Below, piece by piece: positions 1 through 64,000 of a stretch of DNA of 64,000 nt. The notes under the pieces were generated by a model. It worked only from the letters and a program-made list of their open reading frames with translations. It was not told the origin of the DNA and ran no database searches. The DNA is from Rhodospirillaceae bacterium SYSU D60007. GTDB lineage: Bacteria > Pseudomonadota > Alphaproteobacteria > Reyranellales > Reyranellaceae. Location of the stretch: assembly GCA_003574685.1 (NCBI GenBank), contig QOCQ01000017.1, positions 1 to 64,000 on the forward strand. Direction: 5' to 3'. Made by a program: the position numbers and the translations under genes. The first letter of the stretch is position 1, and the number at the start of each line of letters is the position of its first letter.

Positions 1-585
1 GTGCTATCTGTTGTCATGGCGTGATCTCCGCCGGCGCGCTAACGCCGGTTGTTGCTTGTTGGTCCAAGCCGGAGATTACGCCTCCTTCAAATTCCAACCA
101 CTTCCGCGACAGCACCCGTACGGAGACAGGCGGAGACAGTTTGAGACAGATAGAACGTCCGGAGACAGTTGGGAGACAGTTTGAGACAGGTAGATTCCGC
201 TGATGGAGGTCGCGATCCGTTGAACGCTCCCTGGGAGCGCGTGCGTCTCGTCCGCATCGCCCGCAGCGCAAGCGAAGGGCGAAGGCACTTCGGCGCTAGG
301 CGCCGATGCAGGCAAAGATGCCCGCGCTCCCAGCAGGCTTGAATGCAGTGCCTTGCCGTATCCGCGGCGGCGAGGTAGCCGGGTAACGAGTTAGCCGGGT
401 AACCAGATATGCCCATGCCCTGCGGGAAGAGATCTTTGAATCCGTCTTATGCATTTCCTCTTATGAAAAATCAAGCGGCAAGTATCACCGACACGCTGTG
501 GATTGACATCGAATGGCAATCAATCGGTCACCGTTTGGCAGCCAAGGGAGGGTACCGATCGCCCCGGTGAATGCCGGGGGTGCGA
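1..585. other. Non-coding region upstream of phnC
   Basis: No convincing gene lies here; the short open frames lack family features. The region holds a GC hairpin at 31-48 (CCGGCG, 6-base loop, CGCCGG) followed by a T-rich stretch, which may end a gene lying left of the window. It also holds a 40-base-period direct repeat at 122-198 and a loose inverted repeat about 229-345 whose outer arms read GGGAGCGCG and CGCGCTCCC. TTGACA at 503-508 is the best -35-like hexamer before phnC, but no good -10 follows at the right distance. The direct repeat TCTTATG (445-451, 459-465) has a 14-base period and does not fit a Pho box (11 bases). Confidence 0.6.
122..198. repeat. Direct repeat of GGAGACAG units, 40-base period
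   Basis: GGAGACAG occurs at 122-129, 132-139, 161-168 and 172-179, and TGAGACAG at 142-149 and 182-189. The composite unit GGAGACAGTTTGAGACAG starts at 132 and again at 172, giving a 40-base period. I see no gene here. Similar GAGACAG/GGGACAG strings occur beside some single-strand transposase remnants in proteobacteria, but no such gene is visible. Confidence 0.6.
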
Positions 586-1419
586 ATGCTCCGTCTGCAG
601 CAGGTGACCAAACGCTTTGGCGACAAGAAGGCGGTCGACGGCGTTTCAGCCGTCATTCCCAAAGGACAGCTCGTGGGCGTGATCGGGCGCTCGGGCGCCG
701 GCAAGTCGACCTTGCTGCGCATGGTCAACAGGCTCGAAACCGTTACCGAGGGCCGGATCACGTGCGGGCAGATCAATGTCGGCACGCTCTCCGGCCGGCA
801 CCTGCGCGCCTGGCGGGCCCGCTGCGCGATGATCTTCCAGCAGTTCAATCTGGTCGGCCGGCTGGACGTGCTGACAAACGTGCTGATCGGCCGGTCCTTC
901 GGCGTCTCGACGGGCCGCTCGCTGCTGAAGCTGTGGACCGATGCGGACAGGACGCGGGCGCTGGCAGCGCTGGACCGCTTCGACATGGCGCATCTGGCGG
1001 CGCAGCGCGCCGACACGCTCTCGGGCGGGCAGCAGCAGCGCGTGGCCATCGCCCGGGCGCTGGTGCAGGAGCCTGACATCATCCTTGCCGACGAGCCCGT
1101 TGCCTCGCTCGATCCGCGCAACACGCGGCTGGTGATGGATGCGCTGCAGGCCATCAACCGCGAGCTGGGCATTACGGTGGTCTGCAACCTGCACAGCCTC
1201 GACCTTGCCCGCGAGTACTGCGACCGCCTGCTCGGACTGGCGGCCGGGCGGCTAGTGCTCGACGAAGCGCCCAATGCGCTCTCCAACGCCCGTGCCCGCG
1301 AGCTCTACGGTCTGGAAGCCGCCGATGTGGTCGGCGAGCCGGAAACACTGCCGGTCGCGGCCTATGCCATGCCCCTGGGATCACTTTCCGTCGCCCCCTC
1401 CGGCGTACCAGCGCAATAG
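586..1419 (+). CDS. phnC: Phosphonate ABC transporter ATP-binding protein PhnC
   Basis: The ATPase of a phosphonate/phosphite importer; it works at the inner face of the membrane with PhnE permeases and the PhnD binding protein. The 277-residue product has a Walker [10 protein letters not shown] (residues 34-42), a Q-loop FQQFN near 84, the signature LSGGQQQR near 146 and a Walker B IILADEP near 166. An in-frame TGA sits immediately before ATG 571, so only 571 or 586 can start the gene. I chose 586: its N-terminus [11 protein letters not shown] matches the family and a G-rich stretch lies 4 bases upstream. A repeat-filled 225-base gap separates it from phnD. Confidence 0.93.
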
Positions 1420-1458
1420 ACCAACGCCTATGACGCTGGACCTGCGCCCCTTCATGAG

Positions 1459-1602
1459 CCTTCCCCCGGAGGGGGAAGGTGCCCGAAGGGCGGAAGGGGG
1501 AAGGTGCAACACCTTCGGCTCTTCGCCTTTGAAGGCGGTGCTTGCGGAGGCATCCCCCTTCCGGCGCTGCGCGCCACCTTCCCCCTTCTTCGGGGGAAGG
1601 TT
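1459..1602. repeat. Palindromic intergenic repeat pair (copy 1)
   Basis: Two modules lie between phnC and phnD. Each contains the near-palindrome CCTTCCCCCGGAGGGGGAAG or a variant, next to a short hairpin (GCCCGAAGGGC, or GGCGCTGCGCGCC). Module A covers 1459-1513 and module B 1535-1602. Both recur in reverse orientation inside the 3' end of phnJ (8294-8424) with about 50 and 65 bases of near-identity. A fragment (CCCTCCGGGGGAAGGATTT) also lies at about 4411-4429. Hairpins here could attenuate or stabilise the phnC-phnD transcript. Confidence 0.85.
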
Positions 1603-1644
1603 GTTTTTGACCATACGCAACTTTCCCCTCGAATGGAGAACGAG

Positions 1645-2556
1645 ATGCATCGTCGCCATATGATCCTTGCCACCGCGGCAGCCGCTGCGACCTTTGCCGC
1701 TGGTACTGCGCAGGCGCAGTCGTGGAAGAAGAAGTATCCCGAGCTGGTGTTCGCGGTCATCCCGGCGGAGAACGCCTCCGGCGTGACCGAGCGCTACGAG
1801 CCCTTTATCGAGTACCTGTCCAAAGAACTCGGCGTGAAGGTGGTGCTGCGGATCGCCAACGACTACGCGGCCGTGATCGAAGGCCAGCGCTCGGGCAACA
1901 TCCATATCGCGGGATACGGGCCGGCCTCGTATGCACGTGCCCACATCACCGGCGTGAAGGTCGAGCCGTTCGCCACCACGGTCAATGCCGACGGCTCCGT
2001 GGGCTATCACTCCGTCTTCTATGTACGCGCCGACAGCCCCTACAAGACGCTGGATGATCTCAAGGGCAAGAATCTCGGGCTGGTCGATCCCAACTCGACG
2101 TCGGGCAACAACGTGCCGCGCTTCGCGCTCAACAAGATGAAGATCAATCCCGAGAAATACTTCAGCAAGGTGATCTACACCGGCAGCCACGAGAATGCCG
2201 TCATCGCCGTCAACCAGAAGACGGTGGACGTGGCGGCCAACTGGTTCAACTCGGAGACTGACTCCAACCTGACCCGGATGGCCAACAAGGGCATGGTCAA
2301 GAAGGAGGACTTCCGGATCATCTTCAAGTCGGACCTGATCCCGAACTCGCCCTACGCCTACGTCTCCGATCTGCCGGACGATCTCAAGGCCGCGATCCGC
2401 AAGGCTTTTGCCGAAGCGCCGGACAAGGCGAAGGAGGCATTCGCGAAGCTGTCGGACGGCAAGGACAGGGATTTCAAGGCCGTCGATCACAAGTTCTACG
2501 AGCCGGTCGTCGAACTGGTGAAGTTCGTCGATCAGCTCCGCAAGACGAAGAGCTGA
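1645..2556 (+). CDS. phnD: Phosphonate ABC transporter substrate-binding protein PhnD
   Basis: The periplasmic binding protein that delivers phosphonate or phosphite to the PhnE permeases. The 303-residue product begins with a classic signal peptide: basic MHRRH, a hydrophobic alanine-rich core, then a cleavage site near AQAQ. The mature part has PhnD/PBP features: VIPAENASG near the N-terminus, then YGPASYARA and GLVDPNSTSGNN, which form the ligand cleft in the family. Start 1645 is chosen because GGAGA ends 5 bases upstream; ATG 1633 lies inside that ribosome-binding stretch. The gene sits directly before the two permease genes. Confidence 0.93.
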   Translation: MHRRHMILATAAAAATFAAGTAQAQSWKKKYPELVFAVIPAENASGVTERYEPFIEYLSKELGVKVVLRIANDYAAVIEGQRSGNIHIAGYGPASYARAHITGVKVEPFATTVNADGSVGYHSVFYVRADSPYKTLDDLKGKNLGLVDPNSTSGNNVPRFALNKMKINPEKYFSKVIYTGSHENAVIAVNQKTVDVAANWFNSETDSNLTRMANKGMVKKEDFRIIFKSDLIPNSPYAYVSDLPDDLKAAIRKAFAEAPDKAKEAFAKLSDGKDRDFKAVDHKFYEPVVELVKFVDQLRKTKS

Positions 2557-2572
2557 GCCGGACGCACGCAGC

Positions 2573-3457
2573 GTGTCCGCTTTGCCGTCCGCGATCGAAC
2601 CGGCGCGGCTGGCCACGCTCGACCGCGGCTATCGCGAGGCCGTGCGTGCCCGCCGCTCACGCGCGGTACTGATCGGCCTCGCCATCGTTCTCTGCACGAT
2701 GCTCTCCGCCATCTCGGCGGAGGTCGAGCCGGCCACGCTGTTCGCCAATATCGGCAAGTTCACCAGCTATATCGGCCGCATCTTCGTGCTGGAGAACGGC
2801 CAGCCCGTATGGACCAGGCCGGCCGAATGGTTCTGGGGTCTGGAGGACTGGCTCTCGCTGCTGCTGGAAACCGTGCTGATCGCCTATGTCGGCACGGCGC
2901 TGGGCACCGCTGGCGCCGTCGTCCTGGCATTCTTCGCGGCGGCCAATCTGTCGCCGCATCCTGTGCTGCGCGCCGTCACCCGCCGCTGGCTGGAGTTCTG
3001 CCGCACCTTCCCCGAACTGGTCTTCGCGCTGATTTTCGTGATCGCCTTCGGGCTCGGGCCGCTGCCCGGCGTGCTGGCGATCGCCATCCACAGCATGGGT
3101 GCGCTGGGCAAGCTGTTCTCCGAAGTCGCGGAGAACATCGACTTGAAGCCGGTGGAGGGCGTCGCCGCCACCGGCGCGAGCTGGCCGGTGGTGGTGCGCT
3201 TCGGCGCTCTGCCGCAGGTCCTGCCGAACTTCGTGAGCTACACGCTGCTGCGCTTCGAGATCAACGTGCGCGGCGCTTCGGTGATGGGCTTTGTCGGCGC
3301 CGGCGGCATCGGCCAGGACCTGATCGAGGCCATCCGCAAGTTCTACTATGCTGATGTCTCGGCCATCCTTGTGCTGATCATTGTCACCGTCGCGCTGATC
3401 GATTTCATCACCGAACGCGTGCGGCACCGCCTGGGCGACAGCGGAGCACCGGCATGA
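2573..3457 (+). CDS. phnE: Phosphonate ABC transporter permease PhnE (first)
   Basis: An inner-membrane permease of the phosphonate importer. The 294-residue product has about six hydrophobic segments. Its C-terminal third carries the permease coupling loop (VEGVAATGASWPVVVRFG, residues about 193-210) and the PhnE-type ending GFVGAGGIGQDL. The start is GTG 2573, 16 bases after the phnD stop; no better ATG exists before the first membrane segment. It overlaps the next permease by 4 bases (ATGA). Two different permeases probably form a heterodimer with PhnC. Confidence 0.9.
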   Translation: MSALPSAIEPARLATLDRGYREAVRARRSRAVLIGLAIVLCTMLSAISAEVEPATLFANIGKFTSYIGRIFVLENGQPVWTRPAEWFWGLEDWLSLLLETVLIAYVGTALGTAGAVVLAFFAAANLSPHPVLRAVTRRWLEFCRTFPELVFALIFVIAFGLGPLPGVLAIAIHSMGALGKLFSEVAENIDLKPVEGVAATGASWPVVVRFGALPQVLPNFVSYTLLRFEINVRGASVMGFVGAGGIGQDLIEAIRKFYYADVSAILVLIIVTVALIDFITERVRHRLGDSGAPA

Positions 3458-4242
3458 AGGATCGTACCGCCCTTGCCGTGGGCCTCGCGCTGGTGGCCGT
3501 CCTTGTCTATGGCATGGCGCGGCTGGGCTTCTTCGATCCCCGCCTGATCGATGGCGTCGGCCAGCTCGGATCGCTGTTCGGCATGATGCTGCCGCCCGAT
3601 CCGGGTTCCTGGGACCGCGCGACCATCTACCTCAAGGCGCTGGGCGAGACGCTGGCCATTGCCTTTCTGGGCACGTTGCTGGCGGCGATCCTGGCGTTTC
3701 CGGTGGGCTTTCTGGCGGCGCGCAATGTGGTTGCGAACCGCATCGTGCATTTCCTCTCGCGCCGCTCGCTCGACACGCTGCGCGGCGTTGATGTGCTGAT
3801 CTGGGCGCTGATCTGGATCAACGTCGTGGGCCTGGGGCCGTTCGCCGGCGTGCTGGCGCTGATGACCTCCGATCTCGGCACCTTCGGCAAGCTGTTCTCG
3901 GAAGCGATCGAGGCGTCCGACCGCCGGCCGGTGGAGGGCGTCGCCTCGACCGGCGGCGGGAGGCTGCAGCGAATTCGCTTCGGCATCCTGCCGGGCGTGC
4001 TGCCGCTGATGGCAAGCCAGGTCCTGTACTACATCGAATCCAACACCCGCTCAGCCACCATCATCGGCATCGTCGGGGCCGGCGGCATCGGCCTGCACCT
4101 CGCCGAGCAGATCCGCACGCTCGAGTTCCAGCAGGTGGCGTTCATCATCCTGCTGGTGCTGATCGCCGTCGCTGCCATCGACTGGCTCTCCACCCGCCTG
4201 CGCCTCGCCCTGATCGGTCGCGGCCGTGTGGCGAGGGCGTAA
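3454..4242 (+). CDS. phnE: Phosphonate ABC transporter permease PhnE (second)
   Basis: The second permease of the same importer, 262 residues, with an N-terminal membrane segment and about five more. It has the coupling loop VEGVASTGGGRLQRIRFG and the motif GIVGAGGIGLHL, closely paralleling the first permease. Its ATG overlaps the stop of the preceding gene (ATGA), so translation is probably coupled. It is the last gene of the transporter unit; an inverted-repeat spacer separates it from the convergent phnF. Confidence 0.9.
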   Translation: MKDRTALAVGLALVAVLVYGMARLGFFDPRLIDGVGQLGSLFGMMLPPDPGSWDRATIYLKALGETLAIAFLGTLLAAILAFPVGFLAARNVVANRIVHFLSRRSLDTLRGVDVLIWALIWINVVGLGPFAGVLALMTSDLGTFGKLFSEAIEASDRRPVEGVASTGGGRLQRIRFGILPGVLPLMASQVLYYIESNTRSATIIGIVGAGGIGLHLAEQIRTLEFQQVAFIILLVLIAVAAIDWLSTRLRLALIGRGRVARA

Positions 4243-4256
4243 CGCCGGTATTTGCT

Positions 4257-4405
4257 GGGAGCGCGCCACTCCAGTGGCGCATTGCCGGAGCGCCAGCGAA
4301 GCCAATCTTGTGAGTCATCGGAGCGCCAGCAAGGGATGGCGATTCACGAGGCTGGCTGCCCTGCGCTTCGCTCCGGGCAGTGCGCCACTGGAGTGGCGCG
4401 CTCCC
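4257..4405. repeat. Long inverted repeat between phnE and phnF
   Basis: The 24-base arms 4257-4280 and 4382-4405 are exact reverse complements (outer sequence GGGAGCGCGCCACTCC), each itself nearly palindromic around CCACTCCAGTGG. Homology extends about 6 bases further inward with one mismatch. The 101-base centre is filled with GGAGCGCCAGC-type repeats and has no gene. It lies between convergent genes and could end transcription from both sides. The similar GGGAGCGCG/CGCGCTCCC pair near 229-345 suggests a dispersed family. Confidence 0.75.
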
Positions 4406-4435
4406 GGCGGCCCCTCCGGGGGAAGGATTTCATAC

Positions 4436-5149
4436 TCAGAACTCCACCACGAAGGTCATGAGGTCACCCAGCATGCGGCCGTGGCCGACGTCGATGGGGC
4501 GGCCGTCGGGCTCGACATTGACGCTGTCGGTCACCAGCATGGCGCAGCCGCGCCGTACGCCCAGGACGCGCGCATCGGCGGCGCTGATGAGCTGGGCCGA
4601 GATGCGCGTGGTGCGGCGCCGGTAGTCGGGCACGCCGCAGCGGCGCAGGGCGGCCGTGATCGAGCGCTCGGCGCGGAAGGCCTCGACGATATCGGGCACG
4701 CGTGCCTTCACGAAGTAGTGGCTGACGATGCCCACCGGCCGCTCGTCGGCGAGACTGAGAACCTCCAGACGGATCAGCGGCGTGTCCGCCGGCACCTCCA
4801 GTGCGGCGGCGATGGCGGTGTCGCCGGTGATCTCCTTCGCGTTCAACAGACGGCGCGATGGGCGGCGCTGCGCCTGGCCGACATTGTCGCTGAAGCGGGT
4901 GCGCTGGGTGACGGCGTAATTGATCGGCGGGTCGGGCACGAAGATGCCGCGGCCCTGCTCGGCACGCAGCACCCCCTCATTCTCGAGGTGCGCCACGGCC
5001 TGGCGCAGGGTGTGCCGGTTCACGTGGAAGCGTTCGGCCAGCGCGTACTCGCCGGGCAGGCGGTCGCCCGGCTTCCATTTGCCGGAGCGGATGTTCGCGG
5101 TCAGCTTGTCGGCGATCTGGCGCCATTTCGGCTGCTGCTTGTCAGGCAT
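4436..5149 (-). CDS. phnF: GntR/HutC-family regulator PhnF
   Basis: Likely repressor of phosphonate use. The 237-residue product has an N-terminal GntR winged helix (residues 8-75; GDRLPGEYALAERFHVNRHT, then LENEGVLRAEQGRGIFV) and a C-terminal UTRA ligand-binding domain (about 95-230). It is transcribed away from phnG, with only 94 bases between the two starts. A palindrome TTGTATAGACAA lies in that gap and closely resembles the operator published for mycobacterial PhnF (TGGTATAGACCA, from memory). Regulation of both phnF and phnG from this site is inferred. Confidence 0.9.
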   Translation of the reverse strand: MPDKQQPKWRQIADKLTANIRSGKWKPGDRLPGEYALAERFHVNRHTLRQAVAHLENEGVLRAEQGRGIFVPDPPINYAVTQRTRFSDNVGQAQRRPSRRLLNAKEITGDTAIAAALEVPADTPLIRLEVLSLADERPVGIVSHYFVKARVPDIVEAFRAERSITAALRRCGVPDYRRRTTRISAQLISAADARVLGVRRGCAMLVTDSVNVEPDGRPIDVGHGRMLGDLMTFVVEF

Positions 5150-5214
5150 GTCGTCGAATCTTCACCAATCGGTCTTGCAACCGTCACGGCGCGACGGTAG
5201 GTTGGGAAAGTGTC

Positions 5215-5226
5215 TTGTATAGACAA
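5215..5226. promoter_or_regulatory. Putative PhnF operator
   Basis: The site is TTGTATAGACAA, flanked by one more symmetric pair (C...G), so CTTGTATAGACAAG covers 5214-5227. It lies 17 bases before the phnG start, where a repressor would cover the start of transcription. Ten of twelve positions match the PhnF operator TGGTATAGACCA as I remember it. I did not find a second copy upstream of phnC. Confidence 0.65.
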
Positions 5227-5243
5227 GTAAGGATGTTGTCCAG

Positions 5244-5696
5244 ATGGCAACGCAAACCGACACGGCCCGTCGCCAGCGGCACCTTGCGGTGCTGGCGCGC
5301 GCCGGGCGCGGCCTGCTCGAGGACGCCTTCGCACTCGTCCAGCCGGCGCCCCGCTACGAGGTGGTGAAACCGGCCGAAACAGGGCTGGTGATGGTGCGGG
5401 GACGTGCGGGCGGCACCGGCGGGCAGTTCAACATGGGCGAGATGACGGTGACGCGTTGCGTGGTGCGCAGCGAACAGGGGGTAATCGGCGTCGGCTATAT
5501 CGCGGGCCGCGACCGGCGCAAGGCCGAGCTGGTCGCGGTCTTCGACGCCCTGCTGCAGGATCCTTCCCGTTCGCCGCAGCTTGAGCGGGAGGTGATCGCG
5601 CCGGCCGAGCAGCGCCGCCGGGAGCGGCAGGCCGCGATCCGCGCGCGCGCCGCCGCCACGCGCGTCGATTTCTTCACTGTGATGCGCGGGGAATGA
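5244..5696 (+). CDS. phnG: C-P lyase core subunit PhnG
   Basis: A small subunit of the PhnGHIJ core complex. With PhnI, PhnH and PhnL it makes ribose 1-phosphonate 5-triphosphate from ATP and a phosphonate. The 150-residue product matches the family length. It has the PhnG features GLVMVRGRAGGTGGQFNMGEMTVTR (cited as a region, residues about 48-72) and GVGYIAGRDRRKAEL. It is the first gene of the lyase operon and overlaps phnH by 4 bases. Its transcription probably begins near the PhnF operator. Confidence 0.93.
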   Translation: MATQTDTARRQRHLAVLARAGRGLLEDAFALVQPAPRYEVVKPAETGLVMVRGRAGGTGGQFNMGEMTVTRCVVRSEQGVIGVGYIAGRDRRKAELVAVFDALLQDPSRSPQLEREVIAPAEQRRRERQAAIRARAAATRVDFFTVMRGE

Positions 5697-6283
5697 TCAT
5701 GGACCATGCCGTTCTGCCCGGCTTTGCCGACGCCGTACCCGATGCGCAGGGCGCGTTCCGTGCGCTGCTGGAGGCGATGTCGCATCCGGGGCGTATCGTT
5801 GCGGTGCCGCCGGCACTCGCCGTGCCCGCCGGATTTGATCCGGCGACGGCGGCGCTGCTGCTGACGCTGTGCGATAGTGATACGCCGGTGTGGCTCGATG
5901 CCGCCGCCGAACCGGCCGCTCCGTGGCTCGCCTTCCATACCGGCGCGCCGCGTGCCGGGCAGCCATCCGCCGCGAGTTTCGCCGTCGTCCTGTCGCCCGC
6001 GACGATGCCGCCGCTCGATGCCTTCAACTGGGGTACGGACGAGGTGCCCGAAGCCAGCACGACGCTGATCGTGCAGGTCTCGCGGTTGAGCGATGGCGCG
6101 ACGTGGCGCCTGCGCGGACCGGGCATCAAGAGCGAAGCGCAGCTTTCCGTCGCCGGCCTGTCACAGGACTGGGTTAGGCAACGCGCTGCACTCCCGGTGG
6201 CGTTCCCGCGTGGCGTCGACGTCGTGTTCACCTCGGGGCAGCTTATCGCCGCCCTGCCGCGCACGACGATGCTGGAGGCCTGA
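5693..6283 (+). CDS. phnH: C-P lyase core subunit PhnH
   Basis: A core-complex subunit with a PLP-transferase-like fold but, in the family, no PLP; it is needed for the ribosylation step. The 196-residue product begins DHAVLPGFADAVPDAQGAFR and contains LEAMSHPGR, both typical. Starts at 5693 (overlapping phnG as ATGA) and 5699 differ by only two residues; 5699 gives the usual MDHAV start. The next gene, phnI, begins one base after its stop. Confidence 0.92.
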   Translation: MIMDHAVLPGFADAVPDAQGAFRALLEAMSHPGRIVAVPPALAVPAGFDPATAALLLTLCDSDTPVWLDAAAEPAAPWLAFHTGAPRAGQPSAASFAVVLSPATMPPLDAFNWGTDEVPEASTTLIVQVSRLSDGATWRLRGPGIKSEAQLSVAGLSQDWVRQRAALPVAFPRGVDVVFTSGQLIAALPRTTMLEA

Positions 6284-6284
6284 C

Positions 6285-7388
6285 ATGTACGTGGCGGTGA
6301 AAGGCGGCGAACGCGCGATCGCGAACGCCCATGCCTGGCTGGCCGAGGAGCGGCGCGGCGATCCTGATGTGCCCGAGCTCAGCATCGCGCAAATCCGCGA
6401 GCAGCAGCGGCTGGCGGTGGACCGTGTGATGACCGAGGGATCGCTTTACGATCCCGACCTCGCGGCGCTGGCCCTGAAGCAGGCGCGCGGCGACCAGGTC
6501 GAGGCCATCTTCCTGCTGCGCGCCTATCGCACCACGCTGCCGCGCTTCGGCAGCAGCCTGCCGCTGGATACCGGTGGCATGTGCGTGCGCCGGCGCGTCT
6601 CGGCGATCTTCAAGGATGTGCCGGGCGGGCAGGTGCTGGGACCGACCTTCGACTATACGCACCGCCTGCTCGACTTCGCGCTGGCCGCGGAAGGTGATCC
6701 CGCGCCGGCGCCGCGGGCCGACGCGCCGCTTGCGGAGACGCTGCCGGGCGTGATCGACGTGCTGAACAGGGAAGGCCTGATCGAAACGGAAGCGGCATCT
6801 GACAATGCGCTGCCGCCGCCCGACCTGACGCGCGAGCCGCTGCGTTTTCCTGCAGCGCGCGCCATGCGCTTGCAGAACCTGGCGCGCGGCGATGAAGGTT
6901 TCCTGCTGGCGCTGGGCTATTCGACCCAGCGGGGTTACGGCCGCAATCATCCCTTTGCCGGCGAGATCCGTTACGGCGAGGTGGCGGTGAGCTTCGTGCC
7001 GCCGGAGCTGGGTTTCGAGATCGAGCTGGGCGATATCGAGCTCACCGAATGCCAGATGGTGAACCAGTTCGCCGGTTCGAAGAATGAACCGCCGCAATTC
7101 ACCCGCGGCTATGGTGTCAGCTTCGGCCATGGCGAGCGCAAGGCGATGTCCATGGCGCTGGTCGATCGCGCGCTGCGGGCGGCCGAGCTGGGCGAGGAGA
7201 CGGATTCGCCGGCGCAGGATGCGGAGTTCGTGCTCTATCACAGCGACAACGTGGAGGCGCAGGGCTTCGTGCAGCACCTCAAGCTGCCGCACTACGTCGA
7301 TTTCCAGTCCGAGCTGAACGTGGTGCGCGGCATGCGGCGTGCCGCGGCCGAAGCGGCGGAAGCAGCCCTGGCGGAGGCCGCGGAATGA
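6285..7388 (+). CDS. phnI: C-P lyase core subunit PhnI
   Basis: A core subunit with nucleosidase activity; it displaces the purine base of ATP/GTP so that phosphonate is placed on C1 of ribose triphosphate. The 367-residue product starts MYVAVKGGERAI, matching the family, and this start follows the phnH stop by one base. Family features include DPDLAALALKQARGDQVEAIFLLRAYRTT near the N-terminus (residues about 53-81), GYGRNHPFAGEIR and SFGHGERKAMSMALVDRAL. It overlaps phnJ by 4 bases. Confidence 0.94.
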   Translation: MYVAVKGGERAIANAHAWLAEERRGDPDVPELSIAQIREQQRLAVDRVMTEGSLYDPDLAALALKQARGDQVEAIFLLRAYRTTLPRFGSSLPLDTGGMCVRRRVSAIFKDVPGGQVLGPTFDYTHRLLDFALAAEGDPAPAPRADAPLAETLPGVIDVLNREGLIETEAASDNALPPPDLTREPLRFPAARAMRLQNLARGDEGFLLALGYSTQRGYGRNHPFAGEIRYGEVAVSFVPPELGFEIELGDIELTECQMVNQFAGSKNEPPQFTRGYGVSFGHGERKAMSMALVDRALRAAELGEETDSPAQDAEFVLYHSDNVEAQGFVQHLKLPHYVDFQSELNVVRGMRRAAAEAAEAALAEAAE

Positions 7389-8443
7389 ACCACACATCAG
7401 CCCTCGCTGGCGAAGAAGGCTACAACTTCGCTTTCCTCGACGAGCAGACCAAGCGGATGATCCGCCGCGCCATCCTCAAGGCGGTGGCGATCCCCGGTCA
7501 TCAGATCCCGTTCGGCAGCCGCGAGATGCCGCTGAGCTACGGCTGGGGCACCGGCGGCATCCAGCTCACCGCCGCCGTGATCGGCCGGGACGATACGCTG
7601 AAGGTGATCGACCAGGGCGCAGACGACACCACCAATGCCGTCAGCATCCGCGGCTTCTTCCGACGCATGACAGGCGTGCGCACCACCGAGCGCACCGACG
7701 AGGCCACCGTCGTGCAGACGCGGCACCGTATTCCCGAGACGCCGCTCAGCGAGGGCCAGATCATCGTCTACCAGGTGCCGATTCCCGAGCCGCTGCGCTG
7801 GCTGGAGCCGCGCGAAAGCGAGACCCGCAAGATGCACGGGCTGGCCGAGTACGGCGCCATGCACGTGAAGCTCTACGAGGATATCGTGCGCTACGGCCGC
7901 ATCGAGACGGCCTACGACTATCCCGTGCTGGTGAACGGCCGCTACCTGATGCGGCCATCACCGATCCCCAAGTTCGACAATCCCAAGATGGACCGCATGC
8001 CGGCGCTGCAGCTCTTCGGCGCCGGCCGCGAGAAGCGCATCTATGCGGTGCCGCCCTATACCGAAGTCAAGTCGCTGGATTTCGAGGATCATCCCTTCGA
8101 GGTCGAGCGCTGGGAGCAAAGCTGCGCGCTCTGCGGCTCAAACGACAGCTTCCTCGACGAGATCGTGACCGACGACCAGGGCGGACACGCCTTCGTCTGC
8201 TCCGACACCGACTACTGCACCCGCCGCCGCGCCGCTGGCCATGAGGGCGAGGGCATGCCGGAAGGCTACCTGCAGCCGAGCGAGGCGGCGGAAGTGTTGC
8301 ACCATCCCCCTTCCGCCCTTCGGGCACCTTCCCCCTCCGGGGGAAGGGATTCTGACCTTCCCCCGGAGGGGGAAGGTGGCGCGCAGCGCCGGAAGGGGGA
8401 TGCCTCCTCAGGCACGGCGTTCAGGGCGGGGCTCAGGCCATGA
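7385..8443 (+). CDS. phnJ: C-P lyase radical-SAM enzyme PhnJ with repeat-derived tail
   Basis: Cleaves the C-P bond of the ribosyl phosphonate using S-adenosylmethionine, an iron-sulfur cluster and a thiyl radical. The cysteines CALC, then C after 21 residues, then C after 5 more (within AFVCSDTDYC) reproduce the spacing of the E. coli cluster and radical cysteines. The product is 352 residues against 281 in E. coli. From about residue 303 the frame runs through a palindromic intergenic repeat (8294-8424), giving a low-complexity Pro/Ser/Gly/Arg tail with no family similarity. The stop then overlaps phnK as ATGA, so coupling is kept. The catalytic core looks intact. Confidence 0.93.
   Translation: MNHTSALAGEEGYNFAFLDEQTKRMIRRAILKAVAIPGHQIPFGSREMPLSYGWGTGGIQLTAAVIGRDDTLKVIDQGADDTTNAVSIRGFFRRMTGVRTTERTDEATVVQTRHRIPETPLSEGQIIVYQVPIPEPLRWLEPRESETRKMHGLAEYGAMHVKLYEDIVRYGRIETAYDYPVLVNGRYLMRPSPIPKFDNPKMDRMPALQLFGAGREKRIYAVPPYTEVKSLDFEDHPFEVERWEQSCALCGSNDSFLDEIVTDDQGGHAFVCSDTDYCTRRRAAGHEGEGMPEGYLQPSEAAEVLHHPPSALRAPSPSGGRDSDLPPEGEGGAQRRKGDASSGTAFRAGLRP
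8294..8424. repeat. Palindromic repeat pair inside the phnJ 3' end (copy 2)
   Basis: Module A (8294-8348) and module B (8355-8424) match the reverse complements of 1459-1513 and 1535-1602 with few mismatches, including a shared core CGCGCAGCGCCGGAAGGGGG. The reading frame of phnJ stays open through both. This is a mobile or dispersed palindrome captured as coding sequence. Confidence 0.85.
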
Positions 8444-9216
8444 GCGAGCAGGCGGTGCTGGAGGTGCGGGGGCTGACGCGGCGGTTTGGGCTGCGTACGG
8501 CGGTGCGCGATGTCGCCTTCGAGCTGTGGCCGGGCGAGGTGCTGGGTATCGTGGGCGAATCAGGGTCGGGCAAGACCACGCTGCTGAACTGCATCGGCGG
8601 GCGGCTGCCGGCTGACCACGGGTCGGTCATGTACAGGACGGCGGCCGGTTACAGCGTCGACATGCTGGCGTTGCCTGAAGCGGAGCGCCGCAAGCTGCTG
8701 CGCACCGAATGGGGCTTCGTGCACCAGAACCCGCGCGACGGGCTGCGGCTTGATGTCAGCGCCGGCGGCAATGTCGGCGAGCGGCTGATGGCGCTGGGCC
8801 ACCGGCACTACGGCAGGCTGCGCCAGGCGGCGGTCGACTGGCTGGAGCATGTGGAGATCGAGACGGCGCGCGTGGACGATCCGCCGCGCGCCTTTTCCGG
8901 CGGCATGCAGCAGCGCCTGCAGATCGCGCGCAACCTGGTGACCCATCCCCGTGTGGTGCTGATGGATGAGCCCACGGGCGGGCTGGACGTTTCGGTGCAG
9001 GCACGGCTGCTGGACCTGCTGCGTCGGCTGGTGCGCGAGATCGGCGTGTCGGCGGTGATCGTGACCCACGATCTGGGCGTGGCACGCCTGCTGGCCGACC
9101 GCCTGCTGGTGATGAAGGGCGGCGAGGTGGTGGAAGGGGGACTCACCGATCGCCTGCTCGACGATCCGCATCATCCCTACACTCAACTCCTCGTTTCCTC
9201 CGCGCTTTCGGTGTGA
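8440..9216 (+). CDS. phnK: C-P lyase ABC-type ATPase PhnK
   Basis: An ABC-type ATPase that, in E. coli, docks on the PhnGHIJ core through PhnJ rather than on a membrane permease. The 258-residue product has Walker A GESGSGKTT (about residues 40-48), signature FSGGMQQRLQIARNL and Walker B VVLMDEPTGGLD. Its ATG overlaps phnJ (ATGA), and the phnL start overlaps its end. The cluster's real importer ATPase is PhnC, which fits a lyase-associated role here. Confidence 0.92.
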   Translation: MSEQAVLEVRGLTRRFGLRTAVRDVAFELWPGEVLGIVGESGSGKTTLLNCIGGRLPADHGSVMYRTAAGYSVDMLALPEAERRKLLRTEWGFVHQNPRDGLRLDVSAGGNVGERLMALGHRHYGRLRQAAVDWLEHVEIETARVDDPPRAFSGGMQQRLQIARNLVTHPRVVLMDEPTGGLDVSVQARLLDLLRRLVREIGVSAVIVTHDLGVARLLADRLLVMKGGEVVEGGLTDRLLDDPHHPYTQLLVSSALSV

Positions 9217-9218
9217 CC

Positions 9219-9929
9219 ATGCGTGCCGACGATCCGGTGTTGCGTATCAGAAGCCTGCACAAGAGCTTCACCCTGCATCTGCGCGGCGGCGTGCGCATCG
9301 ATGCGCTGCGTGGCGTCGATCTCGACCTGTTTCCGGCCGAATGCCTGGTGCTGCGCGGTCCCTCGGGCGCCGGCAAGAGCACGCTGATGCGCTGCGTCTA
9401 CGGCAACTATGCCGCCGATGGCGGCAGCATCCGCCTGGCGCACGAGGGCGGGTGGGCCGAGCTGGTGGGGGCCGCGCCGCGCCTGGTTCACGCTCTGCGC
9501 CAGCGCACGCTGGGTTATGTCAGCCAGTTCCTGCGCGTGATCCCGCGCGTGCCGGCGCTCGACATCGTCGCCGAGCCGCTGCTGATGCGCGGCGTGGCGG
9601 CGGAGCACGCCCGGCGCAAGGCGGCGGCATTGCTGGAACGACTGAACATTCCCACCCGGCTGTTCGACCTGCCGCCTGCCACTTTCTCCGGCGGCGAGCA
9701 GCAGCGCGTCAACATTGCGCGCGTGTTCATTGCCCGCTATCCCGTCCTGTTGCTGGACGAGCCGACCGCCTCCCTGGACGAAGCCAACCGTGCCGTGGTG
9801 ATCGATCTGGTGCAGGAGGCCAGGCGCGACGGGGCGGCCATTCTCGCGATCCTGCATGACCCGGCGGCGCGCGAGGCGCTGGCGACGCGGGTCTTCGATC
9901 TGGCGCCACGGCTGGCGGAGGTGGCCTGA
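9219..9929 (+). CDS. phnL: C-P lyase ABC-type ATPase PhnL
   Basis: The second lyase-associated ABC ATPase; with PhnG, PhnH and PhnI it supports formation of the ribosyl phosphonate. The product is about 236 residues with Walker A GPSGAGKST, signature FSGGEQQRVNIAR and Walker B VLLLDEPTASLD. Start 9219 (MRADDPVLRIRSLHKSFTLH) is preferred; GTG 9213, overlapping the phnK stop, would add two residues. It overlaps phnM by one base (TGATG). Confidence 0.92.
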   Translation: MRADDPVLRIRSLHKSFTLHLRGGVRIDALRGVDLDLFPAECLVLRGPSGAGKSTLMRCVYGNYAADGGSIRLAHEGGWAELVGAAPRLVHALRQRTLGYVSQFLRVIPRVPALDIVAEPLLMRGVAAEHARRKAAALLERLNIPTRLFDLPPATFSGGEQQRVNIARVFIARYPVLLLDEPTASLDEANRAVVIDLVQEARRDGAAILAILHDPAAREALATRVFDLAPRLAEVA

Positions 9930-11065
9930 TGGCCGAGCTGGTTTTGACCGGTGCGCGCATTGTCACGCCGGAGGCGGTGATCGACGGCGCGCTCGTGGCG
10001 CGCGACGGCAGGATCGTCGCCGTCGAGTCCGGTCGCGCGACGGCCGGCGAAGCGCTGGACGGCGACTATCTGATCCCCGGCCTGGTCGAGCTGCACACGG
10101 ACAACATGGAGCGGCACTTCGCGCCGCGGCCGGGCGTGCGCTGGCCCGCCGTGTCGGCGGCGCTGGCGCATGACGCGCAGATCGCTGCGGCCGGCATCAC
10201 CACGGTGTTTGACGCGATCTCTCTGGGCTCCCTCCAGGACTACGACGTGCGTGTCACGGCGCTCACCGAGATGCTGTCGGGCCTGCGCACCGCGCGCGAC
10301 AACGGCATGCTGCGCAGCGACCATCTGCTGCACCTGCGCTGCGAGGTGAGTTATCCCGGCATGACGCGGCTTCTGGAGGACATGATCGACGATGCGCATG
10401 TGCGGCTGGTCTCAGTCATGGACCACACGCCCGGCCAGCGCCAGTTCGTCAACCCGGATAAGTACCGCGAGTACTGGAAGGGCAAGAACGGCTTCAGCGA
10501 TACCGAGCTGGAGGCTTACCTCGCGATGTCGCGCCAGCGCGGCGAACGCCACAGCGCCGAGAACCGCCGCGCCGTAGTCAGCCTGTGCGCGGGCCGCAAG
10601 CTGCCGCTGGCCAGCCACGACGATGCGACGCCAGAGCATGTTGCCGAGGCGCTTGCCGATGGCATGGTGGTAGCAGAATTTCCCACCACGATCGAGGCGG
10701 CGCGGCTCTCGCGCGACGGCGGCATGAAGGTGGTGATGGGCGGGCCCAACCTCGTGCGGGGCGGCTCGCATTCCGGCAACATCTCTGCCGGCGTCCTGGC
10801 CGAACACGGGCTGCTGGATATCGTCTCGTCCGACTATGTGCCCAACAGCCTGCTGGAATCCGCGTTCAAGCTGGCGCGCGATTTTCCCGGGATCACGCTG
10901 CCGCAGGCGATGGCCGCAGTTTCGGTGACGCCGGCAGAAGCTGTCGGACTGAACGACCGCGGCGCCATAAAGCCCGGTCGGCGCGCCGATCTCGTGCGCG
11001 TGCGCGTGGTCGATGGCCAGCCGGTCGTACGCGCCGTGTGGTGCGATGGCGTGAGGGTGGCGTGA
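9929..11065 (+). CDS. phnM: Ribosyl phosphonate triphosphate diphosphatase PhnM
   Basis: An amidohydrolase-fold enzyme that removes pyrophosphate from ribose 1-phosphonate 5-triphosphate, giving the substrate of PhnJ. The 378-residue length equals the E. coli enzyme. It shows LIPGLVELHTDNMERHF with the metal-binding histidine, VMDHTPGQRQF, SHDDATPEHV and the C-terminal GAIKPGRRADLVRV typical of this family. Its start overlaps phnL (TGATG) and its stop shares one base with the next start. Confidence 0.94.
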   Translation: MAELVLTGARIVTPEAVIDGALVARDGRIVAVESGRATAGEALDGDYLIPGLVELHTDNMERHFAPRPGVRWPAVSAALAHDAQIAAAGITTVFDAISLGSLQDYDVRVTALTEMLSGLRTARDNGMLRSDHLLHLRCEVSYPGMTRLLEDMIDDAHVRLVSVMDHTPGQRQFVNPDKYREYWKGKNGFSDTELEAYLAMSRQRGERHSAENRRAVVSLCAGRKLPLASHDDATPEHVAEALADGMVVAEFPTTIEAARLSRDGGMKVVMGGPNLVRGGSHSGNISAGVLAEHGLLDIVSSDYVPNSLLESAFKLARDFPGITLPQAMAAVSVTPAEAVGLNDRGAIKPGRRADLVRVRVVDGQPVVRAVWCDGVRVA

Positions 11066-11610
11066 TGACTCTCGACGAGGCGTTCGCGTTACTGGGCCGT
11101 GCCGGCGCCCGGCAGTACGGCGGCGAACAGGTATCACAACTGGCGCACGCGCTGCAGACAGCGACGCTGGCGATGGAAGCCGGTGAGGCGGCACCGCTGG
11201 TCATTGCAGCGCTGTTCCACGACATCGGCCATCTGCTGGGCGAGGGTGATCACGGCCAGGCCGAGCGCGGCATTGATGCCCGTCACGAGGACCGTGGTGC
11301 CGAAGCGTTGCGACCGCTGTTCGGCAAGGCGGTTGCCGAGACGGTGCGCCTGCATGTCCCGGCCAAGCGCTGGCTCTGCTTCGCCGAGGGCGGCTACTGG
11401 GATTCGCTGTCGCGCGGCTCCAAGGCAAGTCTGGCCGTACAGGGTGGTCCCTTCGACGCCATCGAGGCCGGGCAATTCATGCGCCAGCCCCATGCGGGCG
11501 CGGCTGTACGGCTGCGCCGGTACGATGATCTGGCCAAGATTCGCGGGCGCGGCACGCCGGGCCTTGACGAGTTCCGCGGCTGGGCGACGGCCGTGCGTGC
11601 CGATGGCTGA
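11065..11610 (+). CDS. HD-domain phosphonate oxygenase, PhnZ-like
   Basis: A 181-residue HD-domain protein of the group found in phosphonate operons (TIGR03276). It has Tyr18, Glu21, His28, His52-Asp53, His56, His74, His97, Lys101, Ser119 and Asp154. These line up with the PhnZ residues I recall: gate Tyr24/Glu27; iron ligands His34, His58, Asp59, His80, His104, Asp161; substrate contacts His62, Lys108, Ser126. A one-residue gap is needed after His74. PhnZ is a mixed-valent diiron oxygenase that splits alpha-hydroxyphosphonates to a carbon acid and phosphate. The PhnY hydroxylase that normally feeds it is absent. The gene overlaps phnM and phnN. The substrate is unknown. Confidence 0.85.
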   Translation: MTLDEAFALLGRAGARQYGGEQVSQLAHALQTATLAMEAGEAAPLVIAALFHDIGHLLGEGDHGQAERGIDARHEDRGAEALRPLFGKAVAETVRLHVPAKRWLCFAEGGYWDSLSRGSKASLAVQGGPFDAIEAGQFMRQPHAGAAVRLRRYDDLAKIRGRGTPGLDEFRGWATAVRADG

Positions 11611-12193
11611 TGGACGGCGGCTCATCCTGGTGGTCGGCGCCAGCGGTGCGGGCAAGGACAGCCTCATCCGCGGTGCGCGGGCTGCGCTGGCGGGACGCGA
11701 AGACGTGGTCTTTCCGCGTCGTGTGATTACCCGGCCGGCCGATGCCAGCGGCACGGAGGATCACGAGCCCTGCGATGCGGCTGCGTTTCAGCAGCGCCTG
11801 GCCGCCGGCGAGTTCGCGCTGCACTGGATGGCCAACGGACTTTCCTACGGCGTGCCCGTTCATATCGAGCGCGACCTAAAGGCCGGCCGCGCCGTTGTCG
11901 TCAACGTCTCGCGCGGCATTGTTCCGGCCGCCGAGCATCGCTTTCCGGGCCTGTGCGTCTGCGTGGTGAGCGCGCCGGCAGCACTGCGCGCCGCGCGCCT
12001 GCACGAGCGCGGGCGCGAATCCATTGAGGACGTGACGGCGCGCCTGCATCGGGCCGATGCTTTCCCTGTCACCGCCCGTGAGATGCGCGAGATCTGCAAC
12101 GACGGTCCGCTTGCTGTCGGCGTGGGCGCGCTGGTGGACATTATCCTGGCGCGGCTGGACGACGCTCAGGTGTCGGCGGCGGCCAGCGGATAG
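11603..12193 (+). CDS. phnN: Ribose 1,5-bisphosphate phosphokinase PhnN
   Basis: Phosphorylates ribose 1,5-bisphosphate to PRPP, which returns the lyase pathway product to nucleotide synthesis. The 196-residue P-loop kinase has Walker A VVGASGAGKDS (residues about 10-20), the guanylate-kinase-like strand RRVITRPADASGTEDHEPCDAAAF (cited as a region, about residues 38-61) and YGVPVHIERDL. ATG 11603 overlaps the preceding gene by 8 bases. Its last 28 bases overlap the convergent DUF1045 gene. Confidence 0.9.
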   Translation: MADGRRLILVVGASGAGKDSLIRGARAALAGREDVVFPRRVITRPADASGTEDHEPCDAAAFQQRLAAGEFALHWMANGLSYGVPVHIERDLKAGRAVVVNVSRGIVPAAEHRFPGLCVCVVSAPAALRAARLHERGRESIEDVTARLHRADAFPVTAREMREICNDGPLAVGVGALVDIILARLDDAQVSAAASG

Positions 12194-12876
12194 CGCGACA
12201 TCTGAAGGAAAGGGGCCTTCGGCGAAGGCTCGGCAAACAGCCACAACGCATCGATCGTCACGGGCTGCGCGAGGGCGGGCGCGAGATATTCCGCCAGCGC
12301 CTGCCGGACGCGCGGCCGGATCGCGGAATCGAGTCTGCCCGTCAGCGTGAAGTGCAGGCGGAAATCGTCCATCACGTAGGGATAGCCCCACCGCGCGAGG
12401 TTGCTTTCCTGCCGCGCCGTCAGGCCGGTAGCACGCCGGCGGTTCAGCTCCGTGGCGTCGGGCGGCCGGCGGAAATCATCGAAGGCTCGCACGACATCGT
12501 CGGCCAGGGCGCGCAGCGCAGGCGGCTCCATCACCGGCCGCAACGCGAGGAATCCCGAGAGCTCGGCCACCTCAAGCCTGCCCAGCGGAACCGCGGCGCG
12601 CGTAGCGGCAAAACCGCGCAACGCCTCGTGCAGGGCTTCGGCGGGCTGAGTGTCGGCCAGACGAAAGGGCGGCTTCAGGGTCGCATGAAAGCCGTAGCGT
12701 GCGGGCTCGGCCGTCCACGCCGCCGCAGCGCTTTCATCGATGCCATCGAGGCGGGAACGCGGCACTTCGACACCGCGCGCGGCATCTCGGCCCAGCCAGG
12801 CGCTGGCGAGCCTGTGCAGCAGACTGTCGGGATCGGCGGCGGCGTAGATGGCAAAGCGGTACACGGCGAATATCAC
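12166..12876 (-). CDS. DUF1045 protein, 2H phosphoesterase-like
   Basis: A member of the DUF1045 family, which is often found in phn clusters. The 236-residue product has two H-x-T-x motifs, GFHATLK (near residue 76) and LHFTLT (near residue 180), the catalytic pair of the 2H phosphoesterase fold. Such enzymes usually open or cut cyclic or linear phosphodiesters. No PhnP is seen in the window, so this protein may open the ribose 1,2-cyclic phosphate made by PhnJ; that is inference. Start GTG 12876 overlaps the deoA stop (GTGA); GTG 12864 (VYRFAIY) is an alternative. Its 3' end overlaps phnN on the other strand. Confidence 0.8.
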   Translation of the reverse strand: MIFAVYRFAIYAAADPDSLLHRLASAWLGRDAARGVEVPRSRLDGIDESAAAAWTAEPARYGFHATLKPPFRLADTQPAEALHEALRGFAATRAAVPLGRLEVAELSGFLALRPVMEPPALRALADDVVRAFDDFRRPPDATELNRRRATGLTARQESNLARWGYPYVMDDFRLHFTLTGRLDSAIRPRVRQALAEYLAPALAQPVTIDALWLFAEPSPKAPFLQMSRYPLAAADT

Positions 12877-14189
12877 CTGGCGATGTAGTCGCGGATCGCC
12901 GGCCGCAGCACGGGCGGCGCATCGGCGATACGGATGGCCTCTTGGAGCGCGGCGATGGCGGTGTCGGCCGCGGCTTCGGTCGATGCGTGCACAAGAGCCA
13001 GCGGCTCGCCAGCCACAACGCAACGGCCGATGCCGGCAACATCGGAAAGGCCGACTCGCGGATCGACACTGTCGTCAACGTGTCGCCGCCCGCCGCCCAG
13101 CTCTACGATGGCAAGCCCGATAGCCCGCACGTTCAGTTCCGTCACAAATCCCCCTTGTGCCGCGGGGCAGGGGCGCACCACCGGTGCGTGAGGAAGGTAG
13201 CGGGCCGGATGCTCGATGAAGTCGGCCGGGCCGCCCAGCGCTGCCACCATGCGCGCAAAGGTATCAGCGGCGCGTCCGTCGGCGAGACCCATCTCCACCT
13301 TGCGCCGTGCTTCCGCGGGCGAAGGCGCAAGCTTGCCCAGCATCAGCATCTCCGTCGCCAGCGCCCGCACAATCTCGCCAAACCGCGGATCGCCCCGGCC
13401 GCCGACCTTCAGCCATTCGACCGCCTCGCCCACCTCAAGCGCGTTGCCCGCCGTGGTGCCGAGCGCCTGGTCCATGTCGGTGATCAGCGCCGTGGTTGGC
13501 AGCCCCGCGCCATGGGCGACCGACACGATGCTGTCGGCCAGCGCACGCGCCATGTCGTCGCTGGCGGCAAAGGCGCCGGAGCCGGTCTTGATATCCATGA
13601 CCAGCGCGTCCAGGCCCTCGGCGAGCTTCTTCGAGAGGATCGAGGCGGTGATCAGGGGAATGGATTCCACCGTCGCGGTGATGTCGCGGATGGCGTAGAG
13701 GCGGCGGTCCGCCGGCGCGAGATCATCAGTCTGGCCGATGATGGCGCAGCCGACATCGCGCACGATGCGCTGGAACGTCGCGATGTCCGGGTCGGTGCGG
13801 TAGCCCGGTATGGCCGCCAGCTTGTCCAGCGTGCCGCCGGTGTGCCCCAGCCCGCGCCCGGAGATCATCGGCACGCAGCCGCCGCACGCGGCAACGATGG
13901 GCGCCAGCACCAGGCTGACCTTGTCGCCGACGCCGCCCGTCGAGTGCTTGTCGAGCAGCGGTCCGGGCATGCCGCGCCACGCAAGCCGCGTGCCCGAGGA
14001 CGCCATGGCCGATGTCAGCGCCACGCATTCGTCCGCATCCATGCCGCGCAGGAACGTCGCCATCGCGAAGGCGGCCACCTGCGCGTCACCCAGGCTGCCG
14101 TCGGTGATGCCGCGAACCACAATGCCGATCTCTTCGGCCGACAGTGCATGGCCGTCGCGTTTCCGGCGGATGATCTCCTGCGGCAGCAT
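12873..14189 (-). CDS. deoA: Thymidine phosphorylase
   Basis: Splits thymidine (or another pyrimidine nucleoside) with phosphate to free base and (deoxy)ribose 1-phosphate. The product has the family segments MLPQEIIRRKRDGHALS at the start, LLDKHSTGGVGDKVSL and ISGRGLGHTGGTLDKL, which bind phosphate and nucleoside. ATG 14189 gives the usual start and leaves a 4-base gap from punA; ATG 14213 would add eight residues and overlap punA. It runs with punA upstream and the DUF1045 gene downstream, apparently as one leftward operon. Confidence 0.9.
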   Translation of the reverse strand: MLPQEIIRRKRDGHALSAEEIGIVVRGITDGSLGDAQVAAFAMATFLRGMDADECVALTSAMASSGTRLAWRGMPGPLLDKHSTGGVGDKVSLVLAPIVAACGGCVPMISGRGLGHTGGTLDKLAAIPGYRTDPDIATFQRIVRDVGCAIIGQTDDLAPADRRLYAIRDITATVESIPLITASILSKKLAEGLDALVMDIKTGSGAFAASDDMARALADSIVSVAHGAGLPTTALITDMDQALGTTAGNALEVGEAVEWLKVGGRGDPRFGEIVRALATEMLMLGKLAPSPAEARRKVEMGLADGRAADTFARMVAALGGPADFIEHPARYLPHAPVVRPCPAAQGGFVTELNVRAIGLAIVELGGGRRHVDDSVDPRVGLSDVAGIGRCVVAGEPLALVHASTEAAADTAIAALQEAIRIADAPPVLRPAIRDYIAR

Positions 14190-14193
14190 CGCA

Positions 14194-15000
14194 TCAGGAC
14201 GCAAAAAAAACATTCAGGATACGCCGCAGATCCTCGCCGCCGCGTTGAGCCGCCACGCGCAATGTCTCCAGATGGCTCGGCTTTTCTCCGCCAAGACCGG
14301 CGGCGAAGTTGGTGATCACCGACAGCGCTGCCACCTTCATGCCGGCGTGCCGGGCCAGGATCACCTCAGGTACGGTCGACATGCCCACGGCGTCGGCGCC
14401 CAGCCGGCCGGCGGCGCGGATCTCGGCGGGCGTCTCGAAGCTGGGACCGGAGAACCAGATGTAGACGCCCTCATGCAGCCTCACGCCCGCGCTTGCCGCC
14501 GCCACGCGAAGACGCTGGCGCAAATCAGGGTCGTAGGCATCGATCATATCGACGAAGCGTGCGTCGCCGGTCTCGCCGAACAGCGGCGACTGGCCCGTGA
14601 AGTTGATATGGTCGGTCACCATCATCACGCTGCCCGGCGCCATCTCCGGCCGCAGGCTGCCCGCGGCGTTGGTCAGCAGCAGCGTCTTGCAGCCCAGCGC
14701 CGACAGCACGCGCACCGGCGCTTTCATGGTGTCGGCGCGGCCATGCTCGTAGTAGTGCGAACGGCCTTGCAGCAGCGCGACGGGCGTGTCGCGAAACCGT
14801 CCCAGCACCAGCCGGCCGGCATGGCCACCGACTCCCGGCACAGGAAATCCGGGCAGCTCGCCATAGGGCAGTGAGGCAACGACGTGCACTTCGCCCGCGA
14901 GCCCACCCAGACCCGAGCCCAGCACGATGCCAACCTCCGGCACAAACCCTTGGGCCCGGGCGCGGAGCTCGGCGAGGCATTGTTGCACCTGTTCGTCCAT
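14194..15000 (-). CDS. punA: Purine nucleoside phosphorylase
   Basis: Converts purine nucleosides plus phosphate to base and (deoxy)ribose 1-phosphate. The 268-residue product is the trimeric PNP type: GIVLGSGLGGLAGEV (phosphate loop), LLTNAAGSLRPEMAPGS, ITNFAAGLGGEK and GMSTVPEVILARH. It is the first gene of the leftward operon punA-deoA-DUF1045. The 3' end contains a run of eight T on the coding strand (14202-14209) coding for Val-Phe-Phe; a sequencing slip there would change the last residues. Confidence 0.9.
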   Translation of the reverse strand: MDEQVQQCLAELRARAQGFVPEVGIVLGSGLGGLAGEVHVVASLPYGELPGFPVPGVGGHAGRLVLGRFRDTPVALLQGRSHYYEHGRADTMKAPVRVLSALGCKTLLLTNAAGSLRPEMAPGSVMMVTDHINFTGQSPLFGETGDARFVDMIDAYDPDLRQRLRVAAASAGVRLHEGVYIWFSGPSFETPAEIRAAGRLGADAVGMSTVPEVILARHAGMKVAALSVITNFAAGLGGEKPSHLETLRVAAQRGGEDLRRILNVFFAS

Positions 15001-15035
15001 GATGAATCGGGTCTTCAGTTGGTAAGGACAATCCC

Positions 15036-15599
15036 ATGGTTCATGAAAGCACCGCCCCGGACCAGCGCTTCTTCGTCCTGACCGGCGGCCCCGGATCGGG
15101 CAAGACCGCCCTGATCGAAGGTCTGGCGCGCGCCGGCTTCGCGCGGTCGGTGGAGGCGGGCCGCGGCGTCATCCAGGACCAGGTGGCCATTGGCGGACCG
15201 GCGCTGCCGTGGCACGACAGGACAGCCTTTGCCGAGCTGATGCTGTGCTGGGAAATGCGCTCCTGGCACATGGCGCTGGCGCAGGCCGGTGCGGTCTTCT
15301 TCGATCGCGGCATACCGGACGTGGCGGGCTACCTTCGGCTGCAGGGCTTGCCCGTACCCGGCCATGTCGAGAAGGCGGTGCGCTTGTTCCGCTACAACCG
15401 CCGTGTCTTTATCACGCCGCCGTGGCGGGAGATTTTCGCGCAGGACCGCGAGCGCCGGCAGGACTTTGACGAGGCCGTGCGCACCTATGACACGATGGTC
15501 GCGACCTACGCGGGTTACAGTTATGAGCTGGTCGAGATACCGCGTACCGGCGTCGAGGAGCGCGTCCGGTTTGTGATCGGCCATGCCGGCGTGGCATGA
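15036..15599 (+). CDS. P-loop NTPase/kinase of the AAA_28 type
   Basis: A 187-residue predicted ATPase or kinase with Walker A LTGGPGSGKTALI (residues about 14-26), GRGVIQDQ, the acidic strand AVFFDRGIPDVAGYL, and a lid-like region YNRRVFITPPWREIFAQDRER. This layout matches AAA_28 proteins, several of which resemble nucleoside or thymidylate kinases. Substrate unknown. It diverges from punA with only 35 bases between the starts and precedes coaBC. The pairing suggests a nucleotide or cofactor role, but that is guesswork. Confidence 0.75.
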   Translation: MVHESTAPDQRFFVLTGGPGSGKTALIEGLARAGFARSVEAGRGVIQDQVAIGGPALPWHDRTAFAELMLCWEMRSWHMALAQAGAVFFDRGIPDVAGYLRLQGLPVPGHVEKAVRLFRYNRRVFITPPWREIFAQDRERRQDFDEAVRTYDTMVATYAGYSYELVEIPRTGVEERVRFVIGHAGVA

Positions 15600-15645
15600 T
15601 CCGGCCGCCCGCCATGGGCGCCGTCGCCACCGGCCTGAGGGAGTC

Positions 15646-16911
15646 ATGCTGACCGGCAAGCGCATCCTGCTGATCGTCTCGGGCGGCATCGCCGCGTTCA
15701 AATGCCATGATCTGATTCGCCGCCTGCGCGAACGGGGCGCCGCGGTGCGCTGCGTGATGACGGAGGCAGCGGCGAAGTTCGTGACGCCGCTTTCGCTGCA
15801 GGCGCTGTCGGAGGACAGGGTCTATGCCGACATGTTCTCGCTGACCGACGAAAGCGAGATGGGCCATATCGAGCTGTCACGCGAGGCCGACCTGCTGGTG
15901 GTGGCGCCGGCGACAGCCGATATTCTGGCGAAGATGGCGGCAGGACTCGCCGACGATCTGGCCTCCACAGTGCTGCTGGCTACCGACAAGACCGTGCTGG
16001 CAGCGCCGGCCATGAACGTGCGCATGTGGCTGCACGCCGCGACGCAGGCCAATGCCGCGACCTTGCGCGGACGGGGCGTGCTGTTTGTCGGGCCCAATGA
16101 AGGCGCGATGGCGTGCAACGAGTATGGCCCGGGCCGCATGGCCGAACCGCTGGAGATCGTGGCGGCGATCGAGTCCTGGTTCATGGGCAAGCTGGCGGCG
16201 CCCGATTTCCACATGGCCCTGCCGCAACCGCCGGAAGCCATCATCCTGCCGCACCGCCCGCTGCTGGGCCGCCGCGCGCTGGTCACCAGCGGCCCAACGC
16301 GCGAAGCCATCGATCCGGTGCGCTACATCTCCAATCATTCCTCGGGCCGGCAAGGGCATGCGATCGCCGCGGCGCTGGCGACCCTTGGTGCCGACGTCAC
16401 GCTGGTGGCGGGGCCGGTGTCGCAGGCCGATCCCGTCGGCGTTCGGGTGGTCAGGGTCGATTCAGCCGATCAGATGCTGGAGGCCTGTCAGGTGGCGCTG
16501 CCCGTCGATGTCGCGGTGTGCGCCGCGGCGGTTGCCGACTGGAAGGTCGCTCGCGCCGTCAACGCCAAGCTGAAAAAGGCGCCGGGGGCTGCCCCGCCGG
16601 TTCTGGAGCTGGTGCCCAATCCGGACATCCTCGCCACGCTGTCGGCCGCGGGTATCAATCGGCCGCGGCTGGTCGTGGGATTCGCGGCTGAAACCGAGGA
16701 TGTGGTGTCAAACGCTGTCGCCAAGCGCACGCGCAAGGGCTGCGACTGGATTGTCGCCAACGACGTCTCGGCTGGCTCCGGCACTTTCGGTGGCACGGAC
16801 AACACCGTGCATCTGGTGACAGCCGAGGGCGTTGAGGACTGGCCGAAGCAGTCCAAGGACGCGGTGGCCGCGCGGCTTGCCGTGCGCATCGCCCAGCATC
16901 TGGTCGCCTGA
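15646..16911 (+). CDS. coaBC: Bifunctional phosphopantothenoylcysteine decarboxylase/synthase CoaBC
   Basis: Carries out two coenzyme A steps: ligation of 4'-phosphopantothenate with cysteine (CoaB), then decarboxylation (CoaC). The 421-residue product has the N-terminal flavoprotein CoaC domain ([17 protein letters not shown]; catalytic histidine in [25 protein letters not shown] with the active-site cysteine) and the C-terminal CoaB domain ([20 protein letters not shown]). Start 15646 has GAGGGAG just upstream. It is followed by dut, a common pairing in alphaproteobacteria. Confidence 0.95.
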
Positions 16912-17002
16912 GAAGGTTACCCACCGGCAGCGGCAAGGAGCGGGTTGCGTTCCACGCTCCGGGCGTGTGAATTATTGGCGAATACCCCTTCGCCTGAGCG
17001 CC

Positions 17003-17461
17003 ATGTCCGCGATTCTCACCATCGACGTAAAGCGCCTGCCACACGCGGCGGGCCTGCCGCTGCCGGAGTATGCGACGGCGCTGGCCGCCGGCATGGATCT
17101 GCTGGCGGCTGTCCGGGATAACGTCGTGCTGCCGCCGCTGGGGCGGGCGATCATCCCCACCGGCCTGCAAATCGCGCTGCCCGCGGGCTTCGAGGCGCAG
17201 GTCCGGCCGCGATCCGGTCTTGCGGCGAAGCATGGCATCACGGTGGCCAATGCGCCGGGCACGATCGATGCGGACTATCGCGGCGAGGTCGGCGTGATCC
17301 TGATTAACCTTAGTGCCGAGCCGTTCACCGTGACGCGCGGCATGCGCATCGCCCAGATGGTGATTGCGCGTCACGAGCGGGCGCGGTGGCGTGAGGTCGA
17401 AACCCTGTCCGAGACCGCCCGTGGCGAGGGCGGTTTCGGATCGACGGGTGTGCGGGCATAG
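17003..17461 (+). CDS. dut: dUTP diphosphatase
   Basis: Hydrolyses dUTP to dUMP and pyrophosphate, keeping uracil out of DNA. The 152-residue product has all five dUTPase motifs: [45 protein letters not shown] and the P-loop-like C-terminus [10 protein letters not shown]. It belongs to the trimeric family. ATG 17003 is the only sensible start. It is 92 bases after coaBC. Confidence 0.95.
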
Positions 17462-17484
17462 CCAGGAGGTCAACGCGAACGCCC

Positions 17485-17940
17485 ATGCCGAGGTTGAGCC
17501 GCAAGACGATGTTCGCCATCGAGGCCGTGCTGGATATCGCCATCAACGGCGGCGAGGATCCGGTACGCAGCGGCGACATCACGCAGCGGCAGCACATCCC
17601 CAAGCGCTACCTGGAGCAGGTGCTGCAGCAGCTCGTGCGTGCCGGAATCCTGGCGGGCAAGCGCGGGCCGCGCGGCGGCTATACGCTGGGCCGGGAGCGG
17701 CGGCGGATCAGTCTCGGCGATATCGTGCGCGAGGTGCGCCAGCTCGAGGCGGAAACCGAGCCGCAGGACGAGTCGGTGGGCTCGCCGCTGGCGCACATGG
17801 TGGTGTGGCCGACCTGGAACAAGCTGCGCGAGGAGCTGATGGAACGTCTCGACCAGATCACGATCGAGGATCTGGTCCGCGAGGCGCGCGAGCGTGGCGT
17901 GCAGAGCGAGGCCGCCGAGCGCCTGGAGTTCCACATCTGA
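17485..17940 (+). CDS. Rrf2-family transcriptional regulator without cluster cysteines
   Basis: A 151-residue winged-helix regulator of the Rrf2 type. It has LSRKTMFAIEAVLDIA at the start, the recognition region QRQHIPKRYLEQVLQQLVRAGIL and the wing GKRGPRGGYTLGRERRRISLGDIVR. Family members that sense iron-sulfur clusters (IscR, RirA, NsrR) carry three cysteines; none is present here, so it probably senses something else or acts constitutively. It starts 24 bases after dut and ends at a strong hairpin shared with the convergent gene. Confidence 0.85.
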   Translation: MPRLSRKTMFAIEAVLDIAINGGEDPVRSGDITQRQHIPKRYLEQVLQQLVRAGILAGKRGPRGGYTLGRERRRISLGDIVREVRQLEAETEPQDESVGSPLAHMVVWPTWNKLREELMERLDQITIEDLVREARERGVQSEAAERLEFHI

Positions 17941-17947
17941 CTTGCTC

Positions 17948-17988
17948 CACAAGGAGCGCCCCCGGACTCTCCGGGGCGCTACCTTGTG
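17948..17988. terminator. Bidirectional terminator-like hairpin
   Basis: CACAAGG (17948-17954) pairs with CCTTGTG (17982-17988), and inside it AGCGCCCCCGGA (17955-17966) pairs with TCCGGGGCGCT (17970-17980) with one bulged C and a 3-base loop. It sits between the convergent Rrf2 gene and the 17979-18911 gene, whose stop lies in the stem. No clear T-run follows on either strand. Confidence 0.65.
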
Positions 17989-18911
17989 ATAGAGACGAAG
18001 ATCGCGAGGTACTTGTCGAGCGGGCGGCGCGGCTCCACCAGAGAGCCGAAGGTCGCGGTAGTCTTTGCGCCGTCCTTCGCCAGCAGCCCGGCGATCAGCA
18101 GCAATGTGCACGCGGCGGCCATGTCTGTCGTGGGATCGTTGACCGGAAACGCGGTGACATAGGCGTTCAGGGCAGCACCGAGGCCCTTGATCAGGCCGGG
18201 CAGCAGCTTGCCGTTGTGCAGCTCGTCGGCGGTGACGAAGGCCAGTCGCGTCAGCATCACCTCCAGCGCGGCGGCGTCGCTGGCACCGCTGACGCTCATC
18301 CACGGCACGTTCGTGAGCTCGCGGCGCACCCGCGCGGCAAAGTCTGCCGGCAGGCTGCCGGGCGACAGGCCCGTGAAGAGGTGTTCGGCATAGGTGCGAT
18401 ACGATACATCGACCGCCTCGCGCATCAGGGTAATGACCACCGGATAGGACGGCTTCTGCAGGACCCGGCACAGCGCCTGCGCCCAGCTCTTGGTGTCGGG
18501 AAAGCTCTGGCCGTTGAGGCGCGCGATGTCCGGCAAAGGCGGCTTGAACGTCACCGTCAGCGTGCTGAGCTGCTGCGGCATCGCGTCATTGACGCTCACT
18601 TCCCGATCGATGTCGTGGTCGAAGGGCGGGCTGTAGTGCGGTCGTATATGCAGATGAAGCTTATGCTCGTTCGGATCGATGCCGGCATGCGTGACGATCC
18701 TGAACTTGCCGTCGTCGTCGGTCACTGCTTCCGCATAGCCGCTGGTCACGCCGGGGAATCGCTTGTCCCGCGCTCGCAGCTCGACGGTGACGCGACGGAC
18801 CCCGCGATTGATGCCCCATGGACCCTTTGCGTAGACCAGCCGCCCCTCGATCGTCAGGGGCGGGCGTCGCCGGGGCGCTGGCCACGGCTGGGGCTGAGGC
18901 CTCTGAACCAT
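17979..18911 (-). CDS. Unknown protein with transthyretin-like N-terminal domain
   Basis: I do not recognise this 310-residue protein. Residues about 18-115 look like a beta-sandwich of the transthyretin or carboxypeptidase-regulatory type (IEGRLVYAKGPWG, VTVELRARD, VTDDDGKFRIVTHAG). The rest is predicted helical, with SFPDTKSWAQALCRVLQ and hydrophobic stretches such as AACTLLLIAGLLAKDGAK. No signal peptide is seen; the start is rich in proline and arginine. A GGGAGA stretch 5-6 bases before ATG 18911 supports the start. It has no operon partner: the neighbours on both sides are on the other strand. Confidence 0.7.
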   Translation of the reverse strand: MVQRPQPQPWPAPRRRPPLTIEGRLVYAKGPWGINRGVRRVTVELRARDKRFPGVTSGYAEAVTDDDGKFRIVTHAGIDPNEHKLHLHIRPHYSPPFDHDIDREVSVNDAMPQQLSTLTVTFKPPLPDIARLNGQSFPDTKSWAQALCRVLQKPSYPVVITLMREAVDVSYRTYAEHLFTGLSPGSLPADFAARVRRELTNVPWMSVSGASDAAALEVMLTRLAFVTADELHNGKLLPGLIKGLGAALNAYVTAFPVNDPTTDMAAACTLLLIAGLLAKDGAKTTATFGSLVEPRRPLDKYLAIFVSITR

Positions 18912-19038
18912 ACGCGTCTCCCGGCGGAAATGTGAGCGATCAATCTTGTCGCTTTACCGGCGTGCCGGTCCAATTTTTTCTTCTTATCCGGGCTATAAGC
19001 GCCTCTTCGATCGCACCTCGCGCGAAAGGACGACCGAG

Positions 19039-19875
19039 ATGACCATTCCGACCGTGTCACTGCCTTCCGGCGCGCGCATGCCCACGTTCGGCATCGGCAC
19101 CTGGCGCATGGGCGAGGAGCGGCGGCGGCGCAAGGAGGAAACGGACGCCATCCGGCACGCGCTGGATCTTGGCTTCACGCTGATCGACACGGCCGAAATG
19201 TATGGTGAGGGCGGCGCCGAGGAAGCGATCGCCGATGCCATCGCCAGACGGCGCGACGGGCTTTTCATCGTCAGCAAGGTCTATCCGCACAACGCCTCGC
19301 GGCAGGGCGCCATCGCCGCCTGCGAGCGCAGCCTCGCGCGGCTGCGGATCGAGCGGATCGATCTCTATCTGCTGCACTGGATGGGCGGCGTGCCGTTCGA
19401 GGAAACGATTGCGGCATTCCGCAAGCTGCGGGACGACGGCAAGATCGCCGACTGGGGCGTGAGCAACTTCGATCTGGACGATCTCCAGTCGTGGTACGAC
19501 AAGGATGGCGGGCGCTGCGCCACGAACCAGGTGATGTACAATCTGGCGCGCCGCGGCGTGGAGTTCGACCTGCTGCCGTGGATGCGGCAGCACAATATGC
19601 CCCTGATGGCGTACTCGCCCTTCGACCGCGGACCGTTGGCACGCAATACCGCTTTGAAAACTGTCGCCGACCGGCACGGCGCCACGCCGGCGCAGGTGGC
19701 CCTGGCGTGGTTGTTGCGACAGCCGGGCATGATCGCGATTCCCAAATCAGCGGACAAGCAACGGTTGACGGAAAATTTCGGTGCGCTCCAAGTGAAGCTG
19801 ACCGATGCCGATCTGGCCGACCTCGATCGCGCCTTCCCCCCACCCCGCGGCAAACGCTCGCTGGCAATGGCGTAG
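19039..19875 (+). CDS. Aldo/keto reductase
   Basis: An NAD(P)H-dependent oxidoreductase of the AKR superfamily. The 278-residue product shows the catalytic tetrad regions: Asp and Tyr in LIDTAEMYGEGGAEEAI, Lys in FIVSKVYP, His in YLLHWMGG. The C-terminal nucleotide-binding stretch is IPKSADKQRLTENFGAL. Substrate not predictable; the YeaE/2,5-diketogluconate reductase-like subgroup is the closest impression. ATG 19039 has AAGGA about 9 bases upstream. It stands alone, diverging from the unknown gene to its left. Confidence 0.9.
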   Translation: MTIPTVSLPSGARMPTFGIGTWRMGEERRRRKEETDAIRHALDLGFTLIDTAEMYGEGGAEEAIADAIARRRDGLFIVSKVYPHNASRQGAIAACERSLARLRIERIDLYLLHWMGGVPFEETIAAFRKLRDDGKIADWGVSNFDLDDLQSWYDKDGGRCATNQVMYNLARRGVEFDLLPWMRQHNMPLMAYSPFDRGPLARNTALKTVADRHGATPAQVALAWLLRQPGMIAIPKSADKQRLTENFGALQVKLTDADLADLDRAFPPPRGKRSLAMA

Positions 19876-19921
19876 ACCGTATTTCAATGGCTGCCTAGCC
19901 GAGGCACAGAGTCAAAATAGC

Positions 19922-19999
19922 CTTCATGGTGAGCTTGTCGAACCATGAAGGCGCGGGACGGCGCAGGCCGCTTCATGGTTCGACAAGCTCACCATGAAG
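19922..19999. repeat. Inverted repeat, CTTCATGG family (copy 1)
   Basis: Perfect 29-base arms at 19922-19950 and 19971-19999 (CTTCATGGTGAGCTTGTCGA in the left arm, continuing to the reverse complement of its start) are separated by 20 bases. Each arm is also partly self-complementary (CTTCATGG...CCATGAAG). The same element with one paired base change lies at 62221-62298. Located between the ends of convergent genes, it may stop transcription or serve as a REP-like element. Confidence 0.85.
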
Positions 20000-20022
20000 C
20001 TATTCTCGATCGAACCGGCCAA

Positions 20023-20498
20023 TCAGTACGGATTCGGCACGCCGAGCTGGGCGAGGATGCGGACTTCGAGGGATTCCATGCGCTGGGCGTCGGCGGCGGT
20101 TTCGTGGTCGTAGTCCAGCAGATGCAGCACGCCGTGCACGACGAGGTGTGTCAAGTGATGCGCCAGCCGCTTTTCCTGCTGCCGCGCTTCGCGGGTGACG
20201 GTCTGGCGGGCGAGCACGATGTCGCCGAGGAAACGCGGTTCGCCGGGCAGGGTGGCGCGCGCATCGGCCGGAAACGACAGCACGTTGGTCGGCTTGTCCT
20301 TGTCGCGAAAATCACGGTTCAGCACGCGTACGGTCGCGTCATCGGCCAGGGCGATCACGAGAGTGGCAGGCCTTCGGTGACGCTGGGCACCGGCGAGCGC
20401 CGCGAGCGCTGCCCGCCGGCAGAGCGCGCGGGCGGTGCGCAGGTCGGCCAGCCAGCGCGCATCACGAATCTCGACATCGACCACTGCTGTCGCAGCCT

Positions 20499-20502
<4 letters not shown>
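20023..20502 (-). CDS. ybeY: Endoribonuclease YbeY
   Basis: A single-strand endoribonuclease needed for rRNA processing and ribosome quality control. The 159-residue product has the zinc motif H-x3-H-x5-H (HLVVHGVLHLLDYDH) and the family segment LNRDFRDKDKPTNVLSFP. It overlaps the phoH-like gene by 4 bases, the usual pairing. It is the last gene of the leftward housekeeping run; a corC-like gene, which often follows, is not present. Confidence 0.93.
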
Positions 20503-21496
<994 letters not shown>

Positions 21497-21500
<4 letters not shown>

Positions 21501-22906
21501 GCGGCTGCCTCCACAGGCTCGACCGTCACGATCTCGCCCGAGAGGCTGACGCTATGTGTCGCACGAATGTGAACGTCTACGATGGAGCCAATCAGCCGTG
21601 CATTGCCCTCGGCATGCACCGATTGCAGCCACGGCGACTTGCCCAGCAACTGGCCCGGCTTGCGGCCATGCTCCTGAAACAGCACCGGCATCGTGCGGCC
21701 CACCGCGGCGGCATTGAAGGCGCGCTGCTGTTCGCCGAGCAACGCTTGCAGGGCCTGCAGCCGCGCATCCCTGACATCGTCAGGTATCTGCCTTGCCATC
21801 ATGGCGGCCGGCGTTCCCGGCCGCGCGCTGTACTTGAAGGAGAAAGCCGCCGCGAAACCGACCTCGCGGACAAGGCGCAGCGTATCTTCGAAGTCGGCGT
21901 CGGTTTCGCCGGGAAAGCCGACGATCAGGTCGGTCGACAAGGCCATGTCCGGCCGTGCGGCGCGCAGCCGCTCGACCAGGCGCAAGTAAAGGTCCCGACC
22001 GTGCCGGCGGTTCATCGCTTCAAGCACGCGATCCGAGCCGGACTGCACGGGCAGGTGCAGGTAGGGCATCAACTTCGGCACAGCGCCGTGCGCGGCAATC
22101 AGCGAGTCATCCATGTCGCGAGGATGCGACGTGGTGTAGCGAATGCGGCTCAGGCCCTCGATCTCTGCCAACGCCCGGATGAGCTGCGCCAGCGACCATG
22201 TCGTGCCGTCCGGCGCTGCGCCGTGCCAGGCGTTGACGTTCTGTCCCAGCAGCGTGATCTCGCACGCGCCGGCTGCCACCAGGCCGCGTGCTTCGGCGAG
22301 AATCGCCTGCGCAGGACGCGAATATTCCGCGCCGCGCGTGTAGGGCACGACGCAGAACGTACAGAACCTGTCGCAGCCCTCCTGGACCGACAGGAATGCG
22401 GCGCCGCCTTTGACGGTGGAGGGCGCGGGCAAATAGTCGAACTTCGGTTCGACCGGAAACTCCGTGTCCAGTACACCAGCGCCCTTGCTGGTGCCTTGCC
22501 GGTTGGCGGCAGCCCGGGCCGCGCGTGCCACCATTTCGGGCAGGCGGTGATAGGCCTGCGGCCCGACCACGATGTCGACGGCAGGCTGGCGGCGCATGAT
22601 CTCCGCACCCTCGGCCTGTGCGACGCAGCCGGCGACGGCGATCACCAGGTCCTGGCCGTCGCGGCGCTTCTGTGCCTTGAGGTCACGTAGCCGGCCGAGC
22701 TCGGAAAATACCTTCTCCGACGCCTTTTCCCGGATGTGGCAGGTATTGACGATCACCATCTCGGCGTCGTCCGGGCTGGCCGCAGGGGCATAGCCCAGCG
22801 GCCGCAGGACGTCGGCCATGCGCTCCGAATCGTAGACGTTCATCTGGCAGCCATAAGTGCGGATGAACAATCCCTTCTTGCGAGCCATCGGAGCGGTTAC
22901 GGTCAT
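21497..22906 (-). CDS. miaB: tRNA-2-methylthio-N6-dimethylallyladenosine synthase MiaB
   Basis: A radical-SAM methylthiotransferase that modifies A37 of tRNAs already carrying an isopentenyl group. The 469-residue product has the N-terminal cluster cysteines in [13 protein letters not shown] and [12 protein letters not shown], the radical-SAM motif CDRFCTFC and a C-terminal TRAM-like domain. ATG 22906 is preferred because AGGA lies 6-7 bases upstream; the open frame extends further without family similarity. It heads the miaB-phoH-ybeY unit. Confidence 0.94.
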
Positions 22907-22995
22907 CTGATCCTGAAGTTGCACGGCCAGGCGGCCAAATCGCGGGGGTTCTATCACTGCTTTACGGCAGCGGTCGAGTCGCCCCCTACCGGCCC

Positions 22996-23814
22996 CTAGG
23001 CTGCCACCAGCCGGGGCGGAAGCTCCTCGTAGCGGCCGCGGTTGATCGACTGGACCGTCCGGGAGATGGTCCTGAAGCAGTGCTCCGTCAACTTCTTGCG
23101 ATCGCCCAGGCGGTCGATATCGACGGTGTCGTGGAAGACCACGACGGCCGCCACCTCGCCAAGTGCGATCATGTTCCAGAGATGGGGCGCCAGCTCCATA
23201 TCGCCGAACCAGGTGAAGAAGGGCCGGCACAGCCTGCCGACCGGAATCCCGTCCAGCCGTGCATAGGTGATGGTGACCGGTTGCACCGGTATCGGATCAC
23301 GCCCGTGGCGCATCTGGGTGGCGCCCAGCAGGGAGCTGCGGAAGGGCAGCACCCGGGTTCCGTCGCCGCTGGTCCCTTCGGGAAACAGCACCAGGTCATC
23401 ACCGGCATCGAGACGCCGCTGGATGCCGTCGCGGCCGGCGCGGGCGGCGCGCTTGCGCCGTTCGATGAACTCGGTGCGTTGCAGCCGCGCGAGCCAGCCG
23501 AAGAACGGCCAGGCCGCGACTTCCGACTTGGCAATGAAGGACACCGGCAGGATGGAGGAGAGCACCTCGACGTCGAGGTACGAGACATGATTGCCGACGA
23601 ACAGGGTCGGCGTTGCCCGCGAGGGCTGGCCGTATATCTCGATGCGGATGCCGAGAATGTAGCACACCACGCGGTGGTAGATGACCGGCAGCCAGCGATA
23701 GACCGGGCGGATGCGCAGCAGGACCGCCAGGCCCTGCATTGGCATCAGCGGCAACGTCCACAGCGCGTAGAGCAGCAGACGGATCACGCCCCTGGCAGGA
23801 GAGCCGATCGACAT
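22996..23814 (-). CDS. olsA: Lyso-ornithine lipid O-acyltransferase OlsA (PlsC-like)
   Basis: A membrane acyltransferase of the PlsC family. The 272-residue product has the H-x4-D motif in NHVSYLD (near residue 76), the second motif FPEGTSGDG and hydrophobic N-terminal segments. It lies 8 bases downstream of the OlsB-type gene, which argues that it adds the second acyl chain to lyso-ornithine lipid. A general 1-acylglycerol-3-phosphate acyltransferase role is the alternative and cannot be excluded from sequence alone. Confidence 0.8.
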
Positions 23815-23822
23815 GGCCTCGG

Positions 23823-24662
23823 CTAGATGGCGCCGGTTTCGCGCGCGGCGCGCTCGTAGTGCCGGTAGTATTTCTCGGTGATGAGGTCGGTCTTGACCAC
23901 GATGTTGACGTCGGTGGTGTCGAACTGCGTGTCGATCACGGCACCATCGCCGACGAAGCCGCCCAGCCTGAGGTAGCCCTTGATCAGCGGCGGCACGAGG
24001 CGCTCGGCCTGCCTGATGTCGTAGGAGCCCGGCGGCAGGATGTTCATGTCCACATAGCGCTCGGCCAGGGCCCGCGCGCGCAGTTCAGGCGGGGCCAGAT
24101 GATGCTGTGCGAGGTACGACAGCGGCATCGCCAGCCGCGCGAGGTCAGTGCCTGGGAGGCTGGCACAGCCGAACATGATTTCGATATCGTAGTGGAAGAC
24201 ATAGGTCGCAATGCCGCGCCACATGAGCTGCATCGCCGGCATGCTGCGGGCGGAGGCATCGACGCAGGAGCGGCCCAGCTCGAGGATTTCGCCCGGCCAT
24301 TCGACCAGCCGCTGCACGTCGTACTCGGTCACCGAGTAGAAGCTGCCGTGCGCCGCTGCCGCCGGACGCCGGATAAGGCGATAGGTGCCGGTAATGCCTG
24401 ACAGACCCGGCCGGCGGCGGTCGATAAACAGCAGATGATCGCACAGCGCGTCGAAGTCGTCGTAGTCGCGTCGCATCGCGGCCATTTCCGGGGTCGGCCG
24501 GGCTGTCATCTCCTCGTAAAAGACCCGGTAGCGCAATGCCTGGGCGGCTTCGACCTCGGCCTCATTGCGCGCCAGACGCACTTCGAAGTCGCCGGCCACG
24601 ATCGGCGGCAACGCATCGGCTCCCGGACGAAGCCCGGCGGCGCGAAGTGCGACGCTGTTCAT
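23823..24662 (-). CDS. olsB: Ornithine N-acyltransferase OlsB
   Basis: Transfers a 3-hydroxyacyl chain from acyl carrier protein to ornithine, the first step of phosphorus-free ornithine lipids. The 279-residue product is of the GNAT-like hemolysin/OlsB family: VRLARNEAEVEAAQALRYRVFYEEM near the N-terminus (residues about 26-50), ELGRSCVDASARS, MFGCASLPGTD, and LVPPLIKGYLRLGGFVGDGAV near the end. ATG 24662 is preferred; the longer frame adds 32 residues without the family pattern. It is followed closely by olsA. Ornithine lipids replace phospholipids under phosphate limitation, which fits the phosphonate genes nearby. Confidence 0.88.
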   Translation of the reverse strand: MNSVALRAAGLRPGADALPPIVAGDFEVRLARNEAEVEAAQALRYRVFYEEMTARPTPEMAAMRRDYDDFDALCDHLLFIDRRRPGLSGITGTYRLIRRPAAAAHGSFYSVTEYDVQRLVEWPGEILELGRSCVDASARSMPAMQLMWRGIATYVFHYDIEIMFGCASLPGTDLARLAMPLSYLAQHHLAPPELRARALAERYVDMNILPPGSYDIRQAERLVPPLIKGYLRLGGFVGDGAVIDTQFDTTDVNIVVKTDLITEKYYRHYERAARETGAI

Positions 24663-24699
24663 CGATGCTATTATTAGCCGGATTGGAGAATGCGGCCAG

Positions 24700-25152
24700 C
24701 TATTTGTTGCGGGCCTTGCGTCGGGCGGCGGCTTCACCGTCCTGCAAGGGAACGGCATAAAGCTCCAGCCGGTGATCGACCAGCCGGTAGCCCAGCTTCT
24801 CCGCCATGGCGCGCTGCAATTCCTCGATCTCTTCGTTCTGGAATTCGATCACGCGACCGGACTGGATGTCGATCAGGTGGTCGTGATGGACCTCGGTGTG
24901 CTCCTCGTAGCGCGAGCGGCCATCGCGAAAATCATGCCGTTCCAGGATGCTGGCTTCCTCGAACAGGCGGACCGTACGGTAGACGGTGGCAATGGAAATC
25001 TTCGGATCCAGCTCGATGGCACGGCGATACACAGCCTCGACATCGGGATGATCGGTCGCCTCGGAGAGCACACGCGCAATCACCCGGCGCTGGCCGGTCA
25101 TCTTCAACCCCTTCTCGATGCAGCGCTCTTCAAGGCGCGACTTGTCCGCCAC
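24700..25152 (-). CDS. Fur-family transcriptional regulator
   Basis: A metal-responsive repressor. The 150-residue product has the Fur helix-turn-helix (MTGQRRVIARVLSEATDHPDVEAVYRRA as a region, about residues 18-45; ISIATVYRTVRLFEEA) and the metal site HHDHLIDIQSGRVIEF. It lacks the CxxC structural-zinc cysteines and matches the alphaproteobacterial Fur/Mur group at this conserved position between rimI and the acyltransferase genes. Iron or manganese response is not decided by sequence. Confidence 0.88.
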   Translation of the reverse strand: MADKSRLEERCIEKGLKMTGQRRVIARVLSEATDHPDVEAVYRRAIELDPKISIATVYRTVRLFEEASILERHDFRDGRSRYEEHTEVHHDHLIDIQSGRVIEFQNEEIEELQRAMAEKLGYRLVDHRLELYAVPLQDGEAAARRKARNK

Positions 25153-25278
25153 CGGTAAAGGCCTCCTGTTTTGCCGCCTTATATAAGGCCGGCCCCGAGG
25201 CGGCCAGCCCCTTGCGCAGCCGACCCCACGGACGGGTCAGCGTTGCTGACGCCTTTCCGGAAAGCGCAGGGCCGTTCG

Positions 25279-25707
25279 TCAGCCCCTGGCTCGCGCCACG
25301 CGTGCGCGCATCCGCTTGGTCCCCAGCCCCACCTTCTTTGCCAGTGCGCTGCGGACCTTCGAATAGCTGGGCGCGACCATCGGATAATCAGCCGGCAGAC
25401 CCCACTTTTCGCGATACTGCTCCGGGGTCATGCCGAAAGCGCTCATCAGGTGGCGTTTCAGCATCTTGTGCTCGGTGCCATCTTCCAGGCAGACGATGTA
25501 GTCTTTTTTCACAGACTTGTTAATGGGGACGGCAGGCTCGGGCTTGGCAGCACTGCGCCCGTCGCCAATTGCGCTCAAGGATGCATGGACTTGCTCGATA
25601 AGTTTTTGCACGTCGCCGATGGAAACAGTATTGTTCGAAAGGTGCGCAGTCACGATTTGGGTCGTGAGAGAAAGAAGATCTGCGCGTGATTTGTTTTGTT
25701 CGCTCAT
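25279..25707 (-). CDS. mucR: MucR/Ros-family transcriptional regulator
   Basis: A 142-residue regulator of the alphaproteobacterial MucR/Ros family, which binds AT-rich promoters and often represses exopolysaccharide and cell-cycle genes. The zinc-finger region shows C-x2-D then H after nine residues (VCLEDGTEHKMLKRHLM), followed by MTPEQYREKWGLPADYPMVAPSYS. The last His ligand of Ros is replaced: HLMSAFGMTPE has no histidine at the usual place. GAAGGAAAAT before ATG 25707 is a good ribosome-binding site. It diverges from the TusA-like gene across an intergenic region with two palindromes. Confidence 0.92.
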   Translation of the reverse strand: MSEQNKSRADLLSLTTQIVTAHLSNNTVSIGDVQKLIEQVHASLSAIGDGRSAAKPEPAVPINKSVKKDYIVCLEDGTEHKMLKRHLMSAFGMTPEQYREKWGLPADYPMVAPSYSKVRSALAKKVGLGTKRMRARVARARG

Positions 25708-25745
25708 ATTTTCCTTCGTCTAACTGGAGGATTACTGCGCAGCAT

Positions 25746-25785
25746 GCACATAGTACTGTGCGAAACGATGATCAACCTTTTGATC
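25746..25785. promoter_or_regulatory. Two palindromes in the mucR/tusA-like divergent promoter region
   Basis: GCACATAGTACTGTGC (25746-25761) has 5-base arms around TAGTAC, and GATCAACCTTTTGATC (25770-25785) has perfect 6-base arms around CCTT. Both lie between the divergent starts 25707 and 25801, so they could be operators, perhaps for MucR itself, which often represses its own gene. The second is not an FNR box: the half sites are in the opposite order. Confidence 0.45.
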
Positions 25786-25800
25786 CCGCGGTCAAGAAAC

Positions 25801-26052
25801 ATGTGCATTGGCCAAGTCTCGCCGGACACCAGCATTGATATCACCTCGGAAGTGTGTCCGATGACATTCGTGCGTGTAAAGCTTGCCCTCGAACGTCTGC
25901 CGGCGGGCGCAATACTGGATGTCCGCCTCAACGACGGCGAGCCGCTGCGCAACGTGCCGCGCTCGGCGCGCGCGGAGGGACATGAGATCCTGCAAGTAGC
26001 TCCCGAGTCAGAAGGCTCGCGCGTCTATCGTGTCATCATTCGGCGCGCATAG
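25801..26052 (+). CDS. TusA-family sulfurtransferase-like protein
   Basis: An 83-residue SirA/TusA-like protein. It has the family's catalytic cysteine segment DITSEVCPMTFVRVKLALE and the following beta strand AGAILDVRLNDGEPLRNVP. The usual second proline of the CPxP motif is replaced (CPMT). TusA relays sulfur for tRNA thiolation and cofactors. ATG 25801 gives the family length; ATG 25771 is possible. Its 3' end overlaps the convergent rimI by 17 bases. Confidence 0.82.
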   Translation: MCIGQVSPDTSIDITSEVCPMTFVRVKLALERLPAGAILDVRLNDGEPLRNVPRSARAEGHEILQVAPESEGSRVYRVIIRRA

Positions 26053-26521
26053 GCTTGTCGCGCGCAAGCTCGCGACGCAGAACCAGCGCCGCACCACGGC
26101 AACCACCACGCGCGTAATAGCCGTCACGCCGCGCTACGACAACAAAGCCGTTTGACCCATAGAGGCGCCTGGCGGGGAAGTTGTCCTCCGCGACTTCAAG
26201 AAACAGGCACCGCGCGCCGCACTGGCGGCAGGCGTGCCCAAGCCGCGCGAGCAGGAAGTCGCCGATTCCCTGCCGACGCAGCGATGGAACGACGCCCAGC
26301 GTGAGCACCTCGGCTTCGTCGGCAGCAACGCGGGCCAGCGCAAGACCTGCCGGTCGCTGCTCCAGGACGGCAACCATGCCAAGGCAGCCGGGTGTGCCGA
26401 GAAGTTGCCGGAACTCATCGGCACTCCATGCGCGCTCGCCGGACTCCTTGAAGCAGAGGGCGTGCAGGCCGGCCGCAAGCGCGTCATCGGCCGGTCCCAG
26501 GGTGTGGACAACAAGCGTCAT
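26036..26521 (-). CDS. rimI: Ribosomal-protein-alanine N-acetyltransferase RimI
   Basis: A GNAT acetyltransferase of 161 residues, expected to acetylate the N-terminus of ribosomal protein S18 or similar targets. The acetyl-CoA loop is VLTLGVVPSLRRQGIGDFLL, followed by FLEVAEDNFPARRLYGSNGF. It overlaps tsaB by 4 bases (ATGA), the normal tsaB-rimI arrangement. The C-terminal tail includes YYARGGCRGAALVLRREL. Confidence 0.9.
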   Translation of the reverse strand: MTLVVHTLGPADDALAAGLHALCFKESGERAWSADEFRQLLGTPGCLGMVAVLEQRPAGLALARVAADEAEVLTLGVVPSLRRQGIGDFLLARLGHACRQCGARCLFLEVAEDNFPARRLYGSNGFVVVARRDGYYARGGCRGAALVLRRELARDKPMRAE

Positions 26522-27234
26522 TGCGGACCCGCGGTCCGGGGCAAAGTGACTTCCGCGGGCCGCAAGTAGAGTGGCCGCGGCATGCCATCGCGATGGTTCG
26601 CCGTGCGCCAGTGGTCGACGCCGTGCAGCAGTGCCAGCCTTGCGATTACTTCGGCGTCCGGCGCTGCCGGTGGCGCAGGCAGGGCATCGATCCCTGCGGC
26701 GGCCAGCGCCGCGCACAGGCTGGCAGCGCCGTCGCCCACGACCAGCAGCGACCGGCCGGCACAGAGAGAAGCCACCTGCGTCGCATCCGCGATAAAGGGG
26801 GAAGGCGCATCCCCGAAGGCGGCATAGTAATCGCCGCGATGCGTATCGATGGCGGCCATCAAACGCCGGCCTTCCTGATGCGCCCCTTTGGAGGCCGCGG
26901 CAGCAACGCCGGCAAGCAGGGCCTCCGTCGTTGTCAGGCCCGCCACGGGCAAGCCCAGCGCCAGCGAAAGGCCGCGGGCCGCGGCCAGGCCGATGCGAAC
27001 GCCCGTAAAGCTGCCCGGGCCGATGGTCACGGCCAGCAGATGAAGGTCCGCCGGACGAAGGCCGGCATCGGCAAGCGCCACCTGGATCATGGGCGCGAGT
27101 GCTGCGGCATGACCGCGCTGCATCTGCTGCGCGTGGCGCGAGTGAAGCCGGATATCTCCCCCGTCGGCCATGGCGATGGCCACGCTGCAGGCGGCGCCGG
27201 AGCAATCGAAGGCCAGAACTTTCAGCGGGTTCAT
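26518..27234 (-). CDS. tsaB: tRNA threonylcarbamoyladenosine biosynthesis protein TsaB
   Basis: A partner of TsaD and TsaE in making t6A37 of ANN-decoding tRNAs. The 238-residue ASKHA-fold protein begins MNPLKVLAFDCSGAACSVAI and has the signature TIGPGSFTGVRIGLAAARGL. ATG 27234 fits the family; the longer frame upstream has no similarity. It heads a leftward run with rimI. It diverges from the dipeptidase gene with 51 bases between starts. Confidence 0.93.
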   Translation of the reverse strand: MNPLKVLAFDCSGAACSVAIAMADGGDIRLHSRHAQQMQRGHAAALAPMIQVALADAGLRPADLHLLAVTIGPGSFTGVRIGLAAARGLSLALGLPVAGLTTTEALLAGVAAAASKGAHQEGRRLMAAIDTHRGDYYAAFGDAPSPFIADATQVASLCAGRSLLVVGDGAASLCAALAAAGIDALPAPPAAPDAEVIARLALLHGVDHWRTANHRDGMPRPLYLRPAEVTLPRTAGPQ

Positions 27235-27285
27235 GAGGGGTTCGGCCACTGGCACAGGCGCGACAATGCGGGCAAGTTGGTGCTC

Positions 27286-27837
27286 ATGGATATCGTTCCG
27301 ATCGCGCCACCCGAGTTCGACGTCGATGTGGCGCTCGCCTACGCCACCCCTGCCAACATAACCGGGCAGCCAGTCTACCGGAATGCCCGCTGCTGGTTGC
27401 GGCGTACGGCTGCACAACACCTGCAGCGCGCCATCGCGCTGGCAGCACCATTGGGCCTGCGCCTGCGCATCTTCGACGCGCTACGACCCACCGAGGCGCA
27501 ATGGATGTTGTGGAACGCGAGGCCGGATCCGGAGTTCCTGGCCGATCCGCGGCGCGGCTCGCCACATTCACGAGGCGTCGCGGTCGATCTCACGCTGCTG
27601 GATCGCGCGGGCTGCGAACTCGACATGGGCACGCCCTTCGACGCCTTCACGCCGCGCTCGCATCACGGCGACATCAGTGTCAGCGTCGAGGCACAGCAGA
27701 ACCGGCTGCTGCTGCTGGGCCTGATGACGGCCGCTGGCTGGGATTTCTACCGCAACGAATGGTGGCACTATCAACTCTTCGACCCGCGGCGCTTTCCACT
27801 GGTCGCCGATGCCGACCTGCCCGAACGCATGATGTGA
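27286..27837 (+). CDS. D-alanyl-D-alanine dipeptidase, VanX/DdpX-like
   Basis: A zinc dipeptidase of the peptidase M15D type, 183 residues. It has the zinc motif S-x-H-x-x-G-x-A-x-D (SPHSRGVAVDLTL) and the C-terminal EWWHY with catalytic Glu and zinc-binding His. No clear signal peptide is seen, so it is probably cytoplasmic and recycles D-Ala-D-Ala from the wall. Vancomycin resistance is not implied: no vanH or vanA is nearby. No strong ribosome-binding site precedes ATG 27286. Confidence 0.85.
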   Translation: MDIVPIAPPEFDVDVALAYATPANITGQPVYRNARCWLRRTAAQHLQRAIALAAPLGLRLRIFDALRPTEAQWMLWNARPDPEFLADPRRGSPHSRGVAVDLTLLDRAGCELDMGTPFDAFTPRSHHGDISVSVEAQQNRLLLLGLMTAAGWDFYRNEWWHYQLFDPRRFPLVADADLPERMM

Positions 27838-27853
27838 ACGGGGCTTGCGGCGT

Positions 27854-28951
27854 TCAGATCGGCGGCAGCCTGGCGCGGTCGAAGTCCGAGAGGCGGTTCT
27901 CGCGGATCAAGCCGCGCACGAACTTGATGTAACCACTGCCAAGTTCGGAATAGCGCACGAGCTGGCCGATGAGGTGGTAGCCGTCCGGGTCCCGGCCTTG
28001 TGCGCGCAGCCTCGCGCGCTCGGCGCGGAAGCCGGTATAGGCAAAGTGGGTGTTGAGATTGTGGATATAGGCCTCGACCGAATCAGCAACGCTGGAAAAC
28101 GGCTGCGGTAGCTGACGGGTGCCAGGCTGGATCTGGCCGAACAGCGCATTGCTCGTCCGTGCGGCGCGTGACGTGCCCCAGCCGCTCTCCACGCCGGCCT
28201 GCGCAATCGCCATAGACGGCGGCACAATGTCGACGCGCAGCGCCAGTTCCTCGAAGTCGTCCACCTCGGTGCCGTAACGGTCGGCGACCTCGGCCAGCCA
28301 CATGCGCTCGATCACGCTCAGGCCGCGGCCGGTGGTGTGCCGCTGCCGGAGGCGTTGCAGGTGCTGACGATCGGCAAGGATGCGCTCGTTGGTTTCCAGC
28401 AAGATCGGAAGGAGCGTTTTGATGAACAGCTCCTTTCGCTCGTTGCCGTCGCGGACCTTCACCAGGTCGCCCGGAACCCGGTCGATCTGCAGGGCGGGCA
28501 CGGGCTCGCCGCGGCGCGCCTGGTCGAGGGTATAGTCATGCTGGTCGAAAACGCGCGCCAGTTCGTTGGTGCTGGTCACCTGCATCGGCGTGACCTGCCG
28601 GCGTATCGGCCCGGCGGCATAGGCCAGACGGCCGTGCATGGGACGGGCACCGGCATCGGACGCCAGGGCGGCCGGATCGAAGGGCGGCATCTGCGCCAGC
28701 GGCAGCTCGGCGATCGCTACTTCCAGGCGCGGCAGCAACTCGGCCGGGTCCAGGGGCGGCAACCCGGCGACGGGCACGTCCAGCACACCGGCCTGTACGG
28801 GGGCTGCGATCCGGCGTGTGTGATCCTGGCGGGACTCGGCGAGCGTCATGCCAGCGGGAATCGTCAGGCCTCCCGCCAGCGACACCGAGAACACCCCCAC
28901 GAGGGCGTATTTTTGACCGAAGTCGACCGCTCGGGCCACGTGCACGTTCAT
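27854..28951 (-). CDS. Bax-like glucosaminidase-domain protein
   Basis: A 365-residue protein with an N-terminal hydrophobic segment (YALVGVFSVSLAGGLTIPAG), a proline-rich linker and a C-terminal glucosaminidase (GH73/Bax-type) domain from about residue 165. The active-site region is AIAQAGVESGWGTSRAARTSNALFGQ (cited as a region, residues about 250-275), with the catalytic Glu in ESGWG. It probably cuts peptidoglycan glycan strands from the periplasmic side of the membrane. It stands on its own between the dipeptidase gene (convergent) and the Nfu gene. Confidence 0.82.
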   Translation of the reverse strand: MNVHVARAVDFGQKYALVGVFSVSLAGGLTIPAGMTLAESRQDHTRRIAAPVQAGVLDVPVAGLPPLDPAELLPRLEVAIAELPLAQMPPFDPAALASDAGARPMHGRLAYAAGPIRRQVTPMQVTSTNELARVFDQHDYTLDQARRGEPVPALQIDRVPGDLVKVRDGNERKELFIKTLLPILLETNERILADRQHLQRLRQRHTTGRGLSVIERMWLAEVADRYGTEVDDFEELALRVDIVPPSMAIAQAGVESGWGTSRAARTSNALFGQIQPGTRQLPQPFSSVADSVEAYIHNLNTHFAYTGFRAERARLRAQGRDPDGYHLIGQLVRYSELGSGYIKFVRGLIRENRLSDFDRARLPPI

Positions 28952-29064
28952 GGACGACCTTCAGGCAACGGTTTGGCTTTCGGCAATACGTCACCCTCCG
29001 GCGGCCTGCCATGCAGGCGCCGGCGGCAGCACCGCCGTACTGGAAACGCGGCTAACTCGTGGGA

Positions 29065-29619
29065 CTACGCGACCGGCCGGACCTCAACCACTTCCGGCAC
29101 GTAGTGCCGCAGGAGGTTTTCGATCCCCATCTTCAGCGTCGCCGTGGAACTGGGACATCCCGAGCAGGAGCCCTGCATGTGCAGGTAGACGACGCCGTCC
29201 TCGTAAGAATGGAACACGATATCGCCGCCATCCTGCGCCACGGCCGGACGGATGCGCGTATCGAGCAACTCCTTGATCTGCGCTACGATTTCATCGTCCT
29301 CCTCGGCCGGCTGCGCGGCATCCGCGGCTGTTTCGGCGCGCAGCACGGGTTCGCCGGAGGTGAAATGTTCCATGATGCCGCCGAGCACGGCGGGTTTCAT
29401 GATCTGCCAGTCCTGGGCGGCCGACTTGGTGATCGTGATAAAGTCAGAGCCGAGGAATACCCGTTCTACGCCATCGACCTCGAAAAGCCGGCGCGCCAGC
29501 GGCGAGCGCCCGGCAGCGGCAGCGTCGGGAAAATCCGCTGTGCCCTCGGCCAGCACGACGCGACCCGGAAGGAACTTCAGTGTCGCAGGATTTGGTGTCT
29601 GTTCTGTCTGAATGAACAT
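29065..29619 (-). CDS. Nfu-type iron-sulfur scaffold/carrier protein
   Basis: Carries [4Fe-4S] clusters to target enzymes. The 184-residue product has an Nfu N-terminal domain (MFIQTEQTPNPATLKFLPG) and a C-terminal NifU-like domain with the cluster cysteines in GSCSGCPSS. ATG 29619 gives the family start. The 285-base upstream region contains a hairpin and AT-rich palindromes that might regulate it. No ferredoxin-like or isc genes are close. Confidence 0.92.
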   Translation of the reverse strand: MFIQTEQTPNPATLKFLPGRVVLAEGTADFPDAAAAGRSPLARRLFEVDGVERVFLGSDFITITKSAAQDWQIMKPAVLGGIMEHFTSGEPVLRAETAADAAQPAEEDDEIVAQIKELLDTRIRPAVAQDGGDIVFHSYEDGVVYLHMQGSCSGCPSSTATLKMGIENLLRHYVPEVVEVRPVA

Positions 29620-29682
29620 GCTCGGCTCCGGACCGGGCCGACTATCCGGCCAACAGCGTCCGATGTTGAAGGGGCCAGCCCC

Positions 29683-29701
29683 CATCCGGCTTCGCCGGAT
29701 G
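29683..29701. other. Perfect hairpin upstream of the Nfu gene
   Basis: CATCCGGC (29683-29690) pairs with GCCGGATG (29694-29701) across a TTC loop. It is 64 bases upstream of the Nfu start and would be in its leader if transcription starts further right. It has no T-run. Confidence 0.5.
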
Positions 29702-29757
29702 AACCTGGAACGTTTCCGAGTTAGGAGCCGGCCAGCAGGGGTTCAAGTCCAAATTTT

Positions 29758-29883
29758 CGAGCATATGCTCGTTGGTTACGTAAATAACGGATAACCTGCC
29801 CGGTTATTTACCGAAAATTCACATTCAAGGAAGCCCGGGAAAATCGCAACTGTCTCGAAGTCAATGCTGCAGTCTGTGGATAA
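29758..29883. promoter_or_regulatory. AT-richer intergenic stretch with palindromes and a DnaA-box match
   Basis: CGAGCATATGCTCG (29758-29771) is a perfect 14-base palindrome. GTAAATAAC (29780-29788) and GTTATTTAC (29803-29811) are perfect inverted 9-base arms. TGTGGATAA (29875-29883) is the reverse complement of the DnaA box TTATCCACA. Base composition is clearly less GC-rich than the surroundings. The region lies between the Nfu and stress-protein genes. A regulatory role is likely; one DnaA box is not evidence of an origin. Confidence 0.45.
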
Positions 29884-29904
29884 TCGACGCACATTGTCTC
29901 ACCT

Positions 29905-30381
29905 TCAGGTGATGGCATCGACCTGGGCGTCAGTGAGGCTGCCGGGCACGATGGTCAGCGGCACCTTCAGCGTGCCTGCGTACTTGCTCACCATGGCGGA
30001 GACGAGCGGACCCGGACCATCACTGTCGGTACCGGCGGCCAGAACCAGGATCGAGATCGACGGATCCTCTGCCAGCAGCTTCAGAAGCTGATCGCGCCGG
30101 CCGCCTTCGCGGAAATGCAGGATGGGCGGCGAGCCGGTCATGGCCACGACCTCGTCGGCGTATCGCGCCACGATTTCTTCCGCCCGCTGCCGGGCTTCCT
30201 CGCGCATCAGATCGCCAATGGTAGCCCATTGCTGCGGTTCGGGCGGCTCCATGACGTAGAGCATCGCGACCCTCCCCCCGGTGCGCTTGGCGCGACGGCA
30301 GGCATAGCGCAGCGCCACCCGCAGCTCCGGCGTTTCGTCCACGACAACCAGAAAAACACGATCGGCAGGCATCTCGGCCAT
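29905..30381 (-). CDS. Universal stress protein (UspA family)
   Basis: A 158-residue UspA-fold protein: VFLVVVDETPELRVALRYACRRA at the start (residues about 9-31), a helical middle and the loop VLAAGTDSDGPGPLVSAMVSK near the end. The ATP-binding G-x2-G-x9-G-(S/T) motif is altered here, so nucleotide binding is uncertain. It lies just downstream of the TIGR02186-like gene, in the same direction but with its own spacing. Confidence 0.85.
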   Translation of the reverse strand: MAEMPADRVFLVVVDETPELRVALRYACRRAKRTGGRVAMLYVMEPPEPQQWATIGDLMREEARQRAEEIVARYADEVVAMTGSPPILHFREGGRRDQLLKLLAEDPSISILVLAAGTDSDGPGPLVSAMVSKYAGTLKVPLTIVPGSLTDAQVDAIT

Positions 30382-30394
30382 GCTCTTCTCCCCA

Positions 30395-31174
30395 TCAGAA
30401 GCGTCTGGCGACGGCGCCTGCGACCCAGCCTACGGCCAGGGCCATGCCGATCGCGACGATGCCGTAAACCGGCGCGGCGGTATGTGACCACTCCGACACC
30501 CGGGCGCTGAACCCGGCCTTGCTGACCACCAGCGGGCGCGACACGGCCGATGCCACCTGCGCGTTGCGGAAGACGTAGGCCCGCACCTCGTAGTCGCCGA
30601 CCGGCAGCCTTGAAGGGAAACGCAGCTCGGCGCGGAACAGGCGCGAGCCCACCACGGTAACCGTCCCTACGCTTTCGGGGAACAACCCCTCCCGCCGCTT
30701 GGCGGCGACCAGGCCCTGGCGGAAATCTGTCAGATCGATGGGGCGCCGACGCTGGGCATCCACCGCGTGCACCGATTCAAGCCGCTCCGCGAGGGTCACG
30801 GGAATGCCCGGCACGCCGCCCGGCGGCAGGATCTGGTCGAGCGGCCGGGTCGCCGCCACGGCGTAGAACGACGGCACATCATCGAAGGCCTGCCGCCCCG
30901 CGTTGACCCACAGCCCGAAGACGCGCTCCTTGCGCAGAACAACCTGACGGGTCGGCCCGCCGGTGACCGTGATGACCACGTCGCCGGGTGCGTCGATGGC
31001 GCCGAACACCAGCACTTCCGCGCCCCGGAAGGCGGAAGTGATCGACACCCGCGGCCGCGACAGATCGACGATCAGCGGCTGCGCCAGGCAAGCCCCGGCC
31101 GTGCCGATCAGCACCAGCCACCCGCCCGCCACGACGACAAGGACGCGGGCCGCCCGCAGCACGCTGGCGCTCAT
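30395..31174 (-). CDS. TIGR02186-like membrane-anchored protein
   Basis: A 259-residue protein with an N-terminal signal or membrane segment (VLVVVAGGWLVLIGTAGACLAQ), a long extracytoplasmic region (ITSAFRGAEVLVFGAID, VLRKERVFGLWVN, FPSRLPVGDYEVRAYVFRNAQVA) and a C-terminal membrane helix (PVYGIVAIGMALAVGWVAGAV). It matches the TIGR02186 family of unknown function, usually next to a TauE/SafE permease, as here. Its start overlaps that gene by 4 bases. It may be an accessory subunit of the exporter. Confidence 0.8.
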   Translation of the reverse strand: MSASVLRAARVLVVVAGGWLVLIGTAGACLAQPLIVDLSRPRVSITSAFRGAEVLVFGAIDAPGDVVITVTGGPTRQVVLRKERVFGLWVNAGRQAFDDVPSFYAVAATRPLDQILPPGGVPGIPVTLAERLESVHAVDAQRRRPIDLTDFRQGLVAAKRREGLFPESVGTVTVVGSRLFRAELRFPSRLPVGDYEVRAYVFRNAQVASAVSRPLVVSKAGFSARVSEWSHTAAPVYGIVAIGMALAVGWVAGAVARRF

Positions 31175-32094
31175 GGCATGTGCCCCATCTCTCCCAGCGT
31201 GTGGATCGCCGAGGGCGGCGTGACCAGTTCGAACATCAGCTCGAAGGCCATGCCCAGGATCAGCAGCGCCAGCAGGCCGCGCAACTGGAAGCCGGGCAGG
31301 TTGGCGGCGATGCGCGACCCGAGCGGGGCGCCGATCGCGCCGCCCAGCATCAAAATCAGCGCCAGCACCACATCGACCGTCTGGTTCTGGATCGCCTGCA
31401 GGAACGTGACGTTGATGGCGACAAACAGGATCTGGAACAGCGACGTGCCGACCACCACCACGGTCGGCATGCCGAGCAGGTAGATCATCGCCGGCACGAG
31501 CACGAATCCGCCGCCGATGCCGAGAATGGCGGAGAGCACGCCGGTGGCGAAGCCCAGCCCGCCCGGCAGCAGGGCGCTGATGTACAGCCGGGATTTGTAG
31601 AAGCGCAGCTTCAGCGGCAGCCGGTGGACGAGGAAATGCTGATGCAGCTTGCGCCGGGCGGGTTGGTTGGTGCGCCGCCGCTGCCAGGCGCGCCAGACCT
31701 CGACCACCATCATGCTGCCGATCGAGAGCAGCAGCAGCACGTAGCCCACGTGGATGACAAAATCGACCTGGCCGAAGCGCTTGAGAACGGTGAAAAGCTG
31801 TATGCCGGCGGTCGAGCCGAGAAGTCCGCCCAGTAGCAGCACCAGCCCCATGCGGACATCGACATTGCCGCGCTGCCACTGGTTCAGCAGCCCGGTGACC
31901 GAGGTGGCAATGACCTGATTGGCCTGGCTGGCCACGGCAACAGCCGGCGGCACGCCGACGAAGATCAACAGCGGCGTCAGCAGAAAGCCGCCTCCGACGC
32001 CGAACATGCCGGCCAGCATGCCGGCCACGCCGCCCAGTCCGAGCAACAGCAAGACATTCAGCGATACTTCGGCGATGGGCAGATAGACTTCCAC
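31171..32094 (-). CDS. TauE/SafE (TSUP) family permease
   Basis: An integral membrane transporter for sulfite, sulfonates or other small sulfur anions. The product has about eight hydrophobic segments and the repeated family motif GMFGVGGGFLLTPLLI (first half) and ILGIGGGFVLVPAMIYL (second half). GTG 32094 gives MEVYLPIAEVSLNVLLLLGL, the usual family start; the frame continues to ATG 32190 but that extension is Arg-rich and unlike the family. It overlaps the TIGR02186-like gene. Confidence 0.85.
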   Translation of the reverse strand: MEVYLPIAEVSLNVLLLLGLGGVAGMLAGMFGVGGGFLLTPLLIFVGVPPAVAVASQANQVIATSVTGLLNQWQRGNVDVRMGLVLLLGGLLGSTAGIQLFTVLKRFGQVDFVIHVGYVLLLLSIGSMMVVEVWRAWQRRRTNQPARRKLHQHFLVHRLPLKLRFYKSRLYISALLPGGLGFATGVLSAILGIGGGFVLVPAMIYLLGMPTVVVVGTSLFQILFVAINVTFLQAIQNQTVDVVLALILMLGGAIGAPLGSRIAANLPGFQLRGLLALLILGMAFELMFELVTPPSAIHTLGEMGHMP

Positions 32095-32213
32095 GCGGGC
32101 CCCGACCCTCCGGCGGGCCCGCTCCGGCAGCCTCGCCACGCCGCTACGACCCGCTTCAGGCTTTTTGCGCTCGCCCGGTGCACGATGCAAGAAACAGAAT
32201 TGCGGCAGCGGTC

Positions 32214-32804
32214 TCAGGGACGAATCAGCGGCACGTGCGGTGCGGCGTCTGCCGGCAAGGTGCCATCCAGCCGCGGATCATCATCGATCTCGACCTGCCG
32301 CCGGTAAGGAACGAATCCCGAGCGCTGATAGAAGGCCAGCGCCGCCGGATGGTCGAGCGTGCAGGTGTGCACCCAGACGCGCCGCGGCCGGGCGGCCCAG
32401 GCGCGCCGCAGCGCCGCATCCATCAGCAGGCGTCCGGCGCCGCGGCCGACCAGTTCGGGCGTGACGCCGAAGAAGGCCAGCTCCACCTCGCCGGGCTTGC
32501 GGAAATCCAGCTCCAGCAGGCCTTCGTCGCGACCCCCGGCTGTCAGCGTCGAAATCTCGACGGCGGGGTTGTGGATGACGGCTGCCAGCGAGGCGTCGTC
32601 CGCCCGCAACCGGCTGAACCACAGCCAGGGTGTGCCAACCCGGCGGAAGAGGTCGCGATACCAGTCAAGGGCGGGTTGCTCGACGCGGCGTACGCCGAAT
32701 TGAGCCGAGGCGGCGGGCAGGGGCCGCGCCGGCGGCGGTGCGGTCATTTCAAGCGCGGTCACGACCGCGGCGATCTTGCTTGGTGGCACATCGATGAAAG
32801 TCAT
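32214..32804 (-). CDS. GNAT-family N-acetyltransferase
   Basis: A 196-residue acetyltransferase. The acetyl-CoA loop is FFGVTPELVGRGAGRLLMDAALRRAW and the last strand VHTCTLDHPAALAFYQRSGFVPY, both typical of GNATs. Acceptor unknown. It starts 9 bases after the DUF2333 gene and is probably co-transcribed with it. Confidence 0.85.
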   Translation of the reverse strand: MTFIDVPPSKIAAVVTALEMTAPPPARPLPAASAQFGVRRVEQPALDWYRDLFRRVGTPWLWFSRLRADDASLAAVIHNPAVEISTLTAGGRDEGLLELDFRKPGEVELAFFGVTPELVGRGAGRLLMDAALRRAWAARPRRVWVHTCTLDHPAALAFYQRSGFVPYRRQVEIDDDPRLDGTLPADAAPHVPLIRP

Positions 32805-32813
32805 GGCTGGGCC

Positions 32814-33836
32814 TTACTTGCGCAGGATATCGGCGATCTCGCGCAACTGCGTGCGCGCCCGCATGAGATAGAATCCCTGCGCCACGAGGTGGCTGGGCAG
32901 GAATTGCGAATCGGGCGCGCCGTTGACCACGACCATGGGCTGCAAGGTGGCCGCATGCCGGAAGGTGTCCAGCATCTGCTGCCAGGGCGCCGACAGCTCG
33001 CGTTCGTTCACGATGTTCTGGAAGTCGGCGCCAAGCTCCTTCAGCAGCATAAAATAGGCGTAGAGCTGTCCCTTGTTGGCATAGAAGAGATTGTCGGCCT
33101 GGAAGTCGAGGAGGTTGCCGCCGTGATCGGTGATGTGCCGGTCGATCTGCGCCGACGTGGCGCCGATGTCGCTGGCCACTCGCTCCAGGAACGCCTGCAG
33201 ATTGTCGGCACGCCGTTCAAAGATGGCCTGCCCCGACGCCAGCCGCCGATTGTAGGCGATCAGCGCGCCGCGGCCGTTGCGGTATTGCTCCGACGCCGTC
33301 ACGCTGGGCCACCATGACATCGAGGGAGTCCAGACCCATTGCCGCGGATCGGCGTTCAGCCGCGCCGCCGCACGGTCGAGATCGGCGTCCTGCGGGCTGG
33401 AGCCGCGGGCCCGTGCGAGCTGGTCGCGCAATTCCACCGAGAAGCGCCCCAGGGCCTTCATGATGCCGGCCTGGTAGTTGGGCATGTTGTCGAGCCAGGC
33501 GCCGGGCAGGAAAAACGGATCCATCGGCGTCCAGTGATGGTCGTCGACCTCGCGCGTTATCAGCGCCACCGCCATGGCCACCGCGCGGCTCTCCCCGGGC
33601 TGCACGCTTTGCGGCGCGAAATCGGGCCGGTCGTCGATGCGGTGCAGCCAGAGCCCGCCGCCGACATAGTAGATGACCGGGAGCAGCAGAATGGCGATGG
33701 CGAGGCGCCACCAGCGGTTCTTCGGTACGACCGCGGCGGCGCTGCCCAGCGAAAGCTTCGGCCTCCAGCCGATCGCGCGCCGCCACCACGGCTGCGCCAG
33801 ACGGGGCGGCGGTGCGTCATCAGGCTCGAAAGTCAT
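32814..33836 (-). CDS. DUF2333 membrane protein
   Basis: A 340-residue protein of the DUF2333 family, function unknown. One membrane helix (WWRLAIAILLLPVIYYVGGGLWL, residues about 42-64) anchors a long soluble part, expected on the periplasmic side. Family stretches include WTPMDPFFLPGAWLDNMPNYQ, TPSMSWWPSVTASEQYRNGR and FLPSHLVAQGFYLMRARTQL. It heads a two-gene leftward unit with the GNAT gene. Confidence 0.85.
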   Translation of the reverse strand: MTFEPDDAPPPRLAQPWWRRAIGWRPKLSLGSAAAVVPKNRWWRLAIAILLLPVIYYVGGGLWLHRIDDRPDFAPQSVQPGESRAVAMAVALITREVDDHHWTPMDPFFLPGAWLDNMPNYQAGIMKALGRFSVELRDQLARARGSSPQDADLDRAAARLNADPRQWVWTPSMSWWPSVTASEQYRNGRGALIAYNRRLASGQAIFERRADNLQAFLERVASDIGATSAQIDRHITDHGGNLLDFQADNLFYANKGQLYAYFMLLKELGADFQNIVNERELSAPWQQMLDTFRHAATLQPMVVVNGAPDSQFLPSHLVAQGFYLMRARTQLREIADILRK

Positions 33837-33982
33837 GCATCCTCATAAGCGGTGGGCGCGATGCCGGAGGGCCGACGGCCGATCCTAGCACGACAGAGCC
33901 ATGCCGATATGGGGAGCCTTCGCCGGTTGCACCACGCGCGCGCGGACGGCCATGATCGCACTACAACAACGAAGAGGACGAC

Positions 33983-34936
33983 ATGGCGCTCGATTCGACC
34001 GTCCGCAAGCTGCTCGATCTGGCCGCGGCTTCCGGCCGTCCCGCCATCAATTCGCTGCCGCCGCCAGAGGCGCGCCGCATGATGCGCGAGACGCGCCTGC
34101 CGGTGCAGGGCCCGTTTCTGGAGAGTGTCGCATCGGAAGACCGGCGCATCCCCGGCCCGGCCGGCGAGATGCCGGTGCGAGTCTATCGTCCGCGCGCGGC
34201 GGCGCCCACAGCGAAACTGCCGCTGCTGGTCTATTTCCACGGCGGCGGCTGGGTGATCGGCGACATCGAGACCCACCACACCATGTGCCAGCGCCTCTGC
34301 GAGGCGGGCCAGCTCGTCGTGGTCTCGGTCGACTACCGTCTGGCGCCCGAGCACCGCTTCCCCGCTTGCGTCGATGATTGCTGGGCCGCGACGGTATGGT
34401 CAGCGGCCAACGCCGCAGCGCTGGGCGTTGATGGGTCGAAAGTCGCGGTCGGCGGCGACAGTGCCGGCGGCAATCTTGCGGCAGTCATGGCGCTGATGGC
34501 GCGCGATCGCGGCGGCGTGCAGGTCGGCTTCCAGTTGCTGCTCTATCCGGCCGTCGATGCGCTGGCCAATACCGGCTCGCTTGCCAGAAATGCGGATGGT
34601 TACCTGCTGACGCGCGATGCGATGGTCTGGTTCTACGATCACTACATTCCCAATGCGGCCGACCGCAGCGACTGGCGTGCCTCGCCGCTGCGCGCACGCA
34701 GTTTTGCCGGCCTGCCGCCAGCAATGATCGTGACCGCAGGCTTCGATCCGCTGCTCGATGAAGGGCGTGCCTATGCGGAACGGCTGACGCATGACGGTGT
34801 CACGGTCGAGTACCTGGAGTTCGGCAGCATGATCCATGGCTTTCTGGGCATGCCCGGTGTACTGCCGCAGGCACGGCGAGGCCTGGCGTTGGCCGGCCAG
34901 GCGGTGCGGGAAGCGTTGGCCGACGCGGCCACGTGA
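33983..34936 (+). CDS. Alpha/beta hydrolase, HSL-type esterase (first of two)
   Basis: A 317-residue esterase of the hormone-sensitive-lipase group. It has the oxyanion motif YFHGGGWVIGD, the nucleophile elbow GGDSAGGN (catalytic Ser), the acid region FDPLLDEGRAYAERL and the His in MIHGFLG. Substrates are probably short-chain esters; no signal peptide. A near-duplicate starts 12 bases after its stop, so the pair arose by tandem duplication and is likely one transcript with the following MFS gene. Confidence 0.9.
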   Translation: MALDSTVRKLLDLAAASGRPAINSLPPPEARRMMRETRLPVQGPFLESVASEDRRIPGPAGEMPVRVYRPRAAAPTAKLPLLVYFHGGGWVIGDIETHHTMCQRLCEAGQLVVVSVDYRLAPEHRFPACVDDCWAATVWSAANAAALGVDGSKVAVGGDSAGGNLAAVMALMARDRGGVQVGFQLLLYPAVDALANTGSLARNADGYLLTRDAMVWFYDHYIPNAADRSDWRASPLRARSFAGLPPAMIVTAGFDPLLDEGRAYAERLTHDGVTVEYLEFGSMIHGFLGMPGVLPQARRGLALAGQAVREALADAAT

Positions 34937-34948
34937 GGGGAGAAACAC

Positions 34949-35890
34949 ATGCCGCTCGATCCGGAAGCCCAGGAGGTCCTGGAACAGCAGGCGGCGGCCG
35001 GCCGACCGGTGTGGTCCAGCATTGGGCCCGTTGCCGCGCGCCAGCAATATGCCGAAACCCGGATCGAGTCCGCGGGCCCGCGTCCGGACTCTGTCAGCGC
35101 CAGCGATCACCTGATCGGGCGCGTGCCGGTGCGGCTGTACCGGCCGAAGGCAGCCTCCGCCAAGGCGCTGCTGCCTACGCTGGTCTGGGCACATGGCGGC
35201 GGCTGGGTGGTGGGCGGCATCGACACGCACGACGCCACCTGCGGCCAACTGGCGGCACAGGCCGGCATCGCGGTCCTGTCCGTGGGTTACCGCCTGGCGC
35301 CGGAGCATCCCTTCCCGGCGGCCTTCGATGACATGGTCGCCACACTGGACTGGGCCGGGCACGAGGGCGATTCCATCGGCATAGACCCGCATCTGCTGGC
35401 GGTGGGCGGCGACAGCGCTGGCGGCAACGTGGCGGCGGCCGTGGCGCTCTGGGCGCGTGACCGGGCGATGAACAACGTCCGCTTCCAGTTGCTGGTCTAT
35501 CCCGTCACCGATTGTGTCACGAGCAGTGCTTCCTATGCGCTGTTCGCCGACGGTTTCGGCCTGACGCGCACGTCCATGCAATGGTTCATCGACCAGTACG
35601 TGCCGCGCGCGGGCGAGCGCAGCGACTGGCGGGCCGCGCCATTGCGGGCGCCGAGCCTTGCCGGTGTATGTCCGGCCATGGTGATCACCGCCGGCTACGA
35701 TCCCCTGCGCGACGAGGGCCGCGCCTATGCCGCCCGGCTGCGCGACGAAGGCGGCGGCTGCGATCTGGTCGAGTTCGGCGGCATGATCCACGGCTTCTTC
35801 GGCATGGGCGCGGTACTGCACGCGGCACGCCGTGCCATTGCGATCTCTGTCCTGGCGCTCAGCGAAGCCTTGATCGACCGCGCGGAGTGA
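34949..35890 (+). CDS. Alpha/beta hydrolase, HSL-type esterase (second of two)
   Basis: A paralogue of the preceding gene, 313 residues, with the same layout: AHGGGWVVGG, GGDSAGGNVAAAVALWARDRA, YDPLRDEGRAYAARL and MIHGFFGMG. The N-terminal 90 residues are the most diverged, which suggests a different substrate or partner. An AGGGGAGAAA stretch precedes ATG 34949. It ends 10 bases before the MFS gene. Confidence 0.9.
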   Translation: MPLDPEAQEVLEQQAAAGRPVWSSIGPVAARQQYAETRIESAGPRPDSVSASDHLIGRVPVRLYRPKAASAKALLPTLVWAHGGGWVVGGIDTHDATCGQLAAQAGIAVLSVGYRLAPEHPFPAAFDDMVATLDWAGHEGDSIGIDPHLLAVGGDSAGGNVAAAVALWARDRAMNNVRFQLLVYPVTDCVTSSASYALFADGFGLTRTSMQWFIDQYVPRAGERSDWRAAPLRAPSLAGVCPAMVITAGYDPLRDEGRAYAARLRDEGGGCDLVEFGGMIHGFFGMGAVLHAARRAIAISVLALSEALIDRAE

Positions 35891-35900
35891 CGGGCGGACC

Positions 35901-37022
35901 GTGGGGCTTCCTTCCCAGCGGGACGCGCCGGCCGGCATGGCCATTCCCGGGATGATCGTCGCGCTCGCGCAGACCGGCGATTCACTACTATACGCGGTGC
36001 TGCCGCTTTATGCCGATGCGTTCGGCGTCAGCCTGTTCACCGTCGGCATCCTGTTGTCCCTGAACCGCTGGGTGCGGCTGGTGGCGAACTCGCTTGTCGC
36101 CATGATCGGCAACCACGTTGGCCCACGGCGCCTGATGATCCTCGCCGCCGTCACCGCCACGATCTCGACGCTGGGCTATGTCGTGGCGCCGGGCGAGGCA
36201 CTGCTGATGGCGGCACGCGCCCTGTGGGGCCTCTCCTTCGCGGCCCTCAATCTGGGCATCATCGCCTATGCCGTGAGCGACCGCGCCAATGCCGGCAAGC
36301 GGGTTGGCGCCGGCCGCGCCGCTATCGGATTTTGCCAGGCCCTGGCGTTGATCGCGGGAACGGCGCTCGTGGCAAGCCTCGGCGCGCGCGATGTCTTCCT
36401 CCTGATGACGCTGGCCTCCTTCGCTGCTGTGGTGCTGTCCTGGTGGCTGCCGGCGCTGGCGATGGAGGTACGGCCGGAGCGCTTCCGCCTGCCGATGCCG
36501 GGACGTCTCGAGGCTTGGGGCTTTGCGCTGGGCCTGGTGGTCGACGGCATTTTCATCGTGACCCTTTCGCTGCTCCTGAAGGACGCACCGCTGCCGCTGT
36601 CGGCGGTGGTCGTCACCGGGATGCTGCTTGCGGTCCGCTGGCTGGTCGAGGTGGTGGCCGCGCCCATCGCAGGCGGGCTGGCCGACCGGTTTGGCGCGCG
36701 CACCTTGTCGCTGGGCGCCGGGCTTGGGCTGCTTGCCGGCCTGGCACTGATCGGCATGGGGCACGACCTCGCCGGTGCTGCGTTGGTGGTCGTCACGCGC
36801 GGCGCATTCAATACGTTGCTGCCGGTCATGGTCGCCGTCCGCGCGCGCGGCAGCGCCATGACCTCCCAGGCCACTTATTCGACCTGGCGCGATTTCGGTG
36901 CCGCAATCGGCCCGGTCGCAGCCGGCATGGTCTTCGGCGCCGTGCCCCAGGGCCTCCTGTACGGCACCTGCGCGGTCCTGCTCGCCGCCATGCTGTGGTG
37001 GTGCATTGCGCACCGGGGCTGA
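35901..37022 (+). CDS. MFS transporter
   Basis: A 373-residue major facilitator with about 11-12 hydrophobic segments. The loop after helix 2 reads SLNRWVRLVANSLVAMIGNHVGPRR (residues about 55-79), an MFS-A-like signature, and a second half-copy is LADRFGARTLSLGAG. Start GTG 35901 follows the esterase stop by 10 bases; ATG 35937 is the alternative. The substrate is unknown; position suggests a product or substrate of the esterases. Confidence 0.85.
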   Translation: MGLPSQRDAPAGMAIPGMIVALAQTGDSLLYAVLPLYADAFGVSLFTVGILLSLNRWVRLVANSLVAMIGNHVGPRRLMILAAVTATISTLGYVVAPGEALLMAARALWGLSFAALNLGIIAYAVSDRANAGKRVGAGRAAIGFCQALALIAGTALVASLGARDVFLLMTLASFAAVVLSWWLPALAMEVRPERFRLPMPGRLEAWGFALGLVVDGIFIVTLSLLLKDAPLPLSAVVVTGMLLAVRWLVEVVAAPIAGGLADRFGARTLSLGAGLGLLAGLALIGMGHDLAGAALVVVTRGAFNTLLPVMVAVRARGSAMTSQATYSTWRDFGAAIGPVAAGMVFGAVPQGLLYGTCAVLLAAMLWWCIAHRG

Positions 37023-37133
37023 CCGGTGGAGTCATTGCCGGTATGACGTGCACTGCCTGCCATGGCGGCGGCGATCCAGCTAGTTTCGGGTTGCGTCGCG
37101 CCTGCGATGGCCACCGAACCGGCGAGGAAGCCC

Positions 37134-38375
37134 ATGACGTCTGCATCGTTCGACTATACGCCGCTGCTGGCGCCCAATCTGCCGGTGCCGGCGGCGAAAT
37201 GGACGGGCTTTCCGAAATACAACTTCATCGGTGGCCACAACGACCCGGCACATGTGCCGGTCGACGCGCTGACCGTGGCGGCTGTCGCTGTCCTGAAACG
37301 CGAGGGCGTCTCGCTGGCGACCTACGGGCTGAACAGCGGGCCGCTGGGCTACAAGCCGCTGCGCGAGTTCCTTGTCGGCAAGCTCAAGAGCCATGCCGGC
37401 ATCGCCTGTAGTGCCGACGAGATTCTGATTACCTCCGGATCGCTGCAGGGCATCGATCTGGTCAACGGCATCCTGCTGGCACCGGGTGACACGGTGCTGA
37501 TCGAGCAGGACACTTATGGCGGCGCGCTGACGCGGCTCGTGCGGGTGGGCGCGAGGCCGGTGGGCATCCCCCTCGACCGTGAGGGGCTGCGACTCGATGC
37601 GCTTGAAGCGGCGCTCAAGGATCTCAAGCGCCAGGGCATCACACCCAAATACATCTATACGATCCCGACGGTGCAGAACCCGACCGGCGCCATCATGGGC
37701 GAGGAACGCCGCGCCGGGCTGCTCAAGCTGGCGCAGGCCTACGGCGTACCCGTGTTCGAGGACGAGTGCTACTCCGACCTCGTGTGGTCGGGGACGCGGC
37801 CGCCGGCGCTGTACGCCATGGCGAAGGGCAACGGCGTGATCCATATCGGGTCGTTCTCCAAGTCGATCGCGCCGGCGCTGCGTGTCGGATACGTCATCGC
37901 CGGCTGGGACGTGCTGTCCCGCATGCTGGCGCTGAAGCAGGATGCGGGGTCCGGGGCGCTGGAGCAGATGGTGCTGGCGGAGTTCTGCACCAGTCATTTC
38001 GCGACCCACGTGCCGAACCTGACCCGCGGATTGAAGGCCAAGCTTGACGTGCTGATGGAATCGCTCAGCGAGCAGTTCGGCACCGCTGCCGAGTTCACCG
38101 AGCCGGAGGGCGGCATTTTCCTGTGGATCAAGCTGCCGGACCAGGTGGACACGGTGAAACTGAGCCAGGCGGCGCTGGCGGCCGGCGTTTCGCTGAACCC
38201 CGGCCCCGAGTGGTCCACCGACAAGGCGCATGGCAAGAGCCGGCTGCGGCTGTGCTTTGCCAATCCCGCGCCTGAGACCATCCGCGAGGGCGTGGCCGTG
38301 CTGGCTGACATTTGCAGCCGCGAGTTTGGCGTGCCGACGCGCATCGCCAACGTCGAGCGCTCCGCCGCAAGCTAG
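37134..38375 (+). CDS. PLP-dependent aminotransferase (class I/II)
   Basis: A 413-residue fold-type I aminotransferase of the 2-aminoadipate/MocR-like group. It has YGLNSGPLGYKPLREFL, ITSGSLQGIDLVNGILL, the N-x2-G segment VQNPTGAIM, and the PLP lysine in GSFSKSIAPALRVGY. ATG 37134 has GAGGAA 4-5 bases upstream; the 24-residue longer frame has no family match. Substrate unknown. It follows the MFS gene with a 111-base gap. Confidence 0.9.
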   Translation: MTSASFDYTPLLAPNLPVPAAKWTGFPKYNFIGGHNDPAHVPVDALTVAAVAVLKREGVSLATYGLNSGPLGYKPLREFLVGKLKSHAGIACSADEILITSGSLQGIDLVNGILLAPGDTVLIEQDTYGGALTRLVRVGARPVGIPLDREGLRLDALEAALKDLKRQGITPKYIYTIPTVQNPTGAIMGEERRAGLLKLAQAYGVPVFEDECYSDLVWSGTRPPALYAMAKGNGVIHIGSFSKSIAPALRVGYVIAGWDVLSRMLALKQDAGSGALEQMVLAEFCTSHFATHVPNLTRGLKAKLDVLMESLSEQFGTAAEFTEPEGGIFLWIKLPDQVDTVKLSQAALAAGVSLNPGPEWSTDKAHGKSRLRLCFANPAPETIREGVAVLADICSREFGVPTRIANVERSAAS

Positions 38376-38470
38376 CCGCCAACAGGCGTGGCGCCCCACA
38401 GCGTCCGGGCGTATCATGACGGGGCCGGCCAACGGGGGAACGCCGGCAGTCCTGTTGCAGGTAAGTCCCA

Positions 38471-39850
38471 ATGGTGCGCCTGTCTGCGCCGCGCGCTGCG
38501 CGGGCGTTGGCGTCGTGCCTGCTGGCGTGGTGCCTTTTGGCGAGCCCCGCGTTCGGCGGGCCTTATGAGGACGCGCGTACCGCATGGTATCGCGCTGACT
38601 ACGCGCGTGCGCTTCAGATTGTGCAGCCGCTGGCGCTCGCCGGCGAAGCGCGTGCGCAGTTCGAGCTGGGTTGCCTCTATGCCGCCGGCCAGGGCGTGAA
38701 GCAGGACGATGTGCAGGCGGCACGCTGGTTCCGCCGTGCCGCCGACCAGGGCTACGCCGACGCCCAGGCCAATCTGGGTTTCATGCTGGCCAATGGCCGC
38801 GGCGTGCGCCGGAACGAGGCGCAGGCGCTGTGGTGGTACCGCAAGGCCGCCGCCCAGGAGCACGCCGGGGCGCGCAACCTCATTGGCTTTATGTATGCCA
38901 CCGGCCAGGGCGTCCCGCGCAACGATGCCATGGCCGTTGCCTGGTACCGCAAGGCGGCAATGCAGGGCGATGCCGATGCCCAGACGAATCTGGGGTACAT
39001 GTACGACACCGGCCGGGGCGTACGGCGCAGTCTTGCCGAGGCGCTGGCCTGGTACCGCAAGGCGGCGGAACAGGGCCACGCTGTCGCCCAGTTCAATCTC
39101 GGCAGCCTGCATCTCATGGGAGAAGGCGTGCCCCGCGATGAGGTCGCGGCGGCGACGTGGTTTCTCGAGGCCGCTTACCAGGGCCATCCGGCCGCAATGT
39201 TCAACGTCGGTTACATGTACGCAACGGCCCGCGGCCTGCCGCAGGACGACGAGGAAGCTGTCGCGTGGTATCGCGACGCCGCACAGGCCGGTGACGTGCG
39301 CGCGATGGCCAATCTCGCCTTCATGTATGTCCACGGGCTCGGCACCGACCACGACACGGGCGAGGCGTTGCACTGGTACCGCGAGGCCGCCGGATATGGC
39401 TATGCCGAGGCGCAATACCGGCTGGCAGAGATGTTCGATCTGGGACTCGGGGTAACACCCGATGCGCGCGCGGCGGCGCACTGGTATCGGCTCGCCGCCG
39501 AGCAGGGGCATGCAGAGGCGCAAGCCAGTCTCGCGGGACTGTACGCATCGGGCGAGGGGGTGGAGCGCGACGACGCCGAGGCGGTGCGCTGGTATCGGCA
39601 GGCTGCTGCAGTGGGCCATGCCGGTGCCCAGCTCGGCCTGGGGTTCATGTATGCCCAGGGACGCGGCACGACACAGGATGTGGCGGCGGCCCAGCGTTTG
39701 TACGAGCTGGCCGCAGCGCGGCTTCTGGCGTTGGATGCCTCGCGCGACGAGGATGTACTGGTTGCCGGTCGAGCGGCGGCCACGGTTTCCGATCGTTTCC
39801 TGACGCAGATGCCGCCGGAAAGGCAGCGACCCGCAGGACGGCGACGATGA
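38471..39850 (+). CDS. Secreted Sel1-repeat protein
   Basis: A 459-residue protein with a signal peptide (basic start, LASCLLAWCLLASPAFGG) and about ten Sel1-type repeats of 36 residues, each built like A-x-A-Q-x-N-L-G-x-M-Y-x-x-G-x-G-V-x-x-D followed by A-x-x-W-Y-R-K-A-A. Such solenoids hold partner proteins, usually in the periplasm. It is followed 75 bases later by a CadC-like regulator with TPR repeats, so the two may act together. Confidence 0.9.
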   Translation: MVRLSAPRAARALASCLLAWCLLASPAFGGPYEDARTAWYRADYARALQIVQPLALAGEARAQFELGCLYAAGQGVKQDDVQAARWFRRAADQGYADAQANLGFMLANGRGVRRNEAQALWWYRKAAAQEHAGARNLIGFMYATGQGVPRNDAMAVAWYRKAAMQGDADAQTNLGYMYDTGRGVRRSLAEALAWYRKAAEQGHAVAQFNLGSLHLMGEGVPRDEVAAATWFLEAAYQGHPAAMFNVGYMYATARGLPQDDEEAVAWYRDAAQAGDVRAMANLAFMYVHGLGTDHDTGEALHWYREAAGYGYAEAQYRLAEMFDLGLGVTPDARAAAHWYRLAAEQGHAEAQASLAGLYASGEGVERDDAEAVRWYRQAAAVGHAGAQLGLGFMYAQGRGTTQDVAAAQRLYELAAARLLALDASRDEDVLVAGRAAATVSDRFLTQMPPERQRPAGRRR

Positions 39851-39925
39851 TCCTGGCGAAATCGAAGCGGTTTGGGCCGCGAATGGACTACAATTCAGTG
39901 CTGCAAGAGGACGCGTAGGCGGAGT

Positions 39926-41527
39926 ATGTCGGAAAAGGGCATTCCGTTTGGCCGGTGGCGCTTGCTGCCACGTACGCGGACGCTGCTGGCGGATGGCGAG
40001 CGCGTCTCACTGGGCGGCCGTGCGGCGGAGATCCTGCTGGCGCTGATCGAGGCCTGCGGCGCGGTGGTCGACAAGGAAGAGCTGATCCGCCGGGCGTGGG
40101 CCGGCCGCATCGTGGAGGAGGGCAACCTCGCGGTGCAGATCTCGGCCTTGCGCAAGGCATTCGGTGCGGAGGGCCCGGAGATCATCGTCACGGTCCCGGG
40201 GCGCGGCTACCGCTTTGGCGGGCAGTTGCGTCCGGTGCCGGCAGCAGTGGCCTTCAAGACGCCGGCCGCGCCGGCCGCAACCTCGACCCGCGGCCCTTCG
40301 CTGGCGGTGCTGCCGTTCCTGACGCTGGGGGAAAGCCGGACGCATCCCCACATCGCCGACGGCATTGTCGAGGATCTGATTACCGCCCTGTCGCGAATCC
40401 GCTGGTTCTATGTGCTGGCGCGCGACTCGGCATTCACGTTCAGGGGGCGCGACGTTGCGGCACGCGACGTGGGCCGCGAGCTGGGCGTGCGCTACGTGGT
40501 TACAGGCGCTGTCCGGCAGGCGGCAGGACGGGTGCGGGTCAATGCCGACCTGATCGATACGGTCGAGGGCGTGCAGGTGTGGAGCGGCCGCTTCGAGGAT
40601 TCTGCCGATGATGTCCTGGCGTTGCAGGACAGGATGGTTGCCAGCATCGTGGCCGCGCTCGAACCGGGATTGCGCCGTGCCGAGCTGGATCGCCTGCGGC
40701 GGCGTCCGACGGAGCTGCCGCGTGCCTACGAGGCCTACTTGCGCGGCATCGCCCATATGCATGCGCTGACGCGGGAAAACTGCGCGGCGGCGCTGGCGGC
40801 CTTCGAAGCCGCGATCGAGATCGATCCCGGTTTTGCGCTGGCGCTGGCGGCCGCCGGCTACTGTTGCATGTGGCGTGTTTCGCAGGCCATTCCGGAGGAC
40901 TCGGCAGCCGAGGCCGGCGAGGCCATCCGGCTGGCCGAGGCCGCGCTCGCACAGGTGCGCGACGATCCGCAGGTGTTGGCCCAGGCAGCCATCGTGTTCG
41001 CCTATCTCGCGCACCGGACAGATGCGGCGCTGGCGTTCGCGCGAATGGCCGTCGATCTGCATCCCAACTCGGCGATGACTCGCAGCACCGCCGGCTGGGT
41101 ACATCTCTATGCCGATCAGCCGGAGGCAGCGATTCCGCATTTCCTCGAGGCGCTGCGGCTGGACCCGATCGATCCGGTCGCAGGCGAGTCGCTGACCGGC
41201 CTGGCCTATGCCCATCTCTCGACCGGGCAGGCGGAAGCCGCGGTGCGCTGGAGCGAGCGCGGCATCGCCGCCAGCCCCGAGCGGCTCTCTTGTCATCGCG
41301 CGCACGTCGCGGCGCTTGGTGCGGCGGGGCAACCGGCCGAGACGGCTGCCGCCCACCTGTTGGCGCTGGATCCCAATTTTGATCTCAGCGGCTTTACCCG
41401 GCTTCATGCCCGCCGCGCCGGCAGCCGCCTCCTGCACGTCGTGACCGAAGGCCTGCGCCGCGCCGGCATCCCCGAGGGCCCGCGCACCTCGCCCCGGCCT
41501 GCCCTGCGGGTGGTGCGCACGGGATGA
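39926..41527 (+). CDS. Winged-helix (CadC/OmpR-type) regulator with TolB-like and TPR domains
   Basis: A 533-residue protein. Residues about 5-95 form an OmpR/CadC winged helix (LSRAA-type core here LGGRAAEILLALIEA, EELIRRAWAGRIVEEGNLAVQISALRKAFG as a region, VPGRGYRFGG). Residues about 115-245 match the FlgO/TolB-like domain of adenylate-cyclase-related regulators (LAVLPFLTLG, DGIVEDLITALSRIRWFYVLAR). The remainder has TPR-like helices. No membrane helix is seen, so it is cytoplasmic, unlike CadC. ATG 39926 has GGAG close upstream. Confidence 0.85.
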   Translation: MSEKGIPFGRWRLLPRTRTLLADGERVSLGGRAAEILLALIEACGAVVDKEELIRRAWAGRIVEEGNLAVQISALRKAFGAEGPEIIVTVPGRGYRFGGQLRPVPAAVAFKTPAAPAATSTRGPSLAVLPFLTLGESRTHPHIADGIVEDLITALSRIRWFYVLARDSAFTFRGRDVAARDVGRELGVRYVVTGAVRQAAGRVRVNADLIDTVEGVQVWSGRFEDSADDVLALQDRMVASIVAALEPGLRRAELDRLRRRPTELPRAYEAYLRGIAHMHALTRENCAAALAAFEAAIEIDPGFALALAAAGYCCMWRVSQAIPEDSAAEAGEAIRLAEAALAQVRDDPQVLAQAAIVFAYLAHRTDAALAFARMAVDLHPNSAMTRSTAGWVHLYADQPEAAIPHFLEALRLDPIDPVAGESLTGLAYAHLSTGQAEAAVRWSERGIAASPERLSCHRAHVAALGAAGQPAETAAAHLLALDPNFDLSGFTRLHARRAGSRLLHVVTEGLRRAGIPEGPRTSPRPALRVVRTG

Positions 41528-41592
41528 TGCGGGTGGCCGCGGCGAGTTTGCCGTCATCCTGAGCGAAGCGAACGACCTTGCGGTTATGTCGC

Positions 41593-42867
41593 TCAGTCTG
41601 CCGAGCCCGCTTTCTTCTTCTCTTCCTCAACTGGCACGAAGCCGGGGCGGAAGCCGCCTGCAGCGGGAGCGCCGGCCATCTGCTGCATGGTGACGGCCAA
41701 GGCCGCCTGGGCCTTCTCATTGCCCTTCACCGTGGCGCGGATCGACTCGGCACGACCCGCCATCAGCTCCTGACGGTGCGCTGCGAGATATTCAGCCGAC
41801 GCCTTCTGGTTGACCGTATAGCCGTTCAGCTCGGGGATCACATAACGCGCGAACAGCTCCCAGGAGCGCAGCGTCGCCTCGTAGTTCGCCCAGTCATGCG
41901 CGAAGCCCAGCACGACGCCGAAGCCGCCAGTGATCTCCTGCAAGTCGCGGATGACCTTCACCAGCTCGTCGGGCGTGCCGATCACCGACGATCCGGTGCC
42001 GCTGCCGGCCGCGCCGGTCACCTGCTCCAGCAGCTTCCAGCGATCCTCGACCGCGGTCGCGCCGAGCTGGCCCAGCACCCGCACGCGATATTCGTTGTGC
42101 CACCACCACAGGCCATCGACGGCTTCCTGCTGCGCCTGCTTCTTCGATTCCGCCAGATGCCAGGACAGCAGCACGCGCCAGTCGCGGCGGTCCACGGTCT
42201 TGCCGTGCTTCTTCGCCGACTCTTCGGCGAAACCCCATTGCACGGGCAGCGCCTGAAGGCCTTCCAGCGAGGTCGAGGCGATCGACAGCACGCCCATGCC
42301 GTACTTGCCGGCGAGCTGCATGCCCGAAGGGCTGATCGAGGAGGCCGCGGCCATGGGCAGCTTTTCCTGCAACGGCAGAAGCTGGAGCTGCGCATCGTTG
42401 AGCTGGAACCACTCGCTTTTCACCGTGAAGCGCTCGCCCTCCAGCAGGCGCACGATCACGCCCAGCGCCTCGTCCTGTCGGTCGCGCAACAGCACCTGGT
42501 CGATCCCGAACGTGCGCGCATCGGACGGCAGCGCGCCCGGACCGGTACCGAACAGGACCCGCCCGCCGGTCATGTGATCGAGCTGCACGATGCGCTGCGC
42601 GACGTTGAAGGGATGGTGATAGGGCAGGGAGACGACACCCGTGCCCAGCTTGATGCGCCTGGTGCGCTCGCCGGCAACGGCGAGGAACATCTCGGGCGAG
42701 GCGATCATTTCCCAGCCCGACGAATGATGCTCGCCGCACCAGAACTCGTCGTAACCCAGCCGGTCAAGGTGGGCGACGAAGTTGAGGTCGCGCTGGAACT
42801 GCAGGGTCGGATGCTCGCCGACCGGGTGATGCGGCGCCAGGAAGGCACCGAACTTCAGACGTTTCAC
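41593..42867 (-). CDS. LLM-class (luciferase-like) flavin-dependent oxidoreductase
   Basis: A 424-residue monooxygenase of the bacterial luciferase-like superfamily, near the limonene-monooxygenase/alkanal-type group. It has FGAFLAPHHPVGEHPTLQFQ near the start, DEFWCGEHHSSGWEM, IKLGTGVVSLPYHHPFNVAQR and VLFGTGPGALPSDARTFGID (cited in parts). It needs reduced FMN or F420. GTG 42867 is preferred: GGGAG lies 7 bases upstream; ATG 42888 would add seven residues and place that site inside the gene. It stands alone. Confidence 0.88.
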   Translation of the reverse strand: MKRLKFGAFLAPHHPVGEHPTLQFQRDLNFVAHLDRLGYDEFWCGEHHSSGWEMIASPEMFLAVAGERTRRIKLGTGVVSLPYHHPFNVAQRIVQLDHMTGGRVLFGTGPGALPSDARTFGIDQVLLRDRQDEALGVIVRLLEGERFTVKSEWFQLNDAQLQLLPLQEKLPMAAASSISPSGMQLAGKYGMGVLSIASTSLEGLQALPVQWGFAEESAKKHGKTVDRRDWRVLLSWHLAESKKQAQQEAVDGLWWWHNEYRVRVLGQLGATAVEDRWKLLEQVTGAAGSGTGSSVIGTPDELVKVIRDLQEITGGFGVVLGFAHDWANYEATLRSWELFARYVIPELNGYTVNQKASAEYLAAHRQELMAGRAESIRATVKGNEKAQAALAVTMQQMAGAPAAGGFRPGFVPVEEEKKKAGSAD

Positions 42868-42983
42868 GGAAATGCTCCCGACTTGCACTGGGCGTGTCGC
42901 GGGCAGCCTAACGCGGCAGGCCGCCGTGGCCTAGCCGCCCGGTCGTTCTGCCACGCGATGCTGATTCGCGGCACGGGCATGGA

Positions 42984-43574
42984 CTAGCGGTGCGGCTCCT
43001 TGCCTGCGCGGACCACGGCCGACGACAGTCCCATGCGGTCGACGGCAGCGATGCCGATCGCCGACAGGATGAACAGCCCGTGGATCAGCGACTGCCACAT
43101 CACGCCGGCCTCGGTGTAGGCCGTGCGGTCCGAGCCCAGCCCGCCGGCCTCGATGAAGGTGCGCAGCAGGTGGATCGAGGAAATGCCGATGATGGCCATC
43201 GCCAGCTTGATCTTCAGCACGCTGGCGTTCACGTGGCTCAGCCACTCGGGCTGGTCGGGGTGGTTCTGCAGCTCCAGGCGCGAGACGAAGGTTTCATAGC
43301 CCCCCACGATCACCATGATCAGCAGGTTGGAGATCATCACAACGTCGATCAGGCCCAGCACCACCAGCATGATCTGCTGCTCGCTGAAGGTGAAGGTGTG
43401 GGTGACCAGGTGCCAGAGCTCCTTGAGGAACAGGGCGACATAGACGCATTGCGCGACAATCAGGCCGAGATAGAGGGGGAGCTGCAGCCAGCGTGACGCG
43501 AAGATAAGCTGGGGCAGCGGCCGCAGCCGTGCGGGCGTCACCCTGGGCGTGGCGATTTCGGAAGCCGTCGACAT
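42984..43574 (-). CDS. YqhA/UPF0114 family membrane protein
   Basis: A 196-residue integral membrane protein with about four helices ([43 protein letters not shown] as a region; [34 protein letters not shown]). Family stretches include [34 protein letters not shown] (residues about 91-124). Function unknown; channel-like roles have been proposed for the family. A GC hairpin (43602-43621) lies in its leader. Confidence 0.88.
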
Positions 43575-43601
43575 TGAGTTTCACCGTCCTGGAGTGGAAT
43601 T

Positions 43602-43621
43602 GGCCGGCAGAAGGGCCGGCC
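43602..43621. other. GC hairpin in the yqhA leader
   Basis: GGCCGGC (43602-43608) pairs with GCCGGCC (43615-43621) across AGAAGG. It lies 28 bases upstream of the yqhA-like start on the minus strand and could influence its expression. Confidence 0.45.
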
Positions 43622-43794
43622 TCAGCCCCAAGATGGCGATCATTTGTTGCCAAGCCAAGGCATACGCAAGGCAAAGAGCAGGCGCCTCCGCTATCCCGTG
43701 CGCTCCCATCCCTGTCACCCCACAATAACAGCCCCATTTGACCCTACCGCGCTGTGCGGCGAGAGTCGGGCATCGCAGCAGCGGGAGCAATCCC

Positions 43795-46563
43795 ATGGAG
43801 CACCTCGATCCGCGCGACGTCCCCGAAAAGGACGTCCCGCTGCGCTATGACATCCGGCTGCTGGGCCGGATCCTGGGCGATACGGTGCGCGTCCAGGAGG
43901 GCGACGCGGTCTTCGATCTTGTCGAGCGCATCCGGCGTACCGGCGTGCAGTTCCATCGCGAGGCCGACGAGCATGCCCGCCGCGCGCTGCAGGCGATCAC
44001 GAGCGAACTTCCGAGCGACCTTGCGATCCGGATCATCCGCGCCTTCGGCTATTTCTCGCATCTCGCCAATATCGCCGAGGACCAGCACCACATCCGCCGC
44101 ACGCGCGCCTACGCCATGGCCGGCGCCGCGCCCCGGCCGGGGACGATGGCCCACGCGCTTCAGCAGGCGAAAGGCGCAGGCATCACGAGGGACCGCCTGC
44201 AGGCATTCTTCGACCATGCGCTGGTCAGCCCCGTGCTCACGGCGCATCCCACCGAGGTGCGGCGCAAGAGCTCCATCGATCGCGAAATGGAGATTGCCCG
44301 CCTGCTCGACGCGCGCGACCGCATCGAGTTCACGCCCGAGGAGCTGGCCGACAACCGCAAGGCGCTGCGCCGCGCCGTGCTGACGCTGTGGCAGACCAGC
44401 ATCCTGCGCCGCACGCGGCTGCGCGTCATCGACGAGGTGGCCAACGGCCTCTCGTACTACGACCACACGTTCCTGCGGCAGCTCCCGCGCTTCTATGCCG
44501 ATCTTGAGGACGAGCTCGGCGGCGTCGATCCGGCATGGCAGGATCTTCGCGTGAGCCCGTTCCTGCGCATGGGGAGCTGGATCGGCGGCGATCGCGACGG
44601 CAATCCCTACGTCACTGCCGACGTGCTGCGCCAGGCCCTGACCATGCAGAGCCGGCGCGCCCTGCAATTCTATCTCGAGGAGCTGCACCAGCTCGGCAGC
44701 GAGCTGTCGCTGGACGCAAGACTGGTGCCAGTGTCGGCCGCGGTGCGGGAGCTGGCGGAACGCTCGCCCGACCGCGCGCAGGAACGACAGGACGAACCGT
44801 ACCGGCGCGCCATCGTCGGCATCTATGCGCGCCTTGCCGCCACGGCGCGCTCGCTCGACGGTCTGGAGGCACCGCATCCCACTGCTCCCGATGCGCCAGC
44901 CTACGCGCAGGCGGCCGGGCTGAAGGCCGACCTCGATGTCCTGTTCGATTCGCTGATGACCCATGGCTCGGCAGGCCTCGCCCGCGGAAACCTGCGTACG
45001 CTGCGGCGGGCCGTTGACGTGTTCGGCTTTCATCTCGCCTCGCTGGACCTGCGGCAGAACGCCGATGTGCACGAGCGCACGGTTGGCGAGCTGTTGGCTG
45101 TCGCCGGGGTGGAGGGCGACTATCGTGCGCTGCCGGAGGACGCGCGTGTGGCGCTGCTGGTTGCGGAGCTGGGCAACGCACGGCCATTGACCTCGCCGCA
45201 CCTGGCCTATGGGGAGGAAACCACGGCCGAGCTGGCAATGCTGAGCGTCGCGGCCGATGCCCATCGCCGCTACGGCCCGGCCTCGATGCCGCATTACGTG
45301 ATCTCTAAGGCCGATGGCGTGTCGGATGTGCTCGAAGTCGCGGTCCTGCTCAAGGAGGCCGGCTTGCTGCGTCCGCGCGAGGCCCGCTTGGACATGGACA
45401 TCGTGCCGCTGTTCGAGACCATCGCCGATTTGCAGCATTGCGGGCGGATCATGGACAGCCTGTTTGCGCTGCCGCTCTACCGCCGCCTGCTGGCCAGCCG
45501 GCGCGATACCCAGGAGGTGATGCTCGGTTACTCCGACAGCAACAAGGACGGCGGCTATCTCACCTCGACCTGGGAACTGTACAAGGCGGAGCTGGCGCTG
45601 ATCGATGTCTTCCGCCGCCACAAAATCGCGCTGCGCCTGTTCCACGGCCGCGGCGGCTCGGTGGGCCGCGGCGGCGGGCCGAGCTACGAAGCGATCCTGG
45701 CGCAGCCACCGGGCGCCGTGCAGGGCCAGATACGGATTACCGAGCAGGGCGAGGTGATCGCCGGCAAGTACTCCAACGCCGAGGTCGGACGGCGCAATCT
45801 CGAAACGCTGGCCGCCGCCACGCTGGAAGCCACGCTGCTGGAGTCGGACGCACCGGCGCCGTCGGCGGATTACCTCGCGGCGATGGAGGAACTGTCGTCG
45901 CACGCCTGCCGCGCCTATCGCAGCCTGGTCTACGAGACGGAGGGCTTCGAGCGCTACTTCCGCGAAGCCACGGTGTTGAACGAGATCGCCAATCTCAATA
46001 TCGGCAGCCGGCCGGCTTCGCGCTCCGGACGCAGCCGCATCGAGGATCTGCGCGCCATTCCCTGGGTGTTTAGCTGGGCACAATGCCGGCTGATGCTGCC
46101 GGGCTGGTACGGTTTCGGATCGGCCGTACAGGCGTGGACGGCGGCGCATCCCGAAAGCGGCATGGCGATGCTGCAGGAGATGTACCGGCAATGGCCGTTC
46201 TTCCGCACCATGCTGTCGAACGCCGACATGGTTCTCGCCAAGAGCGATATCGCGATCGCCTCGCGCTACGCCGAGCTGGTGAGCGAGGCCGCGTTACGCG
46301 AGTCGATCTTCACGCGCCTGCGCCAGGAGTGGCGGGATTCGATCGCGGCCGTGCTGGCGATCACGGGGCAGAAGACACTGCTGGAGCGCAATCCCCTGCT
46401 GGCGCGCTCGATCCGCAACCGCTTTCCCTATATCGATCCGCTCAACCACGTGCAGATCGAGCTGCTGCGCCGCCATCGCGGCGGCGATACCGATCCGGCC
46501 GTCGTGCAGGGAATTCACCTCAGCATCAACGGCATTGCCGCCGGCCTGCGCAACAGCGGCTGA
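43795..46563 (+). CDS. ppc: Phosphoenolpyruvate carboxylase
   Basis: Fixes bicarbonate onto phosphoenolpyruvate to give oxaloacetate, refilling the TCA cycle. The 922-residue product has the catalytic-His region [31 protein letters not shown], the second signature [17 protein letters not shown], and [16 protein letters not shown]; it ends [11 protein letters not shown], the family's C-terminus. ATG 43795 has GGGAG 8 bases upstream. It meets the convergent PEP-mutase-like gene with no gap and no visible terminator. Confidence 0.95.
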
Positions 46564-47421
46564 CTAGGGCCGCGGCAGCGCGGCCATGAGCTTGTTCATC
46601 TCGCTGTTGGTGATCGCCTCCGCAGCATAGCTGAAGTCGCCGCGACTGCGGATGCCCTCCAGCACCTGCCGCACCAGTGTGGCGGTAGTCAGCATCAGGC
46701 TGCCGCCGATGCTCAGCCGCCGTACGCCCAGCCGGCGGGCTTCGGCCACGCTCAGCCCGGCGCGGCCGGCGAAGGCCGCCAGCACGTTCAGCGGTCCATT
46801 GATCGCCGCGGTCAGCCGGCCGACGGTTTCGGCATCGCCGGGACCCGGCACGAACACGCAGTCGGCACCGGCCTCAAGGAAGGCATTTGCACGCCGTACC
46901 GACTCGGCGAAGCAGGCCGCGGCGTCGCCGGTCCGCACGAGCCAGGGATCGGTGCGTGCATTGAGCACGAAGGGCACCCTGAGCCGGTCCGCCGCGGCGC
47001 GGCCGGCGCGGACGCGCGCCACGGCGAGATCGAAGTCGAGCAAGCGGCCGGTCTGCGGGTCGACATCCTCGATGTTGCCCCCGGCCAGCCCGGCCTCTAT
47101 GGCGCCGGCGATGGTGGCCGCGACGTCTTCCGGCGCAGAGCCATAGCCCGCTTCGAGATCGGCACTCACGGGCACGGGGCATTGGGCCGCGATGCGGCCC
47201 GCCACGGCCAGCATCTGCTCGCGCCCCATCCGCTCGCCGTCGGGGTAGCCCTGGGCAAAGGCGATGCCGGCGCTGGTCGTGGCAATCGCCGGGAAGCCGG
47301 CCGCGGCCATCAGGGCCGCGCTGGCATGATCCCAGGCGTTCGGCAGGACCACAACCTCGGGGCCGGCATGCATGCGGCGGAAGTTTTCGGCTTTGGCTTG
47401 CAGACTCTCAAGGGCGGTCAT
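46564..47421 (-). CDS. Isocitrate lyase/PEP mutase superfamily enzyme
   Basis: A 285-residue TIM-barrel enzyme of the ICL/PEP-mutase superfamily with the metal-binding segment VSADLEAGYGSAPEDV, IEDVDP and VLNARTDPWLV. It lacks the KKCGH motif of isocitrate lyase and the EDKxxxxxNS motif of true PEP mutase, so it is neither of those; oxaloacetate decarboxylase or a 2-methylisocitrate-lyase-like C-C lyase are possible. It diverges from a LysR gene that probably controls it. ATG 47421 fits the family. Confidence 0.85.
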   Translation of the reverse strand: MTALESLQAKAENFRRMHAGPEVVVLPNAWDHASAALMAAAGFPAIATTSAGIAFAQGYPDGERMGREQMLAVAGRIAAQCPVPVSADLEAGYGSAPEDVAATIAGAIEAGLAGGNIEDVDPQTGRLLDFDLAVARVRAGRAAADRLRVPFVLNARTDPWLVRTGDAAACFAESVRRANAFLEAGADCVFVPGPGDAETVGRLTAAINGPLNVLAAFAGRAGLSVAEARRLGVRRLSIGGSLMLTTATLVRQVLEGIRSRGDFSYAAEAITNSEMNKLMAALPRP

Positions 47422-47502
47422 CGCGGGTCTCCTCCAGGAAAGGCACGGGCCGACCATCAGTTGCCCTCGACCATCCGTCCAATGCATAGTATTGAACAGC
47501 CC

Positions 47503-47519
47503 CATCAGCTTTTCTGATG
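47503..47519. promoter_or_regulatory. Small palindrome over the LysR ribosome-binding region
   Basis: CATCAG (47503-47508) and CTGATG (47514-47519) are inverted around CTTTT, ending 3 bases before ATG 47522. It lies in the 100-base divergent region between the LysR and PEP-mutase-like genes and could be an autoregulatory site or a small hairpin over the start. Confidence 0.4.
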
Positions 47520-47521
47520 AC

Positions 47522-48418
47522 ATGAACATCAACGAGATCGAGGCCTTCGTCTTCATCCTGCAAGCTGGCGGGGTGACGCGCGCGGCCAGCCGCCTGCACC
47601 GCTCGCAGCCCGCCATCAGCCGGCGCCTGAAGCTGCTGGAGCAGCAGCTCGGCGCGCCGGTGCTGGAGAAGACCCGCGAGCGTCTGGTGCTGACCGATGC
47701 CGGCCGCGCGTTCCTGCCGTTCGCCGAGGCCTGCCTGGCGGCGATCCGCGACGGCAAGGAGGCGGTGCAGGCGCTGAAAGGCAAGCCGCAGGGCCGCGTG
47801 TCGCTGGCGCTGGTCGGCACGCTGGCGGGCACGCGCATTGTCGCCGATCTGCGCCGCTTCGTGCGGGCGCACCGGGACGTGCGGCTGGAACTGCGTACCG
47901 CCAACAGCCATGAGGTGAGCGAGCTGGTGCGCCGCGGCGAGGTGATGCTGGGCTTGCGGTATTTCGAGGACCCCGCACGCGAGCTGGTGTCGCGCATCGT
48001 GGCGCAGGAGGCGATGGTCGTGGTCTGCTCGTCGGAGCACGCTTTGGCCGGGCGGCGCCTCTCCTCGGCGCGGCAACTGGCGGGCGAACGCTGGGTGAGC
48101 TTCCCCGTGCGCCGCGGCCGGCAGGAGCCGGCGGCGCAGGCGATCGACCGCCAGCTTGCCGCGGCCGGGCTGGTTGACGCTGAGATCGTGGCCATCGACA
48201 GTCTCACCGCCCAGAAACGCCTGGTGGAAGCCGGCTTCGGGCTGGCGCTGCTGCAGGAAAGCGCCATCCAGGAGGAACTGCGCCTGGGTACGCTGGCACG
48301 GGTGCACGCGCCGTTCCTGCGTACGACGGTTCCCGTTTCGGTCGTTTACCGGCGCGCCGGCTACCTGGGGCCCGCCGCGCGGGCGCTGCTGGACATCGTC
48401 AGCCGTGTAAGGCGATGA
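47522..48418 (+). CDS. LysR-family transcriptional regulator
   Basis: A 298-residue LysR regulator. The N-terminal helix-turn-helix is INEIEAFVFILQAGGVTRAASRLHRSQPAISRRLK (residues about 3-37), followed by LTDAGRAFLPFA and an effector-binding domain starting near GRVSLALVGTLAGTRI. It diverges from the ICL/PEP-mutase superfamily gene and is its likely regulator. ATG 47522 is the family start. Confidence 0.92.
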   Translation: MNINEIEAFVFILQAGGVTRAASRLHRSQPAISRRLKLLEQQLGAPVLEKTRERLVLTDAGRAFLPFAEACLAAIRDGKEAVQALKGKPQGRVSLALVGTLAGTRIVADLRRFVRAHRDVRLELRTANSHEVSELVRRGEVMLGLRYFEDPARELVSRIVAQEAMVVVCSSEHALAGRRLSSARQLAGERWVSFPVRRGRQEPAAQAIDRQLAAAGLVDAEIVAIDSLTAQKRLVEAGFGLALLQESAIQEELRLGTLARVHAPFLRTTVPVSVVYRRAGYLGPAARALLDIVSRVRR

Positions 48419-48446
48419 TGGCATTCTGAAAGATCGGGGGACCAGC

Positions 48447-48959
48447 ATGCGCGCGACGACGATCCTGGGGATGGCATTCGTGCTGGCCGGCGCGGCGGCC
48501 TGTGGCGAGGGCGACATGCGCCAGCCGGTGTTTGCGGCGCCGCCCGCGCCCTCGCTCATGGCCAATGTCGGCGACACGGTGATGGATGTGCGGATCAAGC
48601 GCCCGCGGCTCAGCGCCATCGGCGTGGCCGGGATGGCCGGCGGCGGCTATGAGATCGGCCGCGTGCGGGTCGAGTTCGCCGGCGTCCAGAACCGGCGAGC
48701 CGTGTTGATCCGCCACTACCTGGCGCAGACTGTTGACGCGAACGTCGCGCCGCTCTGGACCCCGACTGGGGTGCCGTCCTCGGACCCGGGCTACGTTGCT
48801 GCCGCACAGCCGCAGGCTGTGGCCCTGGAACCGGGCGAGGTGTTGCCGCTGGAAGGCCGTCTGCTGATCGTCCGCCGCGTCGATCCCGCTACCCTTGAAT
48901 ACACCGTAGAGGACATTCCTTCCGCCGCACCCGTCCCTGGAGCGGGAACTGGGAGTTGA
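48447..48959 (+). CDS. Unknown exported protein, possible lipoprotein
   Basis: I do not recognise this 170-residue protein. A signal sequence (MRATTILGMAFVLAGAAACGEG) has a cysteine at a plausible lipidation site, though the -3 residue is Ala rather than Leu. The mature part has short beta-strand-like stretches (VGDTVMDVRIKRPRL, ALEPGEVLPLEGRLLIVRRVDP) and no repeats. AGATCGGGGGACCAGC precedes ATG 48447. It starts 28 bases after the LysR stop. Confidence 0.7.
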   Translation: MRATTILGMAFVLAGAAACGEGDMRQPVFAAPPAPSLMANVGDTVMDVRIKRPRLSAIGVAGMAGGGYEIGRVRVEFAGVQNRRAVLIRHYLAQTVDANVAPLWTPTGVPSSDPGYVAAAQPQAVALEPGEVLPLEGRLLIVRRVDPATLEYTVEDIPSAAPVPGAGTGS

Positions 48960-49027
48960 TGCCGTCAAGGATTGTTGCGCTCGATTGAAAGCCGAACCAC
49001 CTGCGTCAGCAGGCCACGGGCCTTGAT

Positions 49028-49041
49028 TTGATCCACATCAA
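49028..49041. promoter_or_regulatory. FNR/FixK-type box
   Basis: TTGATCCACATCAA matches the FNR/FixK consensus TTGAT-N4-ATCAA at every fixed position. It lies upstream of the cbb3 oxidase operon, which is commonly switched on by FNR or FixK at low oxygen. A class II promoter with the box centred at -41.5 would start transcription near 49076; a weak -10 (TCTAGG, 49062-49067) fits. Confidence 0.85.
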
Positions 49042-49085
49042 AGTTGCATACGCGGTGCCAGTCTAGGTTCCGTGTCAGTTTGCAG

Positions 49086-49601
49086 ATGCTGAAGACGGTT
49101 CGCCCGCAAGTGACCGAGTCGTTGGTCGTCCCTGACGAAAGCCGGAGTCATCGCTTCAGGGAAGCGCCGTTCGTTTTCGTCGCGATCTTCTGGCTGGGGC
49201 TTCTGCTGGGCGTGTCGCTCCTGGCGACGACGGTCAAATTCCAGGCGCCGTCACTGGACCTGCCGACGGCGCTGGATGTCGGGCGGGTCACCTTTGCGCT
49301 GCTGTCGAAGGTTGAGTGGGTGCTGTGCGGAGTGCTGATCGCTGCTGCGTTCCTTTCACCGCTGTCGCAGGGCGTGCGCCTGGGCGGTTGCGCCGTCCTG
49401 GTAGCGGTGCTGGCCTGCCAGGCATCGTGGCTTTTGCCCGCTCTCGACCTGCGCGCAAGCCAGATCATCGCCGGCGCCACGGTGCCGGCCAGCAACCATC
49501 ACCTCTACTACGTCGCCGCGGAAGGCCTGAAGACGCTGCTGCTGCTCGCGCTTTCGGTGGAGGCGCTGTGGACCAGCGTCTCGTCGCGCCGCCCGGCGTG
49601 A
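49086..49601 (+). CDS. Unknown four-helix membrane protein before ccoN
   Basis: A 171-residue membrane protein with about four hydrophobic segments (FVFVAIFWLGLLLGVSLLAT, WVLCGVLIAAAFLSPLSQG, LGGCAVLVAVLACQASWLLP, LKTLLLLALSVEALW). FWLGLLLGVSLLATTVKFQAPSL recalls a small conserved family of unknown function in alphaproteobacteria. ATG 49086 is preferred: ATG 49044 would start only 2 bases after the FNR box, which is unlikely for a transcribed start. Its place as first gene in the FNR-controlled run suggests a respiratory role. Confidence 0.7.
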   Translation: MLKTVRPQVTESLVVPDESRSHRFREAPFVFVAIFWLGLLLGVSLLATTVKFQAPSLDLPTALDVGRVTFALLSKVEWVLCGVLIAAAFLSPLSQGVRLGGCAVLVAVLACQASWLLPALDLRASQIIAGATVPASNHHLYYVAAEGLKTLLLLALSVEALWTSVSSRRPA

Positions 49602-49620
49602 GGCAGGGGGAGTTCGCCAG

Positions 49621-51285
49621 ATGCTATCCGGACTGACGGTTTCCGAGCGCCAGCTCTCTCTCGTCGTGCTGGGCCTGCTGGCCGTCTGCGGCCTGGCCAT
49701 GATCGGCGCCGGACGGAACGACGATGCGCTGGGCACTCATGGCTTCATCGTGCTCGGCGTCAGCCTTGGCCTGACGTTTCTGGTGATCTCGCGATACTTC
49801 GATCCCGAGCCGTCACAGGAGCGGCTGTCGGAGTATTACGATGACCCTACGCGTGCCGGCATCATCCTTGCAATGGTGTGGGCCGTCATCGGCATGTTCG
49901 TCGGTGTGTGGGTGGCCGCGCTGCTGGCATGGCCGGATCTCACCTTCGATGCCGCCTGGGCGAGTTTTGGCCGCTTGCGACCCGTGCACACCAATGGGGT
50001 GATTTTCGGCTTCGGCGGCAACGCGCTGATCGCCACTTCCCTGCATGTACTGCAGCGCACCTCGCGGGCGCGGCTGCCCGACCAGTTCAGCCCCTGGTTC
50101 GTGCTGATCGGCTACAACCTGTTCTGCATCATCGCGGCCAGCGGCTACCTGATGGGACTGACCCAGTCCAAGGAATACGCCGAGCCGGAATGGTACGCGG
50201 ACATCTGGCTGGTAATCGTCTGGGTCGTCTACTTCCTGATCTACATCCGCACGCTGCAGCGGCGGAAGGAACCGCACATCTACGTCGCCAACTGGTACTA
50301 CATGGCCTTCATCCTGGTCGTGGCCGTACTGCACATCGTCAACAATCTCGCCCTGCCGGTATCGCTGGGTCATGCCAAGAGCTACTCGGTGTTCTCCGGC
50401 GTTCAGGACGCGATGGTGCAATGGTGGTACGGCCACAATGCGGTAGCGTTCTTCCTGACGGCCGGCTTCCTTGGCATGTTGTACTACTACCTGCCCAAGC
50501 GCGCCGAGCGGCCGATCTTCTCCTACCGGCTGTCAATCATCAGCTTCTGGGGCATTACCTTCATGTACATGTGGGCGGGTTCGCACCACCTGCACTACAC
50601 GGCGCTGCCGCAATGGGTGCAGACGCTGGGCATGACCTTCTCGGTTGTGCTGCTGGTGCCGTCCTGGGCCTCGGCCGGCAACGCGCTCGCGACGCTGAAC
50701 GGCGCCTGGCACAGGGTGCGCGACGACGCGACGCTGCGCTTCATGATGGTGGCCGCCGTCTTCTACGGCATCTCGACCTTCGAGGGCTCGTTCATGGCCA
50801 TCCGTGCCGTGAACTCGCTGTCCCACTATACCGACTGGACCGTGGGCCACGTCCATGCTGGCGCGCTCGGCTGGGTGGCGATGATTACCTTTGGCTCCTT
50901 CTACGCGCTGGTGCCGTGGATGTGGAAGCAGGGGCGCATGTATTCGCCGAAGCTGGTGGAGGTTCACTTCTGGTTCGCGCTGGCCGGGACCGTCATCTAC
51001 GTCTTCGCGATGTGGAACTCGGGCATCATCCAGGGCCTGATGTGGCGCACCTACAATGACAGCGGCACGCTTGCCTACTCCTTCATCGACAGCCTTGTCG
51101 CGATGCATCCCTACTACATCGCGCGCACGGTCGGCGGTCTGTTCTTCCTGATCGGCGCGGTCGTGGGGGCATACAACATCGCGATGACGATCCGCATGGC
51201 GCGGGCGGCGAAGGTGCGCGAAGAGGCCGGCACCGACGTTCCCTTGCCGCGACCAGTGGCGACGGCGATGCAGGCAGGGGAGTAG
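49621..51285 (+). CDS. ccoN: cbb3-type cytochrome c oxidase subunit I
   Basis: The catalytic heme-copper subunit of the high-affinity cbb3 oxidase, in the inner membrane. The 554-residue product has about 12-14 hydrophobic segments and the CcoN histidine regions HTNGVIFGFGGNALIAT, QWWYGHNAVAFFLTAGFLG, GSHHLHYTALP and GHVHAGALGW. It starts 19 bases after the preceding gene and ends 3 bases before ccoO. Under FNR control it should work at low oxygen. Confidence 0.95.
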   Translation: MLSGLTVSERQLSLVVLGLLAVCGLAMIGAGRNDDALGTHGFIVLGVSLGLTFLVISRYFDPEPSQERLSEYYDDPTRAGIILAMVWAVIGMFVGVWVAALLAWPDLTFDAAWASFGRLRPVHTNGVIFGFGGNALIATSLHVLQRTSRARLPDQFSPWFVLIGYNLFCIIAASGYLMGLTQSKEYAEPEWYADIWLVIVWVVYFLIYIRTLQRRKEPHIYVANWYYMAFILVVAVLHIVNNLALPVSLGHAKSYSVFSGVQDAMVQWWYGHNAVAFFLTAGFLGMLYYYLPKRAERPIFSYRLSIISFWGITFMYMWAGSHHLHYTALPQWVQTLGMTFSVVLLVPSWASAGNALATLNGAWHRVRDDATLRFMMVAAVFYGISTFEGSFMAIRAVNSLSHYTDWTVGHVHAGALGWVAMITFGSFYALVPWMWKQGRMYSPKLVEVHFWFALAGTVIYVFAMWNSGIIQGLMWRTYNDSGTLAYSFIDSLVAMHPYYIARTVGGLFFLIGAVVGAYNIAMTIRMARAAKVREEAGTDVPLPRPVATAMQAGE

Positions 51286-51288
51286 ACG

Positions 51289-52020
51289 ATGCCCACCTTC
51301 CACCGCCGGCTGGAACGCAGCGCCATTGGCTTCGTGCTGGCCATCATCGGCGTGTCGGCGATCGGCGGCTTCGTCGAGATCGCACCGCTCTTCACCATTG
51401 ACGAAACGGTCGAGGAAGCGCGGGACATGCGCGTCTACACGCCGCTGGAGCTCGCCGGCCGCAATGTCTACATCCGCGAAGGCTGCTATGCCTGCCATTC
51501 GCAGATGATCCGCACGCTGCGCGACGAGGTCGAGCGCTACGGGCCGTTCTCACTGGCCGCCGAATCGCAATACGACCATCCCATGCTCTGGGGATCGAAG
51601 CGCACCGGTCCGGATCTGGCGCGCATCGGCGGCAAGTACTCCGACGCCTGGCATGTCGCGCACCTGATCAATCCGCGCGACGTCGTGCCGGTATCGGTGA
51701 TGCCCCGCTATGGCTGGCTGCAGCGCAATGCACTGCGGTTCGAGGACCTTGGCCGGCATCTGGCGGCGCAGCGGGCGCTCGGCGTCCCCTATAGCGAGGC
51801 GATGATCGCCAATGCCGCGGCCGATGCCCGGGGACAGGCGAATCCCGACAGCTCCGAGGCCGGTGGCGTTGCCGAGCGATACGGCAAGGCGACCAACATA
51901 CGGGTGTTCGACGGCGATCCCGGCCGCCTGACGGAAATGGATGCGCTTGTCGCCTATCTGCAGGTGCTGGGCCGTCTGACCGATGCCGCCCACAAGCCCG
52001 TGCCGGCAGCCGGGAAGTAG
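51289..52020 (+). CDS. ccoO: cbb3-type cytochrome c oxidase subunit II
   Basis: A membrane-anchored mono-heme cytochrome c subunit, 243 residues. One N-terminal membrane helix (IGFVLAIIGVSAIGGFVEIAP) is followed by the heme motif CYACH in REGCYACHSQMIR; axial Met is likely in VSVMPRYGWL. It follows ccoN directly and precedes ccoQ by 3 bases. Confidence 0.95.
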   Translation: MPTFHRRLERSAIGFVLAIIGVSAIGGFVEIAPLFTIDETVEEARDMRVYTPLELAGRNVYIREGCYACHSQMIRTLRDEVERYGPFSLAAESQYDHPMLWGSKRTGPDLARIGGKYSDAWHVAHLINPRDVVPVSVMPRYGWLQRNALRFEDLGRHLAAQRALGVPYSEAMIANAAADARGQANPDSSEAGGVAERYGKATNIRVFDGDPGRLTEMDALVAYLQVLGRLTDAAHKPVPAAGK

Positions 52021-52023
52021 ACG

Positions 52024-52194
52024 ATGGACGTCGACCATGATTCGCTGGTCGCCTTCGCCAAGAGCTGGGGGCTGTTCTACCTGATCGCACTGGCTGCGGG
52101 CGTGCTGGTTTATGTGTTCTGGCCCTCGAACCGCAAACGCTTCGACCGTGCCAAGAAGAGCATCCTCGACAAGGACGATCGGCCGGGGGAATAG
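52024..52194 (+). CDS. ccoQ: cbb3-type oxidase subunit CcoQ/FixQ
   Basis: A 56-residue single-helix protein: a short acidic start (MDVDHDSLVAFAKSWGLFY), a membrane helix (LIALAAGVLVYVFW) and a charged tail (PSNRKRFDRAKKSILDKDD). Size, topology and position between ccoO and ccoP identify it as CcoQ, which helps stabilise the oxidase complex. ATG 52024 is 3 bases after the ccoO stop; the next gene starts 3 bases after its stop. Confidence 0.93.
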   Translation: MDVDHDSLVAFAKSWGLFYLIALAAGVLVYVFWPSNRKRFDRAKKSILDKDDRPGE

Positions 52195-52197
52195 ACG

Positions 52198-53073
52198 ATG
52201 GAACTGGGAGAACGCGATCCGGTTACCGGCCGGCACACCACCGGCCACGAATGGAACGGCATCGAGGAGCTGGAAACGCCGGTGCCGCGCGTCGTTCTGT
52301 TCTTCCTGGCCGCCACCACCCTGTTCGCCATCGGCTACTGGATCCTGATGCCGGCCTGGCCTCTGGGGGTGAGCTATACGAAGGGTCTGCTCGGCTTTGA
52401 CCAGCGCGAGGTCGTCACACGGCAGGTAAGGGACGCCGCGTTTGCCCGGGCCGCATGGACCGACAGGATCGCGCGCGCAAGCTTCGAAGAGATTGCGGCC
52501 GACCCGACGCTGATGCGTCATGTGCGCGAGGCCGGCCGCACGCTCTTTGCTGACAATTGCGCCGTCTGCCATGGCGTGAAGGGCACCGGCGGTCCCGGTT
52601 TTCCCAATCTCGCCGCAGGCGCCTGGCTGTGGGGCGGTGATCCCGCGACCATTGCCGAGACAATCCGCATCGGCATCAACTCCACCCACGAAGGCACGCG
52701 TGTCTCGCAGATGATGGCCTTCGGCCGCGACGGTGTCCTGACGGGACAGCAGGTGCTGAACGTCGGGGCGTATGTGCGTTCGCTCTCCGGACAATCGCTC
52801 AGCGAGGCAGAGCGCGGCCGGCTTGCCGCCGGCAAGGAGGTCTTCGCCGCCAACTGCGTTGTCTGCCATGGCGATAACGGCAAGGGTAAGCACGACGTTG
52901 GTGCACCGGATCTGACCGATCAGTTCTGGATCTATGGCGGCGACGTCCAGTCGGTTCACACCACCATCTACGGCGGCCGGCAGGGATACATGCCGCACTG
53001 GCAGGACCGCCTGTCGCCGGTCGAGACCAAGCTGCTCACGCTCTACGTCCTTACGCTTGGAGACAGGCAATGA
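52198..53073 (+). CDS. ccoP: cbb3-type cytochrome c oxidase subunit III
   Basis: The di-heme cytochrome c subunit, 291 residues. A membrane helix (VVLFFLAATTLFAIGYWILMP) is followed by two heme motifs, CAVCH and CVVCH. The N-terminal stretch GRHTTGHEWNGIEELETP is typical of CcoP. It passes electrons from soluble cytochrome c to CcoO. It overlaps the next small gene by 4 bases. Confidence 0.95.
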   Translation: MELGERDPVTGRHTTGHEWNGIEELETPVPRVVLFFLAATTLFAIGYWILMPAWPLGVSYTKGLLGFDQREVVTRQVRDAAFARAAWTDRIARASFEEIAADPTLMRHVREAGRTLFADNCAVCHGVKGTGGPGFPNLAAGAWLWGGDPATIAETIRIGINSTHEGTRVSQMMAFGRDGVLTGQQVLNVGAYVRSLSGQSLSEAERGRLAAGKEVFAANCVVCHGDNGKGKHDVGAPDLTDQFWIYGGDVQSVHTTIYGGRQGYMPHWQDRLSPVETKLLTLYVLTLGDRQ

Positions 53074-53273
53074 GCGCGGAGGAAAGCCGGCACGGCCGTC
53101 GCATCAACTGGCGCGTGCTCGGTCTGACCATCGCTGGTGCGGCAGTCGCGCTGTTCATCGCGGCCAATGCGCACCTCGTCTACGTGGCGCTGGCGACGCA
53201 ACCCGATTGCGTGCCGCACGCGAAATCGCCCGGCAAGGACGGCAGCTTCCGCGCCGCGCGGTCGGCCTGCTGA
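53070..53273 (+). CDS. Unknown single-helix membrane peptide in the cco operon
   Basis: A 67-residue protein with one membrane helix (VLGLTIAGAAVALFIAANAHLVYVAL) and a short tail with two cysteines. ATG 53070 overlaps the ccoP stop (ATGA), so it is part of the oxidase operon. It sits where ccoG and ccoH are normally found; both are absent. It could be a reduced stand-in for the single-helix protein CcoH, which is much longer in known cases, or an unrelated small subunit. No family recognised. Confidence 0.75.
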   Translation: MSAEESRHGRRINWRVLGLTIAGAAVALFIAANAHLVYVALATQPDCVPHAKSPGKDGSFRAARSAC

Positions 53274-53285
53274 GGGAAGGGGCAG

Positions 53286-54071
53286 ATGGGATCGATGGAC
53301 ACGGCCGATACCGCCCCGCTGCCCCTCGCGGCACAGCGGCAGCGCAACCTTCCCGTCGGCGCAGCCCTCACGTGGCTGGGCCTGGGCTGGCACGATCTCT
53401 GGCGCAATCCGCTGCCGAGCCTTGCCTACGGGTTTCTGGTCTTCATCGTTTCGCTCGCCATCGTGTCGGGGCTGCTCAGCCTGCAGCTGGACTACATCCT
53501 GTTCCCGGCACTGGCCGGCTTCATGGTGGTCGGACCGCTGGTCGCCATCGGCCTCTACCAGAAAAGCCGTGACATCGAGGCGGGCCGGCCCACGAGTCTC
53601 GCGCGCATGATCTTCGTGAAGGCGGATTCGGGCGCACAGGTGTGGTTCACCGGCGCGATCCTGGGCCTGCTGATGCTGGCCTGGATGCGGGCGGCCGTGA
53701 TCATCTATGCATTGTTCTTCGGGCTCAGGCCTTTCCCCGGCATCGATGGCATTGTCGCCATGCTGCTGACCACGCCACAAGGCTGGGGAATGCTGCTGGT
53801 CGGCACGGTCGTCGGCGGCCTGTTCGCGGCCTTCTCCTTTGCCGTCAGCACCTTCGCCATCCCCATGCTGCTCGACCGGCGGATGGACGCCTTCACCGCC
53901 ATGGGCACCAGCATCTCGCTGGTCTGGAACAACCTGCCCGTCATGCTCGCGTGGGGTGCCATCGTGCTGGTACTTTCCCTCGTCAGCCTGGCCACGGGAT
54001 TGCTCGGGATGATCGTGGTGTTCCCGCTGCTCGGCCATGCGACGTGGCACAGCTACCGGGCGATCGGATGA
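53286..54071 (+). CDS. DUF2189 membrane protein
   Basis: A 261-residue integral membrane protein of the DUF2189 family, with about six hydrophobic segments (LVFIVSLAIVSGLLSLQLDYI, LAGFMVVGPLVAIGLYQ, LLLVGTVVGGLFAAFSFAVSTFAIPML, LVLSLVSLATGLLGMIVVF as regions). Family stretch: LDRRMDAFTAMGTS. Function unknown. Its last four bases overlap ccoI and its start is 12 bases after the 67-residue gene, so it belongs to the oxidase operon and may assist assembly. Confidence 0.85.
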   Translation: MGSMDTADTAPLPLAAQRQRNLPVGAALTWLGLGWHDLWRNPLPSLAYGFLVFIVSLAIVSGLLSLQLDYILFPALAGFMVVGPLVAIGLYQKSRDIEAGRPTSLARMIFVKADSGAQVWFTGAILGLLMLAWMRAAVIIYALFFGLRPFPGIDGIVAMLLTTPQGWGMLLVGTVVGGLFAAFSFAVSTFAIPMLLDRRMDAFTAMGTSISLVWNNLPVMLAWGAIVLVLSLVSLATGLLGMIVVFPLLGHATWHSYRAIG

Positions 54072-56308
54072 GCACCGACACGCCCGCGAACGATCTTGCC
54101 GTCCGGGAGGAACTGCGCCTCGCGAGCCGGGCACTGGGGCAGGGGCTGTACCAGACGGAGCTGTCCGTGCCGGGCGTGCACTGCGCCGGCTGCATCCGCG
54201 CCGTCGAGAATGGCCTGATCCAGCTTCCCGGCATCGAGCATGTTCGTGTGAACCTTTCGACGAAACGCGCCAGCGTGAGGTGGCGCGGCGCCACGCCGCC
54301 CGACCTGTTGCAGGCGCTGGAACGGCTTGGCTTTCCGGGTCACCTGTCAGAAGCGGAGGATGGGCGGAAGGATCCTGAGCTGGGACGTTTGATCCGGGCC
54401 CTGGCCGTTGCCGGCTTTGCGGCCATGAACATCATGCTGCTGTCGGTGTCGGTCTGGTCGGGCGCCGACGCCGCCACCCGCCAGGCCTTCCACTGGATCT
54501 CGGCCGCGCTGGCGCTGCCCAGCCTGCTCTATTCCGGTCGCATCTTTTTCCTTTCGGCGTGGTCGGCCCTGCGTCACGGCCGCACCAACATGGACGTGCC
54601 GATCTCGGTGGGTGTCTGCCTCGCCTTTGCCCTCAGCCTGTACGACACCGTCCACAACGAGCCGCATGCCTATTTCGATGCCGCTGCCTCGCTGATCTTC
54701 TTTCTGCTGATCGGCCGCACGCTCGATCATCTGATGCGCGAACGGGCGAGAGCCGTCGTGCGCGGTCTGGTTCGCCTTGCGCCGCGCGGGGCAACGGTGC
54801 TGCGCGACGATGGCCGCCGCGACTATTTGCCGCTCGGCGAGATCGAGCCGGGCATGCGGCTGGCGCTTGCCGCGGGCGATCGCATTCCGGTCGATGGTGT
54901 GATCGAAAGCGGCGTTTCCGATCTCGACTGCGCCATCGCCACCGGCGAAAGCGCCCCGCAGCAAGTGCAGGCGGGATCCGTCGTGCGCGCCGGCACGCTG
55001 AACCTGTCGGGGCCGTTGACCATCATCGCCTCGGTGCGCGCGGAAGCGTCATTCCTGGCGGAGATGGTGCGTCTCATGGAGGCCGCCGAGAACGGCCGCG
55101 CCCGCTATCGCCGTCTCGCCGACCGCGCGGCAAGGCTTTATTCGCCGGTCGTGCATGCTGCGGCGTTCATGACGTGCCTCGGCTGGATGGTCGCGAGCGG
55201 CGACTGGCACCGCGCGATCACTGTTGCCATCGCGGTGTTGATCATCACCTGCCCCTGTGCGCTGGGACTGGCGGTGCCGATCGTGCAGGTGGTGGCGGCG
55301 CGGCGCCTGTTCGAGAACGGCATCATGGTCAGGGACGGCTCCGCCTTCGAGCGCCTGACCGAGATCGACACGGTAGTGTTCGACAAGACCGGCACGCTGA
55401 CGCTGGGCAAGCCGCGCCTGCTGAATGCTGATGCGATCGCGCCCGAAACCCTGTCGATTGCCGCGGCGATCGCTGAGCGCTCCAGCCATCCGCTGTCGCG
55501 GGCGATCGCTGCGTCCCGGCCCGGCGCCGATGCGGCGCTGTCGGATGTCCGCGAATACCCCGGCCTTGGCATAGAGGCATGGCTGGAGGGAAGCCTCTAC
55601 CGTCTCGGGCGCGCCGGATGGGCGCTTGGCGAAAGCGGCGAAACGAGCGAATCCGCGACAGTGCTCAGCAGCGACGGCAGGCTGGCGGCGCGCTTTTCCT
55701 TCGCTGACGCGGAGCGTCCGCAGGCCCGCGCCGCCATCGACAACTTGCGCGTACACGGCCTCCGGCTGGAGGTCCTCTCCGGCGATACTCCCGCGGCGGC
55801 GCAGGCAACCGCGTCCAGCCTGGGCATCGACAACGTGGCGGGTGGCCTCTTGCCGGCGCAGAAGCTGGGGCACCTTGACGCGCTCGCCGCGCAGGGCCGC
55901 CGCGTCCTGATGGTTGGCGATGGTCTCAACGACGCGCCGGCGCTGGTCGCCGCCCACGTCTCGATGGCGCCGGCCAGCGCGGCCGACATCGGACGCAACG
56001 CCGCCGACTTTGTGTTCCTGCGGGATGGCCTCGACGCCGTGCCGGTGGCACTAGGCGTCTCGCGCGCAGCCGGCCGGCTGGTGCGGCAGAACTTCGCCTT
56101 GGCGATCGCCTACAACGCCATTGCCTTGCCGATCGCCATTGCCGGCTACGTGACGCCGCTGATCGCGGCGCTCGCCATGTCGCTGTCGTCCGTCATCGTC
56201 GTTGCCAATGCGCTGCGGCTGGGATCGGGACGGCTGCGCGCCCGCGGCGCCTCGTCTTCGCGCGCCCGTGCCGGCGATTTCAGACCGGCGCTGGAGTCGG
56301 GCCGATGA
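54068..56308 (+). CDS. ccoI: Copper-translocating P-type ATPase CcoI/FixI
   Basis: Moves copper across the inner membrane for the CuB site of cbb3 oxidase. The 746-residue product has an N-terminal heavy-metal domain with GVHCAGC (near residue 36), about eight membrane segments, the metal site CPCALG in ITCPCALGLAVP, the phosphorylation motif DKTGTLT and the hinge GDGLNDAPAL. ATG 54068 overlaps the DUF2189 stop, and ccoS overlaps its end, so the genes are translated as a chain. Confidence 0.93.
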   Translation: MSTDTPANDLAVREELRLASRALGQGLYQTELSVPGVHCAGCIRAVENGLIQLPGIEHVRVNLSTKRASVRWRGATPPDLLQALERLGFPGHLSEAEDGRKDPELGRLIRALAVAGFAAMNIMLLSVSVWSGADAATRQAFHWISAALALPSLLYSGRIFFLSAWSALRHGRTNMDVPISVGVCLAFALSLYDTVHNEPHAYFDAAASLIFFLLIGRTLDHLMRERARAVVRGLVRLAPRGATVLRDDGRRDYLPLGEIEPGMRLALAAGDRIPVDGVIESGVSDLDCAIATGESAPQQVQAGSVVRAGTLNLSGPLTIIASVRAEASFLAEMVRLMEAAENGRARYRRLADRAARLYSPVVHAAAFMTCLGWMVASGDWHRAITVAIAVLIITCPCALGLAVPIVQVVAARRLFENGIMVRDGSAFERLTEIDTVVFDKTGTLTLGKPRLLNADAIAPETLSIAAAIAERSSHPLSRAIAASRPGADAALSDVREYPGLGIEAWLEGSLYRLGRAGWALGESGETSESATVLSSDGRLAARFSFADAERPQARAAIDNLRVHGLRLEVLSGDTPAAAQATASSLGIDNVAGGLLPAQKLGHLDALAAQGRRVLMVGDGLNDAPALVAAHVSMAPASAADIGRNAADFVFLRDGLDAVPVALGVSRAAGRLVRQNFALAIAYNAIALPIAIAGYVTPLIAALAMSLSSVIVVANALRLGSGRLRARGASSSRARAGDFRPALESGR

Positions 56309-56505
56309 GCAGCCTCGTCTTCCTCATCCCACTGGCGCTTGTTCTGGGTGGCGCGGCGCTGGCCGCCTTCTTCTGGTCGTTGCGCAACGGGCAGTACGAC
56401 GATCTGCAGGGCGCGGCGGAGCGCATCTTCCTCGATCCTGATGCGGACCGTGCCGGTGCCGGCTTCCGTGATACCGGACCGGCTGATCCGTCGCGGCCCG
56501 GCTGA
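56305..56505 (+). CDS. ccoS: cbb3 oxidase maturation protein CcoS
   Basis: A 66-residue single-helix protein (LVFLIPLALVLGGAALAAFFWSLRNGQYDDLQG as a region) with the CcoS hallmark W-x2-R-x-G-Q-Y-D-D-L. CcoS is needed to place heme and copper in the oxidase. It overlaps ccoI by 4 bases and closes the operon; a weak hairpin follows. Confidence 0.92.
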   Translation: MSSLVFLIPLALVLGGAALAAFFWSLRNGQYDDLQGAAERIFLDPDADRAGAGFRDTGPADPSRPG

Positions 56506-56554
56506 AACCGTCTGACTTCCAGTGCGTTTCCCCGCTGCAACGCAGAGGGCTGAA

Positions 56555-56567
56555 GCACGGCGCGTGC
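56555..56567 (+). terminator. Weak hairpin after ccoS
   Basis: GCACG (56555-56559) pairs with CGTGC (56563-56567) across GCG, followed by TTGTGTG. A small stem with a poor T-run, so termination is uncertain. Confidence 0.3.
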
Positions 56568-56683
56568 TTGTGTGCGGCGGCCTTGAGTTCGACGATGACG
56601 GCCAGCTCCGGCCATGGCTGCGGCACAGATCTGCCTAGTGTCGGGCCCGGCCAGCAGCGATCGGGTCCGCCGCTCGCGCGGAT

Positions 56684-57739
56684 TTATCCGGCCGGGCCCT
56701 GCGGCAACGGATCGGCCGCGATGAGCTGCTCGTAGATCGCGATGTAGTCGCTCGCCATGCGCCGGCTGGTAAAGCGCCGCTCGAAACATTGTCGAACCGC
56801 CGCACGATCGAGGCGCAGCAGATCCGGCATGAGGGCGACCGCCTCATCGACTGTTTGCGTGACCATCCCGGAGACACGGTGGTCGATCACCTCGGCGACG
56901 GAACCAGCCTCGAATGCCAGGACTGGTGTGCCGCAAGCCATCGCTTCGATCATTACCAGGCCGAACGGTTCGGGCCAGGATATTGGAAACAACAATGCCG
57001 CAGCTTCGCCAAGAAACGTCTCTTTTGCATCGTCGCCGATTTCGCCGATGAACTCGACTCCCGGCAGTTTCAGCAGAGGTTCGATGTTGTCGCGGAAGTA
57101 TTCCTGATCGACGACATCCACCTTGGCTGCCAGCTTGATTGGCATGCCCGCTCGCCGTGCGATCTCGATGGCCACGTCGGCGCACTTCTCAGGGGCTATG
57201 CGCCCGAGGAACGCGAGGTAGCCACCCGTTCTGCCAAGGACAGGCTTGTACAGGTCAGCCGGCAGGCCATGGTAGACGGTGGCAATGAAATTTGCCTCTG
57301 GCACAGGCAGGCGCTGCGCATTGGAAATCGAGACCAGCTTGAGCTCGGGAAAGGCACGATAAAGGACGGACAGATCGGGCAGATCCTGCCGTCCATGCAG
57401 GGTCGTAAGAACCCGCCCGGCATGGGGACGCATCACCGGATAGTGCAGCGCATCGAAATGGAAATGAAGGACATCGAACTGTTCCTGCTCGCGCTGCAGG
57501 CGATCCAGCAGCACCATATAGTGGGGCACCGGGTCTACCGCTTCGTGGCTGAGCCGGACCGCCTCCGGCACCACGGGGACGAGATCGGCCGTCGTGATCG
57601 AGGTACCGGTGGCGAACAGCGTCACGTCATGCCCCAGGGCGACCAGCTCCTCAGTGAGATACGAGACAATCCGTTCGGTCCCTCCATACTGACGTGGCGG
57701 GACATCCTCCATGATCGGAGCGATCTGGGCGATGCGCAT
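56684..57739 (-). CDS. Glycosyltransferase family 4
   Basis: A 351-residue GT-B glycosyltransferase. The N-terminal half has MRIAQIAPIMEDVPPRQYGGTERIVSYL (residues about 1-28) with the glycine loop, and DVLHFHFDALHYPV. The C-terminal half has the donor-binding E-x7-E motif in EPFGLVMIEAMACGTPVLAFEAGSVAEVI (about residues 268-296). Sugar donor and acceptor are unknown. It runs leftward from beside the tRNA gene and has no partner gene in the window. Confidence 0.9.
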   Translation of the reverse strand: MRIAQIAPIMEDVPPRQYGGTERIVSYLTEELVALGHDVTLFATGTSITTADLVPVVPEAVRLSHEAVDPVPHYMVLLDRLQREQEQFDVLHFHFDALHYPVMRPHAGRVLTTLHGRQDLPDLSVLYRAFPELKLVSISNAQRLPVPEANFIATVYHGLPADLYKPVLGRTGGYLAFLGRIAPEKCADVAIEIARRAGMPIKLAAKVDVVDQEYFRDNIEPLLKLPGVEFIGEIGDDAKETFLGEAAALLFPISWPEPFGLVMIEAMACGTPVLAFEAGSVAEVIDHRVSGMVTQTVDEAVALMPDLLRLDRAAVRQCFERRFTSRRMASDYIAIYEQLIAADPLPQGPAG

Positions 57740-57836
57740 GGTGCTCTCACCAACGGCGCGCTCCCGTGGCGGTTCCGGGCAGCCCGAACGCTACCGGAAT
57801 CCGAACCGCGTGATTGCAGTCGCTGCAGAAGGAAGC

Positions 57837-57913
<77 letters not shown>

Positions 57914-58056
57914 CGCGCCATGGAGCGGACCTGTGGTCCGACGGCGCGGACCATACTGGATCGGTCCCGGCGGGGCAACCATGCGCTGGCGGCGTGGCGT
58001 CGCCCGGCGCGGCGGGCTAGCGTGCCGGCGTTCGCGGACGGTGAGCGGGGAAGGCG

Positions 58057-58866
58057 ATGAGCGACAGCTTCGTCAGCATCGAGAAGGGGTTGGGGCCGCA
58101 GGGCCGCGTCGCGGTCGTGCGCTTCGACCGTGGCGACCATATCAACGCGCTGTCGATGGCCGCCATCCGCCAGCTCACCGATGCGGCGCGCAGCTTCGAG
58201 GACGATATCGATACTTCGGTCGTGGTGCTGACCGGCTCGGCCCGCGCCTTCTCCGCCGGTTTCGACCTGAAGGAGCCGGCGGGCAAGGCGCGTGGCGCGC
58301 TGCCGCTGGGTCAGCAGCGCGTGGCGCTGCGCAACGGGCCGCGGCTGGCGCGCGCCTGGTACGAGATGGACCAGGTGACGATCTGCGCCATCGAGGGGCA
58401 CTGCATCGGCGGCGGTGTGGCGCTGGCCGTCGCGCTCGACTTCCGCTTCTGCGGCCGCAGCGCGCATTTTCGCGTGCCGGAGGTCGAGCTGGGCATGAAC
58501 ATGACCTGGGGCTCCGTGCCGCGCATGCTGCAGCTCATGGGGCCGGCGCGTACCAAGCAGGCCGTGATCCTGGCTTCCGACCGGATCCCGGCATCCGAGG
58601 CGCTGGAGTGGGGGCTGGTCGAGAACGTGGTCGACGACGGCCAGGCCTTCGCTGCCGCCATGGCGTTCGCCGAGCGGATTGCACAGCAGCCGCCGATCCC
58701 GGTGCAGATGACCAAGCAGACCGTGAACCGGCTGGCCGGCGCGCTCGACGATCTGGCGAGCCAGATGGAGATGGACCAGTACGCGCTCGCCACCTCGAGC
58801 GAGGATCACCGCGAAGGCATCGAGGCGTTCGCGGCCAAGCGTCGGCCGGTGTTCAAGGGGCGATAG
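58057..58866 (+). CDS. Enoyl-CoA hydratase/isomerase family protein
   Basis: A 269-residue crotonase-fold enzyme. The oxyanion-hole segment is LTGSARAFSAGFDLKE (near residue 52), and IEGHCIGGGVALAVALDF plus VPEVELGMNMTWGS form the second part of the site; one Glu (in VPEVELG) is present, while the second usual acidic residue is not obvious. It may therefore act as an isomerase or hydrolase rather than a classic hydratase. GGGGAAGG precedes ATG 58057. It converges on the DUF1289 gene with a 6-base gap. Confidence 0.88.
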   Translation: MSDSFVSIEKGLGPQGRVAVVRFDRGDHINALSMAAIRQLTDAARSFEDDIDTSVVVLTGSARAFSAGFDLKEPAGKARGALPLGQQRVALRNGPRLARAWYEMDQVTICAIEGHCIGGGVALAVALDFRFCGRSAHFRVPEVELGMNMTWGSVPRMLQLMGPARTKQAVILASDRIPASEALEWGLVENVVDDGQAFAAAMAFAERIAQQPPIPVQMTKQTVNRLAGALDDLASQMEMDQYALATSSEDHREGIEAFAAKRRPVFKGR

Positions 58867-58872
58867 GGCGGG

Positions 58873-59070
58873 CTACTGATCCGGCAGCTTGCGGCCGGGC
58901 AGGGCGTCGAGCACGGCCAGGCGCTGTTCGTCGTTCATCACCACCCAGCGGGAGATCTCGTCCAGCGTGCGCTTGCAGCCCCGACAGAGGCCGCTCTGCG
59001 GGTCGATGACGCAGACCGCGATGCAGGGCGACACGATGGGGCGGCGCGGGACGTCAGGCAGATGTGTCAA
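58873..59070 (-). CDS. DUF1289 small cysteine-rich protein
   Basis: A 65-residue DUF1289 protein with four cysteines arranged SPCIAVCVIDPQSGLCRGCKR, which may bind iron-sulfur or zinc. The family's trailing stretch LDEISRWVVMNDEQRLAVL is present. Its start overlaps the phaR stop by 4 bases, so it is co-transcribed with phaR. Confidence 0.88.
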   Translation of the reverse strand: MTHLPDVPRRPIVSPCIAVCVIDPQSGLCRGCKRTLDEISRWVVMNDEQRLAVLDALPGRKLPDQ

Positions 59071-59750
59071 CCTTCTCGGCGCGAGATGGTGGTGAGCTGC
59101 GCCTGTAGCTCCTCGAGCTTGCGGCGCAGCTCGTCGATGGCCTGGGAATCGCCGTTGTCACGGGCATTGCCAGGCGGCGGCGCCACAGGCGCGACCGGCG
59201 GTGTCGTGGCATCGCGCGGGGCGGGCGGGGCGGAGCTTGCCGCATCAGGCGCCACCCCCTGGCCCATGCCCGGCATCGCGGCCATGAAGGGATTGAACAT
59301 CTTCATGGCCTGCTCGAACATCGCCATGCTCTGGCGGGTCTGCTGCTCCATCTGCGCGAACGGATTGAAGCCGAACGCGCCCTGCATGGCCTTGCGCATC
59401 TGCTCCTGGTTCTTGGCGAAGCTCTGCATCGCCATCTCCAGGTATTGTGGCACCAGACCCTGCAAATTGTCCCCGTAGAAGCCGATTAACTGCCGCAGGA
59501 AGGAAATCGGCAGCAGGTTCTGGCCCTTGCCCTCCTCCTCGAAGATGATCTGCGTCAGGACCGACCGCGTGATGTCCTCGCCGCTCTTGGCGTCGTAGAC
59601 CACGAAATCGGTCTTTTCTTTCACCATCTGTGCCAGATGGTCGAGCGTCACATACATCGACGTCGAGGTATTGTAGAGGCGCCGGTTGGCGTACTTCTTG
59701 ATCACCACCGGCGCGGCTTTGGCGCCCGGCGTTATCTCCGCTGCGGCCAT
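59067..59750 (-). CDS. phaR: Polyhydroxyalkanoate synthesis repressor PhaR
   Basis: A DNA- and granule-binding repressor of PHA genes. The 227-residue product has the N-terminal PHB/PHA accumulation regulator domain (VIKKYANRRLYNTSTSMYVTL, VVYDAKSGEDITRSVL, ISFLRQLIGFYGD), then a Met/Gln-rich amphipathic region (FAQMEQQTRQSMAMFEQAMKMF) and a C-terminal coiled coil. ATG 59750 gives the family start. It diverges from the PHA synthase pair, its likely target, across 165 bases. Confidence 0.93.
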   Translation of the reverse strand: MAAAEITPGAKAAPVVIKKYANRRLYNTSTSMYVTLDHLAQMVKEKTDFVVYDAKSGEDITRSVLTQIIFEEEGKGQNLLPISFLRQLIGFYGDNLQGLVPQYLEMAMQSFAKNQEQMRKAMQGAFGFNPFAQMEQQTRQSMAMFEQAMKMFNPFMAAMPGMGQGVAPDAASSAPPAPRDATTPPVAPVAPPPGNARDNGDSQAIDELRRKLEELQAQLTTISRREG

Positions 59751-59902
59751 GTCCAGCCTCGCATCATTTGCCCGATGCGGCGCTGCATCTAGTGCGCCGC
59801 ACAAGGCAGAAATCTAGCGAGCGTCATGGCCATCCACAAGTGGTGTGTGCGCTGCGACAAGCCGCCGGCGGGAATGCATGCTGCGCAGCATGGTTCTCGC
59901 GC

Positions 59903-59908
59903 TATAGT
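59903..59908 (+). promoter_or_regulatory. Possible -10 element just before the PHA accessory gene
   Basis: TATAGT ends 7 bases before ATG 59916, so a transcript starting the usual 6-7 bases further on would begin at or next to the start codon and be leaderless. No clear -35 is visible and no ribosome-binding stretch precedes this ATG. PhaR may bind here; no operator is recognised. Confidence 0.35.
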
Positions 59909-59915
59909 CGGTGCC

Positions 59916-60281
59916 ATGGCCAACGACACCGAGACCGACTACGACGCCCTGGCTCGCCGCTATCTCGATCTATGGCAGAGCCAGCTCTCGGCGCTGTCGT
60001 CGGACCGGCAGCTCACCGAAACGATGGCGCGGCTGCTGGCCACGACCAACGCCAGCATGGCCGCTGCCTTCGAAACCGCGCGCAGGGCGCACGCCGATGC
60101 CCGACATGCCAATGACGCTGCGGCAGGGACCACGACCCCTGCCGCTGCACCTGACGACCGCGCTGCTGAGCTGGGGGAGCTGCGAGCTCGGCTTGACGCT
60201 CTCGAACGGCGCATCGCCGAGCTCGAAGCCCGACCCAAGCCTCGCCGCCGCGCCGCCAAGCCTGCTGACCCCGCCACCTGA
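59916..60281 (+). CDS. Small coiled-coil protein upstream of PHA synthase
   Basis: A 121-residue protein, family not recognised. The first half (TDYDALARRYLDLWQSQLSALSSDRQLTETMARLL as a region) resembles the helical subunits PhaE or class IV PhaR that partner PHA synthases. After an Ala/Thr/Pro linker, a coiled coil follows (ELGELRARLDALERRIAEL), then a basic tail. ATG 59916 is chosen; upstream in-frame residues look non-coding. Its 3' end overlaps the next gene's probable N-terminus in another frame. It is likely a synthase subunit or phasin. Confidence 0.7.
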   Translation: MANDTETDYDALARRYLDLWQSQLSALSSDRQLTETMARLLATTNASMAAAFETARRAHADARHANDAAAGTTTPAAAPDDRAAELGELRARLDALERRIAELEARPKPRRRAAKPADPAT

Positions 60282-61356
60282 AGCGCAGGCTGATCCCGAG
60301 AGGTTCCGTGCTGCCCTGCGCCGCGAGGCGGCCGCACGGCTGGACAGGCTTGCGGCCGGGGTGCTCGCGTACCGGCACCATCCGGCACGCCGGCAGCTCG
60401 ACGATCCGCCGGTGGTCTGGGCCGAAGGCGCCACCGTCCTGCGCGACGTCGGGGCCGCAATCGGCGTCAGCGTTCCAGCCAATGCCATGCCGGTGCTGGT
60501 CGTGCCCTCGCTGGTCAACCGCTGGGAGGTGCTCGATCTCGCGCCCGGCAAAAGCTTCGTGCGGGCGCTGGCCGGCCAGGGCTTCCGGCCGCTGATCGTC
60601 GACTGGGGCACGCCGGGGCCGGCCGAGCGCGACATGGATACCGCTGGCTGCGTCGAGCGGCTGGGCCGGGCGCTGGATCATGTGGTGGCGGTGCGCAGCC
60701 GGGCCGTGCCGGTGATCGGCTACTGCATGGGCGGCACGCTGGTTGTGGCCCTGGCCGCCATCCGCCCGGACAAGGTGTCGGCACTGGCGGCGCTGGCCGC
60801 GCCTTGGGATTTCCACGCCGACCGTTCCGGACAGGGCATGCTGGTGACGCTGGGGCCGGCGCTGGCGGAGCTGGCGCAGCAGGCCGGCGAGCTGCCGGTC
60901 GATGTCGTCCAGGCGCTGTTCTACTCGCTCGATCCCTGGCTGGTGATCAACAAGTTCCTGCGCTTCGCCGGCATGGACATGGGCTCCGACGCGGCGCGCG
61001 ACTTCGTGCTGCTGGAGGACTGGCTGAACGACGGCGCGCCGCTGCCCGGCCCGGTGGCGCGAGACTGCCTAATGGGCTGGTACGGCGAGAACCTGCCCGG
61101 CACCGGGCGCTGGATGGTCGCCGGCAGCGCCGTGCGGCCGGACCGGATCGCCACGCCCGCGCTGGTGGTGATCCCCGCCAACGATCGCATCGTGCCGCCG
61201 CTCTCCGCCGCCGCCCTCGTCGGCGCCAGGGGCCTGCCCAACGCCACGCGGCTGGACCTGCCGCTGGGCCATATCGGCATGATGGTCGGCAGCAGCGCGG
61301 CGCGACGTTGCTGGCAGCCGGTGATCGAGTGGCTCAGGTCAGGCAAGGTCCGTTGA
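60193..61356 (+). CDS. phaC: Polyhydroxyalkanoate synthase-like protein (short, class III/IV type)
   Basis: An alpha/beta-fold PHA synthase-like protein. The nucleophile box is GYCMGGT with Cys in place of Ser, the acid is in PANDRIVPPLS, and the His is in LGHIGMMVG. It lacks the long N-terminal domain of class I synthases. The start is uncertain: TTG 60193 (387 residues), ATG 60112 or 60106 (longer overlap), or GTG 60361 (331 residues, loses RFRAALRREAAARLDRL, which looks conserved). Every start that keeps that region overlaps the preceding gene by 89 bases or more. The 3' end overlaps the convergent nicotinamidase by 18 bases. Confidence 0.82.
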   Translation: MTLSNGASPSSKPDPSLAAAPPSLLTPPPEAQADPERFRAALRREAAARLDRLAAGVLAYRHHPARRQLDDPPVVWAEGATVLRDVGAAIGVSVPANAMPVLVVPSLVNRWEVLDLAPGKSFVRALAGQGFRPLIVDWGTPGPAERDMDTAGCVERLGRALDHVVAVRSRAVPVIGYCMGGTLVVALAAIRPDKVSALAALAAPWDFHADRSGQGMLVTLGPALAELAQQAGELPVDVVQALFYSLDPWLVINKFLRFAGMDMGSDAARDFVLLEDWLNDGAPLPGPVARDCLMGWYGENLPGTGRWMVAGSAVRPDRIATPALVVIPANDRIVPPLSAAALVGARGLPNATRLDLPLGHIGMMVGSSAARRCWQPVIEWLRSGKVR

Positions 61357-62046
61357 CTTGATCCGCTTGACGCCGGCGGCCAGCATCTTCTTCCACGCCG
61401 CCATCAGCGAGCCCTGGGTATCGATGCCGCGGCTGGCATCCTCGATCACCAGCGCCTCGAAGCCGGCCTTGCGCGCATCCTGCGCCGTCCACGCGACGCA
61501 GAAATCGGTCGCCAGCCCGCACACGAAGACACGGCCGATGCCGCGCGCCTTGAGATAACCGGCGAGCCCCGTGGGCGTCTTGCCGTCAGCCTCGACGAAG
61601 GCCGAGTAGCTGTCGACCTTCGGGTTGAACCCCTTGCGGATCACGAGCTGGGCATGCGGGATGGCGAGATCGGGATGCAGCGCTGCGCCCTCCGTGCCCT
61701 GCACGCAGTGATCCGGCCACAGCACCTGCTTGCCGTAGGGCAGGTCCACCACATCGAACGGCTTCTTGCCCGGGTGCGAGGAGGCGAACGAGATATGCCC
61801 CGGCGTATGCCAGTCCTGCGTCACCACCACGTTGGCGAACTTCTTCGCGATGCTGTTGATCAGCGGCACCACGGCATCGCCGTCGGGCACCGCCAGCGAC
61901 CCGCCCTTGGTGAAGCAGCGCTGCACGTCGACGACGATCAGCGCGTCCTTGGCCGTGGGCGCGATCTTCGTCTGCGCCCGCACCATGCCCGGAACGGCCG
62001 CCGCACCGGCGGCCATCAGGAACGCCCGACGATCCATGGCCATCAT
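61339..62046 (-). CDS. pncA: Nicotinamidase/pyrazinamidase with Tat-like signal
   Basis: Hydrolyses nicotinamide to nicotinate for NAD recycling. The 235-residue isochorismatase-fold product has the catalytic Asp in ALIVVDVQRCF, metal-binding DWHTPGHISFASSH, the Lys in VIRKGFNPKVDSYSAF and the nucleophile Cys in GLATDFCVAWTA. It begins MMAMDRRAFLMAAGAAAVPGMVRAQ (region 1-25), a twin-arginine-like export signal, unlike the usual cytoplasmic enzyme. GGGAGGG lies 4 bases before ATG 62046, confirming the start and so the signal. Confidence 0.9.
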   Translation of the reverse strand: MMAMDRRAFLMAAGAAAVPGMVRAQTKIAPTAKDALIVVDVQRCFTKGGSLAVPDGDAVVPLINSIAKKFANVVVTQDWHTPGHISFASSHPGKKPFDVVDLPYGKQVLWPDHCVQGTEGAALHPDLAIPHAQLVIRKGFNPKVDSYSAFVEADGKTPTGLAGYLKARGIGRVFVCGLATDFCVAWTAQDARKAGFEALVIEDASRGIDTQGSLMAAWKKMLAAGVKRIKSTDLA

Positions 62047-62098
62047 CGCACCCTCCCATCGGGATGATCCCCGCGTCAACCCTAATGCCAAATCGTGC

Positions 62099-62133
62099 TA
62101 TAGTCAGCGCGTCCACCGAGATGGACGGGAGGT
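62099..62133 (+). promoter_or_regulatory. Probable -10 and ribosome-binding site of the 22-codon gene
   Basis: TATAGT at 62099-62104 is a good -10 in this GC-rich sequence, and GGGAGGT at 62127-62133 is a strong ribosome-binding site 4 bases before ATG 62138. The implied leader is about 27 bases. Confidence 0.5.
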
Positions 62134-62137
62134 AGTC

Positions 62138-62206
62138 ATGGCCAAAGGTCAGAAGAGATCAGGCAGAGAGCCCAAGAAGCCGAAAAAGACGGCCAAGGGC
62201 AAGTAA
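62138..62206 (+). CDS. 22-residue basic peptide (MAKGQ-KKPKK type)
   Basis: A tiny gene with strong signals: GGGAGGT 4 bases before ATG, a TATAGT -10 upstream and a TAA stop. The peptide starts MAKGQKRSGRE and continues with PKKPKK and a Lys/Gly end; nearly half the residues are Lys or Arg. I recall short peptides of this pattern (MAKGQxRSNRExKKPKK) annotated as hypothetical in many proteobacteria, though I cannot check. Nucleic-acid or ribosome binding is a guess from charge. A CTTCATGG-family inverted repeat follows 14 bases later. Confidence 0.65.
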   Translation: MAKGQKRSGREPKKPKKTAKGK

Positions 62207-62220
62207 CGCCAAGAAGTAGC

Positions 62221-62298
62221 CTTCATGGTGAGCCTGTCGAACCATGAAGGCCCGCAGCACCGACGATCGCTTCATGGTTCGACAGGCTCACCATGAAG
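62221..62298. repeat. Inverted repeat, CTTCATGG family (copy 2)
   Basis: Arms 62221-62249 and 62270-62298 are exact reverse complements, separated by 20 bases. They differ from the copy at 19922-19999 at one position per arm (GAGCCTGTCG against GAGCTTGTCG), and the change is matched on both arms, so pairing is kept. It lies between the ends of the peptide gene and the Tag gene. Confidence 0.85.
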
Positions 62299-62314
62299 CG
62301 ATCTTCCGCGGACA

Positions 62315-63040
62315 CTATTCCTCCTCGCCGCCGCCCATGCGGCGGCGCAGTGTTTCGGCATCGTAGTTCTGGCCGATCGACATCGCGCAGATGCGCGAGA
62401 TGTGGGTGAGCGGCAGGCCGCTCTCTTCGGCCCAGGCGTTGAACTGATCCTGGATCTTGCGCCGGTCGCGTTTGGACGAGGCTCCCTCGGCGATGTCGAG
62501 ACCGGCATCGCGCAGGCAGGCGATCACGTCGCGCGACAGCACGAAGCCATCCTTGCCGATAAAGCGCAGGAAATACTGGCCGCTATTGCCGCCCAGCCGC
62601 GTGCCGCGCTTGTCCAGCAGCTCCAGCAGTCCGATCTGGTCGCGGGCCGGCCAGGCCGCGAGGAACTTGCCGAAGCTGCCATGCTCGGCCGCGGTCTCGC
62701 TGACGAACCTGGCGTTCTCGCGCACGGCCATGATCTTGGCGCCGTTGCGCACGATACGTTTGTCGCGCGTCAACTCGTGCCAGAAATCCTCGGGCTGGAA
62801 CAGCAGGCGGCGGGGCTCGAAGCCGAGAAAGGCCTCCTCGAAGCCGGGCCACTTGTTCTCGATCACGCTCCAGACGAAGCCGGCCGAGAAGATCCGCCGC
62901 GCCATCTCCGCCAGCACGCGATCGTCCTTCATCCGCGCCAGCGTCTTCGCATCGGGCGCCGGCGGCAGCAGCGCCATCAGCGCCTTCTCACCCCCCTTGC
63001 GCTTCTCGGCGCGTATCAGGATGACCTTGAACGGCGTCAT
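62315..63040 (-). CDS. tag: DNA-3-methyladenine glycosylase I family protein
   Basis: A base-excision glycosylase of the Tag (adenine glycosylase) family, 241 residues. It has DDRVLAEMARRIFSAGFVWSVIENKWPGFEEAFLGFEP (residues about 38-75), the family's helix-hairpin core, and IGLLELLDKRGTRLGGNSGQYFLRFIGKDGF. The zinc-binding Cys/His set of E. coli Tag is not obvious. ATG 63040 overlaps the CoA-ligase stop (ATGA); a longer frame upstream has no similarity. Confidence 0.82.
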   Translation of the reverse strand: MTPFKVILIRAEKRKGGEKALMALLPPAPDAKTLARMKDDRVLAEMARRIFSAGFVWSVIENKWPGFEEAFLGFEPRRLLFQPEDFWHELTRDKRIVRNGAKIMAVRENARFVSETAAEHGSFGKFLAAWPARDQIGLLELLDKRGTRLGGNSGQYFLRFIGKDGFVLSRDVIACLRDAGLDIAEGASSKRDRRKIQDQFNAWAEESGLPLTHISRICAMSIGQNYDAETLRRRMGGGEEE

Positions 63041-64000
63041 GCGTCGCGCCGCTTCAACGCGCGCAGATCGTGTGCGTCGGGCAGTGTGCGGGGATCGCGG
63101 CCGTCGCCGAACAGCCGGTGTTTCTGGACTTTCTGTGTTCCCGTGACCGGCAGCGTATCGACGAACACCAACCATCCCGGCGCCTTGTAATAGGCCATCT
63201 GCCGGTAACAGTGGTCGAACAGTCGTCGCGCCAGAGCGGCGTCGGTCGGCGCATCCCGCGCCACCACGCAAGCCAGCACCTCCTCGTCCCGCATCTCGTC
63301 CTCGATCGCAACGACCGCCACCTGCGCCACATTCTCGTGCCCCTGCAGGCAGGCCTCGACCTCGGCCGCCGCGATGTTCTCGCCCGAGCGCCTGATGATG
63401 TTCTTCTTGCGGTCGACGAAGTACAGCATGCCCGAGTCATCCCGGGTGACGATGTCGCCCGTGTGGAACCAGCCGCCCCGCCAAGCCGCTTCGGTTGCTT
63501 CGGGCTGGTTCAGGTAGCCGGAGAACGCCGCGCGCCGCGGCTCAGCCGCCGAGTGGCGGACGAGGAGCTCGCCGGGCTCTCCGGTCGCCACGTCGCGATC
63601 ATCGCTGTCGACCACGCGCACCTGAAGCCCGGGTTGCGGGCGGCCCATGGCGCGGGTGTGCACCTGCCGCGGCTCGTGGCAGTCGGCCAGGATGCAGCAC
63701 ATCTCTGTCATTCCCCAGACCTCGACCAGAGGGAAGCCGAAGCGTTCCTCGAAGGCGGCGTGCAATGTCGGCTCGACACCGGCCCCGAGCCCCCATTTTA
63801 TCCGGTGTGCCCGGTCCTGCTCGCCAGGCGGCTCGTTCATCAGCACAGGCACGATGACGCCCAGGTAATGAATGGCTGTGGCGCCGGTCTCACGGATCTC
63901 GCGCCACCAGCCGGTCCGGCTGAACCGTTCGGGGATGACAAGGCAGTTGCCGCTCAGCACCATGCCGAAGAACGCGACGATGGCGGCGTTGATGTGGAAC
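63037..64000 (-). CDS. Acyl-CoA synthetase (AMP-dependent ligase), 5'-truncated by the window
   Basis: The C-terminal part, about 320 residues, of an AMP-forming acyl-CoA ligase. It has VEVWGMTEM (adenylate-binding), the hinge and motif GWFHTGDIVTRDDSGMLYFVDRKKNIIRRSGENI (region), AAEVEACLQGHENV, and the catalytic Lys region PVTGTQKVQKHRLF. The frame stays open to the window edge, so the true start lies beyond 64000. It is co-directional with and overlaps the Tag gene. Fatty or aromatic acid substrate cannot be told. Confidence 0.9.
   Translation of the reverse strand, partial: FHINAAIVAFFGMVLSGNCLVIPERFSRTGWWREIRETGATAIHYLGVIVPVLMNEPPGEQDRAHRIKWGLGAGVEPTLHAAFEERFGFPLVEVWGMTEMCCILADCHEPRQVHTRAMGRPQPGLQVRVVDSDDRDVATGEPGELLVRHSAAEPRRAAFSGYLNQPEATEAAWRGGWFHTGDIVTRDDSGMLYFVDRKKNIIRRSGENIAAAEVEACLQGHENVAQVAVVAIEDEMRDEEVLACVVARDAPTDAALARRLFDHCYRQMAYYKAPGWLVFVDTLPVTGTQKVQKHRLFGDGRDPRTLPDAHDLRALKRRDA

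Follow-up and report, generated by a model that had tools for sequence, protein, structure and literature searches.

Among described enzymes, the closest to the protein considered here are PhnZ (HF130_AEPn_1; PDB 4mln, 4n6w and 4n71), which works with PhnY*, and TmpB from Leisingera caerulea (PDB 6npa), whose partner is TmpA; corresponding gene pairs are a PhyH–HD pair in Rhodococcus and a TmpA–HD pair in Labrenzia. Further points of reference are GmPhnZ1, a hydroxymethylphosphonate (HMP) dioxygenase represented by the model NF052439, and the family TIGR03276, named "phosphonate degradation HD-domain oxygenase". A member of the latter, Achromobacter PhnHD, is encoded beside a phosphonatase operon, and modelling predicted 1-hydroxy-2-aminoethylphosphonate (HAEP) as its substrate (PMC11203657). 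Genome surveys have also touched on these genes: in a listing from 19,425 complete genomes, phnY*Z clusters numbered 7, compared with 15 phnWX and 24 phnWAY clusters that had phnZ (PMC8154272), and Lockwood et al. 2022 reported that phnZ co-occurs with C–P lyase genes (21%) and that some C–P lyase operons contain substrate-specific genes (PMC9381506).

Here we describe an HD-domain gene inside a C–P lyase cluster, found in a 64,000-nucleotide stretch of the genome of Rhodospirillaceae bacterium SYSU D60007, which we call the window. The cluster begins with phnC (571–1419, +; TIGR02315, 310.6 bits), phnD (1645–2556, +, ATG start inferred; TIGR03431, 365 bits) and two copies of phnE (2573–3457 and 3454–4242, both +; TIGR01097, 288 and 274 bits), passes the divergent regulator gene phnF (4436–5149, −; TIGR02325, 252 bits), and continues on the forward strand with phnG (5244–5696; PF06754, 166.5 bits), phnH (5693–6283; PF05845, 218 bits), phnI (6285–7388, ATG start inferred; PF05861, 549 bits), phnJ (7385–8443; PF06007, 496 bits), phnK (8440–9216; TIGR02323, 380 bits), phnL (9213–9929; TIGR02324, 308 bits) and phnM (9929–11065; TIGR02318, 466 bits). 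The HD gene follows, and then phnN (11603–12193, +; TIGR02322, 190 bits) and a convergent DUF1045 gene (12166–12876, −, GTG start inferred; TIGR03223, 260.8 bits), whose product is a LigT-like phosphoesterase that also exceeds the cut-off of PF06299 and matches the LigT and 2_5_RNA_ligase2 models weakly, below theirs. With phn genes on both sides scoring above the cut-offs of their family models, the C–P lyase operon setting assigned in the first-pass annotation is supported; for phosphonatase, the best match in the genome was 45 bits against a cut-off of 220. The HD gene itself (11065–11610, +) encodes 181 amino acids without an internal stop, predicted to form a PhnZ/TmpB-like oxygenase with TIGR03276 as its nearest model. 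It lies between phnM and phnN and overlaps both, as had been read at first pass: its ATG (11065–11067) shares one base with the phnM TGA (11063–11065; TGATG), and its stop codon (11608–11610) and the phnN ATG at 11603 give an overlap of 8 bases.

Aligned to PhnZ, the HD protein has every residue that the first-pass annotation had listed for a PhnZ-like site (HD/PhnZ pairs Y18/Y24, E21/E27, H28/H34, H52-D53/H58-D59, H56/H62, H74/H80, H97/H104, K101/K108, S119/S126 and D154/D161) and matches beyond that list at R102/R109, Q126/Q133 and R151/R158; all 14 compared site residues are identical. The single-residue gap described earlier also holds as a net shift, the numbering offset being 6 through H74 and 7 from H97, with three single-residue gaps in the HMMER alignment of which two cancel out. 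The iron-ligand set is complete (H28, H52-D53, H74, H97 and D154), and the remaining site residues are H56, K101, R102, S119, Q126 and R151, of which we take K101, S119 and Q126 to play the parts of the Lys, Ser and Gln of a PhnZ-type site. The gate reads Y18-G-G-E21, an instance of the YxxE motif described in PMC8177086, and the roles of PhnZ His62 and Arg158 are given in PMC7916636. By alignment with the roles in these two papers (PMC7916636, PMC8177086), His74 and His97 would hold one iron and His28, His52 and Asp154 the other, with Asp53 as the bridge, whereas Tyr18 would cap the O2 site and depart upon substrate binding, Glu21 would swing toward an amine, and His56 would contact the hydroxyl. 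In a phmmer search of the PDB, the HD protein matched TmpB (E = 7.5e-29) and PhnZ (E = 2e-20) and no other protein at E ≤ 10, values from which we conclude that the likeness of the site is not due to chance.

Of the 127 rows in a selected set, which counted the window protein, PhnZ and TmpB and left out unlabelled alphaproteobacterial HD proteins, rows of up to 120 amino acids and identical rows, 121 keep all 14 residues, and these residues are all invariant in an alignment of the window protein with 63 of the best 80 named relatives. Glu21 is kept in 55 of the 57 C–P lyase-labelled rows, the window protein counted, and is often replaced among the unlabelled alphaproteobacterial HD proteins outside that set; of 49 alphaproteobacterial HD proteins, 12 have another residue at this position, and two of these 12 are C–P lyase-linked. 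Structurally, the AlphaFold2 model (mean pLDDT 91, pTM 0.89; 64-row alignment) had ten Foldseek matches at E ≤ 0.001, all of them PhnZ or TmpB chains (E 1.7e-11 to 1.1e-9, TMq 0.82–0.86), and the overlay on PhnZ proposed at first pass fits, with a VIA-align Z of 25.8 and 1.8 Å over 173 residues (TmpB, Z 25.5; range over PhnZ and TmpB, 24.3–25.8; next family, MIOX, Z 11.1). A published caution against the reading as an oxygenase is that the H..HD..H..H..D motif does not mark such enzymes with absolute reliability (PMC11203657). Taken together, the site residues and the predicted fold support the PhnZ-type diiron oxygenase site claimed at first pass, and an oxygenase reading of the HD protein is well supported by sequence and model.

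Among NCBIfam models, TIGR03276 scored highest at 204.9 bits, short of its cut-off of 214.6, which further phosphonate-linked proteins miss as well (for example, 203.1 and 213.8 bits); the HD protein also reached 146.4 bits with NF052439 and 140.8 bits with NF049941 (TmpB), far below their equivalog cut-offs of 300, and we count these shortfalls against the explanation favoured below. With TIGR03276 members it shares the top-scoring model, the whole set of site residues and adjoining phosphonate catabolism genes. Achromobacter PhnHD differs in its phosphonatase neighbourhood, where the window gene lies among C–P lyase genes, and resembles it in that the accessible text of PMC11203657 mentions no PhnY partner. 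PhnZ has the same fold (Z about 25), six ligands and YxxE, the His56/His62 pair and the same Lys, Ser, Gln and Arg, but its identity to the window protein is about 31%, its operon context is another, and no counterpart of its partner PhnY* was found here. TmpB, the top PDB match by sequence, agrees in fold and site; its partner TmpA was likewise not found in the genome, and at positions 25 and 130 the window protein has Gln and Phe, against Met in most TmpA-linked rows. GmPhnZ1, finally, belongs to the same superfamily and matches over almost the full length in the model comparison, but the genome has no convincing methylphosphonate hydroxylase.

The first-pass annotation treated the find as specific to this operon, a view that is too strong: the arrangement is common and the nearest NCBIfam family is already named an oxygenase, so the pairing of such a gene with C–P lyase genes, recurrent in many bacteria and like a named family, is mostly ordinary and its newness low. 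The accessible text of PMC9381506, which does describe C–P lyase operons with a substrate-specific gene, names neither the order phnM–HD–phnN nor the absence of PhnY. In a census of 190 alphaproteobacterial genomes, 70 had TIGR03276 matches at E ≤ 0.001, and the 49 matches of at least 130 bits (41 genomes) were analysed as HD loci, weaker ones being left out. Ten of the 31 genomes with phnJ had the pairing, with a linked HD gene in 10 of their 32 phnJ loci (one locus being a 3-kb contig). Not counted as linked were two HD genes lying 26 kb from phnJ (L056 in G162, L057 in G033), whose products have Cys for the last Asp ligand, Gln for His56, Ala for Ser119 and Gly for Gln126 and, judging from these changes, are perhaps no longer oxygenases. 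Close to home, the order phnM–HD–phnN–DUF1045 is kept in every genome sampled from the window's genus (four, counting its own) and from a sister genus (another four); in a third genus of the family, the HD protein is only 43–49% identical, and one C–P lyase locus of that genus (G186) is without HD between phnM and phnN.

We also compared the best 80 of 533 confirmed named relatives, a sample biased toward the nearest and with many contigs cut, in which the closest was from Reyranella sp. CPCC 100927 (78% identical). At least two C–P lyase core genes lay in the flank of 40 of these best 80, cyanobacteria, betaproteobacteria and SAR11 included, and the gene directly upstream on the same strand was phnM in 19 and phnE in 17; with these 36 cases, the HD gene goes with C–P lyase and phosphonate import. 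In the SAR11 loci, the lyase genes (phnG) start about 7 kb from HD, with PhnX in the same flank, and the two are neighbours, not one operon. Homologues annotated with the TIGR03276 name stand in C–P lyase clusters on a Variovorax plasmid and a Nostoc plasmid; the latter plasmid is typed conjugative, and its cluster (L132) also holds, at 7333–7755, a gene annotated as a fosfomycin resistance glutathione transferase (FosA8-like, 51%). Elsewhere the HD gene adjoins phnX and a flavin oxidase (Comamonas, Asticcacaulis), and further relatives adjoin PhnX, TIGR03364-type flavin oxidases or an aldehyde dehydrogenase. When ten neighbour proteins were scanned in eight unlabelled loci, four had an upstream aldehyde dehydrogenase (Collimonas, Caballeronia, Burkholderia and Rhodospirillaceae, with a downstream flavin oxidase too in Collimonas), the other neighbours being a LysR regulator, an aminotransferase, DUF5690, a carbohydrate phosphorylase and one protein without a family. 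We infer that these aldehyde dehydrogenases belong to phosphonoacetaldehyde routes, and take the theme common to PhnX, the flavin oxidases and the aldehyde dehydrogenases to be aminophosphonates. In two loci (L054, L110), HD directly adjoins phnC-phnD(-phnE) with no C–P lyase core genes in the stretch examined, an arrangement that suggests PhnCDE to be sufficient for supplying the oxygenase.

Regarding the partner hydroxylase, the first-pass annotation had reported PhnY to be missing and proposed a full-genome search, which gave no convincing PhnY or TmpA. Queried with the models NF052437 (PhnY) and NF049936 (TmpA) and with Rhodococcus PhnY, which is encoded beside an HD gene and itself scores 257.8 bits to NF052437, the genome returned no score above 51 bits for NF052437 or 28.7 bits for NF049936 (537 and 543 for the latter in two control genomes), and its best match to Rhodococcus PhnY had 31% identity (E = 1.8e-11). 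The PhnY search had no strong internal control, since the model cut-off of 500 was reached in none of 20 genomes and three hoped-for positives gave no match, no match and 33 bits. These low scores weigh against the HD protein being the second half of a PhnY–PhnZ or TmpA–TmpB pathway in which a hydroxylase encoded at another place in the genome would produce the substrate by acting on 2-AEP, methylphosphonate or trimethyl-AEP, an arrangement that we consider unlikely. The genome does encode ten generic PhyH-family oxygenases, among which there may therefore be an unrecognised hydroxylase, but seven of them score highest with other models (ectoine hydroxylase, chlorinating enzyme, 1-deoxypentalenate hydroxylase; all below cut-off), three match no model and none has the PhnY model on top. 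Relatives speak for such a pathway to some extent, in that, among 17 genomes searched that have a C–P lyase-linked HD gene, G087 encodes, on a separate contig, a PhnY that is fairly convincing (194 bits, below the 500-bit cut-off) and G001 and G148 have TmpA above the cut-off beside a second HD gene, and two own-genus relatives carry PhyH genes 3.5 and 7 kb from the C–P lyase HD gene. The latter two genes (L178, 10919–11968, −; L179, 11004–11987, −; sharing 69% identity) do not resemble PhnY in sequence (phmmer ≤35 bits to Rhodococcus PhnY), have no close counterpart among the window genome's ten (best about 32%), and are the only PhyH genes in the flanks of the best 80 of 533 named relatives, where no TmpA or PhnY-like gene was found. 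TmpA was near 13 of the 49 alphaproteobacterial HD loci, with a weak PhyH match near one; it was found in none of the 32 phnJ loci, and neither TmpA nor PhyH in the flanks of the ten C–P lyase-linked HD loci. A PhnY gene adjoining HD is rare among the relatives examined, and, given the result for the ten linked loci, the lack of PhnY alongside most relatives and the 7 phnY*Z clusters in the survey cited above (PMC8154272), we rejected the idea that its absence here is an oddity.

Could the HD protein instead hydrolyse a C–P lyase intermediate, as a phosphodiesterase that performs the PhnP step, the opening of 5-phosphoribosyl-1,2-cyclic phosphate, ahead of PhnN? The operon has no phnP, the HD gene adjoins phnN, and phosphohydrolases make up the majority of known HD proteins (PMC8177086), but the predicted fold is of the oxygenase type, 22 of the 32 phnJ loci are without a linked HD gene, the Nostoc plasmid locus has HD with no phnN annotated or found, and PhnP exceeded its cut-off in 0 of 38 C–P lyase genomes, with or without linked HD, whereas the E. 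coli control did exceed it. Because PhnP is also missing where no HD gene is linked, the HD protein does not replace it, and we regard the hydrolase role as very improbable and rejected it as a PhnP substitute. Weaker PhnP-like matches of at most 94 bits occur in all 38 genomes. The LigT-like DUF1045 protein, whose gene is present in 23 of the 32 alphaproteobacterial phnJ loci (16 of 22 without HD, 7 of 10 with), would be a better candidate than the HD protein and may perform the ring-opening. Evolutionarily, a quick tree of the 127 rows, in which many forks are open and some long branches come together, placed the window protein in a starred clade of 8 C–P lyase-linked rows; a larger group, drawn open (support 85), mixes C–P lyase, PhnX and unlabelled rows, another open group (support 83) holds all 27 TmpA rows and one C–P lyase row (L081), and PhnZ clusters with six sequences labelled flavin oxidase, a label based on the reading of one of their six loci (L148). 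The C–P lyase label changes 11 times on this tree, where labels were partly set by hand (L183, L198, L208, L217, L221 and L239 moved from "none" to C–P lyase, some of them showing only phnCDE or phnM in view); a single C–P lyase clade was not found, and these changes, with the mixing, indicate that there is no single C–P lyase subgroup. The same mixing, and the grouping of L081 with TmpA rows, tell against C–P lyase-linked members being functional subgroups that keep the oxygenase chemistry on another, undescribed alpha-hydroxyphosphonate; such a reading draws on G19, Q25, A29 and F130, mostly common to C–P lyase-labelled rows and unlike TmpA-linked rows, on the position of C–P lyase rows largely apart from TmpB and PhnZ, and on the low scores to the PhnZ1 and TmpB equivalogs, and strikes us as rather improbable. 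Judging from the tree, switches of partner pathway seem to have happened repeatedly in the family, in keeping with an accessory role.

We therefore return to the HD protein as a probable accessory mixed-valent diiron oxygenase, which would split an (R)-alpha-hydroxyphosphonate imported by PhnCDE into a carboxylate and phosphate, a proposal built on sequence and predicted structure. Mechanistically, the gene would be co-transcribed with the C–P lyase cluster, and the substrate would be made elsewhere and enter through PhnCDE; its phosphonate and hydroxyl oxygens would bind one iron, Tyr18 would leave the other, where O2 would bind, and abstraction of the alpha-hydrogen would lead to C–P cleavage, releasing phosphate and carboxylate. 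The gain to the cell would be an extra phosphorus source or the removal of a compound that is toxic or badly handled by C–P lyase. Our literature search, with most subscription papers outside its coverage, returned no activity report for a C–P lyase-linked member. As to the substrate, (R)-HAEP, yielding glycine, seems somewhat likelier than HMP, yielding formate, since relatives accompany aminophosphonate routes, Glu21, whose counterpart touches the amine in PhnZ and TmpB, is kept, PhnWX deals badly with (R)-HAEP, and racemic HAEP is reported to slow or prevent growth of E. coli (PMC8154272). Glu21 does not discriminate between the two, being Glu also in the PhnY-adjacent HD protein of Rhodococcus (206 bits, HMP dioxygenase model), and no residues separating HAEP use from HMP use were found in the 127-row set. 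Nothing found favours HMP, the example substrate of the first-pass annotation, over (R)-HAEP.

If correct, this C–P lyase cluster would also carry a second, oxygen-using enzyme that cleaves C–P bonds. More broadly, and with clearly less confidence, we tentatively suggest that in C–P lyase operons of several phyla a PhnY-independent diiron oxygenase may form a standing second C–P cleavage route, and that the same route may clear imported alpha-hydroxyphosphonates that C–P lyase cannot use or that inhibit it. Orphan PhnZ-like genes would then mark an environmental pool of alpha-hydroxyphosphonates and not 2-AEP oxidation. At least one large survey of marine data assigns phnZ to 2-AEP catabolism (PMC9381506), and another finds only one PhnZ subclade specific for that pathway (PMC8316502); if phnZ-like genes are in many cases orphans whose substrates are alpha-hydroxyphosphonates available ready-made, such phnZ counts would measure something else.
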